Shown piece by piece: positions 1 to 64,000 of a stretch of DNA of 64,000 bases (its first letter is position 1; each line of letters starts with the position of its first letter). The notes under the pieces were generated by a model. That model ran no database searches and was not told the origin of the DNA. It saw only the letters and a program-made list of their open reading frames with translations. This DNA comes from Lamellibrachia satsuma (lineage: Eukaryota; Annelida; Polychaeta; Sabellida; Siboglinidae): contig BSQZ01000122.1 in assembly GCA_033239005.1 (NCBI GenBank), positions 178,501-242,500 on the forward strand. The letters run 5' to 3'. The translations under genes and the position numbers were made by a program.

Positions 1-660
1 TTAAAAAAATCCCACAGGACAAAATACAACAATGTGAAAATTGGACAAAATCCCACAGGCCGTAATACAACATTTATTTGTAGTTCTTCTCTAAGCATCC
101 GTTCTAGTTTTGCAGACATTAATTTTATCAGTGTGCATTTCTTACATTTGTCTGCGGAAAATAGTAATAATAGGGTATGATGTGTTTACTTTGAGGTTGT
201 AGCTCCTGCTTTAAGCTGACATTCTTAATTGGTCTGCCCTTTGCTTTGTGTGAGTTGGGAATAGGGAGAGATGCCATATAAACAGTCCTTGCCACCTGAC
301 CTGTCTCCAGTCCACCACAACACAAGGGGTGTAATTGGCTTGCTAACTCTGCAATGTTTCACTGAGCTGATACTTTCTGAAGCAATATCAGGCTACAGGT
401 CTTTCCATGTTGTTTGAATACCAGCTTAGCCGTTGTCTGGCAATGTCTGTACATTGTTTATTGCTTCCTGGCTGTTACCAACATACTGAAAAGGCTAATC
501 GCTAAGGCTACCCACCACTAGCACCATGGACCAGTACCCACCAGACAGTGAATACTGTGACTTAAATATAAATATATATATAAGCAGGTGTTATAATTAG
601 TCTTGATTTTCAACTTATGTGAGACTTAAATTATACTTTTATTGACAATTCATTCAGGCA
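1..660. other. non-coding flank with a short direct repeat
   Basis: No gene is visible. The first 70 bases hold two near-identical copies of a ~26-bp motif containing aaaatcccacagg and an ataca(a)ca run (about 4-32 and 46-72). A short AT run lies near 563-582. The minus-strand 65-codon ORF here has no recognisable motif. Confidence 0.5.
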
Positions 661-662
661 GT

Positions 663-826
663 TTGTGATATGAAACGTACTGTAATTGATTGTAATTGAA
701 CAAAAATTTCAATTATACAAAATATAACAATTACATTTACAGCAAAATTTCGAAACCATAATCAATTACAATTACACAATTTTGCTGTAATCAATTACAA
801 TTACATAATTGGACCCAGCCATGACT
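663..826. mobile_element. hAT-like non-autonomous element remnant
   Basis: The stretch is built from repeated taattg/caatta words: the motif at 681-698 is the reverse complement of motifs at 760-776 and 790-806, and acagcaaaat near 730 pairs with attttgctgt at 779. It ends in ggacccagccatgactg, whose complement resembles hAT terminal repeats (CAGngntGGGnnC). Elements made of TAATTG words ending in such a terminus are common hAT-derived miniature transposons in invertebrates. Only one end is convincing, so this is a remnant. The family assignment is by motif memory. Confidence 0.4.
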
Positions 827-1118
827 GCACCATACATAGTCATAGGGAGGCTTGTACGATAGCGATCTCTCAGGTCTTAGTGCAGGCCTCTCTGGATCAT
901 TAAAACTATGTAAAATATGTACAAACTGTTATTTGACTCTGTATGTATCATCTAAACAAATAAAACTTAACTTCACCTCCATCTCATTGTCTCTGATCAG
1001 ATATGGTTTCGATGAGGGGGCTTTCAATACTGAATGCAACATGCTAAGTTTTTGGGGGAGTTGAGATAGAGGGCAGCTGAATTACATGCTGATTCAACTC
1101 TGTACAGTAGCCCCAGGA

Positions 1119-1253
1119 TTGGTTGATTGTGTTAGACAGTAGAACAATATCGTCAGCAAAATCAGTATCACTTAGGACCTTTGCAGGATGCCTTCTGCTA
1201 TGCCGAGGGCCGAATGTAAATCCTGGTTCTGTGTCATCTTCACCTATCACCAT
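1119..1253 (-). pseudogene. LINE reverse-transcriptase fragment (FADD motif)
   Basis: The minus-strand frame encodes about 45 residues including SRRHPAKVLSDTDFADDIVL. This matches the region around catalytic motif C of non-LTR reverse transcriptases (F/YADD, here DFADDIVLLS). It is bounded upstream by a stop at 1262 and similarity ends after LLSNTINQ. It is an isolated scrap; no other part of the element is visible nearby, and the family cannot be assigned. Confidence 0.65.
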
Positions 1254-1892
1254 TATTATCTACACTGAGACTAGTATAACATTCACATGTATATCATAGT
1301 GTGCCATGCATGTGTATTATGTTGAATGCATAAATGTACGGGACTTTATGTATATCAGTCAGGTTATATCTGAAATAATTGTAAAACTGTTGTGTTCTAC
1401 TTCTAGCGATAGGTTAGTAATTGTGAAGCCATAATTTGTTAGTTGTTATTGTATTTCTTTTGTGTCAAATGTATTGCAGTATGAAATCATATCTGAGCAT
1501 GTCTTATAATATTAAAGCATGGCGTTTGTAATTATAAGCATAAGCTATATCATATAAAATTGTTTATACATTAGTACAGCTTTCAAACATACAATAACTG
1601 AGGTTGTATTTGAATTAGGATTATGCTGTCAATGCGTTGTTATGATTGTTAGTATGATATTACAAGTCTCATTATGACTACACTCTCGGTGTCTAAGAAT
1701 GGATTGGAATGTTTGTATATCACAGTATCGATGTATACATAATTATATTAAACAGTATTTTTGTACGTTCAACTATAGTCAGGTGAAAACTGATTGTAAT
1801 TTTACATTGTGAAATAAAATGAATATTTTTATTATAAACATGTTCGTTTTTTGAAGGTTGGGAACACACTGAAATATAGTTGAAACAACATT
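1254..1892. other. AT-rich intergenic DNA
   Basis: No coding potential, splice-bounded exon or clear repeat was seen in these ~640 bases. Confidence 0.5.
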
Positions 1893-2034
1893 AGCGGATG
1901 GTTGGGGTAACGTTGGCGGATGGTTGGGGTAAAGTTGGCTGATGGTTGGGGCAACGTTGGCTGATGGTTGGGGCAACGTTGGCTGATGGTTGGGGCAACG
2001 TTGGCTGATGGTTGGCTGTTGACGTAGGCGCAAC
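1893..2034. repeat. 22-bp minisatellite, ~5-6 copies
   Basis: The unit ggttggggcaacgttggctgat recurs every 22 bases with small changes (c/t, t/g). The following ~80 bases (to 2115) are rich in the self-complementary words ttggcgcaac, ttgggccaac and gttgcgccaac. Because 22 is not a multiple of three, the three minus-strand ORFs through it (Pro-Asn-His-Gln-Pro-Thr repeats) are frame shadows of the repeat. It abuts the truncated 5' end of the LINE starting near 2146. Confidence 0.85.
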
Positions 2035-2145
2035 GTTGGCCCAACGAGCAAAGTAACGTTGCGCCAACAATAGTTGCTGCTGTTGGGCCAACGTTTCGCC
2101 AACAGTTGGCATATGGTTGGGTGAGAGTCACTGTGCTAGCTGGGT

Positions 2146-2690
2146 ACATGCCGTGCGATGGCTGGTCGGAACACGATAAGTTTGCAGAATATATGGAGGT
2201 GTTAAGTAAAATACAGCAGTTAATACACACGTACAACCCCGCTCACGTCATTTACGGGGGTGACATGAATACAGATTTAACTAGGAATACGCCTCACGCA
2301 TATGTATAAAGGAATTTTATATCGGATTTTAATGTTACGGTATGTATTGATGCTCCATATGCGCAAGTGCCATAAATTATGTTAGTCCAAACAGTCTGAC
2401 CTCCAGAATTGATAATTGTTTAACCACGGCAAATGTAGGACAGAAGGTACTCGAAAGTGCTATTATAGACAACTTGTTGTTTTCTGACCATGTACCCTTT
2501 AAAGTTAGGTTTGGTGTAAATGTAGACCACATATTCGAAAGTAACTATTGTCGCAAACTAGCGTGGCATAAAGCCAGTACTGAACTCATTAACCAATACA
2601 GTAGTGATCTTGAGCATAAACTCTCCATATTACAATACGACGCAGAGGCTTTGCTGTGTAAGAATAATGTGTAAAAAACATGATAACGAC
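2146..2690 (+). pseudogene. LINE A endonuclease C-terminal part (broken)
   Basis: The frame from 2148 encodes YMPCDGW...VIYGGDMNTDLTRN, the exonuclease-endonuclease-phosphatase core with the GGDMN metal-binding motif. A stop follows at HAYV. Sequence resumes in another frame with SRIDN and FSDHVPFKV, the SDH motif that carries the catalytic histidine. The domain nicks target DNA during LINE insertion. The stop, several frameshifts and the absent N-terminus make it inactive. Confidence 0.8.
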
Positions 2691-2869
2691 TTGTCTAGAG
2701 TGTACAATTATATACTAAATATGTGTATAGAATCTTCAGAATGTGTACCTACCACCTATCCTAAAAACAACCTTAATTCAGGTGGTGGCAGAAGGAAACT
2801 TCCTGGAACACCTGAAGCAGGAGGCTATATTCTGGCATCGACAGTGAAGAGCTGTGGGAAAGCCTCACC

Positions 2870-4730
2870 AGGGTGACATTACAGAAATGAGACGTATAAC
2901 AAGAGCTCGGTATCATAGGGCCGTTATGCATATTATGAGAGAGGATGACAGAAATCGTACTACTAAGATGGCTGAAGTCATTAGCGAAAATAGAAACCGG
3001 GACTTGTGGTCTGAGGTGCGCCGGATAAAGGGCAGAAATAAATTATTGCCTTCAAGTATTGATGGTGTGGTGGGTGAGGAAGAAATAGCACAACCTTTTT
3101 CTGACAAATATAATCACTTCTACAACAGTGTGTCATAGTTAATGTTATAGATACGGAGATTAACAGGCAGATTAAAGAAAATGTTGCGTATGATATATGA
3201 GTCGATGAGGTTATCGAAAATGTCCAGCGACTGAAGCTGGGTAAGTCGGATGGTGAAGAGGGTCTCAATTCTAATCATATCATACATGGTTCGAAAATAC
3301 TCTTTGTGCTGTTAGCGTTAATTTTTAACAATATGTTGATACATGGTTTTAGCCCCAACTCATTGTTAGTGGGAACTATTGTTCTTATACCAAAAGATAA
3401 AAGACAGTTATTATGTACATCCGATAATTTTAGAGCTATTACTCTTGGCAGCATTGTTGCCAAACTGTTTGATGTTGTTATACTATCTAAGGAACAAACT
3501 GCTCTTGCAACATCGCATTTGCAATTTGATTTTAAACAAAATATGTCCACTACTCACTGCACATATGTTATGATGGAGACAATCAGTTATTATGCTGCAA
3601 ATGGCAGTAATGTGTTTGCAATCATGTTAGATGCCAGCAAAAACATTCTACAGGTTCAATTATTGTAACCATTTTTAGAGTACTTCTAAATCGTAAGGTG
3701 TCACCTCTGGTATTAAGATTGCTGCTGTATATGTATACTAAACAAAAACTTCAAGTAAGATGGTGCTCTAGTATGTCATCCCAGTTTACCGCTTGTAACG
3801 GAGTCAAACAGGGTGCAATACTTTCTCCTATTCTCTTCTCCATATATATGGATGGATTGTTTGAACATTTAGAAAAGAGTGGCGTGGGATGCCACATGGG
3901 CAACCACTATACGGGCTGCTTTGGATACGCAGATGATCTCGCTTTGCTAACACCCACAAGATCTGGGATCAAGGTTTTACTCGATATATGCGAAAAATAT
4001 GCTCACGAACACTGTTTAAATTTTAACGGTACTAAGAGTAGATATTTGATTTTTAGAGGTCGTAATTGTAAACCCGACAACTGAGCTGTGTTTTTAATGA
4101 CACAGAGTTGTATTGTACCCAAGATGCTGTACATCTGGGCCATCATATATCCGTTGTAAATAAGGATTGTTTATTTGCCAATGCCACTGCCTAATTCTGG
4201 AGAGGGTATAATATGTTCATGGCCGATTTCGGTCATATTAAGACGAATGTAAAATGCAATTTATTTAAACAATATTGCTGCTCTTATTATGGAGCTCCAC
4301 TATAGGATCTTCAGAGTAAGAGTGTTGGCACTATTTGCACTGCATGGCGAAAAGCGCATAGAAAGTTGTGGGGGCTAGCACCGCTTACACACGGTGATGT
4401 TATAGCATTGTTATCGGATAGTTTGCAATTATTGATAATCTTAAAGCATAGGTTCTAAAAATTTATTCCTAAAGCTATGAACCACAATTCACCGATTATA
4501 AACAGTGTTGTCCATTGCAAACCCATGGTCAAATTGTAGCGCAAATTACCGTCAGATCCTAAATGAATGTGATACAATGTATGACGTGTCTGTGCATGAC
4601 ATTGGCCGTGTGTGGCAGGCTGGTTTGTCTAACGTAACAATATCAAATGTGAACGTTTTAACGGAAATGTTAGACATCAGAAATGGTTTTAAGACATGTA
4701 ATATGTTTAGACGATGATGATGTCAACTGT
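2870..4730 (+). pseudogene. LINE A reverse transcriptase (broken)
   Basis: Broken plus-strand reverse transcriptase. Visible pieces in order: the linker LWSEVRRIKGRNK (about 3004-3050), GTIVLIPKDK and SDNFRAITLGSIVAKLFD (fingers, about 3371-3475), the motif-A region MLDASKN where the family has DASKxF (about 3625), NGVKQGAILSPILFSIYMDG (motif B, about 3797-3856), and GYADDLALLTP (catalytic motif C, about 3929-3960). A C-terminal region with AWRKAHRKLWGLAPLTHGD follows at about 4345-4400. Frameshifts and stops occur near 3130, 3665 and 4084. Motif C is intact but motif A is destroyed, so the copy is dead. Confidence 0.85.
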
Positions 4731-4837
4731 ATTATTACGGACATTACTGTATTTTAAAGAATGTACAATTGCCATTTTTAATGTGCGAAAATAAAGATTT
4801 TATTATATTATATCACGGTAATAAGACTACCTGATTG

Positions 4838-5420
4838 GTGTAGAGCATTTTACCGCGATATATCAAACCAGATAACACACGGCTGCCTCGTTCTGAGAAT
4901 CCATCTGAATCATTACGAACGCGACCGAGTACGCGCGTTTGCATCTACACACGATTGTTCGAACGATTTGTGTGTTTTCTGTAATTGTTGTGATTTACGT
5001 AATCTGCATCAAACGTCCGCATCAGTTCCGTCGAGCTGTAGGAATGCGTCGTGAACCGGCCCAGCAGAATATTTACAAATGTATGATGTGAAAAAACATG
5101 CTCATATGTTAATTCACCGTTATATGGTATACTGTTTGTTGATGTCACTCGAATATCGTCAGCCATATAACATCACGAGTACCGCAGGCACGAGTTATGT
5201 TATCTGGCTGGTGACACTCTCGCGACATCAACAAACAGTGAATTATTCAATAAAAATAAAAAAAAGCTGTACGCCGTGATATATCCATCCAGATAGTGCA
5301 CGGCTGCCTCATTCTGATCATTCTACGTTAAACATATGTTTGTCATGTCGAGTGGATATCAGCACGGCTAGCAGTTGTACAATATAGATCGTGCTGATAT
5401 CCACTCGACGTTCACAAACG
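4838..5420. repeat. foldback region with nested inverted repeats
   Basis: Two hairpins are visible. The 15-base arm at 5132-5146 (ctgtttgttgatgtc) pairs with the same word inverted near 5224-5238, with partial pairing through most of the interval. A perfect 20-bp arm at 5347-5366 pairs with 5390-5409 around a 23-base loop, and pairing continues with mismatches outward for ~40 more bases. The block at 4848-4895 is repeated at 5276-5320, and inverted at 5410-5450. Related sequence also flanks the second LINE A copy, at 35205-35265 and 38597-38635. This looks like a foldback or palindromic DNA element, class unknown. Confidence 0.7.
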
Positions 5421-5487
5421 TATGCTTAACAAAGGATTTTCAGAACGAGGCAATTATGTTCTCACTACGTTGCCTGTGAAGAAACCC

Positions 5488-6299
<812 letters not shown>

Positions 6300-7130
6300 A
6301 GAAAAATGCTGCATTGGTACTGTCAGGTTATGTTATAAACAGGAAGGATATACGAGAGAGAATGGGAAGCGGAATAAGTATACATATTAAAAAATAAAAC
6401 GTAGTAAAACTGAAAAGCATATTTCGGAGTAACAGTCAGTGCTGACATGAACGTCTCAGAGTAATGTAAAATGCTGGCCTCAGAGGATAATAAAATTATA
6501 GATACAATTAACAGAAACATCACATACACGAAGAAATAGCTAGCAATAATTTATGAACAAGAAAAAAGCAATAGTTAAGCCTCAGTTGGAATATTGCATA
6601 CAAGCATGGAGGGCATATCGTAAGAACAACATGGATAAGCAACACAAAATACAACAAATAGCAACTAAGCTGATTCCAGAACTAACATTAGTTACGAAAA
6701 AGGCCTGATACAAAGTGGTTTGACAGCAACTATGACATATTATGAGTAGATCAAACATTCGTCTTTGAAATATTGAATGGTTATGAAGATACTGATAGAA
6801 AAATTTTCTTTAAACTTAAGGAGGATACTAAAACCAGAGGTCACGAATCAGCATTTGTAATGGAACAGTATAGGCTGGATATGAGAAAGTACTTTTATCA
6901 GGGAGGAAGAAAACTGAATGTAACAAACCATATATAACAACTGTGTTATTGCTAGCAGTGCGAATATGTTTTACATATAACTGACATGTATTTGATAAGG
7001 GTGGGATAAACATAGATTACTAATTGTTGGATTTTTTGATAACAAATTGCTTCCTCTTCCAAATGCCATCTGGACTTTCATGTTTTGTGTGGCAATATGT
7101 TTAAATCTTGTAAGATTCGATCCCTCTCTC
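6300..7130 (+). mobile_element. LINE family C (CR1-like) 3' fragment
   Basis: The plus strand encodes broken C-terminal LINE ORF2: GVTVSADMNVSE and NRNITYTKK (about 6415-6535), then AIVKPQLEYCIQAWRAYRK (about 6570-6625) and IQQIATKLIPEL, the usual thumb region of CR1-like elements. The same region with better preserved sequence lies at 56.9-57.4 kb. The end, around 7040-7130 (tgccatctgg...tttaaatcttg), matches the 3' ends of copies at 41.8, 57.6 and 60.6 kb. Many stops; non-functional. Confidence 0.75.
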
Positions 7131-8330
7131 TCTTATTTCTTCCTTCCTTCCGCCCTTTCTACGCACTTTAGAAGATACGCAGTTGAATGTTAATCGTTCA
7201 TGTTTTAGATACATACATAATGCTAGAGAAAGTCTACATGACTTACTTACACTGATGTTTCTATCAAGTAAAAAAGTCGTAGAGGAACATATTATGCAGA
7301 GTCATTTGCATAGGGACCTTAAAACCATGCACCTTAACAAATGCATCTACCGCGCTCCCAAATTCTCCAAGACCATCAATGCGCATGCGTGGGATAGGCC
7401 GACCTCACTGAAATACATACGCATTTGACATATGTTATGGTATCCGCTGGTTTAGCTGAGGATATAAGCATAAATAAGGTTCGATGCACGAGCAAGGGTG
7501 TCGTCGAGTCAAACACGGTTCAATGTAATACCCGCTGGCGTATCTAGCAAGGCCAACCTTTCATTAGTGAACTTTTCACTGACTATTTCAAAGCCAGGGT
7601 TTTGGGTTGCATAACAAGTCCACAGTTTGAGAACATTCTGGGAGTTTGCCTTATACCACATACGCTAAAAATATAAATGTCGAATAATCGATATTGCATT
7701 ATATATTATGACTGATTAAATAGTAACATACGCAGCGTACCGAGCCTTACATCTTGTTAAACCTTGTTGAAAATGTCGGCCTCAACGCATGGACGATAAC
7801 TTTCCCATAGCCACTACAGCCCACCTGGTAGCACGGCAGTATCCAGCACACCTGTCAATGTTCCGACAACCTCCTCGTGGCTGTGTTAACGTCTTTCTTA
7901 TGAATAAAACAGCAGAGTTACAGTTGTATCGCTGTATTGTCTATCCACTCCATTGCTTTAGGAGAAGTAGAGTAGATCTCGGAGATCCGTCCATTAAATG
8001 CAAACATATGCAGTGGTTGACGATGTGGTCAATGGTTTGCTGGTTATGGCCGCTGTTACGTTAATTTACGTCTTGACGTAGCCTTTCTGTGTCAGTTAGG
8101 CTTAGAAGCGTTTTGACATTGCTTGTGTTTCTTCCTTCTGAACCGCTGTCATCAACATTAACTACGAATTTGTTAGGAATTTACGGTAACAACGTATTTA
8201 AGATATATATATGTGTTGTGAACTGATTGAAGACACTAAACCTTTAGGTGGAATTGGCTGATATTCGTAAAAAAAAGATTGAAAACAGAGACACAGTCAC
8301 CTGACCTACTCTCTGGGTTAACGCACGTTG
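7131..8330. other. intergenic, no gene recognised
   Basis: ORFs of 81 and 91 codons occur here (7183-7428 and 7789-8064) but carry no motif, no convincing splice sites and no repeat relationship that I could see. Confidence 0.4.
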
Positions 8331-8439
8331 CCAATGCTAACAGCTACGGTAATATATGTGCACCCTTTTTGTACGTTTTCGAGGTTTGTGACGTTGACTC
8401 AAATGAATAAAAATGCCACCATTGGCTCGAGGAAGGCGC

Positions 8440-8515
8440 GCACACGCAGCAGTAGCAGCAGTACCACCTGCAGCATCGGCAGCAACAGCAGCAGCCAGAG
8501 CAGCCCCAACATCCA
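8440..8515. repeat. CAG/AGC triplet-rich tract
   Basis: Imperfect run of cag, agc and caa triplets. A second tract (gct/gaa triplets) lies at 9027-9070, at the frameshift between the two gag-like halves. Confidence 0.85.
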
Positions 8516-8559
8516 CAGTTGATGTGTGAATCACTTGGCGCATGCATGTTTGAATTGCC

Positions 8560-9806
8560 TGGGTCAAGAACCGAATTGCTCAAATTGGTAACATTGCCCT
8601 TTCTGAAAAGCTCTACCGGGAAAGCTTGACCCAAGAGAGACACCGACCGGGTGCAGTTGTAAGGGGTGCGGGTGTCTGTACCGCGAAAGGAATAAGCATT
8701 TGGTTTGTTGACAGCTTGTCCGAGACACCTACAGCGCAAATCCCAGTTAACTTTCCCAAAGCTAAACTGGTTGGCTCTCATGTCCCTACGGAATGACTCA
8801 TCATAGCGTTTCCAGGCCAAAACACCCAAACCTACATGCCATTTCTGTGATGTCAGAGATGCCCTTAAATAGACCTGAGGTGAATGTTCAATTAGAACAG
8901 CTGCATAGACGGTGAAAGCAGACAACCACTGGCCGATGGTTGTGATACGATTGAGCTGTGATGGCTTCACTAAAGATAGGCCATCCTGCTGGCCGATGTG
9001 GGTAACCTTTAAAGTAAGACGCTTGTGCTGCTGCTGTTACTGCTGCTGCTGCTGAAGCTGCTGCTGCTGATCATACGAATCATCGACTCCGCCTCATCAT
9101 CATCGATTAGTAAATGCTGCAAGTTGACATAATCACCCTTAATTATTTTACTCATAAGGAAATCGGATAAGTTGGTGCCCAGCGGCCTTTTAACAACGCT
9201 ATAGGTGGGCATTGGTGTATGTGATTCACCACCAAGGAGTATCGCCGACCAAAGCATCCAAATCACTATCATCAGACACCAGAGGTGGTGCAGCTGGTAC
9301 AGCGGCGCTAGACGGCGGCATTGGAGCAGATAGCTGCGAGGAGATAGCAGTGGCGGTCGACGACATGGAAGATGTAGGCACGGGGATTCGGCTTGTCCGG
9401 GTTGTATCGTTGGCAGCGTATCAACACGTGGTGACAGCACTGTCGTTGATGGTGCTGGCAGAAGGCGACCCGACCGCTCCAGGTGACACATGACCGCCGC
9501 CGCAATCGCTTCTGCGGTGTAAACGAATGACAAAGCATCTAGTGTGGGCTGTGCCTCGGCAGCGGATGTCGTAGCAGTTGATGTTGGCTCTGCAGCAATG
9601 CTCACAACTCGACGAGACAGCTTCCCGATGCGCGTCCTTGTGATGTGTGTCATTGCTGGTCTCTTTTTAGGAAACATCAGCAAAACTGTCAAGTCCACCA
9701 CAGCAAGATGGTCACATAAATAAATATACTGCACATGTGAGTGCATATGGTTGACAACAATGCAAGAGAAAACTAACTGTTGAAACATCAGTGAAAGCAT
9801 ACACAC
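8560..9806 (-). pseudogene. gag-like ORF of tyrosine-recombinase retrotransposon (broken)
   Basis: A 265-codon frame (9806-9009) ends with RPLGTNLSDFLMSKIIKGDY, VNLQHLL and a Ser-rich run encoded by GCT/GCA triplets. A second frame (about 9000-8560) continues with TTIGQWLSAFTVYAAVL and YDESFRRDMRANQ. The order 'S-x-K-x-x-I-x-x-G-x-Y-V, then W-x-x-x-F-x-V-Y, then YDExFR' is repeated in the gag-like ORF at 49854-49246, so both belong to one family. It would encode the structural protein that packages element RNA. A frameshift in the triplet repeat at 9027-9070 separates the two halves. Confidence 0.6.
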
Positions 9807-10760
9807 ATATCATGATAGTAACAATGAAGTAGGAATCAGTATATCTAGACAGAGCAATGAGGAATGTATTGAATAATTATGGATATAATTGGACCAATAT
9901 ATCAAACAAGTGGTGAAAACGTAAATATCAGAGGACGAACCCACACAAATCGTTTCGGCCATAATGAAATAGGAACAAGTATCTCTACAACTTGAGACTT
10001 TCAATCGATCAATATTGAACTGGGACCTACTTAACCACAATGCATATAATAGGACAATAATCCAATATCAACAAACATGAGTAAAAATAAATATCAGTGG
10101 ACGAATCCATACATGTCATCAATGCCATAATGAAGTACAAACCAGTATCTCTACAACTCGATACTATACATCGATTAATATCGAACTGGGATCTACTTAA
10201 CCATTATGCATATAATTGGACATGAATCCATTATAAGCCAACATGTGGTAAAATTAAATATCAATGGACGAATCCAGACATATCATGAATGTCATAATGA
10301 AGTAGGAACCAGTATACGTACAACTTGAGACTTTCAATCGATCGATATCGAACTGGGACCTACTTAACCACAATGAATATGATTGGACAATAATCCAATA
10401 TCGACAAACATGTGGAAAACTAAATATAAATGGACGAATCAATACATGTCATCAATGCCATAATGAAGTACAAACCAGTATCTCTACAACTCGATACTAT
10501 CAATCGATTAATATCGAACTGGAATTTACTGAGCCATCATGCATATAATTGGACATGGATCCAATATCAACCAACATGTGGTAAAAAATTAATAAATATC
10601 GTAGGACGAATCCACTCATAACATGACTGCCATACTGAAGTAGGAACCAGTATCTCTACAACTTGAGACTGCGTATCGATCTGGAATCTACTTACAATTA
10701 AGCATATAATTGTGAAGCCATCCAAATATAAACATGTAAGGATATTAAACGAGCGGAAGA
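9790..10760. repeat. ~166-bp tandem array, about 6 units, alternating dimer
   Basis: The landmark ccataatgaa recurs at 9959, 10125, 10292, 10458 and 10630 (spacings 166, 167, 166, 172). A more diverged unit begins near 9793. Units alternate between type 'cttgagactttcaatcgatc' and type 'ctcgatactat..atcgatta', so the true period is a ~333-bp dimer. The short minus-strand ORFs at 9810-10040 and 10254-10442 are the same frame repeated, not genes. Confidence 0.9.
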
Positions 10761-10869
10761 GGCCATGGATATATTATCCGTACGCTGAGACGAAAACAGA
10801 AGCATAGCGAAATCATTGACACCGTTGTCACCGACAAACCGTCGTAGTGAATAAATGTTTATTTAAAAA

Positions 10870-11420
10870 CAGCGCCGCCCCGCGGATAGATATGTAGAAC
10901 AAGCGGTCGGCTAATGGAGAAAGATGTCCGCATCGTCGCTTACGAGAGACCTATAGTCGAAAAGCATTCCGCAATGCTTCCAGAACTGGATTTTAGGAAA
11001 GAAAGAAATCAAGTGCCTTAAGTCAGCCTTCATCCATCAACTCTTTGTAACCACGACGGAGGGGATGACGGAGAGCAGCCCTGCTGCGTGAACGCTGATA
11101 GGAGGGAGGGTAGCGGTGGCACAGCTGACAAATGGCGACTTTCGTTACGCCGTCGTGCAGTATCAAGTGCTGTGCGATGTGGAGTATAACCCGAGCTAGC
11201 TGTTCAGGTTGACAACAATGATTATTCAAATCGTTGCCTCCTATCTGGTTAATAACTTTGGTGGTATTAAACCGAGATACCTCCAAGGCTGCGTCGCGGG
11301 CAAAACTCAACTGAGCGCCGCATCGCGCCATCACGGACAAAGAAATAGCATCTATTTCAAAGCCGCCATTGACCATGGCATGTGCAGAACACTATTTACC
11401 GAAGCGGATGCGTGATCCTT
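10870..11420 (-). pseudogene. SGNH/GDSL hydrolase-like ORF (broken)
   Basis: The 117-codon minus frame 11376-11023 encodes KVINQIGGNDLNNHC, with the GGND block III of SGNH hydrolases (oxyanion Asn), then VTKVAICQLCHRYPPSYQRS. Downstream in other frames FWKHCGM (about 10960) and LADRLFYISIRGAALF (about 10875-10925) correspond to YWSHKYLW and FRLFRSIRGALF of the intact SGNH ORF at 53.2-53.8 kb. The N-terminal GDS block with the catalytic Ser is not recognisable and frameshifts are present, so it is a pseudogene. Confidence 0.6.
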
Positions 11421-11560
11421 AGGTCTATGCAAGACGACGGAATAGGAAAAATCCGTCGCACAAATATAGGTCACGCAACAAAACGGTAGCTGAATTTTAC
11501 GTAATAGGAAACGGGTAGAACTACCGTATGTAACAACAGCTATGCAGTTCCAACCAGACA

Positions 11561-12676
11561 AGATCGTATCAAGCTAAATGAAATAAACATACGGCGTAGC
11601 ACAGCGAATAACAGCGAATCAAAGCAAGATGGAAGCGAATTCAAAACAGTACAACTAACTTCGACAATTCTCAAACCCGGTATGAACTGCGTGGGCTAGC
11701 TATCCTATGATGCCCTGCAGTGGACGCTTCCACATGCTTGGCGTAGGGATGTTAGGATGTAACCGGGTTTGGATTATAGCACCATCCATCACAAAATATA
11801 AAATTACTTCTGGCTATGCCATAAGTTGTAATTTTTCTCCAAGAACTGCACCTAGCGAACACAAAAATAATAACGTTAATGTCACAAACGTTCATCACAC
11901 AAATTTCAAATAATACAATTTTATGTCACAAACTTTCAAATCATAACACCAACTTTCAAAACACTGCATAACAACAAAACAACAAAATTACCAAAGTAGA
12001 AAAGCAACGAAACAGCAAAACAGTAAAACAACAAGTGGCGAAACAACGAAGTAGTGAAACAGTGAGACAGATAATGAAACATCTAAGCAACAATGCAGCG
12101 AAGTGGCTAAACAAAGAATTAGTGAAACAGCCAAACAGCAAACAACAGCTTTCTGACAATGAACATCTTCTAGCCATATTGATTATTATTACATACGACG
12201 TGCTAAATGCCATAAAACAACGCGGAAAGTTTCCGTCAGGGGGTGGACCAAAGTTGTTCGCTTAAGGGTAGCAATTTGATGTCGCCCATTCATGAGTGCA
12301 ACTAATGCCAAAAACAGTCAACCAGGGGGCGCTAACTGCCACTGCGATGGCGCCGCCGTGCGTAGCCAGGTGCCCGCTTGTGGCTCCGTGCTCCACATGA
12401 CATTTAGGACTTTTTGCAAAGTCGTTCGCCTAAGGCTAGCACTTTTCTGTGATGGTGTCTTTTTGCTACGCTTTCAATGAAATCATTGAAATAGGCCACA
12501 TACACTATCCCCTAGATGTCGCCCCTTCAAGAAGCGGCAACGGGGAGCGATAAGTGATGTTTTAACGCGCAAATGAGTTCGGTTACTAAGCGTTAGAGGC
12601 ACTGTTTGACGCCTCATATCGAGAGTGGTTCACACTCTGTATGGTTAATATTTCCATCTTTGTTCGACAGGAAGAA
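11561..12676. other. intergenic with a short direct repeat
   Basis: No gene recognised. The motif aagttgttcgcttaagggtagca (12251-12273) recurs as aagtcgttcgcctaaggctagca (about 12419-12441). The word gatgtcgccc follows the first copy at 12279 and reappears at 12515. An AAC-rich low-complexity stretch at 11960-12130 explains the ORF at 12035-12265. Confidence 0.5.
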
Positions 12677-12896
12677 AAGCATAACAGTAAATAAGTCTAA
12701 ATAACTGCCTTTGTTGTATTTTAAACACATCGCCAATTGGTATATGAGAGGCCACTGGTACAAGGAGGCGAAGGAACGTAGACAGAGGCTCGTGGGCATC
12801 CGCACGTGGGAGGAGAAGCTGCCAGACTGCCCACAAAGTTAGCGTATCAAAATAGAGAGAGGGAGAGAGAGATGGAGGAGGGAGAGATATATATAT

Positions 12897-12927
<31 letters not shown>

Positions 12928-12931
12928 AGGG

Positions 12932-12970
<39 letters not shown>

Positions 12971-13190
12971 CGGGGGGAGAGATAGCGAGAGAGAGATTGT
13001 GGAGTGACGGTTACACCATCTTGGGATCGAGTGTCTCACACTCAATGCGGCCACAATTCAGCTATTGTTTCGTTCATTGTCAAAGATTACAGTAAATAAG
13101 TCAAAATAACTGCATTTGTGCTTTTTATACACTTCGCCAATTGATAGACCAGAAGCCACTGGAGCAAGGAGGCGAACACTGTGAAGAGGA
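12677..13190. repeat. ~105-bp direct repeat flanking a (GA)n tract
   Basis: The segment 12677-12787 (acagtaaataagtc...ggaggcgaa) recurs at about 13085-13190 at roughly 80% identity. Between them 12853-12995 is purine-rich: runs of gagaga with an internal tatatatata. The minus ORF of Ser-Leu repeats is an artefact of the tract. Confidence 0.85.
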
Positions 13191-13649
13191 TGTAGCCTGT
13201 ATTACAGGGACAGCATATCTTACATACAGGTGAGTCGTGGGGTTTTTAGCCGGGCACACGTCTTCCCAGCCTGTGCTATGCGACCAAATAGATCCGTGCA
13301 TGGAGGTGTTTAGCCTGAGAGAGATTGTGACTTTTCATTGGATATCATCACTACTCCGACCTTTTGAAAAAATATTCTTGTTCCGCACAGCAAGTCCACG
13401 ACTCAAGTGCTGATGTATTCGATTATGTATATACGAACTTCAGGTGGATGGATGCTAAGTAAATCATCACATAAATAAATATTAACAAACTCAGTAATTT
13501 GTTCATTTGAACTATTTATTGATATCCGTTAGACTCGTTGTTAAACACTGGGAATTGCAAAATATGTAAAATGATCACCGCTTTGTCGAAAATGAAGACT
13601 AAAGAGCCGTCAAAATATGTCCATGGTACAGTTCGCTTTAAAAAATAAC

Positions 13650-13860
13650 ATCCAGCAATGAAGTAACTGCAGGGAACTGCCAGGGTACACCACTCTTTCA
13701 AATAATGTACCACCAACTATTAAATAAATGCTGGGGACTGCCGGGGTACACAACTCTTTCAAATAATGCACCACCAACTATTAAATAAATGCTGGGAACT
13801 GCCAGGGCACACCGCCTTTCAAGAAATTAACAACAAGCTATTAAATAAACACAGGCAATA
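13650..13860. repeat. ~61-bp tandem repeat, 3 copies
   Basis: ctttcaaataatg recurs at 13694 and 13755 and as ctttcaagaaatt at 13815. Each is preceded by aactgccagggtacac and followed by ccaccaactattaaataaa or a variant. Confidence 0.85.
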
Positions 13861-14524
13861 GCCAACAATATCCTAACATGGACACATTGCCAGACGAATA
13901 ATTACTCTCCACTTATCAGTTAAGCGCTAAGTACTATTAGTTGCATTATTAAGTATCTAAAATATCATAGTTTAATCTGAGCTTTTGTCCAGTTGGCTAT
14001 TTTGTTAAAATTACGTCATCGGTCGATGTACATAGACGCGCAATGACACCTGATCGTGAGCTGCGAACAGTAGTATGCACTAAGATGAAAATGTATGAAT
14101 GTTTTCTTAATATCAAGGAAACATAAACCGTCTGCTCTAAGATCACTGGTATTGCGAGTCTGAAAGTCATTAATGTTGAATATAACAACAATTTTATAAT
14201 TTTACAAAACGTGTCACCACGTTGTAGTTAAAATTATAATTTTGGTACAACTTACTAACATATTCGGTCATCAATATTTAGACTTTTATGTCGTTTATAA
14301 TCCATTTTGTTAGTAGCTTTCACACTTTCATATGTTACATAAGTCCGATGATTAATTAATAAATAAGTAATTGTACACTGCTAGTTTACTTGTATGTTTA
14401 ATGCACGACATGTGTGTATATGAATATACTTAATTGGAATGTATGTATATATTAGAACTTATTTGTCGGAAATAAGCATGTTTTTAATAGTATTGTTATT
14501 TACAAACAATCCGTTGACATTCCA
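13861..14524. other. AT-rich intergenic DNA
   Basis: No coding or RNA feature recognised. Confidence 0.4.
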
Positions 14525-14700
14525 TGTACTCGCCCTCTAGCGATTACAAATACGATATTAATAGACGTGTCTGTTAAGTGATGCCATCTAACGATAGCTC
14601 TAACGACACATTCAAACCATGTTTTTGCGCCTAGTTATAACCGGGTTCACGGACACATTTTGTGCGAACTAGGTGTTACCATCAATTTCAAACGCTTACT
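14525..14700 (+). repeat. dispersed repeat, copy 1 (cgccctctagcgattaca)
   Basis: This segment matches the complement of 41290-41465 along most of its length: gccctctagcgattaca, ttaagtgatgccatctaacg, acattcaaacca, then a gggttcac word and ttacc-tcaattcaa(a/t)cgc. The pair shows a dispersed element of at least 175 bp. No terminal repeat or coding region identifies its class. Confidence 0.75.
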
Positions 14701-15670
14701 CAATCAGAACCTTTATTCGCTTTAAGTGCTTTCCATTCACTGAGGTTCATGAATTGAGGTCACGGCTGCGTCCAAGGCAATGACGGATGCTGCGTTAACG
14801 TTTTCGTGTTTCTATATTCACGAGAAACAAACCGGACCGAATGATCAGACGTTAGAACACGGTGTCAATACAACAACAACAACAATAAATGTGGCTATGG
14901 TCTATGCCCAACCATTAAACTATTCAGAATCCGACGACGACATACATATATGGCCGACGTCGATTCTATGAACAATAAAGCCAAAGGTTTTTAAATCAAA
15001 ATTAAATCAATTACTTAATCGTAGGCAATCTCGAAAAAAACATATTCATATGTTATAGTCTATGTCGTGAAATTCCTCACGCAGTTAATTAGTCGTAGAC
15101 TAGTTCGTCGCTTTTAAAACTGGTGTAAACACTGACACAACATCACAGGTTTAAAACAAACGCACAAATTACAACTTCTGTCGACACCATCTGCATGATG
15201 AAAAGTCTGCCTATGGCCAATGGTGAATCTGTGGTTCGGATTGATATTGTTTAGGCTAAAAAAAATAGTTCGATTGCACACCATTCATTGCACAACACTT
15301 TTTAAAGAAAAAACTCTATGGTCTGACAACTTGAGAGAGAAGCCTATTTCGCTATAATAAATTCTACCGCTATGTTCCGCTAACGTGCTTGTAAAAGAAA
15401 AAAAAACACGAAACAGATGGTATTTCAGTAGCATTTTATATGTTCTCAGAGGGTGCCTGCTTCGAGTACATCAACTAATTCAAGAGCATTTTATCAATTC
15501 TGGTAAGTGCGTCATACATAGGAAAACATACACAATAAATATCGATACAACATATATGTACGAAAGTTTCACATAATTAACCCAACTGAGCTGATGCGCT
15601 ACAAACTGTGTCTACCAGGTTATGGACGCTTCGTAATGGGCTTTATTTAATAAATGCATACGGGCGTATT
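14701..15670. other. intergenic, no gene recognised
   Basis: Plus-strand ORFs of 63 codons at 14780-14971 and 15385-15576 have no recognisable features or splice context. Confidence 0.4.
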
Positions 15671-15990
15671 TCCTGCGCTGTGTATGCCGGCGTTCATCAA
15701 TTTTAAAAATCACGATATCGGATGGTTTTGTGGATGTTCGTCTTAGCAAAATGGTGACCCTCCTCGCTTTCCGCTGCGATAGCGTCTTTCCGGCTGATCG
15801 TAGCCGTCAATCTTAATTTTCACGTCCTGGTCGTTCGACGTGAGGAACGTTTCTGTTATGCCGAAAATATTTACAGGTCGGGGATCCACCTTCAGTTCAT
15901 GCATTTTACTTGATACGTGATTGATGTTCCAGCTAGCTATAACCCGAATCCCGTTGTTTTTCCAATCGTGACGTTTCCATTTGAGATGTG
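15671..15990 (-). pseudogene. LINE family B fragment, minus strand (endonuclease start)
   Basis: Read on the minus strand this encodes NINHVSSKMHELK, FGITETFLTS and IDGYDQPERRYRSGKRGG, the beginning of a LINE endonuclease domain with the ITETF catalytic Glu motif. It is nearly identical to plus-strand LINE B at 21664-21775, then jumps to sequence matching 22084-22155, so about 310 bp are deleted relative to that copy. The fragment therefore has both truncation and internal deletion. Confidence 0.85.
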
Positions 15991-16081
15991 TGCGCCCTTA
16001 CTGCCAAATAGACATGTATGGGCGGACGTCGAACACAACGCGGCCGGCTGGCCATGCACACAATTGGCCCGCATGCCAACT

Positions 16082-16126
16082 GACCAATTGTTCTGTTGGT
16101 GGCACCCACCGACAGAACAATTGGTC
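16082..16126. repeat. near-perfect 20-bp hairpin
   Basis: gaccaattgttctgttggtg (16082-16101) pairs with 16107-16126 with one mismatch around a five-base loop. Additional caattgg and catgcc words extend the symmetry outward. It lies just before the first copy of the duplicated segment. Confidence 0.85.
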
Positions 16127-16169
16127 ACTTGGCAATTGGCATGCAACTTGACCAACTATTGAAGATTTA

Positions 16170-17490
16170 ACAATATTGCCATCCCAAACAACAAGTTGCA
16201 GAAGAGAACAAGTAATGCAAATATGCTGGTTGCTTTGATGAAAGTGCTTGATAGGTAACTGAACAGATCTTAAAAATAATGCGATATCGGAGAGGGAGCC
16301 AAACCAGCTATTTAAGAAGTTGCACTGAATGAGATAAACGAAGAGATCGAGTAACTTTGCCAAACAATTTTGCCCACATTGAAGTTTCAAGATATCATGG
16401 AGAGCAATATTATGATCAAGGGAATAGTCAAGTCTACTGATAAACAAGAGCAATTGGAATAGTTTTGGTAAGTGCAAAATATATATGCCGGCGAATATGA
16501 CGAAGGTCAAGAATATGATAAAAGCTGCAACGACGAGTTTTTGAAATGTGCTGTCTTAAATGTAAATATTTAGCTGTTGAAGAGTCAAAACAATTGCAGT
16601 CCATTTTGATATGTACATGTGGTTGGCTGAATGAGTCAATTGCACAATCTACTAAGACACAAAAATGGACTTTCATTGTCTCGATTTCTTGACAGATATG
16701 TAATTGAAGAATAAACTAATGACATTCCATTTATGTATGTTGGAAGTTAGCGATTTGGACTTGTTGAGTAACACTATCTTTAAGTCATGTAATTTTGCAC
16801 GGTTTACTTTTACGCACGCAAACTACACCAAATGAATTTTTTTAACACATCATGATACATAATTATTATAATATATAAATATTTAAGTAGTTCACACCCG
16901 AATATATGGCATACATGGACCACAATGGAAAGCAATTATGTTATGCTTTTTGGGCGTTGGTAAATAACAAACATATGGACTGACTCCCCACAAATCTTGT
17001 TTTTATCTTTTTTCCTGCCGTTCTGTTATTACTTCGTACTCTTGACGTTGGTGTTCCGCCGACTACTATCAATTCACCAACAGTTCACACAAAAGCAACG
17101 CTTTTTGTTGTTGGCAATACGTGTCTGTGGTCTAGCAAATGCCTCGCTAAAATGAGTGGTTGCCACGCTTCCAGAAACACCATCATTAAGAGTTATCAGA
17201 CAGTTTATAGTTTTGTTGTTCTCAGTTAACACAACGATATTTTTTTGGTAGCGATATGTTTGGCACAGTCGCGGGGAACGTTGATAAGCGTGCTGATCTT
17301 GAATGTATGAACATATATTCAATAAAACTTTGAACAGTTTTCTAATTCAGTGAGCTAACGTAGATTCGCAGCTTTTCCTCAGGGGTTGGTTAGGTATGGG
17401 GAATTTCGTCTTGACACGGAAAAAATTAAGACGAGCATTGGAACAGCATGACATTTCTACAACTCAAACGTTCTACCATCTCTTCTCTGT
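16170..17490 (+). repeat. long duplicated segment, copy 1
   Basis: Homologous in the same orientation to 20150-21080 over about 930 bp at roughly 75-80% identity. It includes gatgaaagtgcttg, gcgatatcggagag, ggactttcattgtctcgatt, gcaattttgcacggtttactttt, acagtcgcggggaacgttga and aggggttggttagg. Relative to copy 2 this copy has ~350 extra bases (16290-16640). On the minus strand 17074-17322 encodes 82 residues including IVVLTENNKTINCL and RIANNKKRCFC, and copy 2 keeps this frame open with many silent changes. No known family was recognised. Confidence 0.85.
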
Positions 17491-19020
17491 GAAGCATGGC
17501 ACGCCAAAACAACCGAACCGGCCTCATTCACTCTCAACAAAACGTGCACGAGCTGGTTCGACCATGTCTGGCGTCTTACGTTCTTGACAACAAACAGCCC
17601 AGACATTTTTGTGGAATGTGGTCATGAAGTGGGGGTAATTTGTGGAATGAACTTAGTGTAAGTAAAACTTTGATTTGGATTGTGTCTATGTATACTTCGC
17701 TGATATGTGTAGGATGAGCTAATTGGTTCAGACCTGAGGCTCACGCCGAATAGACCTGTCTACACAGGATCACTAGCTGGTCAGAGAAGACGAGGATGAC
17801 CGATAGTAAACTGACGTCAGTCGACAGTGATTTACAGCTGATCGACAGAAGATACAGCGACATTAGGATGTTAGCTGCTGATTTTGGGAAGTGGAGGGCT
17901 TTGATTGCTTCATGCGTCTCTAAAGAGTTCATATTAGACTTTTGTAAAAGTGGCTGTGAAAGTTTGATTCGGAATTGTTGATGGTCCAGTTTCTCACAAT
18001 CAGAAAAATTGCTAATATGGCCTCCAATGCAATAATGCACTGTAGGCTGCCATGTATATGCGGGAGCCGTTATGTTTAAGTATAATTAAGTTAAATTAAT
18101 GAAACCGTGCGAAATATTAACACGTATTTGTAGATTGCAAATACAAGTTAATTAATGTATGGTTTGCTTCATTTCGTTTAAAATGTTGACATTTGAAGTT
18201 GGGCCATGTTCCACACCGATACAACAAACATCTCCAGACACCAGTAAAACACACGTTCATTGTTAATTGAAGATACATTAGTGTTTCGCGATATTGGCTT
18301 TTGTCGCAAAGGCGCACAAAAAGGCGTCCAGACAATTATAAGGACACGCCCCTAACTTGAAAGCTAGAAAACTCCTATAAGACATGCGCACATGCATCTC
18401 CCCCTCCTGCCGTCTTAGCCTTCTGCATTTTATTCCAATTTAAGTCAAGTCAACTTATTGATATATAGCAACAAGGAAAAACGTTATTTGTGACTATGCG
18501 AATGTCAGTTATAACGCACATGGCAACAGCCGCACGCTACTCGTTCATGTTGAGGTGTCACGCATCGTTCTACGCCTATAGTTGGGATGCCAAAGGGCAA
18601 GTGTTCCCCAGTTAAATTTTGTTTTATTGTTCATTATTCATCTTTAGTATGTACACACACGCACGCACACACGCACGCACGTACCCACGTAAGCACGCAT
18701 TCTGACACACCTAGACACGCACGCACGCTGATATTATATATAATTCCAACAAAATCGATGACAATTACGAAAGAAATAAGATAAGATAAGATAACATACG
18801 TTTTATTACCAAGTAGCAAGTACAAGGAATTTGTAGTGTTGTGGCGTTAGCACAAACATACATTCATGCACCCAATCACACACGGAACTAAACATTACAT
18901 AAAGAAGCCTTCATAAATAAAAATATAATGTCGCATTTGGAACAAACTGCAGATTTTTAGAAGTTTAGTTCGTACTTGTACAAATATTGTACAAATATTG
19001 TAGAATTATGACTTCACAAT
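17491..19020. other. intergenic with small simple repeats
   Basis: No gene recognised. CA-rich acgcacac-type tract at 18655-18730; ataag pentamer run at 18776-18795. ORFs at 17741-18040 and 17796-17981 overlap each other on opposite strands and have no motif. Confidence 0.45.
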
Positions 19021-19377
19021 TATCGGTTGACGATTCCAACTAAGCTCTGCGACGTCTTGTCCACGAAGGACATTCAGTCAGTTGTGGTGGATGGGACAGC
19101 GACGTGGGCATTCCAATCTCGCTACGGACACCGTAAGCGTAAACGGATAGGCTGCAGTTTGAATAAGGTGGCAGTAGGGTGGGCAGTTGTACCCATACGC
19201 CTACTAGTCCGCCTGTGCAATTATAAAATACGTTTTTTAATAGTTTGTCGCTTGAATGTTCTTTTGCTTTGAACCATTAGGCAGCTTTTGGAGTGTTATT
19301 GTGGTATATGGGACTGTATGACAGGGAGTCTTCTTCTCTTCGAAATCTTACAGGATAGTTTCGTCTCCACACACAAA

Positions 19378-19770
19378 ACATGCAATTTAAGTGTGCTTAT
19401 ATATACAAGGACTGGTGGCAAGATGCTGAACCTGGCCCGTCTGCGTGCGAAAACCAATGTACGACAGATCCCGATTAGGAATATACTCTACGTTGATGAT
19501 GCAGCGCTAATACCCCACACTAAATAGGACCTCCAGAGATTCTCGTAGACCACCTTGCCCAGGCGTTCTCAGAATTTAGCTTCACCACAAGCCTGGAAAA
19601 AGACCCAGGTTAGGGGCCAAGAAGTCAGCGAAGCTCCAGCCTTCAGCATTGATGCTTGTATTCTGGAGGTGGTGGGTCAACCATCACCAGCATCCTGTCT
19701 CTCGATGTACATATCAACATTTCTTTGGTTTCGACGAAGTCCTAACACTGGAAACAAAAAGTAGATTATA
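19378..19770 (+). pseudogene. LINE family D reverse-transcriptase fragment
   Basis: The 79-codon frame ending at 19527 contains KMLNLARLRAKTNVRQIPIR and NILYVDDAALIPHT, a motif-C region (YVDD in place of the usual FADD) of non-LTR reverse transcriptases. After a stop, the frame from 19555 continues with KKTQVRGQEVSEAPAFSID and LEVVGQ, matching the usual downstream KKTQVMGQ..SIDG..LEVV pattern. Only motif C and its surroundings survive. It is a different family from A, B and C. Confidence 0.7.
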
Positions 19771-19789
19771 ATTAAAGTAGATTATAATT

Positions 19790-20135
19790 AGTGGGGCGCG
19801 ATAGCATACCGGTTAGAAGGCCGGACTCTCAATCGAGAGAACCCGGTTTCAAATCCCACTGCGGTCGCTTCGAACCTTTGGCAAGTTTGATCACCCCATG
19901 TTGCCACAGTTCACTCAGCTGTATAAATGAGTACCTGGCAATATAGACAGTGGTGGATATGTGAACGAATAGCCTTCGCGCAGCAATTGCAGCGTGGCTG
20001 AATACTTCCCAAAGAAGTTGAGATGGCCTTGGAATGAATAGGTCTGCCAGGGGGTGAAGTGTAAAGCGCTTTGAGCAGTCCTATGGACCGGATACAGCGC
20101 TATATAAGAACGTACCTTTTACCTTTATAATTAGA
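19790..20135 (+). mobile_element. tRNA-derived SINE, full-length copy
   Basis: The head ggggcgcgatagcataccggttagaagg...ggtttcaaatccc holds pol III A-box and B-box sequences typical of tRNA genes. A unique middle follows, then a tail aaagcgctttgagcagtcc...acagcgctatataagaacgt of the kind shared with LINE 3' ends. The word tataattag occurs just before the head and again right after the tail, a likely target-site duplication. A minus-strand copy lacking the tRNA head lies at 34745-34985. Transcription would be by pol III, and mobilisation depends on a LINE enzyme. Confidence 0.85.
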
Positions 20136-20149
20136 TGATCGAAGCTGTA

Positions 20150-21080
20150 TGGGCTGTCTTGCAGGAGTGAGCAGTTAATGTAAATATGTTGGTATATTGG
20201 ATGAAAGTGCTTGCTAGGTACGTGTACAGATCTTCAAAATAATGCGATATCGGAGAGATTCCCATGCAATGCTTTAAGATGTGGTACTGACTAACACACA
20301 AACACGGACTTTCATTGTCTCGATTCCTTGACAGATATGTTGTTGAAGAGTAGAAACAACGACAGTCCATTTATGCATGTTAGAAGTTAGCAATTTTGCA
20401 CGGTTTACTTTTAACGCAAAATACACCAAATGAAGGTTTTTTAAACACCGTAATCTATAATTATTATAATAAATAACCATTTACGTAGTTCACACCCAGT
20501 TATATGGCATATATGGACCACAGTGGAAAGCAATTCTATGGTATGCGGTTGGGAATCGTAAATAAAAGGACACACCTGGACTGGCTCACCACATATGTTG
20601 TTTTTATTCTTTCACAGCCGTTGTTTTATTCGTCTTGACGTTGGCCTGCCGCAGACTACGATCAATTCAACAGTAGTTTAAACAAAAGCAACGCTTTTTG
20701 CAGTTGGCAATTCTCGACTCTGGTCTAACAAATGCGTCACTGAAGTTAGGGGTTGTCACGCTTCTAGCAACACCATCATTTAAAGTTCTCAGACAATTTA
20801 TAGTTTTGTTGTTTTCAGTTAGCACAACGATATTTTCCCCCTTTCGTGGTACCGATAAGTTTAGTACAGTCGCGGGGAACGTTGAGAAGCGTGCTGCCTC
20901 TACATATCTTCAATATAGCGATGTGCGGTTTTCTTATTTAGTGAGCTTACGTTGTTTCGCAGCTTTTTTCCTCAGGGGTTGGTTAGGTGTGGGAAATTTT
21001 CTTTTGACACAGAACAAATAAAGTCGAGCATTGGAACATCATGAAATTTCTACAACTCAAGCGTTCTACCATCGCTCAAA
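20150..21080 (+). repeat. long duplicated segment, copy 2
   Basis: Direct-orientation homologue of 16170-17490; begins immediately downstream of the SINE and ends ~550 bp before LINE B. The ORF at 20698-21021 (+) is not conserved in copy 1, whereas the minus-strand frame (IVVLTENNKTINCL, DAFVRP, RIANCKKRCFC) is. Confidence 0.85.
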
Positions 21081-21599
21081 AGGTGCCCATAATACGGAGC
21101 CGTGACACTTGGTCTATGTGGCGTCGAAGTGGCGACATCATCTGTCATCAATCGTTCCGTCTGTACACCGAAACGTTCTTTCTGACTGTTTTGGTCAAAC
21201 CTTTTTAGCAATGCCTCCATCAGCCACGGTTTTGGGGTTACGTGTCCAGTTGTCCTTATCTACGTCCTGCTTTTGCAATATCTGCTGTCACTTTTATGCG
21301 ACAGGTGTTTCTCGGCATTTCCCTATTCCTTTTGCCCTGAGGGTTCAATGTGAGTCCGTGCCTCTCTTGTAAATTGTAATTTGTTGTGTTTGTTTCCTTA
21401 GATTATCCTTATTCTTCCTTCTAATATGACGTTCAACTGGTTCCTGATTTGTTTGTTTCTAACAGTGCGTCATTACTAATTATTTCTGGCCACAATATCC
21501 CCAGAATTTTCCACAGGCACGTTGTTTCGAAACATTGGATATTCTGTAGCATGGATTTTGTAGCACGCCATATCTTTTATCCATTATCCAGCATTAGCA

Positions 21600-23735
21600 C
21601 AAGTTTAACAGTTCATTTAAAAATGCGAATATTGGTTCGTATTGCAATATCAGTAAATGGTCTCGGCATAACAGAAACGTTCCTCACGTCGATCGACCAG
21701 GACGTGACAATTAAGATTGACGGCTACGATCAGCCGGAAAGACGCTATCGCAGCGGAAAGCGAGGAGGGTCACTGCTGTTTCGATAGCGTTGAACAATGT
21801 TCGTCGTCGTAACCTCAAATGCGATGACATATAATTACCATAGACTGAAAGCATGCCACATGCATGCACGTCTTTTCTTGGGTATTTTATTTACAGACCC
21901 CATAAAACTATGGTACGAACAGATCAAGAAATTGTTTCGAATATTGAAAACTCACTATGTCTGGGATCTGATGTCTATGTCCTGGGAGATGTGAATATGG
22001 ATTTGATGAAAGGCACAAACTACACGTTATATAATGACTTGGTCATGTTGGGACTAGACCAACTGATATGCGAAGTAAAATGCTTTTTTGCTAAGACGAA
22101 CATCCACAAAACTATCCGATATCGTGATTTTTAAAACTGATGAACGCCGGCATACAGAGCAGTTAAACCAATGCCAGTGGTCAATGATCAACATGGCGGA
22201 CGACGTTGACGAAAAGCTGGACCTAATCGATAAGTTGTGCATTTATGTGCTGAATGAACATGCCCCGACTGTTGAAAGGCGTGTCAAAACTATCAAGCAA
22301 TCTCCTTGGTTTAACGCAGTCAGGTGAACGCATATCTGGCAAGATTAATAATTGCCAGAGATCACCTGTTCAACCTCACAAAATGCGATCATCGCGCATC
22401 GGCGATGTATCAGATTGCCAAGAACCATGTTAGTCATTAAATTCGAAAGGCGAAACATGACCTATGAATCAAGTCATTTGAACAACATATACCATACATA
22501 GTTAACATATACAATGCATGTATCGACGTGGCGCATTTTTCAAAATCATGAAAGAAGGCCAGAGTGGTATCACTATACATAAGCGGAGACTCGAACAACG
22601 TCATGAATTACAAACCTATATATGTCCTACCAATTATATCGGAACTCCTAGAACTGCACGTGTACAACCATTTATACGCCTACCTGACATATTATAAATT
22701 ACTGCTTGACGAGCAATCCAGCTTTAGAGAAAATCGGTCATTTGAGAGCATATTGCTTAAGTTAACATACTTTTTCCTGAACAATATTGACAAAGGCAAC
22801 TTACGCGACATGGTGTTAGTCGACCCGAGAAAGACTTTTGACTTGGTTGACCATGAGTTAATTTTATTCAAACTGTTCCTATATGGTTGCCATGAAAACG
22901 AGCTGGCCTGGTTCCGGTCTTACCTTACCGAACGTTATCAGTGCGTGATATACGACAGTGTGCTGTCAGACCCACTTCCGGTAAATACAGGTGTGCCATC
23001 AGGTTCAATACTTGGACCTTTACTTTTTATCATATTCATGAACAATTCAGTTATCGAAAAATCACATATACGTTTTGATATGTATGCCGATGATTCGACG
23101 CTGTACACAACCGGCAAATGTTTTGCAGATATAAATCGGTCACTTACAACAAACTCAAATCCATTATACGAGTGTGTAGATGGTTACTGCATGATTTTGA
23201 ACGCAGATAAGACCGAATGCATGATACTAGGCACCAGAAAAAACTGCAATGTGCAAATGCGAATTTCAGTGTACGCAGCAACAAATATGTCGTGACACCA
23301 GTTAAGACGCACAAGCTGTTTGGATGCTGGAATGCACACGTGACAAAGTTGTGTTCTAAACTGCGTAGCCGAATGTACCTGTTCATTCAGGTGAAACGAT
23401 TGATGCCACTACATGCACGGAAGTTGTATTTTATAGGAATGGTGCAACCGATAATTGACTACGGGTGCGTGATATGGGGCAGCTGCGTTCAATCTTTGCT
23501 TGTGAATTTTCAAAAAATTATGAAGCAATATGCAGTATAATTCTAAATGTAAAAGACACATGACATGTTTCAATAGTAATACTATTTTGTAATCTAGGAT
23601 GGTTACCAATCGATGTGCGCATACGGTATTTTATTGCGATAGTAATGTATAACATCATACCCGGGCTTGCCCCAGCTTTCCTAACATATGTATTCATACT
23701 AAACAATAGTGTTTACGACCATCATATATATGATA
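21600..23735 (+). mobile_element. LINE family B (CR1/L2-like), decayed
   Basis: Plus-strand non-LTR element. Endonuclease pieces: LGITETFLTSIDQDVTIKID (about 21661) and VYVLGDVNMDL (about 21980). Linker with KTIKQSPWFNAVR (about 22290). Reverse transcriptase 22564-23295. Thumb with LMPLHARKLYFIGMVQPIID to 23540, then IRYFIAIVMYN and PGLAPAFLTYV to about 23710. At least four frameshifts. The 5' end is uncertain because nothing upstream of 21600 is recognisable as ORF1; AT-rich DNA follows. Confidence 0.85.
22564..23295 (+). pseudogene. LINE B reverse transcriptase core (243 codons)
   Basis: Copies element RNA into DNA at the nicked target. Visible motifs: YKPIYVLPIISELLE (fingers), VDPRKTFDLVDHELI (motif A, family DLRKAFD with Ala to Thr), NTGVPSGSILGPLLFIIFMN (motif B, the family GVPQGSILGP with Gln to Ser), FDMYADDSTLYTTG (motif C with intact YADD) and LNADKTECMILGT (motif D/E). 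The frame is open for 243 codons, so this is the best preserved reverse transcriptase in the window, but the flanking endonuclease and thumb are frameshifted. Confidence 0.85.
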
Positions 23736-24752
<1,017 letters not shown>

Positions 24753-25950
24753 TGTATGCACCCAACTTTGCAGTGGAACACATCGCATCACGCCATTATC
24801 ATCAAATATACATGTATGTGCTACACACCTGTGCTTTCTCTCCAAACATACATGGAAAAAACATTGCCGAGTCGTCATCTCATTTGTTGAGACCACGTAT
24901 CTCTCCGGGGATACAAATACTACAAGCTGTCTAAATATAATCAATATCGTACATGCATTCAATTCAGTAGTGTATAACACAGCAGGACCCACATAACTAA
25001 GTTACTCGCAATGAGAACAGTACAAGTGGTTTTATTTAATTTCCCACTAGGCTTCGTTTTGCTACGAATCCCATCATGCAATGGTACTTTCATAGTATCT
25101 TCCCCTTCTGGTTGGGATAACAGTAGATTTATTATATGTTGGACACATTTCCACATTACATATTACAGTATTATGCGTTTAATACCACATTTAGATTTAG
25201 ATTTAGATTATACATTTATATTGAAACTACATATATACAAGCAATGAATGTGATTGGAGGCGATCCGTTAGTGTGTAGAACGCATCGAACACAATCCCAC
25301 TTACAACATCCAAAAACGGATGACAAATTGTCAGACTCGTTCCACATGTCTCCTCCACAAATTGACGTTTCTATAATTATGAATCACAACATCAACTCTT
25401 TATTATACACTTTTGTTTATTATATCATCTGACAGGAGAAAATATGTTTATTCCAGATAAAGCTTCCACGAGCCGAGCATTTTTGCTACTCTGCAAACTA
25501 GGTGACTTTGTCCCATGCCCCTTTTTGTATATTTATGATGTATGTCCAAACGTTGCCTTTGCCTCTTCCACAATGCTTAAGGTTTATTTATTTAGCGTAT
25601 TTGTACCGCTAACAAATAACTTGCTTCCTGAGGATTACATATGTCAAATAACTGTGTGGTGTAATGTATATATAATGTACGTTCTCAGCGGCGTCAATAT
25701 GTACTATGTTGTGACATTAAAACACCTAATTCGTAACAGCTGGTGATTACACACGTTATTTCTGCAATCGTGGTTTTCACGATACTGCACGAAATCAACG
25801 TATCCCGCTGGTGTTAATGCACACGCGTCAATTCTAATGCGTAGTGTTTTCAAGAATATAAAGTATGTGTGTATGGTATGCTTGTATGCATGCATACGTG
25901 CAAGAAAACAAACAATTCAACATGCTTACAAATATGCTGTACACACGGAC
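24753..25950. other. intergenic, no gene recognised
   Basis: ORFs of 78-100 codons at 25011-25247, 25136-25432 and 25444-25746 lack motifs and splice context; none is supported. Confidence 0.4.
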
Positions 25951-26060
25951 ACATACATACATTCATACATACATATATACGTATATACATACATACATAC
26001 ATACATATATACATACATACATGCATGCAGGCAGGCAGGCATACGTACATACATACAGGC
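25951..26060. repeat. (ACAT)n tetranucleotide tract
   Basis: Runs of acatacat with interspersed atatac and a short ggca block. All overlapping Tyr-Ile-His and Met-Tyr-Val-Cys ORFs are artefacts. Confidence 0.95.
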
Positions 26061-26980
26061 ATCCGGCGGCCCAGCAAATCGTTTCATAAACACATCATAA
26101 GCTACCAACGAGTCACTGCGTACATACAAGTAAAAAAATTGTCTAACACAACTCAGTATTATGTTCAGATGGCCCGTCATTCAACGGCAAACCTGTTCGC
26201 TCCAACATTAAAACAGCCAAGATGCAACTACTGTGAATAAAAGCTATCTACTCGCATAGGCACTGACGGTCACGTGGTCACGTTCGTTTCTCACAGGAAC
26301 GTGAATTGATTGGGAAATCGGTTTTTTTCCCGCGTTGCATTTATGTCGAATTTATGCCAATACATTCCGTAAAACGAGCATTTAGCCAATGCTGCTTTTT
26401 CACGCGTGGAACACCACGTTCATCTAATGGCCGTAAGTTTTGTGCAAAAAAATCGTGACACTAATGAATCGTCTTATGGAGCACTGAAGACGAAGGAATA
26501 CATTGATGTGTTTTTATTACTAGACACGTACACACCCAGTAGACATGGTCGGACTGGTGTAATTTCTCACATCAGATGCTTTATTAGTTGCACGCACGCA
26601 AGCACGCACGCACCTACGCGTGCACGCAAACATGTATCGGTAAATGCCTATAAATTCTGAGGTTATTCACATACGGATGTGTGCATGGCCCTACGTATAA
26701 TCTGTGTTTTCGAATGTATAAATAAATGTATCGATAAACGGTTATGAATATATGGTCGAGCATAATCGAAGTTACGCCGGGTGTCAACATCGACTTAAAA
26801 GGGTTTGTATTCGATAATTTCAACTCTTCCAAACATACGTGATTATTTGTAACCCAAACCATGTTTTCTCGTGACGGATTTGAGGTTATTTGTAGCGGCA
26901 ATGAGAAATACAGTTTAGTGGGACATATTCAATTAGTTTGCAACTGACTTTCTAATTAAGCCATGGTTTGTTAATCTTCT
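26061..26980. other. intergenic, no gene recognised
   Basis: No supported feature; a short acgcacgc run lies at 26591-26630. Confidence 0.4.
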
Positions 26981-26984
26981 GACC

Positions 26985-27093
26985 ACATTAACGTGGCACG
27001 GAACATTAACGTAATATGGGACATTAGCATGACAAGGGACATCGACGTGACACTGGCCTTTAACTTGACACAGCAACTTGACATGGGCATAGC
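26985..27093. repeat. degenerate 18-bp tandem repeat, ~6 copies
   Basis: Units beginning acattaacgt or acat.gacgtgac recur every 18 bases (acattaacgtggcacgga, acattaacgtaatatggg, acattagcatgacaaggg, acatcgacgtgacactgg, then weaker). The minus-strand ORF at 26971-27204 reads it as hexapeptide repeats such as HITLMF-RATLMW. Confidence 0.75.
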
Positions 27094-27422
27094 GCACCCA
27101 GGCGACATGCGAATTATTGACGGTAATTGCCTATGCTCTACGAAAATCTTATTAAAATCATATTCATACAACCCTACGGCATTCAAATAACCAAACAAAC
27201 GCATTGTAATTAGGGTGTATCTTAATAGGTATTTATATACCTATATATGTAATGTTATAAATTGTTCTCATCCGTGTGAATTATTTATTACTTAATCCAC
27301 TTTATATTTCCTATTATGTTGATGTGTAGACATTATTGCAACTGCTTATTTTTGTTGATTAACTATTGTGTGACTCTGTATGTCTGTAAGTTCCCTCGGA
27401 TCTCCGCCAACTTCGCATGTAT

Positions 27423-28190
27423 GGGGCTGACATTCTATAATGAGCCTCGGGGCCCGTGGGGCTGACATTCTATAATGAGCCCCGGGGCCCGTGGGGCTGA
27501 CATTCTATAATGAGCCCCGGGGTCCCGTGGGGCTGACATTCTATAATGAGCCCCGGGGCCCGTGGGGCTGATATTCTATAATGAGCCCCGGGGCCCGTGG
27601 GGCTGACATTCTATAATGAGCCCCGGGGCCCGTGGTGCTGACATTCTATAATGAGCCCCGGGGCCCGTGGGGCTGACATTCTATAATGAGCCCCGGGTCC
27701 CGTGGGGCTGACATTCTATAATGAGCCCCGGGGCCCGTGGGGCTGACATTCTATAATGAGCCCCGGGGCCCGTGTGGCTGACATTCTATAATGAGCCCCG
27801 GGGCCCGTGGGGCTGACATTCTATAATGAGCCCCGGGTCCCGTGGGGCTGACATTCTATAATGAGCCCCGGGGCCCGTGGGGCTGACATTCTATAATGAG
27901 CCCCGGGGCCCGTGGGGCTGACATTCTATAATGAGCCCCGGGGCCCATGGGGCTGACATTCTATAATGAGCCCCGGGGACCATGGGGCTGACATTCTATA
28001 ATGAGCCCCGGGGCCCGTGGGGCTGACATTCTATAATGAGCCCCGGGGCCCGTGGGGCTGACATTCTATAATGAGCCCCGGGGCCCGTGGGGCTGACATT
28101 CTGTAGCAAGGCCAGCGGAAAATGGGGCTGACATTCTGTAGCGAGCCCGAGGGCCCATGGGGCTGACATTCTGCAGCGAGCCCGGAGGCC
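27423..28190. repeat. 35-bp GC-rich minisatellite, ~22 copies
   Basis: The unit ggggctgacattctataatg + agccccggggcccgt repeats every 35 bases (starts at 27423, 27458 and so on). It is highly homogeneous through 28080. The last three units diverge (ctgtagcaag, ctgtagcgag, ctgcagcgag). Each unit carries an internal palindrome, gccccggggc, so either strand can form many short hairpins. The base composition differs sharply from the AT-rich flanks. Confidence 0.97.
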
Positions 28191-28880
28191 CATTGACATG
28201 GTTCGTACATTTTATAATCTGAACTTCCAGAAATTCATCTACATTGAGTGAACCTTATGTTCCATCAAACACCAGGCCTACTGAACAATTAGGGGTGTAT
28301 CTGTTATGCCAATTATATTTGCATAAAAACACTCACTCCCACCGAACGTCAGTGGCAGTTGTGAGACACGGACGTGCGTGGAGGCGTGGAGGGCGTGACC
28401 GAGACGTCGACAGCGATTAATGATTACCTACGTTCCGAATGAGACACCCTTGCCGCAACATGTCAATACGCACGTATTCGTTAAACACGTGACAACCTTG
28501 GTCGAGGTGAATTGCTTCGCTGAGAGATTTATACGCTTCAGAACAATGGTGAAGAGAGTATAAATTCGGCACATTTTTAGGAAATGTTCAAGTCGCAACA
28601 GAGCTCGGCAGCAGAAGTATAGCATACACCTTCGGGGTAAGTACGAACTTTTGAATAGCAAATTATTTGTTCCTTTTATGCATATTCTGGTATTACAGTA
28701 GAGACAGCACCTAGTATATTATATGTCACTCTACCGAAGACAATTTAAATCATGAATTTACACTTAATATATGGAACGACACATTGCTGATATATGCCCG
28801 CACACCCGCTAAGCATTATATATGACGTCTACACGTTATATACCAAAGGCCTATAAATGGAAATAATTTTGAAAATAACA
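28191..28880. other. intergenic, no gene recognised
   Basis: An acceptor-like tttttag at 28571-28577 and a donor-like ggggtaagt at 28633-28641 bracket ~55 bases, but every frame I read is short and the exon is unsupported. Confidence 0.3.
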
Positions 28881-28881
28881 T

Positions 28882-29105
28882 GTGTCTATGGGAACGGTTG
28901 AGGGTGAAAGAGGCAGGGGAAGACAAAGAGCCACACGGACAGACAAAATTATGTGTCTTTTGGAATGGTGGAGGGTGATGGTGGAGGGTGAAAAAGGCAG
29001 TGGACGATCAAGAGCCACATGGACGGACAAAATCAATGCATGGATGGGAAATATTAAATATGAAGATCTGATAGCCGACCTTCTGAGAAAAGATGGCACC
29101 ACCTG
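28882..29105 (+). pseudogene. LINE ORF2 C-terminal fragment with internal duplication
   Basis: The 74-codon frame contains VEGERGRGRQRATRTDKI and again VEGEKGSGRSRATWTDKINA, then YEDLI. 'EGKRGRGRPRxTWxDNI' is a recurrent motif at the C-terminus of several non-LTR ORF2 proteins, and it appears here twice in tandem. No reverse transcriptase lies upstream. It is a scrap from an element whose family I cannot assign. Confidence 0.6.
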
Positions 29106-29873
29106 ATATTGATGTTATGAGACGTCAACTTATAGTGTAGCAAAATTTAAATGCTAGATTGTCGACCGACACAACATCCGAAATACTTGCTTAAAATCAC
29201 TATATTGACCAAAATAGTAATGTAAATAAACGTACATTTTCAACAAATACTGCCTTTCTCGGTAAATGTTACACAACCGCTGTATTTATATTAAATATCG
29301 TCACTTTTGCAGCGGAATAGCCGTGTTAGAAGAGGGCTATCGTAGTACATACTGCTGTTATCAGCTTATATAAATGGATGCACCAAGTAATATTTGAGAT
29401 GTTGGGTTTCCACAGTGGTTGTATTAGTGTATGCTAGAAACAGTCTCGAATTTGACCCAACTAGTCCGGCAAATCACATGAATAAAAGTAATCACATCAT
29501 AAGCATGATACCATAATATGTTTAGAAATGACAATGACCAACATTTAATAAAGGCTCCATTGAAGGCTGGGCTAATTAAAGATACATGTGATGGCGAACG
29601 CAATTGTTGATAAGACCAGCATGCACTTTGATTAGCTGAAGAACATCCGTGACGTCATTGTCATATAAGGCCATCTACAGCTCAACTTACACAAATGTAG
29701 CTCATTAAGCCATGCCACACAGTTAACGCTATTAAATATGTTCGTCGGACAAATTGACTACAATGGTTTAAACGAGTTGCCCACGTCATGCTAATGTTCT
29801 ATAATACACTGTCATATTGATGTAGTTATGCATGATTATGTTTTTATTTAGACTACTTGTCTTGTAGAGAATC
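29106..29873. promoter_or_regulatory. upstream region of the FG-GAP repeat gene
   Basis: The 5' flank of the gene starting at 29874. tttttatttag at about 29840-29850 could be a splice acceptor for a 5'-UTR intron, and catataagg at 29661 is TATA-like. Neither is decisive, and no upstream exon is identifiable. Confidence 0.25.
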
Positions 29874-32156
29874 ATGGCAAAAGTGATCGTATTCAGCATG
29901 ATTGTGCTCCTGCAACTCACGGCTGTTCGCTCGGGGCTCAACGGTAAGTCGAAGGTTTGGTTAGAAATCTAACACAACAATGATTAAATGTATTCATAAT
30001 ATGTAAGATTATAAGGGTTATAGTGTTTAACTGAAAGTAGTGGCATCGGAATGGCAGGGTGGCTTATAATTCAGAAATATAGAGAATCGCACTCCAATAA
30101 ATACATTTTTAAAAGTCTGAACAGAACATGTGGTTACGGGGTTGCAGACTATATTACGCATAGGTTTGGTGTATCTTGATAATTTTGTTTTAATGTTGCG
30201 TAGTTACGCATTCAATTTACATAGGTGGGGCTCTATATAGTTAGGCGGCTTGGCTATTATTGAGATGTCGATTGTATAATTTGTTCCGTTCTGGGTGCTA
30301 CTTACTGTTAAAGGGAAACAAAAATCATGGTTTAGGGCCTATGCACATACACGACTTACTAGAACATAATCACAACCATATTGTTTTAAGGTTAAGTGTA
30401 TACTGGCCGTACGAAATACAACGTACAACAACAGGGCGGGGCACAAACATGTATATTCCAAAATGGCGACGGCACGTTGTTGCCTCGTTGTCGCATCTAA
30501 TTCTATTCGAGATTTGAAATTAGTTTATAATTAGATGGATGGCAGCATTAAAAAGCAAAAGTCAGCTGGCTGGCTGGCTGGCTGGCTGGCTGCTATGAAC
30601 CAATACGGGGTAGAGAGGTTTTGGTGCTGTACCCGGGAATGTTTTAAAACGAATTATGATTATAGTTAATCTACATGTAAACATGTAAATATTCGCTCAC
30701 TAAATGAACATTTATTTGTAAACACATAGTCTTATACTTACCAATAGTGTGTGACCATACTGTTCGCGTCTAAGTTCAACTTATAATCTGTGTTTTGGCC
30801 TTTGGTTACTAAACTTATCCCTTCTGACTTAGCAGCTCGTTTTATTGAACTTGATCAAGTTTGTGTTGCTCCTGTGTATACCAGTCGGTGCTTCGATTTC
30901 GATCGATAACACTTAACGCGTCACAACGGAAGACTAGCTGCATCGATTTCCTAGAATATCCAGGCGTCCGTTGGAAGCCCTTGTCAAAGTAAACCACTGA
31001 CATTATAGTATTGATTGTAGTTGCAAATGTTTAGTGTTTTTTAACTGCTTTAGACACACAGCCTCCAAACCATGTCTGTTGTTTCGTTTAATCAGGAGTT
31101 AATGATATTCTGAATGATAGTTCCGAATAAGTTGAGGTCGTGTAAGAGTTAAGCCGTTACGCTGTTGCAGGTCCGAAATGTGAGTCGACCAAGACTTGGT
31201 TTGACAATCCAGGTGCGATTAAGACCTTACCGAATTTCTGCAAACAGTCGTACGAATACATACTGAAGGGAGACTTCAATGGCGACGGTCGGATGGACAT
31301 TATGTGTCATGATTCACATTCAGGAAAGAAATGGATTTATTATGGCTCCAATCAGGGTTACTCCGGTATCGGCTGGAAAAAAAACATGGGATGGTGTTTC
31401 CATAATGGAGCCTCTCTCTACATCGGAGATTTCAATGGTGATTCTAGAGACGATATTCTCTGTCACGACACGAATGGTAACGTGTTTATCACGTACGCTG
31501 ACGGTAAGGGACACTTTAGTAAGACAGGGTGGCAGAAAGTCAAGATCTTCTGCAGGTGCAGTGGATGTCAACTGTTCATCGGCGACTTCAACGGGGACGG
31601 TAAATCTGACATGTTATGCCACGACGGTAAGCTTGGTCGGAAGTGGATCGCATACTCTACGGCTAGCGGCAACTTCCAGAATGCCGTAATCTGGTACAGG
31701 AACATGAAGTGGTGCTACACTTTGACCGGGAAACTGTTCGTGGGCGACTTCAACGGAGACCGCAGAGACGACATGTTTTGCTATGATGACACCGTAGTAA
31801 AGGGCAACACGCTCATAGCATACGCAAAGACGGGCGGATCGTTCGTGAGCACCGATGAAGCAGACAACATGGGCTGGTGTCTCGCCACAGGCTGCACGTT
31901 GTCCGTTGCTTCAGCCAGCAAAGACAGGAAAGACGACCTGGTGTGTCACTGCAAGAATCCGTCCTCGGAGCCAATCAGCGTTCGCTTTCCGTACAACGGT
32001 GGTGGCTTCGAAATCTTCCGTCAGTGGAGACGAGTCAGGTCTTGGTGTAACAAGTCGACGGAGATGCTGTTTGTCGGCCGACTCAAGCCTGGTCACTGCG
32101 GCAGTTTAGTCTGCATTGACAAAGCCACTGGAAAATATTCGATTGCGTTTTCCTAA
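29874..32156 (+). CDS. secreted FG-GAP/VCBS-like repeat protein, two exons, intact
   Basis: Exon 1 is 29874-29943, ending at a gtaagt donor. Exon 2 is 31171-32156, after gctgttgcag. The intron of 1,227 bp is phase 1. The product is 351 residues. Residues 1-20 (MAKVIVFSMIVLLQLTAVRS) form a signal peptide. Four repeats carry GDFNGDxRxD at residues about 57, 109, 161 and 215, spaced 52-54, each followed by a CHD/CYD triad. This is the D-x-N-x-D-x-x-x-D calcium-loop pattern of FG-GAP/VCBS beta-propeller blades. Two further blades (about 268 and 325) lost the acidic loop but keep the Cys. Conserved MGWC/MKWC motifs suggest disulfides. Probably an extracellular binding or lectin-like propeller; no enzyme motif seen. 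A phase 1 intron after a signal peptide is typical of secreted modular proteins. Confidence 0.9.
30564..30593. repeat. (GGCT)n tract in intron
   Basis: Seven tandem ggct/ctgg units inside the intron of the FG-GAP repeat gene. Confidence 0.95.
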
Positions 32157-32553
32157 ACACGGTCCAATGGTTAATGCTTCACCAGATAAGTTTACGCTTT
32201 GCTTACAGTTAAACACACCGGTTCCACTGATGATATCGCTAACTGCTTAATTATGGGCACATGTTGAATGTGAAAACTTTTTCGTCAAGGTCATACTAAC
32301 ATAATTACATGTTAATTACATAATAATTACATATGCTCACAAATATCACTAGTGTTTTCGAATACTAAAACGTGAATTGGAATATCGCAATTGTTTCTTA
32401 ACTTATGATGACAGGGGTAAGGTATAAGGCATCCATACCTACCTATTCAATGCGTTGTGATGGTGCGATTGAGTACTAGAATATTATTGAGAAAAATTGT
32501 CATGCATCAGCAATGTGTACGGATGTATGTTGGACATTATCCATATTTGCGTG

Positions 32554-32559
32554 AATAAA
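32554..32559 (+). terminator. candidate polyadenylation signal of the FG-GAP gene
   Basis: AATAAA about 400 bases after the stop codon, the first canonical hexamer I found downstream. Confidence 0.5.
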
Positions 32560-32659
32560 ATGTGAATGGAGATGCTAAGCATAGTGTTGGTCTCAGTTTT
32601 CTTCAGAGCTATTTTAATTATTTCAGCACATTACGTAAGGTGACATTCTTACATATTTG

Positions 32660-34284
<1,625 letters not shown>

Positions 34285-34289
34285 AACAG

Positions 34290-34510
34290 TCGGTACATAT
34301 ATCGCACCGTATCAAACCATTGGCCCTCTCCATGGCCCACCACAACTGTTCAATGGGGTTGTATACGAGCTGACAATTGCTTGTTTCAGATCTGACGGTA
34401 CATCTTACATTTCCATGACCTTCCACAGTTTCTCTATTTGGACAATGTCAAAGGCTTCCTCCAGATCTACGAATTGCTATGTTATATTCCCAGTGCTTCT
34501 CTATCAGCTG
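34290..34510 (-). pseudogene. LINE reverse-transcriptase motif A fragment, minus strand
   Basis: Read on the minus strand, about 34500-34380 encodes RQLIEKHWEYN in one frame, then FVDLEEAFDIVQIEKLWKVM, a motif-A match (F-x-D-L-x-x-A-F-D) of a non-LTR reverse transcriptase. VPSDLKQAIV and further residues follow after a stop. The motif order fits, but sequence toward motif B becomes unreadable. This is a fifth family, unlike A to D. Confidence 0.7.
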
Positions 34511-34744
34511 CCATATATGTATAATTTAGAAAATGTATTCTAACAAAGCAGCAATCAAATTGTGCAATTAAGTAGTTTGGCTTAACAATTAGTTTGGATA
34601 GAAACGTGATTGTTACCATTATTTTAAGTTTAAAATAATGAGGATGAGTAATTATATGTTATGTTACACCCATGCAGGAGTAGGGTGTTCCCTTAAAATA
34701 CATTTATGGGATTTATGGGATTGATTGACGTAAACCCAAGTAAT

Positions 34745-34985
34745 GTAAAAGGTACTTTCTTTTATAGCACGATATCCAGTGCGTAGGATCGCTCAAAGCG
34801 CTTTACCCCCTGATAGACCTGTTCATTCCATCGCCAACTCAACTTTTCTGGGAAGCATTGAATCACACTGCATTTACTACGCGAATAATGTATGTTCACA
34901 TATCCACCATTGTATATAGCGTGGTACTCATTTATACAGCTTCTTGAACTAAGGCAAGATGGAGTAAACGAAATTGCCAAAGTTT
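34745..34985 (-). mobile_element. SINE, 5'-truncated, minus strand
   Basis: The complement matches the SINE at 19790 from the cttgc/agctgtataaatgagtacc middle through aaagcgctttgagc and ctata.aagaa.gtacctttta. The tRNA head is absent, so it is a truncated insertion with no pol III promoter. Confidence 0.85.
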
Positions 34986-35204
34986 CGACAGAAAACACAG
35001 GTTTGCAGCTATGAATCATTGTCTGGGTTAACGCATTTGTTGTTGACATATGAATGTGTGTGTGATCGCACTTTCCCGTCACTGCCTCACTGCAACATTC
35101 GATATCTGACCAATACAGCATTTTGTGAATATGTCTGTTCCCTCGTGTCTCCGTCAGTTTCGCATGTACCGTAGTATTATACCCGATGTAATATTACTCC
35201 CTAA

Positions 35205-35265
35205 ATATACGCGAATGCTTAACATAGGATTCTCAGAAAGAGGCTGCGCTGTATTATCTGGTTGG
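35205..35265 (-). repeat. foldback-family segment at the left end of LINE A copy 2
   Basis: The complement of 35228-35265 (ggattctcag...tggatata) matches 4848-4895, downstream of LINE A copy 1, and 5276-5320. tatgcttaaca-like sequence at 35216 also matches 5420. Confidence 0.7.
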
Positions 35266-35269
35266 ATAT

Positions 35270-36078
35270 ATGTATGATCAATACCACAGAGACTGTGCCA
35301 GCAGAGACAGCATCGTAAAAGTGATGGCGGCATTTTATACTAGTGACACACTGAGTGAGGCGAAGTGTTTGTTGTGGTCACATTTTGAAGATTCTAACTT
35401 GTTAGAACCTATGCAAATGAGACTAACATCGTGTACTAGAACCGACAGAGAGGCCATGAGTGACGACATTCTGAGAGGTATTGGAAGCCTAATCAAGAAT
35501 GGTATCAAGCTACAGTGTGTAGCGCGGGACTGGAGCTAATTCCAAAAAGTCATCCGGAGGGAGTAAATGAGTTGACTATCGCAGAGAAACTGGCAGACCT
35601 CGAGGGTAAGCTTAAAGTGCTCGTGGACTCTCTTGATGGCAATAAATCCGATGCCGCAGCTAACAGCCAGAAGATCTCTGCATTGGAAACTGACTCTAAA
35701 TTACAAGGACAACTGATACAGCAGGTATTGGTTAAAACCAATTATCATAATGCGAAGTACCCATCACTGGTAGAGGTTGTTGCTGGTGGCTCCAGCACTC
35801 GGCCACTACAGGAGTCAGGTGGCACTAACCGTGACGGGACGCCAGATGGCAACGACAATGATCAGTGTGAACGAAAACAGGAAGAGGATCGCGAATCGCA
35901 GCCAATACCTGTACCGCCGCGTATCGACAGCACGACGCAGCAGTTACATGATACGTTTGTGATCCCATCAGACCAGAGACGAAATCAGAAAAAACAGATA
36001 CATCGGACGGGGTCAGTGAAGTTCATAAATCGGACGGGGTCAGTGAAGTCGGTGAATACGTCACACGAAAAGGAGTGA
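35270..36078 (+). pseudogene. LINE A ORF1 (one frameshift)
   Basis: The frame 35270-35539 gives 89 residues ending GIKLQCVARDWS; the frame 35515-36078 continues with ELIPKSHPEGVNELTIAEKL, so a single indel near 35530 splits the ORF. Residues after the shift form a plausible coiled coil (AEKLADLEGKLKVLVDSLDG to QLIQQVLV), followed by a charged, Pro-rich tail with a duplicated HRTGSVKFI/NRTGSVKSV motif. No zinc knuckle is visible. LINE ORF1 proteins bind element RNA and multimerise through coiled coils; that role is inferred here. Confidence 0.65.
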
Positions 36079-36411
36079 ATTTCCGTAAACTAACAAAAGC
36101 CAGCAATGACAATGCAAAATGAACTACTTCAAATTAACAATCTCTGTGGATGACTTAAACAAAGTGAAAGACCCTCTACTCTGGCCCAACGGCTGGAATG
36201 TAAGGAGATGGTATGTTAAAACAAAGAGTGAATCCATCAAGAATAAGGATGTTGTATAACTGTGTGAACCTTTGCAATAACGTTCAATACTCCACCGACT
36301 ATACATGTTAGAGACAGAGGTCCGAAATTTTATTTTATATACAATATTAGTAAAGAATGTGATATGTTACTTATATAAGAACATTGTCTATATAAAAGCG
36401 AATTAAACAAG

Positions 36412-37131
36412 ATGTGCAAATTAGGTGACGGTATGGCAATAACTGGTAAGAGTTCCATGGATGAATGTATTGTCAGGGAAGGACGCCCATACGGCGGATG
36501 TGCAATCCTGTTGAAATTATCACTTAAATATGCAGAGAAACAACTTAAATGCAATCACGTGAGGTTGTGTGGGGTAATGATTCAAATTAACAACTGTGAA
36601 ATCATCTGCCTTTATGTATACATGCCGTGCGATGGCTGGGCGGAACACGATAAGTTAGCGGAATATATGGAGGTGTTAAGTGAAATTCAGCAGTTAATAC
36701 ACACGTACAACCCCGCTCACGTCATATACGGGGGTGACATGAATACAAATTTAACTAGGAATACGCCTCACGCATATGCATTAAGGAATTTTATATCGGA
36801 TTTTAATCTTACGGTATGTATTGATGCTCCAGATGCGCAAGTGCCATATACTTATGTTAGTCCAAACAGTTTGACCTCCAGAATTGATAATTTTTTAACC
36901 ACGGCAAATTTAGGACAGAAGGTACTCGAATGTGCTATTATAGACAACTTTTTGTTTTCTGACCATGTACCCCTTAAAGTTAGGTTGGGTATAAATGTAG
37001 ACCACGTGTTCGAAAGTAACTATTGTCGCAAACTAGCGTGGCATAAAGCCAGTACTGAACTCATTAACCAATACAGTAGTGATTTTGAGCATAAACACTC
37101 CATGTTACAATACGACGCAGAGGCTGTGTAA
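36412..37131 (+). pseudogene. LINE A endonuclease domain (239-codon frame)
   Basis: Plus-strand apurinic-like endonuclease with GGCAILLKLS, LYVYMPCDGWAEHD, VIYGGDMNTNLTRN (metal-binding Asp and Asn), SRIDNFLT and FSDHVPLKVR (catalytic His). The domain nicks genomic DNA to start reverse transcription. The frame is open from 36412, but the extreme N-terminus with the first catalytic Glu is missing or in the unreadable 36080-36410 interval. A stop after DAEAV interrupts the link to the reverse transcriptase. Confidence 0.8.
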
Positions 37132-37275
37132 GAATTTAATGTGTAAAAAACATGATAACGAATTGTCTAGAGTGTACAATTATATACTAAATATGTGTAT
37201 AGAATCTTCAGATTGTATACCTACTACCTATCCTAAAAAAACCTTAATTCAGGTGGTGGCAGAAGGAAACTTCCT

Positions 37276-38599
37276 GTGTGGTCTAAAAAAGTTGAACACC
37301 TGAAGCAGGAGGCTATATTCTGGCATCGACAGTGGCGAGCTGTGGGAAAGCCTCACCAGGGTGACATTACAGAAATGAGACGTATAACAAGAGCTCGTTA
37401 TCATAGGGCCGTTAGGCATATTATGAGAGAGGATGACAGAATTCGTACTACTAAGATGCCTGAAGCCATTAGTGAAAATAGAAACCGGGACTTGTGGTCT
37501 GAGGTGCGCCGGATAAAGAGCAGAAATAAATTCTTGAATTCAAATATTGATGGTGTGGTGGGTGATGAAGAAATAGCACAACCTTTTTCTTACAAATATA
37601 ATCACCTCTACAACAGTGTGTCATAGTTAATGTTATAGATACGGAGATTAACAAGCAGATTAAAGAAAATGTTGCGTATGATATATGAGTTGATGGGGTT
37701 ATCGAAGGTGTCCAGCGACTGAAGCTGGGTAAGTCGGATGGTGAAGAGGGTCTCAATTCTAATAATATCATACATGGTCCGAAAATACTCTTTGTGCTGT
37801 TAGCATTAATTTTTAACAATATGTTGGTACACGGTTTTAGCCCTAATTTATTGTTAGTGGGAACTATTGTTCCTATGCCAAAATATAAGAGACAATTAGT
37901 AAGTACATCCGACAATTTTAGAGCTATTACTCTTGGCAGCATTGTTGCCAAACTGTTTGATGTTGTTATACCATCTAACGAACAAACTGCTCTTGCAACA
38001 TCGCATTTGCAATTTGGTTTTAAACAAAATATGTCCACTACTCACTGCACATATGTTATGATGGAGACAATCAGTTATTATAATGCAAATGACAGTAATG
38101 TGTATGCACTCATGTTAGATGCCAGCAAAACATTCTACAGGGTCAATTATTGTAAGCTTTTTAGAGTACTTCTAAAACGTAAGGTATCACCCCTGGTATT
38201 AAGATTGCTGCTGTATATGTATACTAAACAAAAACTTCAAGTAAGATGGTGCTCTAGTATGTCATCCCAGTTTACCACTTGTAACGGAGTCAAACAGGGT
38301 GCAATACTTTCTCCTATTCTCTTCTCCATATACATGGATGGATTGTTTGAACAGTTAGAAGAGAGGGATGCCACATGGGCAACCACTATACGGGTTGCAT
38401 TGGATACGCAGATGATCTCACTTTGCTAACACCCACAAGATCTGGGCTCAAGGTTTTACTCGATATATGCGAAAAATATGCACACGAATACTGTGTAAAT
38501 TTTAACGGTACTACGAGTAGATATTCGATTTTTAGAGGTCGTAATTGTAAACCCGACAACAGAACTGTGTTTTTTAATGACACAGAGTTGTATTGTTGA
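37276..38599 (+). pseudogene. LINE A reverse transcriptase (broken, 3'-truncated)
   Basis: Linker frame 37276-37626 includes LWSEVRRIKSRNKF. The 211-codon frame 37794-38429 has GTIVPMPKYK, SDNFRAITLGSIVAKLFD, LQFGFKQNMSTTHC, MLDASKTFYRVNY (motif A, catalytic family DASKAFD with the second Asp changed to Tyr) and NGVKQGAILSPILFSIYMDG (motif B). A frameshift at about 38375 leads to GYADDLTLLTPT (motif C intact), and the sequence ends at DTELYC. The linker and the reverse transcriptase are separated by a stop at 37624. Confidence 0.85.
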
Positions 38600-38635
38600 T
38601 GTCGCGAGAGTGCCATGTCGCGAGAGTGCCATGTA

Positions 38636-39190
38636 CTAAGGTGTGCTTGTTCGAAGGCAATTCTAAATACGAAATATTATTTTGTAGGTTGGCCGACAGA
38701 GCTGTTGCACGTCACAAAAAGGAATAATTAATACAAACTGGATTGAAATGTATGATCGTAAATGGATGTCGATGTACTTGTGACAATAAATAAAGCACGT
38801 TTCAACGAATGCAACTGCATGATCGTAACGCTTACCTTTCTCTGGTAGAATCAAGACAATTTACTTACTCTCAATGTTTCGGCTGCCATCGGCTGCCTTC
38901 ACCAGGAATTCCGGGACGGTTAATTCTTCCTTTGCTCACCAGTTGACAAGGTAAGTAGGCCGTAGCATACATGGCTCAGTCTGTGTTCCCCTCGTCTCGA
39001 TTCATGACTGGAGTCGTCGTTCTGATCCATATAGCCTCTTTGATCCATCTGGCGGTTCTGTTACGTTCTGTCTATCACCTTTGCCCCCCCCATTTGCAAA
39101 TTACTCCCAGTCTATGATCCAATTGTTCTTATTTGCATTTTCTGCTATTGCAGATTTCTGCTCTATTGTCGCTGATTCTGTCTGCTTTGT
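38636..39190. other. intergenic, no gene recognised
   Basis: No supported feature. Confidence 0.4.
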
Positions 39191-39199
39191 TCCCTTCTT

Positions 39200-39830
39200 G
39201 TGTTATTCCAGCCTTGTTCCAAATGTTCTCCCTTTTTCGCCCATATACGTGTGGCTAGAGTTCTTACAAGGGATTTGGTATACACAGTTTGTCTGAATGT
39301 GTATGCCCACAAACTAGTAGCTGGCATGGGGCAGGAGAAGCCACGGGCTCTGCCAATGTTGCACGCTCTGACTGGGTGTGACGCCATGATAAGAAGACTG
39401 CCTGAACAATCTAGACCGTGCTGCTAGAATATGCAGACGCACTGCTGAGGTTGTCATAAAAAATATGTCATGCCCACCATCGATAGGTTCGTAATCTTGC
39501 TGCATGACAAAACCAGCACATGCGCGGACACAGACAAAACACGAAATAACATAGTCGTAAAGAAAAGCGATACGCATGTGATCCCTCCAATGAAAGCAGT
39601 CCTGGAGGAGCATGTCAAGAGGGCGGCCTAACAGGGAGGCCATGTGTGGGGCCAGATATTGCTACCGGCACCGGAGTTGCCTCCACTAACCAGCTGGGGC
39701 TGGGCCAAGAATGAGGAAGGGTGTACAACAAAACGCGGGGAATGCACATATTTACTGCCGAAACAGTCATCGCTACGTACACGTTTTGTATTCAAATTGA
39801 AATTGTGGAAATACACTTTATATTTATAGC
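39200..39830 (+). pseudogene. decayed member of a repetitive metazoan protein family (HALTGCD motif)
   Basis: In one frame 39320-39425 reads VAGMGQEKPRALPMLHALTG then CDA. After stops, RFVILLHDKTSTCADTDK (about 39487), PPMKAVLEEHVKRAA (about 39580) and HVWGQILLPAPELPPLTSWG (about 39641) follow in order. I recall the combination 'EKxxALPxxHALTGCD', 'LEEHVKRAAYQGGHVWGQ' and 'SWGW' from a family of uncharacterised, often multi-copy proteins in invertebrate genomes, which suggests a mobile or domesticated origin. The Cys-rich C-terminus expected after SWGW is disrupted. Function unknown. Confidence 0.5.
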
Positions 39831-40579
39831 ATAATGCTAATAAACTATATGATTTGGCATATGCGCCTTTTCATGTGATGTCATTGGCATTACATACCAT
39901 CTGATAGCGTAAACGCATTGTCATGGTTAGTCTTACTTATAATATCGCCCAGCCATTGCTCATGCGTGATTATACTGCACGTATATTTTTGCATCATGCG
40001 AATCAACAAATAGATCGTCATGAGAATCGACCCATGGGTGTGCGTCATACGGTTCTCTAAAATGTTAATTACTTGCAATGTCAGAAGTTATTTTAAGCTA
40101 AAACTCATAAGATGAAACTGTGCGCAACATAATACAGGCCGCCATCATCCAATAAAGTTATATGAATACTTTATCTACATATACTCCCGGTGTAGATAAA
40201 GCAGACTACCAATGACTATGTAAACACAATCAATCACCGAAGATAAGTTTAAAAACCGACGCGAACGCTCTCCTGTGTAGATATCTTGTACATTTTAATT
40301 TCGACGATTAGAAAGCCACGAGCCATATAACATTGTGTGACACAAGCATTTACATATATGTTGTAGCGGTATTTGTCTAGCAAGTTTGCCTATGTACGAC
40401 GCACTTAACATGGTTGATAAAACGCGCTTGGAATTACTTGATGTCCACGAAGCAGGCAACCGCTGAGCACATAGAGTAACGCTTCTGAAATACCACGTGT
40501 TCTTGTTTGTTCTTTTGCAAGCGCGTTACGGGAACACAGAGGAAGAATTTATTACAACGAAAAAGACGTCTCTCTCAAG
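39831..40579. other. intergenic, no gene recognised
   Basis: No supported feature apart from the possible 5' flank of the exon at 40580. Confidence 0.35.
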
Positions 40580-40698
40580 ATGACAGACAACAGTTTTTTT
40601 AAGTGTGATGTAATGGACGGTGTGCTGATGGTGGAGGGCCGACTACCTCAGAAAGCAGATGCGGTGAAACAGCCACGTCGTAGGAAAAGTTACACACA
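40580..40698 (+). CDS. candidate first coding exon (KRRKSYT-type N-terminus)
   Basis: ATG after tctctctcaag opens a 40-codon frame (MTDNSFFKCDVMDG...) that ends in QPRRRKSYTQ directly at a strong splice donor, aca|gtaagtgag (donor at 40699). An Arg/Lys-rich stretch followed by SYT resembles the start of pogo/Tigger-type DNA-binding regions (KSYTxEFKL), and caggaatttgatttgaag (QEFDLK) appears 220 bp downstream at about 40917. The straightforward splice to that site is out of frame, so either another exon is used or an insertion split the coding sequence. Similarity is short and the gene call is tentative. Confidence 0.35.
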
Positions 40699-40719
40699 GT
40701 AAGTGAGATGGGAGGTTTG

Positions 40720-41289
40720 CGTAAAGATGTATGTGAGGAATGTGGAAATTTGAATGATTAGAAGTGTTATCACATAGTGTATTGTATGATAACTGGACAC
40801 CCAGTGCTTGGATCCGCCAATGGTCTCAACCATGTTTCTCGCCAGAACTTGGCAGATGTGCAATAGCTGCACTGTTCCCATTGTGTCACTCTCAAAATTT
40901 AAATCCTGACTGGACAGGAATTTGATTTGAAGGGTGTGATGAACTCAGTATTTGAAGAGTGAGATCAACTCAATAATACGCTGGTGAGAAAAAACATTAA
41001 ATCCTAGAAAATGTCCGAAGCCTCAAGTTGGGGGCGACGTTGGTTTGTGCGAGCATGTTGGCTGCCTCCACATATCCATCGAAAATAACGCATATGCTAG
41101 TTACAAATTAAGATACTTATTAAACTTTCGTCCCCAATTCACGAGATCGAGATAGGTTAACAAAATCGGTGTAATTATGCTGGTGTTAAGATTACGACTA
41201 AACAATTGAAACCCGGAAGAGATTATTCGAATAAAACGCACCGCTTGCTCTACAAACTAGCTATGCAAAACACACAGAAACAGAGGATC
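40720..41289. other. intergenic, no gene recognised
   Basis: Apart from the EFDLK-like words near 40917 nothing coding is visible. Confidence 0.35.
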
Positions 41290-41465
41290 GGATATGGCGT
41301 ATATGAAATGTTTGATGCGATTGAAATTCACGGTAATACCGAGTGAACCCGACGATAATTGGGTGCAAAAATGTGGTTTGAATGTTCGTTAGAGTTACCG
41401 TTAGATGGCATCACTTAACATACATGACCCATAATATCGCATCTGTAATCGCTAGAGGGCGAACA
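41290..41465 (-). repeat. dispersed repeat, copy 2 (inverted relative to 14525)
   Basis: Complement of the element at 14525-14700, about 75-80% identical by eye. It abuts a (TA)n tract at its outer end. Confidence 0.75.
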
Positions 41466-41487
41466 TTATAAATAAAAAAAATACAGT

Positions 41488-41488
<1 letters not shown>

Positions 41489-41561
<73 letters not shown>
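41489..41561. repeat. (TA)n microsatellite
   Basis: Uninterrupted TA run of about 70 bases. Confidence 0.98.
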
Positions 41562-41563
<2 letters not shown>

Positions 41564-41804
41564 GAGTCCTCAATGTAGTGATACAGGTCTTTATTATGAT
41601 GTGTTGAATGTGTTGAAGCCAATTCCTTTGTACTGAACCCTTCTCACCATATGTTTTCTAAGATGGACTCTCCAGCCAAAAAGATATCGGGTAAAGGAGT
41701 TGCAATTGTTATAATCTGTTCTGATCTTTCAGCAAGTAATGCACTACTTAGTACTAAGTTCATGGTAACTTCCTGTTTAACCTTTTATTCAAATATTTTT
41801 TATA

Positions 41805-41950
41805 CAGAAGGGCGGGATTCACATACTTGAAACATTGTTTGATTCACGATAAGCCATTAGCTTCATTGTCCACTTATCATGTGGGTATTTTGCCTTGGAT
41901 GGCAATTGTGCTAAATCGTGTTAAATACATTTGCTAATATGTTTATCTTG
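41805..41950 (+). mobile_element. LINE family C 3' end (tail only)
   Basis: aagggcgggattcacata...ataagccattagcttcattg, tccacttatcatgtgggt, ggatggcaattgtgctaaat and cgtgttaaata match the 3' ends at 57560-57690 and 60520-60660. No coding part remains, as in an extremely 5'-truncated insertion. It lies 235 bp downstream of the minus-strand peptide gene's stop codon. Confidence 0.7.
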
Positions 41951-42184
41951 ACTACAAACCAGGCATATCGGCCAGTCAGGTATCCCATCAACTTTGGTGT
42001 CCCATCGAGCATTTTATATTTAATCAATTGTGCGTCTTAGTTATATCATCTGGCACAGGTACGAAGTCAAAGGGAAAGTTATATCTTGCTACCGAAATAC
42101 ACATATTTCATAAAAAGAGCATGTATATTTTCCTAGATGCAGCACTCCTGTATAATACACAAGTCATGCTTATATCAGATACCA

Positions 42185-42783
42185 TTATACCGATTTATAT
42201 GCGATGTCTGGACGATATGTTCTTTTGCAACGTATCACAATTTCGAAATAATCGTCGATATTGTAGAATAGGTATACTAAAGGCCTCATCATGTTTACAC
42301 TATTAATGGCTGTTAAAGTCGGATTTAATAAGACGTTTAAAATAATTTGTCAGTTTTAATGCCAATTCTACTTAGACGGTGACAATCGTTTAACTTTTAA
42401 TGTTTTAATGCTCTGTCCTTTTAATAATTACACGTTTCTACTTGTTGGATTCAAACATAAGGAGCAATATTTACGATGCGCGTTTGTCACAGCAACCAGA
42501 TCAAGGAACAGGACACAACAAAGAAATATCACTTCACTGCAGCCAATAAACAATGTTCCCTATAATGAAAGGTTTCATTGCAAGTATCGGCTATTTTTTT
42601 CAATTAATATACCCCAACATCTCATTTACACAATGCAAGCTATTAATTGCAAAAAACACAGATACATAACTCGACATCAAATTTAAAACTGTAGCTACAC
42701 CCGGTCACATGCCGAACCATATTTTTGTATTTATTGCTACACACAAACAGATAAAAAACACGAAGTCAAACTAAACTCTTCAT
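42185..42783 (-). CDS. small secreted peptide paralogue, minus strand (first donor lost)
   Basis: Aligned with the plus-strand gene at 44274-44879, exons are 42783-42776 (ATGAAGAG), 42536-42475 and 42309-42185, the same 8, 62 and 125 nt. Joined this way they are open and end in TAA at the same codon as the paralogue (64 residues). The signal sequence starts MKSEVIFLCCVLFL and ends NAH; the mature part holds YFEIVIRC and ends KSV. The exon-1 donor gtaagt of the plus copy is tttagt here, and the exon-2 donor is gtaaat, so normal splicing is doubtful. Open exons despite divergence suggest recent loss or another first exon. Both acceptors are intact (gctgcag, tttaacag). The polyA hexamer region reads aatata. 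Possibly a pseudogene. Confidence 0.55.
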
Positions 42784-43060
42784 ATTTTTCTATATTGACT
42801 TATTGGCTCTTTCAATTTGTGTGCGACTGCAGCGTGGTATCTAGTGCATTCGCTGATCACGCATGACAATGCGGCATGTAACGCGCATTTGATTTAAGAA
42901 CTAGTCATTCGCACATGATATCAGTCGAACTAGTACGAATTGTACGTTACGTTATTATATTCGTGCACCTATAATCGACACTGATATGAAGTATATCATG
43001 AAAGTTCACATGGACTCATGTATTTGTAATTAAAGCACTGAGATGAAGAAATATTTGTGT
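42784..43060. promoter_or_regulatory. shared 5' flank of the minus-strand peptide gene
   Basis: On the minus strand this matches the region upstream of the plus-strand gene: ttcgactgatatca, tcaaatgcgcgttac, gccgcattg and tcatgcgtgatcagcg followed by cactagatacca.gctgcag. The last module is single here and tandemly duplicated in the plus copy. Conserved flanks in both genes suggest the duplication included the promoter. Confidence 0.6.
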
Positions 43061-43071
43061 TTTCAGATATA

Positions 43072-43310
43072 ATGGCTAAGACAAAAGCGCTTACTCCATG
43101 TACACATTGTGTTATAAATGCACTTAAAAACGAGGGGTTTTCAATCCGAGAGATCGCCAAAGCAAATCAAAGGTCGGGGTGGTGTCGTGAAAAACATTAT
43201 GAGGGAGTATGGACAACCCCACAGAAAATATATAGACGCCCGCAATCCTATGCGGCTGAACATTTGAAGCCTCATCCACATGACAAGATTGGCCTTCTCC
43301 AGTAACGCAT
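43072..43310 (+). pseudogene. Tc1/mariner-like transposase N-terminal fragment
   Basis: The frame from ATG 43072 encodes MAKTKALTPCTHC and then ALKNEGFSIREIAK, the first helix-turn-helix of Tc1-type transposases (family pattern 'LTPxxRxxIxxLxxEGxSxREIAK'). After a frameshift, GVVKNIMREYGQPHRKY fits the second recognition helix region. The catalytic DDE/D core is absent. A splice-acceptor-like tgtgttttcag precedes the ATG. It sits between the two inverted peptide genes. Confidence 0.65.
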
Positions 43311-43950
43311 TGTACAGTTCTTCATCTAAGGGCAACATCTCGACCTACGATTCCTTTGCTTCTACGACTTCAATCCACCTTCATGCTGCAGCTGTTGCAC
43401 ATATTGCTGTGATGTCACGTCAAGTGGACACTTTTAAGTCATGCTGGTTGCTATGCCACGTTTGGGTAATAATTCGGATATCACGAACCGAACGAGGGGG
43501 GCTTGCAAATATTTTTGTTTGGGATGTCGACACTCCCACACCAGTTCTGTTCACGACGTAACCAACTGTCTATTTGCTGGCATATAATCGTTTGGCGATT
43601 TCACGCTGGAAAGTGAAGTGTTCACGGCATGTTTACGGGCTGTCAGCTGCTTTGGCTTACCCACTACATATGAAAACACAAGAATCGGTAATCTGAACCA
43701 TATGTCTATAGCAAAGATGATCAAATAGAAATGGAGGGGACATTTTGTTTTTTTGCGAACCGCTGGTTTTAAGCTAGTCTCAATTATCACATGCCCTGTA
43801 TATTTCGATTTAATAGTAACTTAATTAGATAAGTATCGTTTTCCCATTTATGTGCGGGATATTCATTTCATTGTTTTAATTAAACGTATATGAGTTTACG
43901 TGTATTTTGTTTAGCATACGTCATGTCAATGTCGCCGCATTATAACAATG
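43311..43950. other. intergenic between the peptide genes
   Basis: No recognisable gene; ORFs at 43280-43561 (+) and 43551-43790 (-) have no motif. Confidence 0.4.
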
Positions 43951-44065
43951 TGATTACAGATGCATGGATACATAACGTAAACGTCTTACTAAATGGTTTG
44001 ACTGATATCAAGAATATTTGATATAAATATTTATCTAATCAAATGCAAGTTACTTGCTGCATTGG

Positions 44066-44262
44066 TATGTCATGCGTGATCAGCGCTTGTACTAGATACC
44101 AAGCTGCTGCAGTTCAAATTTATTTAGTTACAGCCGCGTAAGATAAACGAGCTGGCAAGTCAACATTGTTCTATCATGCGTGACCGGCGAGTGTACTAGA
44201 TACCAAGCTGCAGCAGCTAGAAATAGTTAGAGCGGTGTAAGCTGAACGAGCTGGCAAGTCAA
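44066..44262 (+). promoter_or_regulatory. tandemly duplicated ~100-bp upstream module
   Basis: catgcgtgatcagcgcttgt + actagataccaagctgctgc ... acgagctggcaagtcaaca (about 44070-44164) is repeated at about 44176-44263 (catgcgtgaccggcgagtgt, tactagataccaagctgc, then gaacgagctggcaagtcaac). The second copy ends ten bases before the ATG, so the repeat covers 5'-UTR and promoter. The minus-strand paralogue has one copy. Confidence 0.8.
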
Positions 44263-44273
44263 CAGAGGCTAAC

Positions 44274-44879
44274 ATGAAGAGGTAAGTATGATTTCGTTAT
44301 GTTGTTCTGTTCAGTTTATGTGAGGTAGTTAAACAAACACGGTTCGGTTTTTGGCCGAGATAATGTCAATGTTGACGTATAGTTATGTCTCTGACGTTGC
44401 ATCCAGTAGCTTGGGTTGCCCAGCATGAGGTAATGTTGCAGTATATGGATCGTTGCAAATACGATAGCCAATACATGCAGTCATACATGTCATTACAGGA
44501 AACATTGTTTGTTGGTTGCAGTGAAGTGATCTTTCTTTGGTGTGTCCTGATCTTTGGTCTGGTTGCCATGGCAAGCGCACATCGTAAGTATTCCACGTTT
44601 TGTTTGAAATCACCAAGAACAAACACGTAATAAACGAAAGATCAACAACATTAAAGCTTCAACAAGTTAAACGATATATCTAACCAGTTTAATATACGTT
44701 ACTACCAAAAATGCCAAATAATATAATACGATTAAGTAAGTCCGGCATTAACAGCCATTTATGGCATAATACTGTTCAAGCCATTACTCCATATATTCAT
44801 CGATATCGATCCCTATTTTGAAATTATGGTAAGTTGTATAGGATCATATTGTCTAGACATTCAACCTATGCCGGTTTAG
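44274..44879 (+). CDS. small secreted peptide precursor, 64 residues, three exons
   Basis: Exon 1 44274-44281 (ATGAAGAG, donor gtaagtatg), exon 2 44522-44583 (acceptor ttggttgcag, donor gtaagtatt), exon 3 44755-44879 (acceptor cattaacag, stop TAG). Introns of 240 and 171 bp. Splicing creates MKSEVIFLWCVLIFGLVAMA then SAH, a textbook signal peptide that exists only in the spliced frame. The 41-residue remainder starts PIYGIILFKP, contains DIDPYFEIMVSCIG, has two Cys and ends QPMPV. An inverted paralogue at 42185-42783 has identical exon lengths and stop position, with about 16/23 identities in the signal part but only about 16/41 in the mature part. AATAAA follows at 44931. No known family was recognised; secretion is inferred, function unknown. 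Confidence 0.75.
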
Positions 44880-45148
44880 TTATTTTTTTAAACTTTGACG
44901 AATTGTTGTATTATATAGTACTGCGGTCAAAATAAACATTTTCTGATCCTGAAATATGTATATGTCTGATGAAGCGATATCGATCCCTATTTTGAAATGA
45001 TGGTAAGTTGTATAGGAACATATTGTCTAGACATTCAACCAATGCCGGTTTAGTTATTTGTTTAAACTTTGATGACTTGTTGTATTATATAGTACTGCGG
45101 TCAAAATAAACATTTTCTGATCCTCAAATATGTATATGTCTGAAGAAG
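44801..45148 (+). repeat. 174-bp tandem duplication of the peptide gene's 3' end
   Basis: 44801-44974 is repeated at 44975-45148 with ~95% identity. The unit covers the last ~26 codons of exon 3, the stop codon, the 3' UTR and the AATAAA signal, so the second copy is a promoterless terminal-exon duplicate with its own AATAAA (45105). It still reads YFEMMVSCIG through QPMPV and stop. Confidence 0.92.
44931..44936 (+). terminator. polyadenylation signal of the plus-strand peptide gene
   Basis: AATAAA 52 bases after the TAG stop; duplicated at 45105-45110 by the 174-bp tandem repeat. Confidence 0.7.
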
Positions 45149-45369
45149 CATTAAACTGTCCTTTTTACCTCATGTGTGTGCCAGAGGATAGTCACACACT
45201 GGGTGAATGTTGGGTTTCTGTGCTCACGAAAAGTGATGCACCACATGGCGCGTGGGCTCCACTGTGCATGTTACTCATTAATGCAATACACATTAGATGT
45301 ACATATATAATTGCCTGATTCAAAGTAAACATAATTCAAATATAATTTGTTAATGAATCGCTTTGTAAA

Positions 45370-45640
45370 ATAGCTGTGTTGTGCGAAATGAAAGGACATT
45401 GCCGTGCACATGATTCTGATACACACCATACAAATGAAACATATTTTATTTATTTATATTATATACATTTTATTATGTTACGTTATTACCATCGTTCATT
45501 CTTGTTAGAGACATGTCAACTTACGTCTGCAATAGTTAATAACAAGCAGATGTTGTGCCTGAATGACCTTTTCAAACGCACATACATTGATCAAGCAGAG
45601 ACAGCGTTTTCATACATTATAAACTGTGTGTCACGATGAC
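45370..45640 (+). repeat. repeated segment, copy 1 (related to 46230-46390 and 47372-47484)
   Basis: 45490-45603 (gttcattcttgttagagaca to tgatcaagcagag) matches 47372-47484 at ~90%. The following gcagagacag...gcgatgacctgc region has a counterpart at about 46318-46370. These look like degenerate ~0.9-kb repeats that also carry the CA tracts. Confidence 0.75.
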
Positions 45641-45803
45641 CTGCCCTCAATGAATGTGTATCCTGCGTGTTATGACGTCGTCAAGGAATTTGATACACGT
45701 CAAGGAATTTGACGCAGTGTGTTGTGTCGCCGTTCCGATGATTATATCTATATGATATGCAATACTCGTATTTCTCACATCACATACATAAATGCACACG
45801 TAT

Positions 45804-46690
<887 letters not shown>

Positions 46691-47371
46691 GCGCGCAATC
46701 CTATTGAAGGTGCGCGCTTGCACAGTAACGACATCTCCATCACATATCAAGGTCCAGCAAAAATATACAGTCCATCTGCTCACTCTATCTACAAATGTTC
46801 CACGGGGCACTACGCCATATGTTTAGATTTCTTTTGAGATTATCCAATTTGACTAGAAGCGTGTTCGCACGACTTTCTGCCGCTGTAGTTTATTTGCATA
46901 CGTAGTTACTCATCGGCATTGATGTGTAAGCCTGTCACACTTCAGTAAGTTCGTCTTTCTCTCAAACATGTACGTGACCGGGCTATCTGTCCCGGCGATA
47001 TGCACCTGGTTATACTCTTTAAATATCGTTGCCTCAGTGTACATTTCTGTTTCTGATATATGTTTGTGAATGTAAGGTATCTGAAAGAATAGTACGCAGT
47101 AGCAACGACAACTTTCACCAATCAATGGAGATGTCATTCAACCAATGGTTGTTATTGAGCAATAACGTTTTGACGGATATTGCGTGAGATCTCCCGCTTT
47201 TTGATAACTTTCAAACGCACACTCCATCTTCCGCTGTCAAAGAAACTCCCGCTTTCTGCGTATTTTATTTTACGGTGTTTTTCATTGATTGTTTTCAGGG
47301 TACTGCCTAAGTTTTTGATCAGTTAATTTACATACGATTATGCGGTGCAATATAATTATTCGTGTATGAAC
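46691..47371. other. intergenic, no gene recognised
   Basis: atgtcattcaaccaatggt at 47130 echoes acgtcattacaccaatggc at 46030, another sign of the degenerate local repeats. Confidence 0.4.
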
Positions 47372-47484
47372 ATCGTTCATTCTTGCTACAGACATGTCAG
47401 CTTACGTCTACAATAGTTAATAAGAAGCAGATGTTGTGCCTGAAGGACCTTTTCAAACGCACATACATTGATCAAGCAGAGTCA
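47372..47484 (+). repeat. repeated segment, copy 3
   Basis: ~90% match to 45490-45603. Confidence 0.85.
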
Positions 47485-47559
47485 AGTAGTAGTCCTAGAA
47501 TTGGGCATTATGTTAGGTAATAGGCCGGTAATGTTTACTGAAGCGTATCGTTCACTGGT

Positions 47560-47851
47560 AGACTATATATATATGCTGGGGACAGTTCTAACCGAGGTCG
47601 ATCGATTGTAGTTCGCGAGAAGGCGGCTACAATATTTAAAGAGATGGTCGATCGATTGTAGTTCGCGAGGAGGCAGCTACAATAGTTAAAGAGACAGTCG
47701 ATCGATTGTAGTTCACGAGAAGGTGGCTGCAATAGTTAAGGGACGGACATAGATAAGTTGAGAGAACACAACTAATCTGCAGTACTGAAATTATGGGTCA
47801 GTAAAAGCTGCATGACGCAACACAATTTGAACAATGCCAGAAGCGACTGGC
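47560..47851 (+). promoter_or_regulatory. candidate promoter and first exon (MPEATG, gtaagt)
   Basis: tatatatata at about 47565 could be a TATA box. Downstream are three 50-bp repeats and then ATGCCAGAAGCGACTGGC (47834-47851), followed directly by the strong donor gtaagtatt. This would encode MPEATG ending in phase 0. No second exon was identified, and the Ngaro-like element begins about 100 bp further. The parts are individually weak. Confidence 0.25.
47597..47746. repeat. 50-bp tandem repeat, 3 copies
   Basis: gtcgatcgattgtagttcgc recurs at 47597, 47647 and 47697, each followed by gagaaggcggctacaata or a close variant. Contains the palindrome tcgatcga. Confidence 0.92.
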
Positions 47852-47889
47852 GTAAGTATTATCTATTACGTTGTTAGCTGATAATATGT

Positions 47890-47899
47890 GTGTATATAG

Positions 47900-47946
<47 letters not shown>
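47890..47946. repeat. (TA)n tract at the 3' end of the Ngaro-like element
   Basis: Pure TA run ending exactly where repeat B2 begins. The opposite end of the element also abuts (TA)n. Confidence 0.95.
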
Positions 47947-47951
<5 letters not shown>

Positions 47952-48256
47952 GCAATAACCAATACAAATCCGATGTAGCAATGAATTGAAACAGGCCAAA
48001 CAAATGACGTTTTTTATTGCAAAGTGGACTGCTTATCACGCAGCCACTTTGGGAAGAACATTAACAGGAATGTGAGCTCCTCAAAGCAAACCAGACAGGA
48101 ACTGAACACATGTACAGCCCCATCCGGCAAGTTTCTCAGAGCCCACATTCCTACAAGCATGACGATAACATATATACATCAAAAAGTCGTCATGAACATG
48201 TAATGCAAAGAATACAGACATTCCACCACCAATACACAAATTTAATTACAAACAGG
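47947..48256 (-). repeat. split repeat B2 (310 bp)
   Basis: tttatgcaataaccaataca to taattacaaacagg. Same length as B1 (48510-48819) and about 97% identical (a handful of substitutions). Confidence 0.92.
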
Positions 48257-48277
48257 TGGGGCCATTTCGCTAACCTA

Positions 48278-48510
48278 TAGTCACAACTTCGCAATGCAGA
48301 GACTGAATCAGGAGTGAAAGAGTCAAGCTACTGGCTCCGGTTTGAACTGGTTTCCGCTAAGCCGTGATTAGCTGGCTAGCGCGGAGTAATACAATTTATT
48401 TGGCCAAATAGTTCCGGTGTAGTCTCGGACACCCAGGGCAAGTTTAACAACGACCTGTCTTGGTTATTTCATAAAAATTGTTATGTACCTGTTGAGTTGC
48501 ATAAATTCAT
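48278..48510 (-). repeat. split repeat A2 (233 bp)
   Basis: tagtcacaacttcgcaatgc to ttgcataaattcat, matching A1 at 54010-54241 with about eight differences. It abuts B1 directly and is separated from B2 by 21 bases. Confidence 0.92.
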
Positions 48511-48819
48511 TTATGCAATAACCAACACAAGTCCGATGTAGTAGAGAATTGAAACAGGCCAAATAAATGACGTTTTTTATTGCAAAGTGGACTGCTTATC
48601 ACGCAGCCACTTTGGGAAGAACATTAACAGGAATGTGAGCTCCTCAAAGCAAACCAGACAGGAACTGAACACATGTACAGCCCCGTCCGGCAAGTTTCTC
48701 AGAGCCCACATTCCTACAAGCATGACGATAACATATATACATCAAAAAGTCGTCATGAACATGTAATGCAAAGAATACAGACATTCCACTACCAATACAC
48801 AAATTTAATTACAAACAGG
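48510..48819 (-). repeat. split repeat B1 (310 bp)
   Basis: Direct repeat of 47947-48256. Its inner edge lies about 20 bp from the end of the gag ORF. Confidence 0.92.
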
Positions 48820-48838
48820 TAGTGACCCCTTTATATCG

Positions 48839-50251
48839 TTATGCTGGTAAGCCATTGAGAAGATACGGAAAAAGATTATGATTGTAGCCGACAAGGATAT
48901 ATCTTAGTGCGTCGGGAGAGACTGGGGTAGGCATACTATCTCCTGAAAACGGCTGGTCGCGAACTGGCAGTCGACGAATGGGCCGCAGGGTTGCCGGTGG
49001 CTGATGTCGGTCGGGCAGGATTAGGTTTGCTTTGTTGCCTATAGCAGTGTACCGCTGAGTGGGGGCCGCCACAGCGTCTACACGTGTGTGTGTGTAGCGA
49101 CAGGTGGCTGCGTTACAGACCTCCCCCCGATCGTATGCGAAGCAGGTTTTGGTGGATGGCCACTTAGCATTACCCCAGCTGACCTTACCCGTGCTACGAA
49201 AGGGGGCCCCACTGGGTGTGGCAGCTGGGCGACTCTCGGATGCATTCATCCACAGGTACCAGCAAACCGATTCCCACCCCAGTTGTTAGCCTGACGAAGC
49301 GACCGGAATGCCTCGTCATACGACCGCCAGTCTGCACCCTTCTCATATAATGAACGAACCGTCTGGATGTACATGAGCATGTTGTATGATTCTGCCATGT
49401 GTTGCGGCTGAAGCAGGAAGACAGACATGTAAACTTCGAAACCCTGCAGCCATTGGTCAAATGACACAGTGCTGCTCCTTGCCCTAGGGGCGACACAGAA
49501 CATGGGAGTCTCGTCGTCACTGCCTGGCCTAACTGACACAGAATAGCTTTGTGGTGAGGAGTCATGCAACGATGAAGAAATACTAACATAGTCCCCGGAC
49601 CAAATTTGGGCTTTGACCTTGTCAGACACGCGGGAATGACGGGATAGGGCTGAAGTTGCAAACGAGGCTACTAGATCTCGGGATGCCCTGGGGAGAGTGT
49701 GTACTTCATTGCCTGTATGGATACATGAAGATATGGCCTCTGGCCACGGGGCTGACGTTGGTCTTGGAACGGGGCTTGGTGGAGCGCCTGCCGCATATGA
49801 TGCCACCCGACTTGGTGTATGGCCGCCCTGCGGCCATAGACAAAGGTTAGACAAGGGCGGAGCGATGGGCCCCCCCCCCGGCAGACGCCTCCATTGCCAC
49901 AGGGACCGCTATTGGAGGCAGCGCAGGTAGGGCATTGGTCGCAGGCAGTTGTTGCAGACCACGCACCATTGCGTGGACTTCCTGCAACATCTTGTCAGAA
50001 GCTTCAAGCCGGCGCTCCATACTCGACAAGCGCTCCTCCGTTGTACCTCTTCGACCCGCGGCTGCGCCCACTACCGGATGAACGGCCTGCTGGTGAGCCA
50101 GCTCGTCGTCAAGGTGCTGCACGATGTGGCCCATTGCCGATCGTGCAACGGAAGCGCGGCTAGCCGCCGCTCGCGACCTTGTTGCCACCGGGCTGTGGCG
50201 CAGAGGTCGTCCACGACGAACATTCTTAGATGGAGCCATCCTGCAACACAT
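48839..50251 (-). pseudogene. gag ORF of the Ngaro-like element (two frameshifts)
   Basis: Three overlapping frames: 50251-49847, 49854-49246 and 49249-48839. The N-terminal part is basic and includes a coiled-coil-like TTEERLSSMERRLEASDKML. The middle has SDKVKAQIWSGDYV, FDQWLQGFEVYMSV and YDEAFRSLRQANNWGG, the same motif series as the ORF at 8560-9806. The C-terminal part has CFAYDRGEVCNAATCRYTH, a C-x7-C-x4-C-x3-H knuckle. The end, PVSPDALRYILVGYNHNLF then YLLNGLPA, resembles the segment that leads into reverse transcriptase in DIRS-like elements. A ten-C run near 49869-49879 marks one frameshift. Expected role: RNA packaging. Confidence 0.75.
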
Positions 50252-50333
50252 TGTGGAAGAGCCAATACTGAGTGAACGGCTAAACGCTTGGAAACTGCCA
50301 CCACATTACTCGTTAAAAGCATTGTATTGGGGC

Positions 50334-52560
50334 GGGGGTCACCGCCCATAATAACCCATCAATACAAGACAGTAACCAAGTAATTAGGGGGTCACCGCCC
50401 CCGATAGATCACCACAAAATGGAATCACAGTTAGTTAAGGGGTCACCGCCCACGATAGATCACCACAAAATGGAATCACAGTTAATTAAGGGGTCACCGC
50501 CCACGGTAGTAGATCAACGCAACATTGTAAAGCATAGCTAGTTAGGGAGCCACCGCCCCCGATAGTAGATCAATGCAAAGTTGTAATCACATTTATTTAG
50601 GGGGTCGCCACCCACGATAGATCACCACAAAGTGGAATCACAGTTACTTAAGGGGTCACCGCCCACGGTAGTAGATCAACGCAACATTGTAAAGCATAGT
50701 TAGTTAGGGGGACACCGCCCACAATATTAGATCAATGCAATGTTGTAATCACAGTTAATTAGGGGGTCACCGCCCGCGATAGAACATCAATGCAAGAAAT
50801 GCAGAGTCAGTTAAGTAGGGGGACACCGCCCCCGATAGAACATCAACGCAAAATTATAATCACAGTAAGTTAGGGGACACCACCCACGATAGTACATCAA
50901 AGCAGTAATTGCAAACACAGTTAATTAGGGGGTCACCGCCAACGAAAGTACATCGACGCAAAAGTGCCAGAAGTTGGGGTCACCTCCCACGATAGCAAAT
51001 AAAGTGTCATCACAGTTGACGTTGTGTCACTGTTAATAATAGCAACACTAAATGGGATTACAGGGGTCACCGCCCACTATGGATCACCAGAAAATGGAAT
51101 CGCAGTTAGTTGTGGGGTCACCGCCCACGATAGATCAACACGAAATGGGATCACAGTTAGGTGAGGGGTCACCGCCCACGATAGTAGATCAATACGAGAA
51201 TTGCACATGCAGTTAAATATGTAGGTCAAAACGAAATTAAAATCACAGTTAGTTAGGGGACACCACCCATGATAGTAGATAAATACAAAATTATAATCAC
51301 GGTTAATTAGGGGACACCGCCAACGATAGTAGATTAATGCAAAATTATAATCACAGTTGGTTAGGGGTCACCGCCCACCATAGTACGTCAATGCAAGAAT
51401 TGCAACGCAGTTAAGTATGGGGTCACCGCCCACGATAGTAGATCAATGCAAAATTGTAATCACAGTTGGTTAGGGGTCACCGCCCACCATAGTACGTCAA
51501 TGCAAGAATTGCAACGCAGTTAAGTATGGGGTCACCGCCCACGATAGTAGATCAATGCAAAATTATAATCACAGTTGGTTAGGGGTCACCGCCCACCATA
51601 GTACGTCAATGCAAGAATTGCAACGCAATTAAGTATGGGGTCACCGCCCACGATAGTAGATCAATGCAAAATTATAATCACAGTTGGTTAGGGGTCACCG
51701 CCCACCATAGTACGTCAATGCAAGAATTGCAACGCAGTTAAGTATGGGGTCACCGCCCACGATAGTAGATCAATGCAAAATTGTAATCATAGTTAGTTAG
51801 GGGACACCGCCCACGATAGTACATCAATGCAACATTGTAATCATAGTTAGTTAGAGGACACCGCCCACGATAGTACATCAATGCAAAAATGTAATCATAG
51901 TTAGTTAGGGGACACCGCCCACGATAGTACATCAATGCAAAATTGTAATCATAGTTAGTTAGGGGACACCGCCCACGATAGTACATCAATGCAAAATTGT
52001 AATGACTGTTAGTTAGGGGACACCGACCACGATAGTACATCAATGCAAAATTGTAATCATAGTTAGGGGACACCGCCCACGAATATTACATCAATGCAAA
52101 ATTGTAATCACAGTTAGTTAGGGGACACCGCCCACGATAGTAGATTAATGCAAAATTATAATCACAGTTGTTTAGGGGTCACCGCCCACCATAGTACTTC
52201 AATGCAAAAAATTGCAACGCAGTTAAGTATGGGGTCACCGCCCACGATAGTACATCAGTGCAAAATTATAATGACAGTTAGTTAGGGGACACCGCCCACG
52301 ATAGCACATCAATGCAAAATTATAATGACAGTTAGTTAGGGGACACCGCCCACGATAGCACATCAATGCAAGAATTGCAAACGCAGTTAAGTAGGGGGTC
52401 ACCGCCCACGCTAGTACATAAATGTAAAATTATAATCACAGTTATTTAGGGGACACCGCCCATGATAGTATATCAATGCAGAAATTGCAACCACAGTTAA
52501 TTAGGGGGTCACCAACCACGATAGTAAATAAAGTGTCATCGCAGTAAGACGTTGTGTCAC
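50334..52560. repeat. 54-bp tandem array, ~40 units, with 109-bp higher-order dimers
   Basis: The unit ggggtcaccgcccacgatag + tagatcaatgcaaaattgta + atcacagttagtta repeats throughout. 51800-52080 has exact 54-bp spacing. 51363-51798 is four copies of a 109-bp dimer (starts 51363, 51472, 51581, 51690), made of a 56-bp and a 53-bp monomer. Edge units (50340-51240) are more variable. The conserved box is gg(g)tcaccgccca. It lies inside the Ngaro-like element between SGNH and gag. Confidence 0.97.
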
Positions 52561-53169
52561 TGTTAATAATAGCAACACTAAAATGACAACAATATTATGA
52601 AATCGAACAATGAACCTGGTGACACAAAAACAAATGTGGAATCATCTTCATTTGGAAGAACAACGTGTACAGCTACATAGACGCTACCTCGTCACCACAA
52701 ACAGTGTGTAAATATCATTAGTAAAGTGAACACCGCCCATGGAGATGCATAACTGGGTGTGTGTCAATTGGAAACAATATGGGAACCTCACCCATGGTGA
52801 CATATATAAAAAGTGGAACGATATCCACGAATGACATACAAAATAACGAAGAGTCATCAGGATTATTGAGTTATCATTGGTACTGAGGCGAATGCTGTTC
52901 AGACTGTAATAAGGCTAAAGCGTGTAATAAAAACCCCTTAATTATGAATACCTTACCGGCAATTAGCGCTCGACACTGAAACGTATCTTGAATGTGGCTA
53001 AATTTGCATGTTAATTAAAGTAACCCGGGGGGGGCAGGGCTTACCTGGTGCACGGGATATTAGTGATTTAACAAGTCGATAATTTTTAAGTTAAATAGCA
53101 GAACTAGTGAGGGTGAAACGGAAGATAACTTGGTCTGAGTTCCGCGGGGTTAGCGAATAGTGTGATGAC
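52561..53169. other. element interior between array and SGNH ORF
   Basis: No ORF. aacaccgcccatggaga and acctcacccatgg near 52730-52795 are diverged remnants of the array box. A ten-G/C block, cccggggggggcagggc, lies at 53025-53040. Confidence 0.5.
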
Positions 53170-53787
53170 TTAGGCTTCAGTCACCTGTTGGAAAATCCGA
53201 CTAACTGCTCTGAAAAGTGCCCCCCGAATGCTGCGGAAAAGCCGGAAATTTCCTATATCGGATAAATGCACGCCATCTTGGCGGAAAACCTTCGCCGGTC
53301 TGTTCCAAAGGTACTTATGGCTCCAGTAGAACAGACCACGGCGCCCCTCACATGCTGACTGTAACGCAGTATTAGCGGATGCAACGCGAGTCGCACCCGT
53401 ATCAAAATCGAAATGGCGCCATTTCTTGCGGCGCTCGATTTGGCAAAGACATACCTGACGGACACCTAAAGCTAACAATTCATCGCCTAATCTACCTAGT
53501 TGCGACCCCACTGCTTCTGGAGGTGGGGGAAACTTCCCATATAGATCGTTGCCCCCAAGGAGGGTAACGACAATGTCGGGGACGCGGGCAGAAATCCGGG
53601 TCATGGTCGCCGGTTCTCGGAAAGTTCTAACGGACGCTCCCCTTCGACCCATAAAACGAACTGTGCATGTATGACCTAGTCTTTCCAAGTCGTCAAGTAG
53701 ACCCGCAGATTCTATGAACGCGCCCAACCAATACGCATGGCTATGCCCAAGCACAAACACATCTAGATCCGACTTCGCCGCCGACAT
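53170..53787 (-). CDS. SGNH/GDSL-type hydrolase of the Ngaro-like element, 205 aa, intact
   Basis: Complete frame, start ATG at 53787 just inside repeat A1. SGNH blocks: VFVLGHSHAYW (Ser16 nucleophile, block I, GHS replacing GDS), FMGRRGAS (Gly50, block II), TLLGGNDLYG (Asn80, block III) and RQDGVHLSDIG (Asp171, His174, block V). The full triad and oxyanion set is present at typical spacing. A Lys/Arg-rich centre (ERRKKWRH) and basic C-terminus may bind nucleic acid. Such enzymes are serine esterases or acetylhydrolases; the substrate here is unknown. Hydrolase ORFs of this sort have been noted in Ngaro/DIRS-type and CR1-type elements. An intact ORF beside a frameshifted gag hints at selection or recency. 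Confidence 0.85.
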   Translation of the reverse strand: MSAAKSDLDVFVLGHSHAYWLGAFIESAGLLDDLERLGHTCTVRFMGRRGASVRTFREPATMTRISARVPDIVVTLLGGNDLYGKFPPPPEAVGSQLGRLGDELLALGVRQVCLCQIERRKKWRHFDFDTGATRVASANTALQSACEGRRGLFYWSHKYLWNRPAKVFRQDGVHLSDIGNFRLFRSIRGALFRAVSRIFQQVTEA

Positions 53788-54009
53788 ATTGAATGGCCGA
53801 TTGCGGGAAGTTTAAACATAAAACGAAACAAGAGCAAATTAACCACGAGGCAACCGACGAAGTAATAACAAATGAAACGATACTCAGCTGAAACGAGTGT
53901 TGAAGCGATCTTCCTCCTGCAAGTCAATAGACGCAGATCGAAGTGTGGACTCTCAAAACGTATTTGAAAACGGTTGGTAAAAACACAAAATATTTCGAGA
54001 GACAAATTT

Positions 54010-54515
<506 letters not shown>

Positions 54516-54567
54516 TTTTTTCCAGAAATTCATAATTGTTGTATAATTATTACATAATATTTCTCAC

Positions 54568-54767
54568 CGAATGAAATTTCTGAGAAGCTGTTACTTTCGC
54601 CTGCCTGGATCGGTTCTCCGGTGGTGCCTACCACAGTACCAGTTGTCAGCGTCTGGCGGACGATGGCTCTCGTCTGTAATAGAATATACTATGTAATTTA
54701 ATGGCTCCTAGGCCAATACTCACATGCCGCTTTCTTGGTATCCGCTTTCTTGTTTTTAACGCCTTGA
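54568..54767 (-). CDS. two candidate internal exons, minus strand
   Basis: Exon 54767-54724 (44 nt) follows tatatttacag and ends at gtgagt. Exon 54673-54568 (106 nt) follows ttctattacag and ends at gtgaga. The two are in one reading frame: VKALKTRKRIPRKRH, then TRAIVRQTLTTGTVVGTTGE, PIQAG and SFSEISF. Four good splice signals around short open segments are unlikely by chance, but no family is recognised and neighbouring exons were not found. If real, the Ngaro-like element and (TA)n lie in the following intron. Confidence 0.35.
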
Positions 54768-55010
54768 CTGTAAATATATGTCGTTTTTAGCCACCCAACT
54801 ATTGTAGCCGGTGACCCCAACAGCGCACTGCTGGCGTGAGAAAGAGCCCGCTGGCTTCGTCGTGTAATATTTATATATGGTTGACCCACTTCGAAGCTAA
54901 GGAGCGGTGCTTGGCAGCGACTATGATGCCAGTGCGTTCTGAGTTGGCGCATTGCCAGTAGCGACAAACAAGACCAACACTAGTCCGCTGGCTAGAGTCT
55001 GTTTGTGATT
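54768..55010. other. intergenic or intronic
   Basis: No supported feature; the 89-codon minus-strand ORF here overlaps the 44-nt exon in another frame. Confidence 0.35.
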
Positions 55011-55014
55011 CCAT

Positions 55015-55480
55015 GTAAATGGAAATAAACAAACATCATACCATTATTTATAAAGGGTTCGTGAAATAAGTCAGATAATTACAGACCATTGTGTTTAACA
55101 TCAGTTATTTTTATTATTATTATGAAGGTTAATTAACGCTATATAGTTAATTGCTTTGTTACGCATAACATGTTAAATCCAGCTCAACACGGAGTCGTAA
55201 AAACGAAGTCATGGTTAACAAATATGTTATGCGTTTTTTTAAAGAAATCACTATGTGGAGGAACACCAGTTTATATTATCTACTTAGATTTTCAGAATGC
55301 TTTCGACAAAATGCCACTTCACAGATTACTACTTATATTAAAGACCTAGGTTATCTAGGACTGCATAATTGACTGGGTAGACAAATGGCTGACTGACAGA
55401 AGACAGCGTGCTGTAGTTGATGGGGAGGTTTCAAACTGGAAATCAGCTTTGAGTGGGGTACCACAAGTTTAACAGTTATG
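55015..55480 (+). pseudogene. LINE family C reverse-transcriptase fragment
   Basis: Plus-strand pieces: NKSDNYRPLCLTSVI (fingers), VYIIYLDFQNAFDKMPLHRL (motif A, LDFQ.AFDK with both Asp kept), VDKWLTDRRQRAVVDGEVSNWKS and LSGVPQ (start of motif B). It then breaks off and jumps to GDKHHLQ-like sequence, so about 150 codons including motif C are deleted. Same family as the copy that follows. Confidence 0.75.
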
Positions 55481-55489
55481 GTGATAAAC

Positions 55490-57690
55490 ATCATTTACAG
55501 GAATGGCAATTAACATGCTAGTCTAGAAGCTATGTAGGGAATAAGAAGTAGGATTTGTGGTGAAGTTTTGTTGGGAGGGCTGAAATGTACACGAGGGATG
55601 GGCTTCATCTAAGTGGATAGGCGGCAGCAGTATTTGCGGATGAACTCTCAGCAACAGTAGATAGTGGCATGGGTAGCATAACAAATATGTTGGTAGTAAA
55701 CATTGTTTAAACTAGAAGCGCATAGCGGTTTCTTTGAGGTGCCCCAAGAAGGACAAGAGGCCACTAGCACACACAAAATACAATGTCCGCTATAAAGGAT
55801 ATATATATAGGATTTACAGGCGTACCAGAAAGGATGAAGACTAGGCAAATTGCAAAGATGCACTAACTGCAGCTACGACTGAAATTAGACTACATAAAAG
55901 AAGCTGTAAGCAACAACTAGCATGTAACATAAAAACAATGACAGCAAGAGTTGTTATGTATATATCAGGAGTAAACAAAATGTACGAGACAAGGTCGGAC
56001 CTCCAGAAGACAGTGCTGGAAATATAATCTCACAAGGGTTTTTAATGGCGGAAGACTTAAATAATTATTGCTGTTTAATGTTAACCAGAGAGGATATTAG
56101 TTCATTATCAGTTCAATATACAACATTTCAGGAGGCTAAATCTGAGTATTTAGGGCATTTAACTACATAAATGGTAGGTAAGATAATAAAGGCAATGAAG
56201 GATAATAAATCACCTGAGATGGATGGAATTCCTCCAAGACTACTAATGGAAACAGCAGAACAAATTAGTATACCACTTGCAAGAGTATTCGTCTTTTCAA
56301 TAAAAGAGGGAGTTGTTCCCTTTTGAATGGAAAGAAGTAAACATCCTACCATTATTTAATAAGGGTTCGATAAATAAGTCAGATAATTACATTACAGAAC
56401 AGTGAGAGTAATGTCAGTAATTTGTAGTTTATTATAAAGGTTATTTAAAGACCATATTAATATGTTATGTTTTTTTGGAAGAAATCACTAACTGGCTAGA
56501 AGAGCGAGCGCTAGTAGATAGTATTTACTTAGATTTTCAGAAACCTTTTGATAAAGTGTCATATCATATAATACTTCAATTAAAAACCCATGATAACGGG
56601 GAGGCTGGATTGAACAATGGCTGACTGACTGCAGACAGCGTGTTGTAGTAGATCGAGAGTGGGTTACCACAAGGATCAGTATTAGGACCTTTATTATTCA
56701 TAATATATATCAATGACTTGATTAACAAATATATTATTCATAATATATATCAATGAATTGGACGACAATACAACAAGCAACGTACTGAAATGTGCGGATT
56801 ACACAAAAGTTTTCAGAAAGATTAACACCGATGGTGATAAACAACACTTACAAAGCGGTCTAGACAAATTAGTTAAATTGTCTGAAAATTGGCAGTGTGG
56901 TATTGCAGCTTCAAAGGGTAATATAATTTTTGGGTTGATTAGAAGAAATATAACTTACAAGGAAAAAACTAATTGTACCTCTGTATAAAGCAATAGTTAT
57001 ACCTCATTTAGAATACTGTATAAAAGCGTGGAGACCATATCGTAAGAAGGATATATATACGTTTGAACGCATACAGAGAAGAGCAACTGAAATTATTCCA
57101 GAAGTGAGAGACCTTAGTTATGAAGAACGCCTGAAAGAATGCGTTTTAACAACTCTAGATACAAGGAGGTTAACAGGAGATCGGGTTGAAGTTTTTAAGA
57201 TATCGAATGGATATAAAAATATTTATATAAATGTGTTTCCTCACACAGGAAAGATAACAGAACTATAGGTAACATTAGTAAAGGATCAGTGTATATTGGA
57301 TATCAGGAAGTATTCGTTCTCACAGAGGACAATAAATGAATGGAACAAATTGTCTACGGATTGTGTAACTGCTAGCAGAGTGAATATGTTTAAAAACAAG
57401 ATTGACACATGTCTCAAATTCAAAAATTTATTGTAACTCTTTACAATATATACAAATCAAACCAAGGTAAACCCTATATGATAATGTAAAGAGAACAATA
57501 GGGGAAGAACATTATACAATGTTACACTCCCTAGTATATATGTCAATACATATATCATAGTATTAAACAGGAGGGCGGGTTACACGTAGATGAACATCGT
57601 TGGACTCTCGATAAGCCAATGGCTTCCTTGACCACTTGCCATCTGGGCCTTTGGCTTGAATGGCAAATCTTGTTAATTTTGTTTTAATCT
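55490..57690 (+). mobile_element. LINE family C (CR1-like) copy, decayed, with SGNH-like remnant
   Basis: Starts with YTRDGLHLSG and AAVFADELSATVDSGMGS (about 55583-55675), resembling the final Asp-His block of an SGNH/esterase domain. Then comes IYRRTRKDED linker sequence (about 55800), DGIPPRLLMETAEQISIPLA (about 56221), SDNYR, YLDFQK.FDKV (about 56525), LPQGSVLGPLLFIIYINDL (motif B, about 56660-56720), KCADYTKVF (motif C, FADDTKVF with the second Asp mutated to Tyr), RRNITYKEK, YIRRAT and related thumb motifs, and the 3' UTR to 57690. yiihniyq-type sequence is duplicated at 56697-56755. Many frameshifts; dead. Confidence 0.8.
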
Positions 57691-57954
57691 AACGATATAA
57701 TAGTTGTATCTGTCAGATGATGTTCTTTGTGTAACCCTAAAATATTTGCTTTCGATTAATTAGTTAGTGAATTTTGGTACATTATGTTAAGAGGTTTTAT
57801 CAGGATAGAACTATCATATAAAACATTGCAAGTGGACCTGGAGTGCTGATTCCTGTTATAAAGTATGTGTTTATGTGGACATAACATCGTGAACACGAAA
57901 CCCGAATGCTGAATGTAGTTGGCAGAAACGCATAAGACAGACATTGTTTGACAT

Positions 57955-58180
57955 AAACACTAGCCCAGTTGCCCGGCGTTGCACGGGGAAAAAAGCAAGA
58001 TATTGTGACTCCTTGCGGTACTCAATCAAGTGTTGGTACTTGCAATGCCAATGGCCATGACATCTTCGCGACACAAAAATAACTGCCGATTTCACGTAGC
58101 GTTCGGGAGACGACGATAAAGGTTCAGCCACATATATACGAAACTGACGGATATATGAAGGAACAGAAAGACAAACAGCG
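57955..58180 (-). repeat. probable dispersed repeat containing a gccgggcaact word
   Basis: On the minus strand it ends ccccgtgcaacgccgggcaa then ctgggctagtg, a terminus I associate with repeated elements in many animal genomes. Upstream is an open frame with YIRQFRIYVAEPLSSSPERY in the same orientation as the MS4A-like gene, so it may also serve as that gene's 3' UTR. No second copy occurs in the window, so the call is from memory only. Confidence 0.35.
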
Positions 58181-59229
58181 TCATAAATATTTTTTTCGAA
58201 CATGATTCGGTGCACCTACCGATCGTTGTCCACAGCAGGAGGTTTTGCAACAAATTACGGCTGACCAGATAGAAGCGACCGACTCGACGAAGTATACGAC
58301 GATGTAGGCGATGACCGCGGGAACGAGTTCCTTCCCCTTTAAACATACACGAGGGAAAATTAACACAGCGTTATTATATAACGAAACGGTGTAATCAGTT
58401 GTCTGATTAAAACGTTTATCTTCGACTTAATTATGATGATGACGATGATGAGTTCGAAATCGGTAAGTCATATTAAATTGGTCAGCAGATGGACGGACAC
58501 GCTGAAGAGCACGGCTACAAAGCAATAAACACGTAGACATAGATTAATAATAAGGTGAGACATGCAAGTAATAGTTGGTGTACTAACCAATAACCACAAG
58601 AAAGACCCGGAAAGACCCATTAAGGGAAAGAACTCTCCCAACGTTCAAATATTTATGTATTGGCTTACGTAGTAGACCAACTTCGTAGCTTGTTCGATGT
58701 TTTGTAGATGCACTGCAGCAAATACGTATAGGACGAAACCAATCGCAGCAAACACGGTGGAGATGATTGACATCACCATGAAGCCCCACATCTGAAAAAA
58801 ATTATACACTGTGACAATATGTTCTCAAAATAGAACCCACTCACAAACATGTTCGCATATAAGATCAAAACCGCAAATGAAAAAATATCAAGTCACGTCA
58901 TTACTGTCATGAATAAGCACAGTGGAAATGACTACAAACTGTCTATGCTTGATAGAAAACCACCCATGCTAACTATTACACCGCAATAGTACTCGTGACA
59001 ATGTTTATGTTTCGGCTAAATTAATACATACATTGCATGACTGAATTTGTCTATGTAATCATTGTATATAGGTGAATTAATATATAAATGTTATATTTAT
59101 TCACACTTATTTACAATACTGAATATGTTCATGACGAAAACTATTGTCAATAAATCTCTCAGAAATTCTCACCCGACATGAAGACTTGTGTGACCCAGCT
59201 GCGATTCCACACGCTCCAGTTATCAAGTA
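58181..59229 (-). CDS. MS4A/CD20-like four-helix membrane protein, last three exons (5' missing)
   Basis: Exons 59229-59173, 58791-58669 and 58336-58181 (57, 123 and 156 nt), all phase 0. Acceptors are ttctttcttcag, aattttttcag and gtatgtttaaag; donors gtgaga and gtaagc. They read YLITGACGIAAGSHKSSCR, then MWGFMVMSIISTVFAAIGFV with a further 21 residues, then GKELVPAVIAYIVVYFVESV, an ICCKTSCCG tail, and stop. 'ITGxxGIAA', a helix beginning 'MSIISTVFAAIG', a loop and a last helix ending in Cys-rich cytoplasmic sequence is the layout of helices 2-4 of the MS4A family. Helix 1 and the N-terminus were not found upstream; the first intron is full of microsatellites. Expected at the plasma membrane; precise role unknown. 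Confidence 0.65.
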
Positions 59230-59261
59230 CTGAAGAAAGACAATTACAATCTTGTTGGGCA

Positions 59262-59445
59262 TGTATGTGTATATGTATGTATGTATGTGTGTATGTATGT
59301 ATGTATGTATGTATGTATGTATGTATGTATGTATGTATGTATGACTGTATGTATGTATGTATGTATGTATGTATGTATGTAGGTATGTATGTATGTATGT
59401 ATGTACGTATGTGCTTATGTGTATGTATGTGTATGTGTGTGTATG

Positions 59446-59519
<74 letters not shown>

Positions 59520-59715
59520 GTACGTACGTACGCACGTATGTACGTATATAGGTATGTATGTCCGTAAGTACGCATGTATGTATGTACGCATGTCCGCACG
59601 TACGCATGTGTGTATGTTCGTACGCGCATGTGTTCGTATGTGTGTACGTATGCGCATATGTACTTATGTACGAATGTACGTATGAACGTACGTATGTACG
59701 TATGAACGTATGACT
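59262..59715. repeat. (TATG)n, (TA)n and (TACG)n compound microsatellite
   Basis: tatg/gtat run 59262-59447, pure TA 59448-59517, then degenerate tacgtacg to about 59715. It lies in the intron upstream of the first visible MS4A-like exon. The 277-codon minus-strand ORF across it is an artefact. Confidence 0.95.
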
Positions 59716-60480
59716 ACGCATGACTACCAAGTTCGGGTTTGTCGTCGCTGGAATTATCGTCACTGATTGTGCGCTCCTGCTCCGTCGAAAATGGCTGCAG
59801 TACTGAGTGACACTATGGCTACACCTGTACGAATGGTCAACGAGCGCGACTCGCGTACGGAGCGCCGTTCCTCGATTACAACGTGTTATTCTTTGAAAAC
59901 ACCGAGATAGTTCCGTCGTGCATGTTGGGTTCCTTGACATAGCGTCTTCCGTTTGTTGATACCTTAGACAATCTGGTTTACTGTTGCATTATGCTGTATT
60001 ATGATTGATAGCCTTATTTGCTGGGTTGTGTGGCCCCTGTTGTTGGAGAACACCAATCATGTACATAAAGGCGCGCCTTACAGCACGATCTACATTTTGA
60101 AAGGTCGCACATCCCTTAACGCGTCGCTGACTTTGTTTACTTAAAGCGAACTGCAACCCAAGCCGGTTCAGTGAGAGACTGGTGATAAATCACGCATCTT
60201 TATTGCCCGCTTAGTTACGCGCGCATAAATTATTGTTTACAACTAGTTTATGTTAATCATAGCGTTATTAGTTGCATTGTGACTGTATTGCTTCAGTTTT
60301 ATATAAACTATATATCAGAATCAATCATACTGCAAATAGAGCGAGGCGGCTTTTAACAGTGGGCACATTTTAAACTTTTTCCAAAGAAATCCAACACCGA
60401 CAATCTGATCTGTTTACTAGCGGATCAAGCGAACGATAAAAATACACTCATTTTGAACTCGACGCTCGACAAACAGGATT
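59716..60480. other. intergenic or intronic, no gene confirmed
   Basis: A 40-codon plus-strand ORF with good start context (gaaaatggctgcag, 59789) reads MAAVLSDTMATPVRM and stops at 59909; no motif and no donor, so not called. Confidence 0.4.
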
Positions 60481-60489
60481 TTATTATGT

Positions 60490-60665
60490 TTGAGTACACC
60501 CAAATACACATCGTAGAGAAGAACACAAACCATAAGGGTGGACTTTTCATAGATGATAAAAAGTACTCTCCATAAGCCAATGGTTTTCATGTCCACTTGC
60601 CATCTGAAACTTTTAGTTTGGGATGGTAATCTTGTTAAATCTTCTTAATGCTTTGTTCAGAATCG
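60490..60665 (+). mobile_element. LINE family C 3' end (tail only)
   Basis: agggtggacttttcatagat, ccataagccaatggttttca, gtccacttgccatctga and taatcttgttaaatcttctt match the 3' UTR of the copy ending at 57690. No coding sequence precedes it. Confidence 0.75.
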
Positions 60666-61035
60666 ACATACCAATCACCGTTGTAAACACGTATGTATGT
60701 TTGGCAGTATTAAACCATACCCTATATATTTTCCTCTAACACGGTGGCAAGTTGTGGAACTATTATCTAGTTTCATAAAGCTCTGTCCGACATTTACTGA
60801 TGCTACTGTTATCAGTTATAAATAATGATAATGGTGACTAAAAAGCTGAAAACTAAAAGGAATGGCTCCTAACTGATGCATAACACCAGTATACCACCTA
60901 TACGACCTAAAGACCATGGCGGTGAAATAAAAAACAATAAGAGAAACTGCAAGTTTTCTAGAACAACTGGGTGAGAAGAATTGATCGTGGCAGTAAACAT
61001 AATCGACACGCGGGGAATGGAGGAGTTGAAGGAGG
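60666..61035. other. intergenic, no gene recognised
   Basis: No supported feature. Confidence 0.4.
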
Positions 61036-61039
61036 AAAT

Positions 61040-61320
61040 TGGTATGAGGGAGAGTCTCACAAAGCAGAATGGAAGGGGTACGAATGACGAAGAGAGCGGA
61101 AGCGCTTGGAGTGGAGGGTAGAATGAGAAGAGGAATGCCGAGACTGGTATGGGAGGACTGCGTGAAGAGAGATTTAGTGGGAGTGGGAGTGGGAAGGGAG
61201 TGGAGAACGAGGGCGAGGGATAGAGGGGAGTGGAGAACGAGGGCGAGGGAAAGGGGGGAGTGGAGAACGAGGACGAGGGATAGAGGGGAGTGGAGAACGA
61301 GGGCGAGATGGTAATGAAAC
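61040..61320 (+). pseudogene. LINE ORF2 C-terminal fragment ending in a 30-bp repeat
   Basis: Plus frame 61069-61314 encodes RAEALGVEGRMRRGMPRLVW then EDCVKRDLVGVGVGREWRTRARDRG. 'RRGRPRLxWEDCVKxDL...W..RARDRGEWR' is a common C-terminal signature of non-LTR ORF2 proteins. The last ten residues are repeated in tandem by a 30-bp repeat at 61201-61308 (EWRTRARDRG, EWRTRARERG, EWRTRTRDRG, EWRTRARW). The frame remains open through the repeat. Nothing of the catalytic domains lies upstream. Confidence 0.65.
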
Positions 61321-62150
61321 TGGACAAGCTATGACGAACAACGGAAAAAAAAATCGAAGACCGGTATCGGTGCGAGTCTCACCCCGGACAGCAGGGAAAA
61401 GGAGAAAGGCAACATGATGTCTTGTTTAGCACCAGCATCCAGCTATACAAGGCACCCATGTCATTTGCACAAACGACCATTATCATAACTCATTTGGCAG
61501 CATCTGTCGAAGCGTCCACCCCAAACACAACTGATGCAGCGCGTGCTAAAGCTAGTCGCACGATTTCTTTACATGTGGAATGAACTCGCGCACTACGACA
61601 CAAAAGTACGCGAGAACAAATTAGATACGACATGTCTACTCGTGCGTGAAACCCTATCACAGAACACATGTTGTCCCCACTCAACAACGATATACCCCCA
61701 AATCAACCATTGTATGATACAATAAGTGAACATATATGTTTCAAAGCATACACCATTATATTCTTCGTAAAATAGGGACCATGTTTGAAGATAAAATAAG
61801 TATTATGATATTGCACTCTCGGGGTATTGCATTGGCATGCACAATTGTGCGTTTGTTCTATGCAGCTATATTTTTCAACTAATGAATCATAAATACAGGG
61901 AGTCTTCATGCTTTTATAATAATTTGTAATATAGGTAATATATTAATTGTCCTTTTATATAAAATCAAGCAACTTTATTTACACGTGGCAATTCCTTTCC
62001 GTGACGCACAATTATAATTTGCCTTTATATTATTTAGATAATAGATGCACTCGATGTAGGTTTGAACTGGCATTGGATTTGTTGAGTTGCCGTGGTCAGA
62101 TGTTCCAGCTAAATAGCGCATTTGTATTACATTTACAATGTGGTAGAACT
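61321..62150. other. intergenic, no gene recognised
   Basis: No supported feature; possibly the decayed gag part of the BEL/Pao element near its right end. Confidence 0.35.
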
Positions 62151-62251
62151 TTGAAAAGGGCAGAAGCAGACACCAACGTGACTGCACACTACACAAAGGC
62201 CAGTGCTGCGAGTGTCATATCACAGCAGATTGACATTTTCTACGTTGCAGG

Positions 62252-62521
62252 TCACTGATTGTGCCAGTGATGTTGTATCACAAGGATGCACCAGATGAGT
62301 CCATCATGGTGTACGCACTGTTGGATGACCAATCCAACTCGACCTTCATCGCCCAACAGACCATGGACAAACTGAAGGCGACTGGAAAACCAGTCAAGAT
62401 AAAGATGGCGACGATGTTGGCAGAAAAAACAATAAACAGTGAAGTAGTGCATGGACTGTCTGTATGTAATGTCAGTGAATGCACCCCTATTCCTTTGTCT
62501 GGAGCGTACCTGAGGGAATAA
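62252..62521 (+). pseudogene. BEL/Pao protease domain
   Basis: LIVPVMLYHKDAP, then VYALLDDQSNSTFIAQQT. The D-D-Q-S of LLDDQSNSTF takes the place of the D-S/T-G catalytic triad in BEL/Pao proteases. It is followed by KMATMLAEKTINSEVVHGLS, typical downstream sequence. The frame stops at 62521. Confidence 0.7.
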
Positions 62522-62569
62522 ATTCCAGCAAAATAGGAGCTTGATCCCACGGCCAGAGACAGCTATGCA

Positions 62570-63043
62570 GTGGCGCCATCTCGCCTCAATAGCAGAGCAG
62601 TTACTTCCATACGAGAAAAATGTAGCTATTGTACTGCTCATTGGACTGGACTGCCCTCGAGCCATCAAGCCCAGAGAGCTGATACCAGGAACGACGACCC
62701 ATGGGCGGTGCGTACGTCAATTGGTTGGGGAATTGCTGGCATAGTGGACCCCTCTCATTATCAGCTGGTGAGTGTAGCCAATGACAAGCCTTGTCACTTG
62801 GCATTTTGCACCCACGTTACGGTTACGGAGATCAGCCCTTTGACAGTGTGCAATATGTTCGACCTTGACTTCAACGAGAGAAAGTCAGAAGAAAGGATAT
62901 ATGTTGAAGACCGTCGTTTTCTGGACAAGCTCTCCAATGAAATACATAGGAGAGCAGTGACACTCAAGAGACTGTCATGCCTGAAGAGTAAATTTCTACG
63001 CGACAGCCAGTACAGGGATGACTACTCAAGGTTCATGGCATAG
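62570..63043 (+). pseudogene. BEL/Pao pol linker before the reverse transcriptase
   Basis: 157-codon frame with AVAPSRLNSR, DDPWAVRTSIGWGIAGIVDP and EISPLTVCNMFDLDFNERKS, then VEDRRFLDKLSNEIHRR. Internal stretch 62610-62720 is shifted: CPRAIKPRELIPG is in another frame. The combination 'PRAIKPRExIPG...DDPxAVRTxLGWGIxG' is characteristic of BEL/Pao polyproteins. The sequence then jumps, so the start of the RT palm appears deleted. Confidence 0.75.
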
Positions 63044-63169
63044 ATAATCACCCATGGATATGCGGAACCTGTGCCGGCTGAGGAATTGACCATCGCTGAG
63101 GGAAGGACCTGGTACATTCCACAGTTGTGACATTGAAAGCATGTATCACAGGTCGGAGTCAACACGGAT

Positions 63170-63910
63170 GACAGAAACTTCCTGCGTTTCTTATGACGGG
63201 ATAACTGCAATTTGGACAGTGAACCAAAGGAGTATCGTATGACAGTGCATCTATTCGGTGCAACATCATCGCTTGGATGTGCAAACTACGCACTCAAGGC
63301 GACGGCAGATATGTTCGAAAAGGACTGTGGAAAGCTTACATAAGTTTTTTTCGGGAGGAATTTCTACGTAGATGACGGACTCAATTCTTTGGCCACACCA
63401 GCAGAAACCCTACAGCTGGTGGGAGGGAAGTTCTTGTTGCCATCTCCCTTGAGCTACGAGCCAAGGACGATAATAATATGGATTTGTCTTGTGACTCTCT
63501 TCCCATCGAACATACTCTTGGCACACAATGGTGCGTCGAGTCGGACACGTTCCAGTTTCGTATTGAAGTGAAGGACAGACCACTTACTCGGCGTGGTATT
63601 CTTTCGGCGGTTAGCTCCGTGTGAACTGACCTACCTGGTAGACATCCAAATACCCAGATGCTACAATGATAAAGACGTCGATACTTCAATCAATGTGGAG
63701 TTGCACAATTTCTCAGACGCCAGTCTGACAGGTAAGGGACAGTGCAGTTATTTGCGGTTAATGGACAGTCACGACAATATAGCATGTGCCCTAGTCTTGG
63801 GCAAATCCCGTGTTGGCCCTTCAATGTTTGTGACTTTTGTGAATTGGATTACGAGGCCATCACGCACTACTACTGGACGGACAACAAGGTTGTGCTGGGA
63901 GGTTTAACAT
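63170..63910 (+). pseudogene. BEL/Pao reverse transcriptase and RNase H remnants
   Basis: Broken frames give MTVHLFGATSSLGCANYALK then ATADMF (RT, 63240-63320), and PIEHTLGTQWCVESDTFQFR then PLTRRGILSAVSSV (connection domain, about 63496-63620). HNFSDASLTGKGQCSYLRL (about 63706) is the RNase H start with its D-A-S motif. ITHYYWTDNKVVLGGLTS (about 63860-63910) carries the second RNase H Asp (WTDNKVVL). The F/Y-V-D-D-G loop of RT (fyvdDG near 63363-63380) is only readable across a frameshift, ctacgtagatgacggac. Confidence 0.75.
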
Positions 63911-64000
63911 CTTCTTTGCAAACCGGGTACAAAAGATAAGAAGCAGCACAAAGGTGAGCGCATGGAAGTACGTCGGCACCAGGAAGAACACAGCTGACAT

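Follow-up and report, generated by a model that had tools for sequence, protein, structure and literature searches.

The mammalian WFDC/semenogelin (REST) locus, with SPINT3-5, provides a described cluster whose genes combine one conserved signal-peptide exon with mature exons unrelated to each other, those of WAP and Kunitz inhibitors included, and in the available part of that report changed acceptor sites and repeat expansion are proposed as the causes (PMC3209443). In mussels, the myticalin genes are described, in the sections of the source that were available, as having three exons, a conserved signal peptide and a hypervariable mature part, with pseudogenes among them (PMC5577615). Similarly, the schistosome micro-exon genes, in the consulted part of their literature, contain very short coding exons and encode secreted proteins that vary (PMC10526429). 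For tubeworms, a Kunitz-type inhibitor is entered in the protein table, in the tube section, within the accessible text of a genome paper (PMC8476170), and because of that entry such inhibitors may matter for the tube or for symbiosis. The accessible parts of published work on tubeworm Kunitz and Lamellibrachia inhibitors, among which subscription journals were few, do not describe the cluster reported below; the Riftia genome paper gave no mention of inhibitors under five search terms, and the literature on secreted or orphan peptides of annelids gave no lead.

The locus considered here comes from Lamellibrachia satsuma, a vestimentiferan. The window, by which we mean the whole 64-kb stretch of DNA that was analysed, is C122:178501-242500 of a genome of 735 Mb in 279 contigs, and it contains two inverted copies of a gene head that are 68% identical over 700 nt (E 4e-61). 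The initial annotation had described them as inverted paralogues with exons of 8, 62 and 125 nt, and both the coordinates and the lengths are borne out in the plus and the minus copy alike, as are the conceptual products of 64 residues with an identically placed stop. Between the two products, 15/22 residues agree in the signal part and 17/42 beyond it; the counts first given (16/23 and 16/41) are the same with the boundary moved by one residue. In the plus copy, the coding part of exon 1 (ATGAAGAG, 44274..44281, plus strand) is followed by the donor GTAAGTAT, and exon 2 (44522..44583), preceded by TTGCAG, encodes a typical signal peptide in 62 nt and ends at a phase-1 donor, again GTAAGTAT. 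The proposed exon 3 (44755..44879) follows AACAG, so that both acceptors end in CAG, and runs for 125 nt through a 41-codon open frame to TAG; the mature part would comprise 42 residues, HPIYG...QPMPV. The end of the exon-3 frame lies, together with the AATAAA that follows the stop, in a 174-bp tandem duplication (44801..45148, plus strand). Upstream of the ATG a conserved 5' block stands in two tandem copies (44070..44101 and 44174..44205, plus strand). A candidate conserved short upstream ORF in this block was set aside; several copies show ACG in place of ATG.

On the minus strand, the corresponding parts are the 5' block (42835..42866), an exon-1 relic (42776..42783), the signal-peptide exon 2 (42475..42536) and an exon-3-like open frame (42185..42309). 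Exons 2 and 3 are still open in frame, but the first donor reads ATGAAGAG followed directly by TTTAGT, without GT, and the GT one base earlier, if used as the donor, would shift the frame and bring a stop within a few codons. The same TT donor occurs in the minus copy's twin in L077 and in L067. Thus, the claim that all four splice positions are shared fails at this donor, even though the exon lengths stand. The further claim of secreted-peptide genes survives in part: the head is that of a secreted-protein gene, as it also starts two predicted L. satsuma proteins, but the minus copy is broken. From these sequences and those of their relatives, we consider it rather likely that the window pair represents body-less heads from an annelid cluster of protease inhibitor genes, that the minus copy is dead, and that 'exon 3' of the plus copy is probably former intron-2 sequence.

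As the initial annotation had noted, the ATG lies in an 8-nt coding exon, and because it does so plain ORF lists miss such genes, two of which were found in L. satsuma by spliced prediction; the head itself proved common to a family. The 5' head was found at 32 or more places, representing at least 30 heads (two of the places are accounted for by the second of the tandem blocks in the plus copy and in its twin). Exon-2 DNA matched at no fewer than 20 places and exon-2 protein at 21 or more, the union being at least 24 signal exons after removal of one 36-base fragment; further decayed copies were not entered. All matches listed lie on four of the 279 contigs (C122, C78, C44 and C226). From 36 genomic stretches and 44 pattern matches, six of which were dropped beforehand, 38 head rows were aligned, and ATGAAGAG is directly followed by GT in 20/38 of them. 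Both window copies have the 62-nt signal-peptide exon with an AG acceptor and a phase-1 GT donor, whereas exon 1 with a GT donor is present in the plus copy and absent, with TT, from the minus copy. Three copies that retain the exon-1 region (L065, L069 and L071) have AAG for ATG.

A tree of 36 heads places the minus copy with L067, L066, L070, L073 and L093, and the plus copy with the C226 copies and its own twin. As the window copies are not closest relatives there, the pair did not arise by recent inversion of a single gene. Neighbours in head-to-head order are also seen at L061, L066, L070, L071, L073, L077 and L093, some of the partners being short pieces, and none were seen among the C78 stretches taken. 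The plus copy's twin, at C122:877k, is 98% identical to it and both are intact in their exons; exons 2 and 3, 187 nt in all, differ at two positions, and each difference alters an amino acid. The twin of the minus copy, on the same contig, carries an 8-nt insertion in the exon-3-like frame.

A scan of the 64 kb for signal-peptide models with strong splice sites gave one model, which was the plus copy, and six shuffled sequences gave 0, 0, 0, 1, 2 and 0. As shuffles also yield models, the splice model of the plus copy could by itself be due to chance; what shows the head to be real is that it is conserved, both elsewhere in the genome and in predicted L. satsuma proteins. Exon 2 forms a conservation peak: in 13 copies chosen for having no indel in exon 2 (L061, L064, L075 and L082 carry indels there), the major-base frequency is 0.85-0.91 over 44510-44569 and 0.78 at the 3' end. 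A codon-position test on exon 2 gave P 0.15 when any frame was allowed, and a stop-free exon 2 in 15 copies has a product of 0.03 on a star tree. Rfam and tRNA searches gave no lead, nor did the viral contigs searched, where a 16-base pattern returned a raw count of 52 matches.

The number of heads, many of them decayed, could also be taken to mean that the head is a mobile or structural repeat in which the exons arise by chance, and eight head alignments do begin at the same position (44031), while others pile up at the tandem block. However, the other 5' ends of similarity are scattered over 43862-44068, the restriction of listed matches to four contigs does not suit such a repeat, and more than 1 kb of flanking sequence is common to L085-L088 and to L079/L095, a pattern like that of segmental duplication. 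Furthermore, the head starts annotated L. satsuma proteins, and its hydrophobic core exceeds the neutral expectation: replacements in the signal core are hydrophobic in 39/48 cases against 0.54 expected (0/200 simulations on a star tree), although the excess is weaker once duplicates are removed (18/25, P 0.05). We regard a repeat with chance exons as highly improbable.

The nature of the family became apparent from what stands behind the heads in relatives. A search with the predicted product, which the initial annotation had suggested, gave no lead when single sequences were compared with proteins; a profile built from three products and five heads and run against 5.8 billion proteins, with 29 candidates, gave two hits, both from L. 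satsuma. The closest named relatives found are thus annelid, and a molluscan origin is rejected. These are P0121 (81 aa, E 1.4e-7) and P0122 (85 aa, E 1.5e-6), and both begin with the head encoded by exons 1 and 2. P0122 has a Kunitz domain (PF00014, 9.2e-16) and starts as the L070 head does, save one residue. P0121 (LSAT2_003795) shares its head with L072 at 23/23 residues and shows a weak WAP match (PF00095, 0.0066); the two WAP E values of the P0121/L072 system, 0.0066 and 0.00064, both fall short of the Pfam cut-off. Where no known family had been recognised at the outset, Kunitz and WAP-like protease inhibitors can thus be named as relatives.

Searching the genome with P0122 gave 113 matches, and some of these are Kunitz exons that closely follow heads on C122. 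In L070, L073 and L093, a Kunitz exon lies 1.6-2.4 kb after the head, behind a CCCCAG acceptor in phase 1, and their conceptual proteins have 85 residues and are built like P0122; the L073 body is 92-93% identical to that of P0122. L092 likewise reads through in phase 1. In L066 and L084, two of the six Kunitz exons, no open phase-1 reading was found at the expected acceptor, and the L084 body has a stop. This L084 exon surfaced in a later search, a look for large coding exons downstream of L083 and L084 having found none of use. Behind the L067 head stand a Kunitz exon, at 4.3 kb, and a Kunitz-antistasin exon, at 5.3 kb, and the plus copy's twin is followed at 10.4 kb by a Kunitz-antistasin frame, although another head may lie between. 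At L072, the same strand carries, 6.3-6.4 kb beyond the head, an exon 94% like the P0121 body, whose GGTTGCAG acceptor is in phase 1; WAP exons were looked for in the stretches taken, and this one was found beside a head that had been taken deliberately. The putative acceptors are of phase 1 in L070, L073, L092, L093 and the WAP exon.

Overall, Kunitz, Kunitz-antistasin and WAP-like bodies follow heads at distances from 0.5 to 10.4 kb on the same strand. For 11/24 signal exons, an inhibitor exon follows on the same strand at a distance of at most 11 kb, a limit set after the 10.4-kb case was known, compared with three upstream and two on the other strand; one of the 11 bodies, on C78, has a stop, and 13/24 heads have no inhibitor in reach. 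On C122 alone, 9/17 heads have a body, where random placement gave a mean of 1.8 and 0/5000 placements reached as high. The head family, its clustering, the same-strand bodies and the head-body pairings in L. satsuma are established at the level of sequence, and the best reading is that one signal exon would serve unrelated bodies in the cluster. The residue after the second Kunitz cysteine, which we take to be the P1 place, is C, Y, F, R, E, R and L in seven parsed domains (L092 was unparsed), a variety that would fit diversifying inhibitors. Fast change around the inhibitory loop is a matter of the body-bearing relatives and not of the window; the three bodies closest to one another show similar values of dN and dS, on few changes.

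Neither tblastn nor unfiltered nhmmer (best E 0.94) brought out a convincing match to Kunitz, WAP or Kunitz-antistasin sequence in the window itself, and no Kunitz exon among the matches listed lies within reach of either window copy on its strand. Because of this we count both copies as body-less members of the family. The plus head could instead be spliced to a mature exon that these searches would miss, one lying farther downstream or having another fold; heads and bodies can be 6.4 kb apart (WAP), perhaps 10.4 kb (Kunitz-antistasin), and bodies of several folds occur in the family. However, besides the want of an inhibitor match in the window, the 15.4 kb downstream of the plus head hold open stretches with five or more Cys of which none looks inhibitor-like by eye, and the Kunitz exons listed for the plus strand of C122 include none from the window up to 612 kb. 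We consider such an exon unlikely.

The initial annotation had read the pair as arms-race peptides, of the kind found in defence or gamete recognition, on the ground that the mature part had changed more than its surroundings. The rates contradict this. Between the plus and minus copies, identity is 83.9% in exon 2 (52/62), 65.6% in exon 3 (82/125), 67.7% in intron 1 (155/229) and 69.7% in intron 2 (115/165), and exon 2 alone departs from the rest: slow change is confined to the signal exon, and the mature part keeps pace with the introns. Computed separately for signal and mature parts, as had been proposed, the mean dN and dS of exon 2 are 0.27 and 0.33, while in exon 3 dN is about equal to dS and differences at the three codon positions are 0.39/0.24/0.24 over four copies, so that the codon test on these copies gives no selection signal on the protein, either for or against. 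The mature parts hold two Cys in the plus copy, one in the minus copy and one in L067, at positions that by eye are only partly shared; by eye there is neither a conserved Cys pattern nor, between copies, a constant charge that would mark a cysteine-rich or cationic defence peptide. The 64-aa product and exon 3 gave no Pfam match, the Kunitz domain (PF00014) being absent, and the product gave no lead in the PDB. We do not accept an arms-race peptide as established. It is also unnecessary, because L067 holds the exon-3 stretch between its head and its Kunitz exons (C122:643151-643267), where by position it would be intron 2; L067, whose donor 1 is dead and whose first Kunitz exon follows an altered acceptor, is not a clean working gene. 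L082 aligns weakly to the same stretch (E 1e-5). Reading through donor 2 as the true C-terminus was considered separately and set aside, a 1-nt gap occurring soon after the donor in L070, L073 and L093.

The exon-3 frame nevertheless bears on a different possibility, namely that the plus copy still functions as a gene, encoding a secreted precursor of 64 aa, and that its head lost its inhibitor exon and splices into former intron sequence, much as the acceptor change proposed for semenogelin-type genes. The plus copy has an intact ATG, GTAAGTAT donors, CAG acceptors, a stop and AATAAA, is the only model of its kind in the window, and has exons that are also intact in the twin. In addition, the exon-3 frame is open, indel-free and ended by the same stop in the plus copy, the minus copy and L067, and a partial copy in L061 also ends there; in a neutral simulation with the intron indel rate, survival of the frame in three copies has a joint probability of about 4e-4 before allowing for acceptor choice. 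For the minus copy, a frame test of exons 2 and 3 together gave 0.09-0.10 without indels, times 0.014 for no indel. Against this, exon 3 evolves like an intron, without the codon-position signal of a coding sequence, and AATAAA is not conserved in the alignment of other type-I copies. The exon-3 protein was found in only seven matches at five loci, and searches for a shared exon 3 in other subfamilies gave only short or repeat-driven frames. Moreover, the frame is kept where donor 1 is dead, so that a spliced product is not needed for it: in the minus copy and L067 the exon-3 frame has outlived the spliced product. We give the figure of 4e-4 less weight because two of the three frame-keeping copies share that dead donor, and 41 open codons behind one of many AGs would not be rare in A+T-rich DNA. 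A working plus copy is in our estimation a tentative, secondary possibility. Because the exon-3 frame survives in three copies and the 98% twin is intact, we do keep as a rival the idea that the plus copy is a gene at birth, which would have lost its Kunitz exon, taken in intron sequence as a mature exon of 125 nt that has a poly(A) signal of its own, and already been doubled by segmental duplication; as judged from the sequence, this is doubtful.

In the reading we favour, a family member begins with a conserved upstream and 5'-leader region, the 8-nt exon ATGAAGAG and a 62-nt signal exon with a phase-1 donor, and body-bearing relatives carry an inhibitor exon downstream on the same strand. 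By analogy with known families, the product of intact relatives would be secreted, would lose its signal peptide near SA^H, and would block serine proteases through its loop. Both window copies appear to have lost the inhibitor body; the minus copy would be dead at donor 1, the plus copy could in principle still be transcribed and spliced, and its 'exon 3' would most likely be intron-2 sequence that happens to be open. If this is true, the acquisition, exchange and loss of bodies by secreted genes could be followed in this cluster.

In comparison with known systems, the nearest are the P0122 Kunitz protein and the L070, L073 and L093 genes, which are clustered, have heads within 1-5 residues of those in the window and carry a phase-1 body on the same strand; the window copies differ from them in having no Kunitz exon. 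P0121 and the L072 gene, with heads identical to each other and the L072 body downstream, differ from the window copies in the same manner, as these have no WAP exon. The myticalins resemble the window pair in having three exons, a conserved signal peptide and a variable mature part but, in the available sections of their description, differ in having a cationic mature peptide, a conserved anionic C-terminal part, a first exon that is all 5'UTR, and signal and mature parts in one exon. The micro-exon genes are flatworm genes composed of short exons with long introns, at least in the consulted part of their literature, and the likeness would be one of design. Finally, C122 is like the WFDC/semenogelin locus in that Kunitz and WAP-like bodies with phase-1 acceptors, and Kunitz-antistasin bodies, stand downstream of heads to which they would be spliced, and is unlike it in belonging to an annelid and in splitting the signal peptide over exons of 8 and 62 nt. 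The likeness would be one of the way of working and not of common descent, and, if our reading is true, the cluster would correspond, among invertebrates, to what the WFDC/semenogelin locus is in mammals.

The entire inverted pair has been duplicated segmentally elsewhere on the same contig, in the stretch L077 (C122:874500-880500), as seen when this stretch was compared with positions 38000-50000 of the window. In the duplicate the plus copy is intact and the minus copy is more damaged, with the acceptor CAA and an 8-nt insertion; past approximately 45.5 kb, the matches of L077 to the window run in reverse orientation. Flanked by the plus and minus copies in the window lies a disrupted frame on the forward strand (43061-43300), the translation of which begins MAKTKALTPC and which, from its appearance, may derive from the N-terminus of a Tc1-type transposase.

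Elsewhere in the window, an open frame of 336 aa on the forward strand (31146-32156) contains FG-GAP/VCBS repeats (PF13517, 2.3e-22). It has 15 matches in its own genome, on C122, C63, C185, C50 and C52, some of which carry an internal stop, and its closest named relative is from L. satsuma (67%). The window also holds a tandem repeat at 27422-28172 (35-bp unit, 21 copies, 94% matches) and an extended tandem array at 50381-52526, with units of about 51-56 bp and 109 bp.

In five stretches (L063, L076, L078, L090 and L091, on C122, C44 and C226), similar copies of the head, the leader and signal-peptide portion of the family, lack exon 2 at its normal spacing, and the head continues into intron-2-like sequence. 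In L076 and L078, a different exon 2 is found about 3 kb downstream, with a Kunitz exon behind it. Among neighbouring Kunitz exons (L066, L067/L106, L070, L073, L093 and L107), paralogues differ strongly in the region of the inhibitory loop. In two of these stretches, a single frame encodes a Kunitz domain (PF00014) and, after it, an antistasin repeat (PF02822), at L106:408-677 on the minus strand and at L107:7282-7644 on the plus strand.
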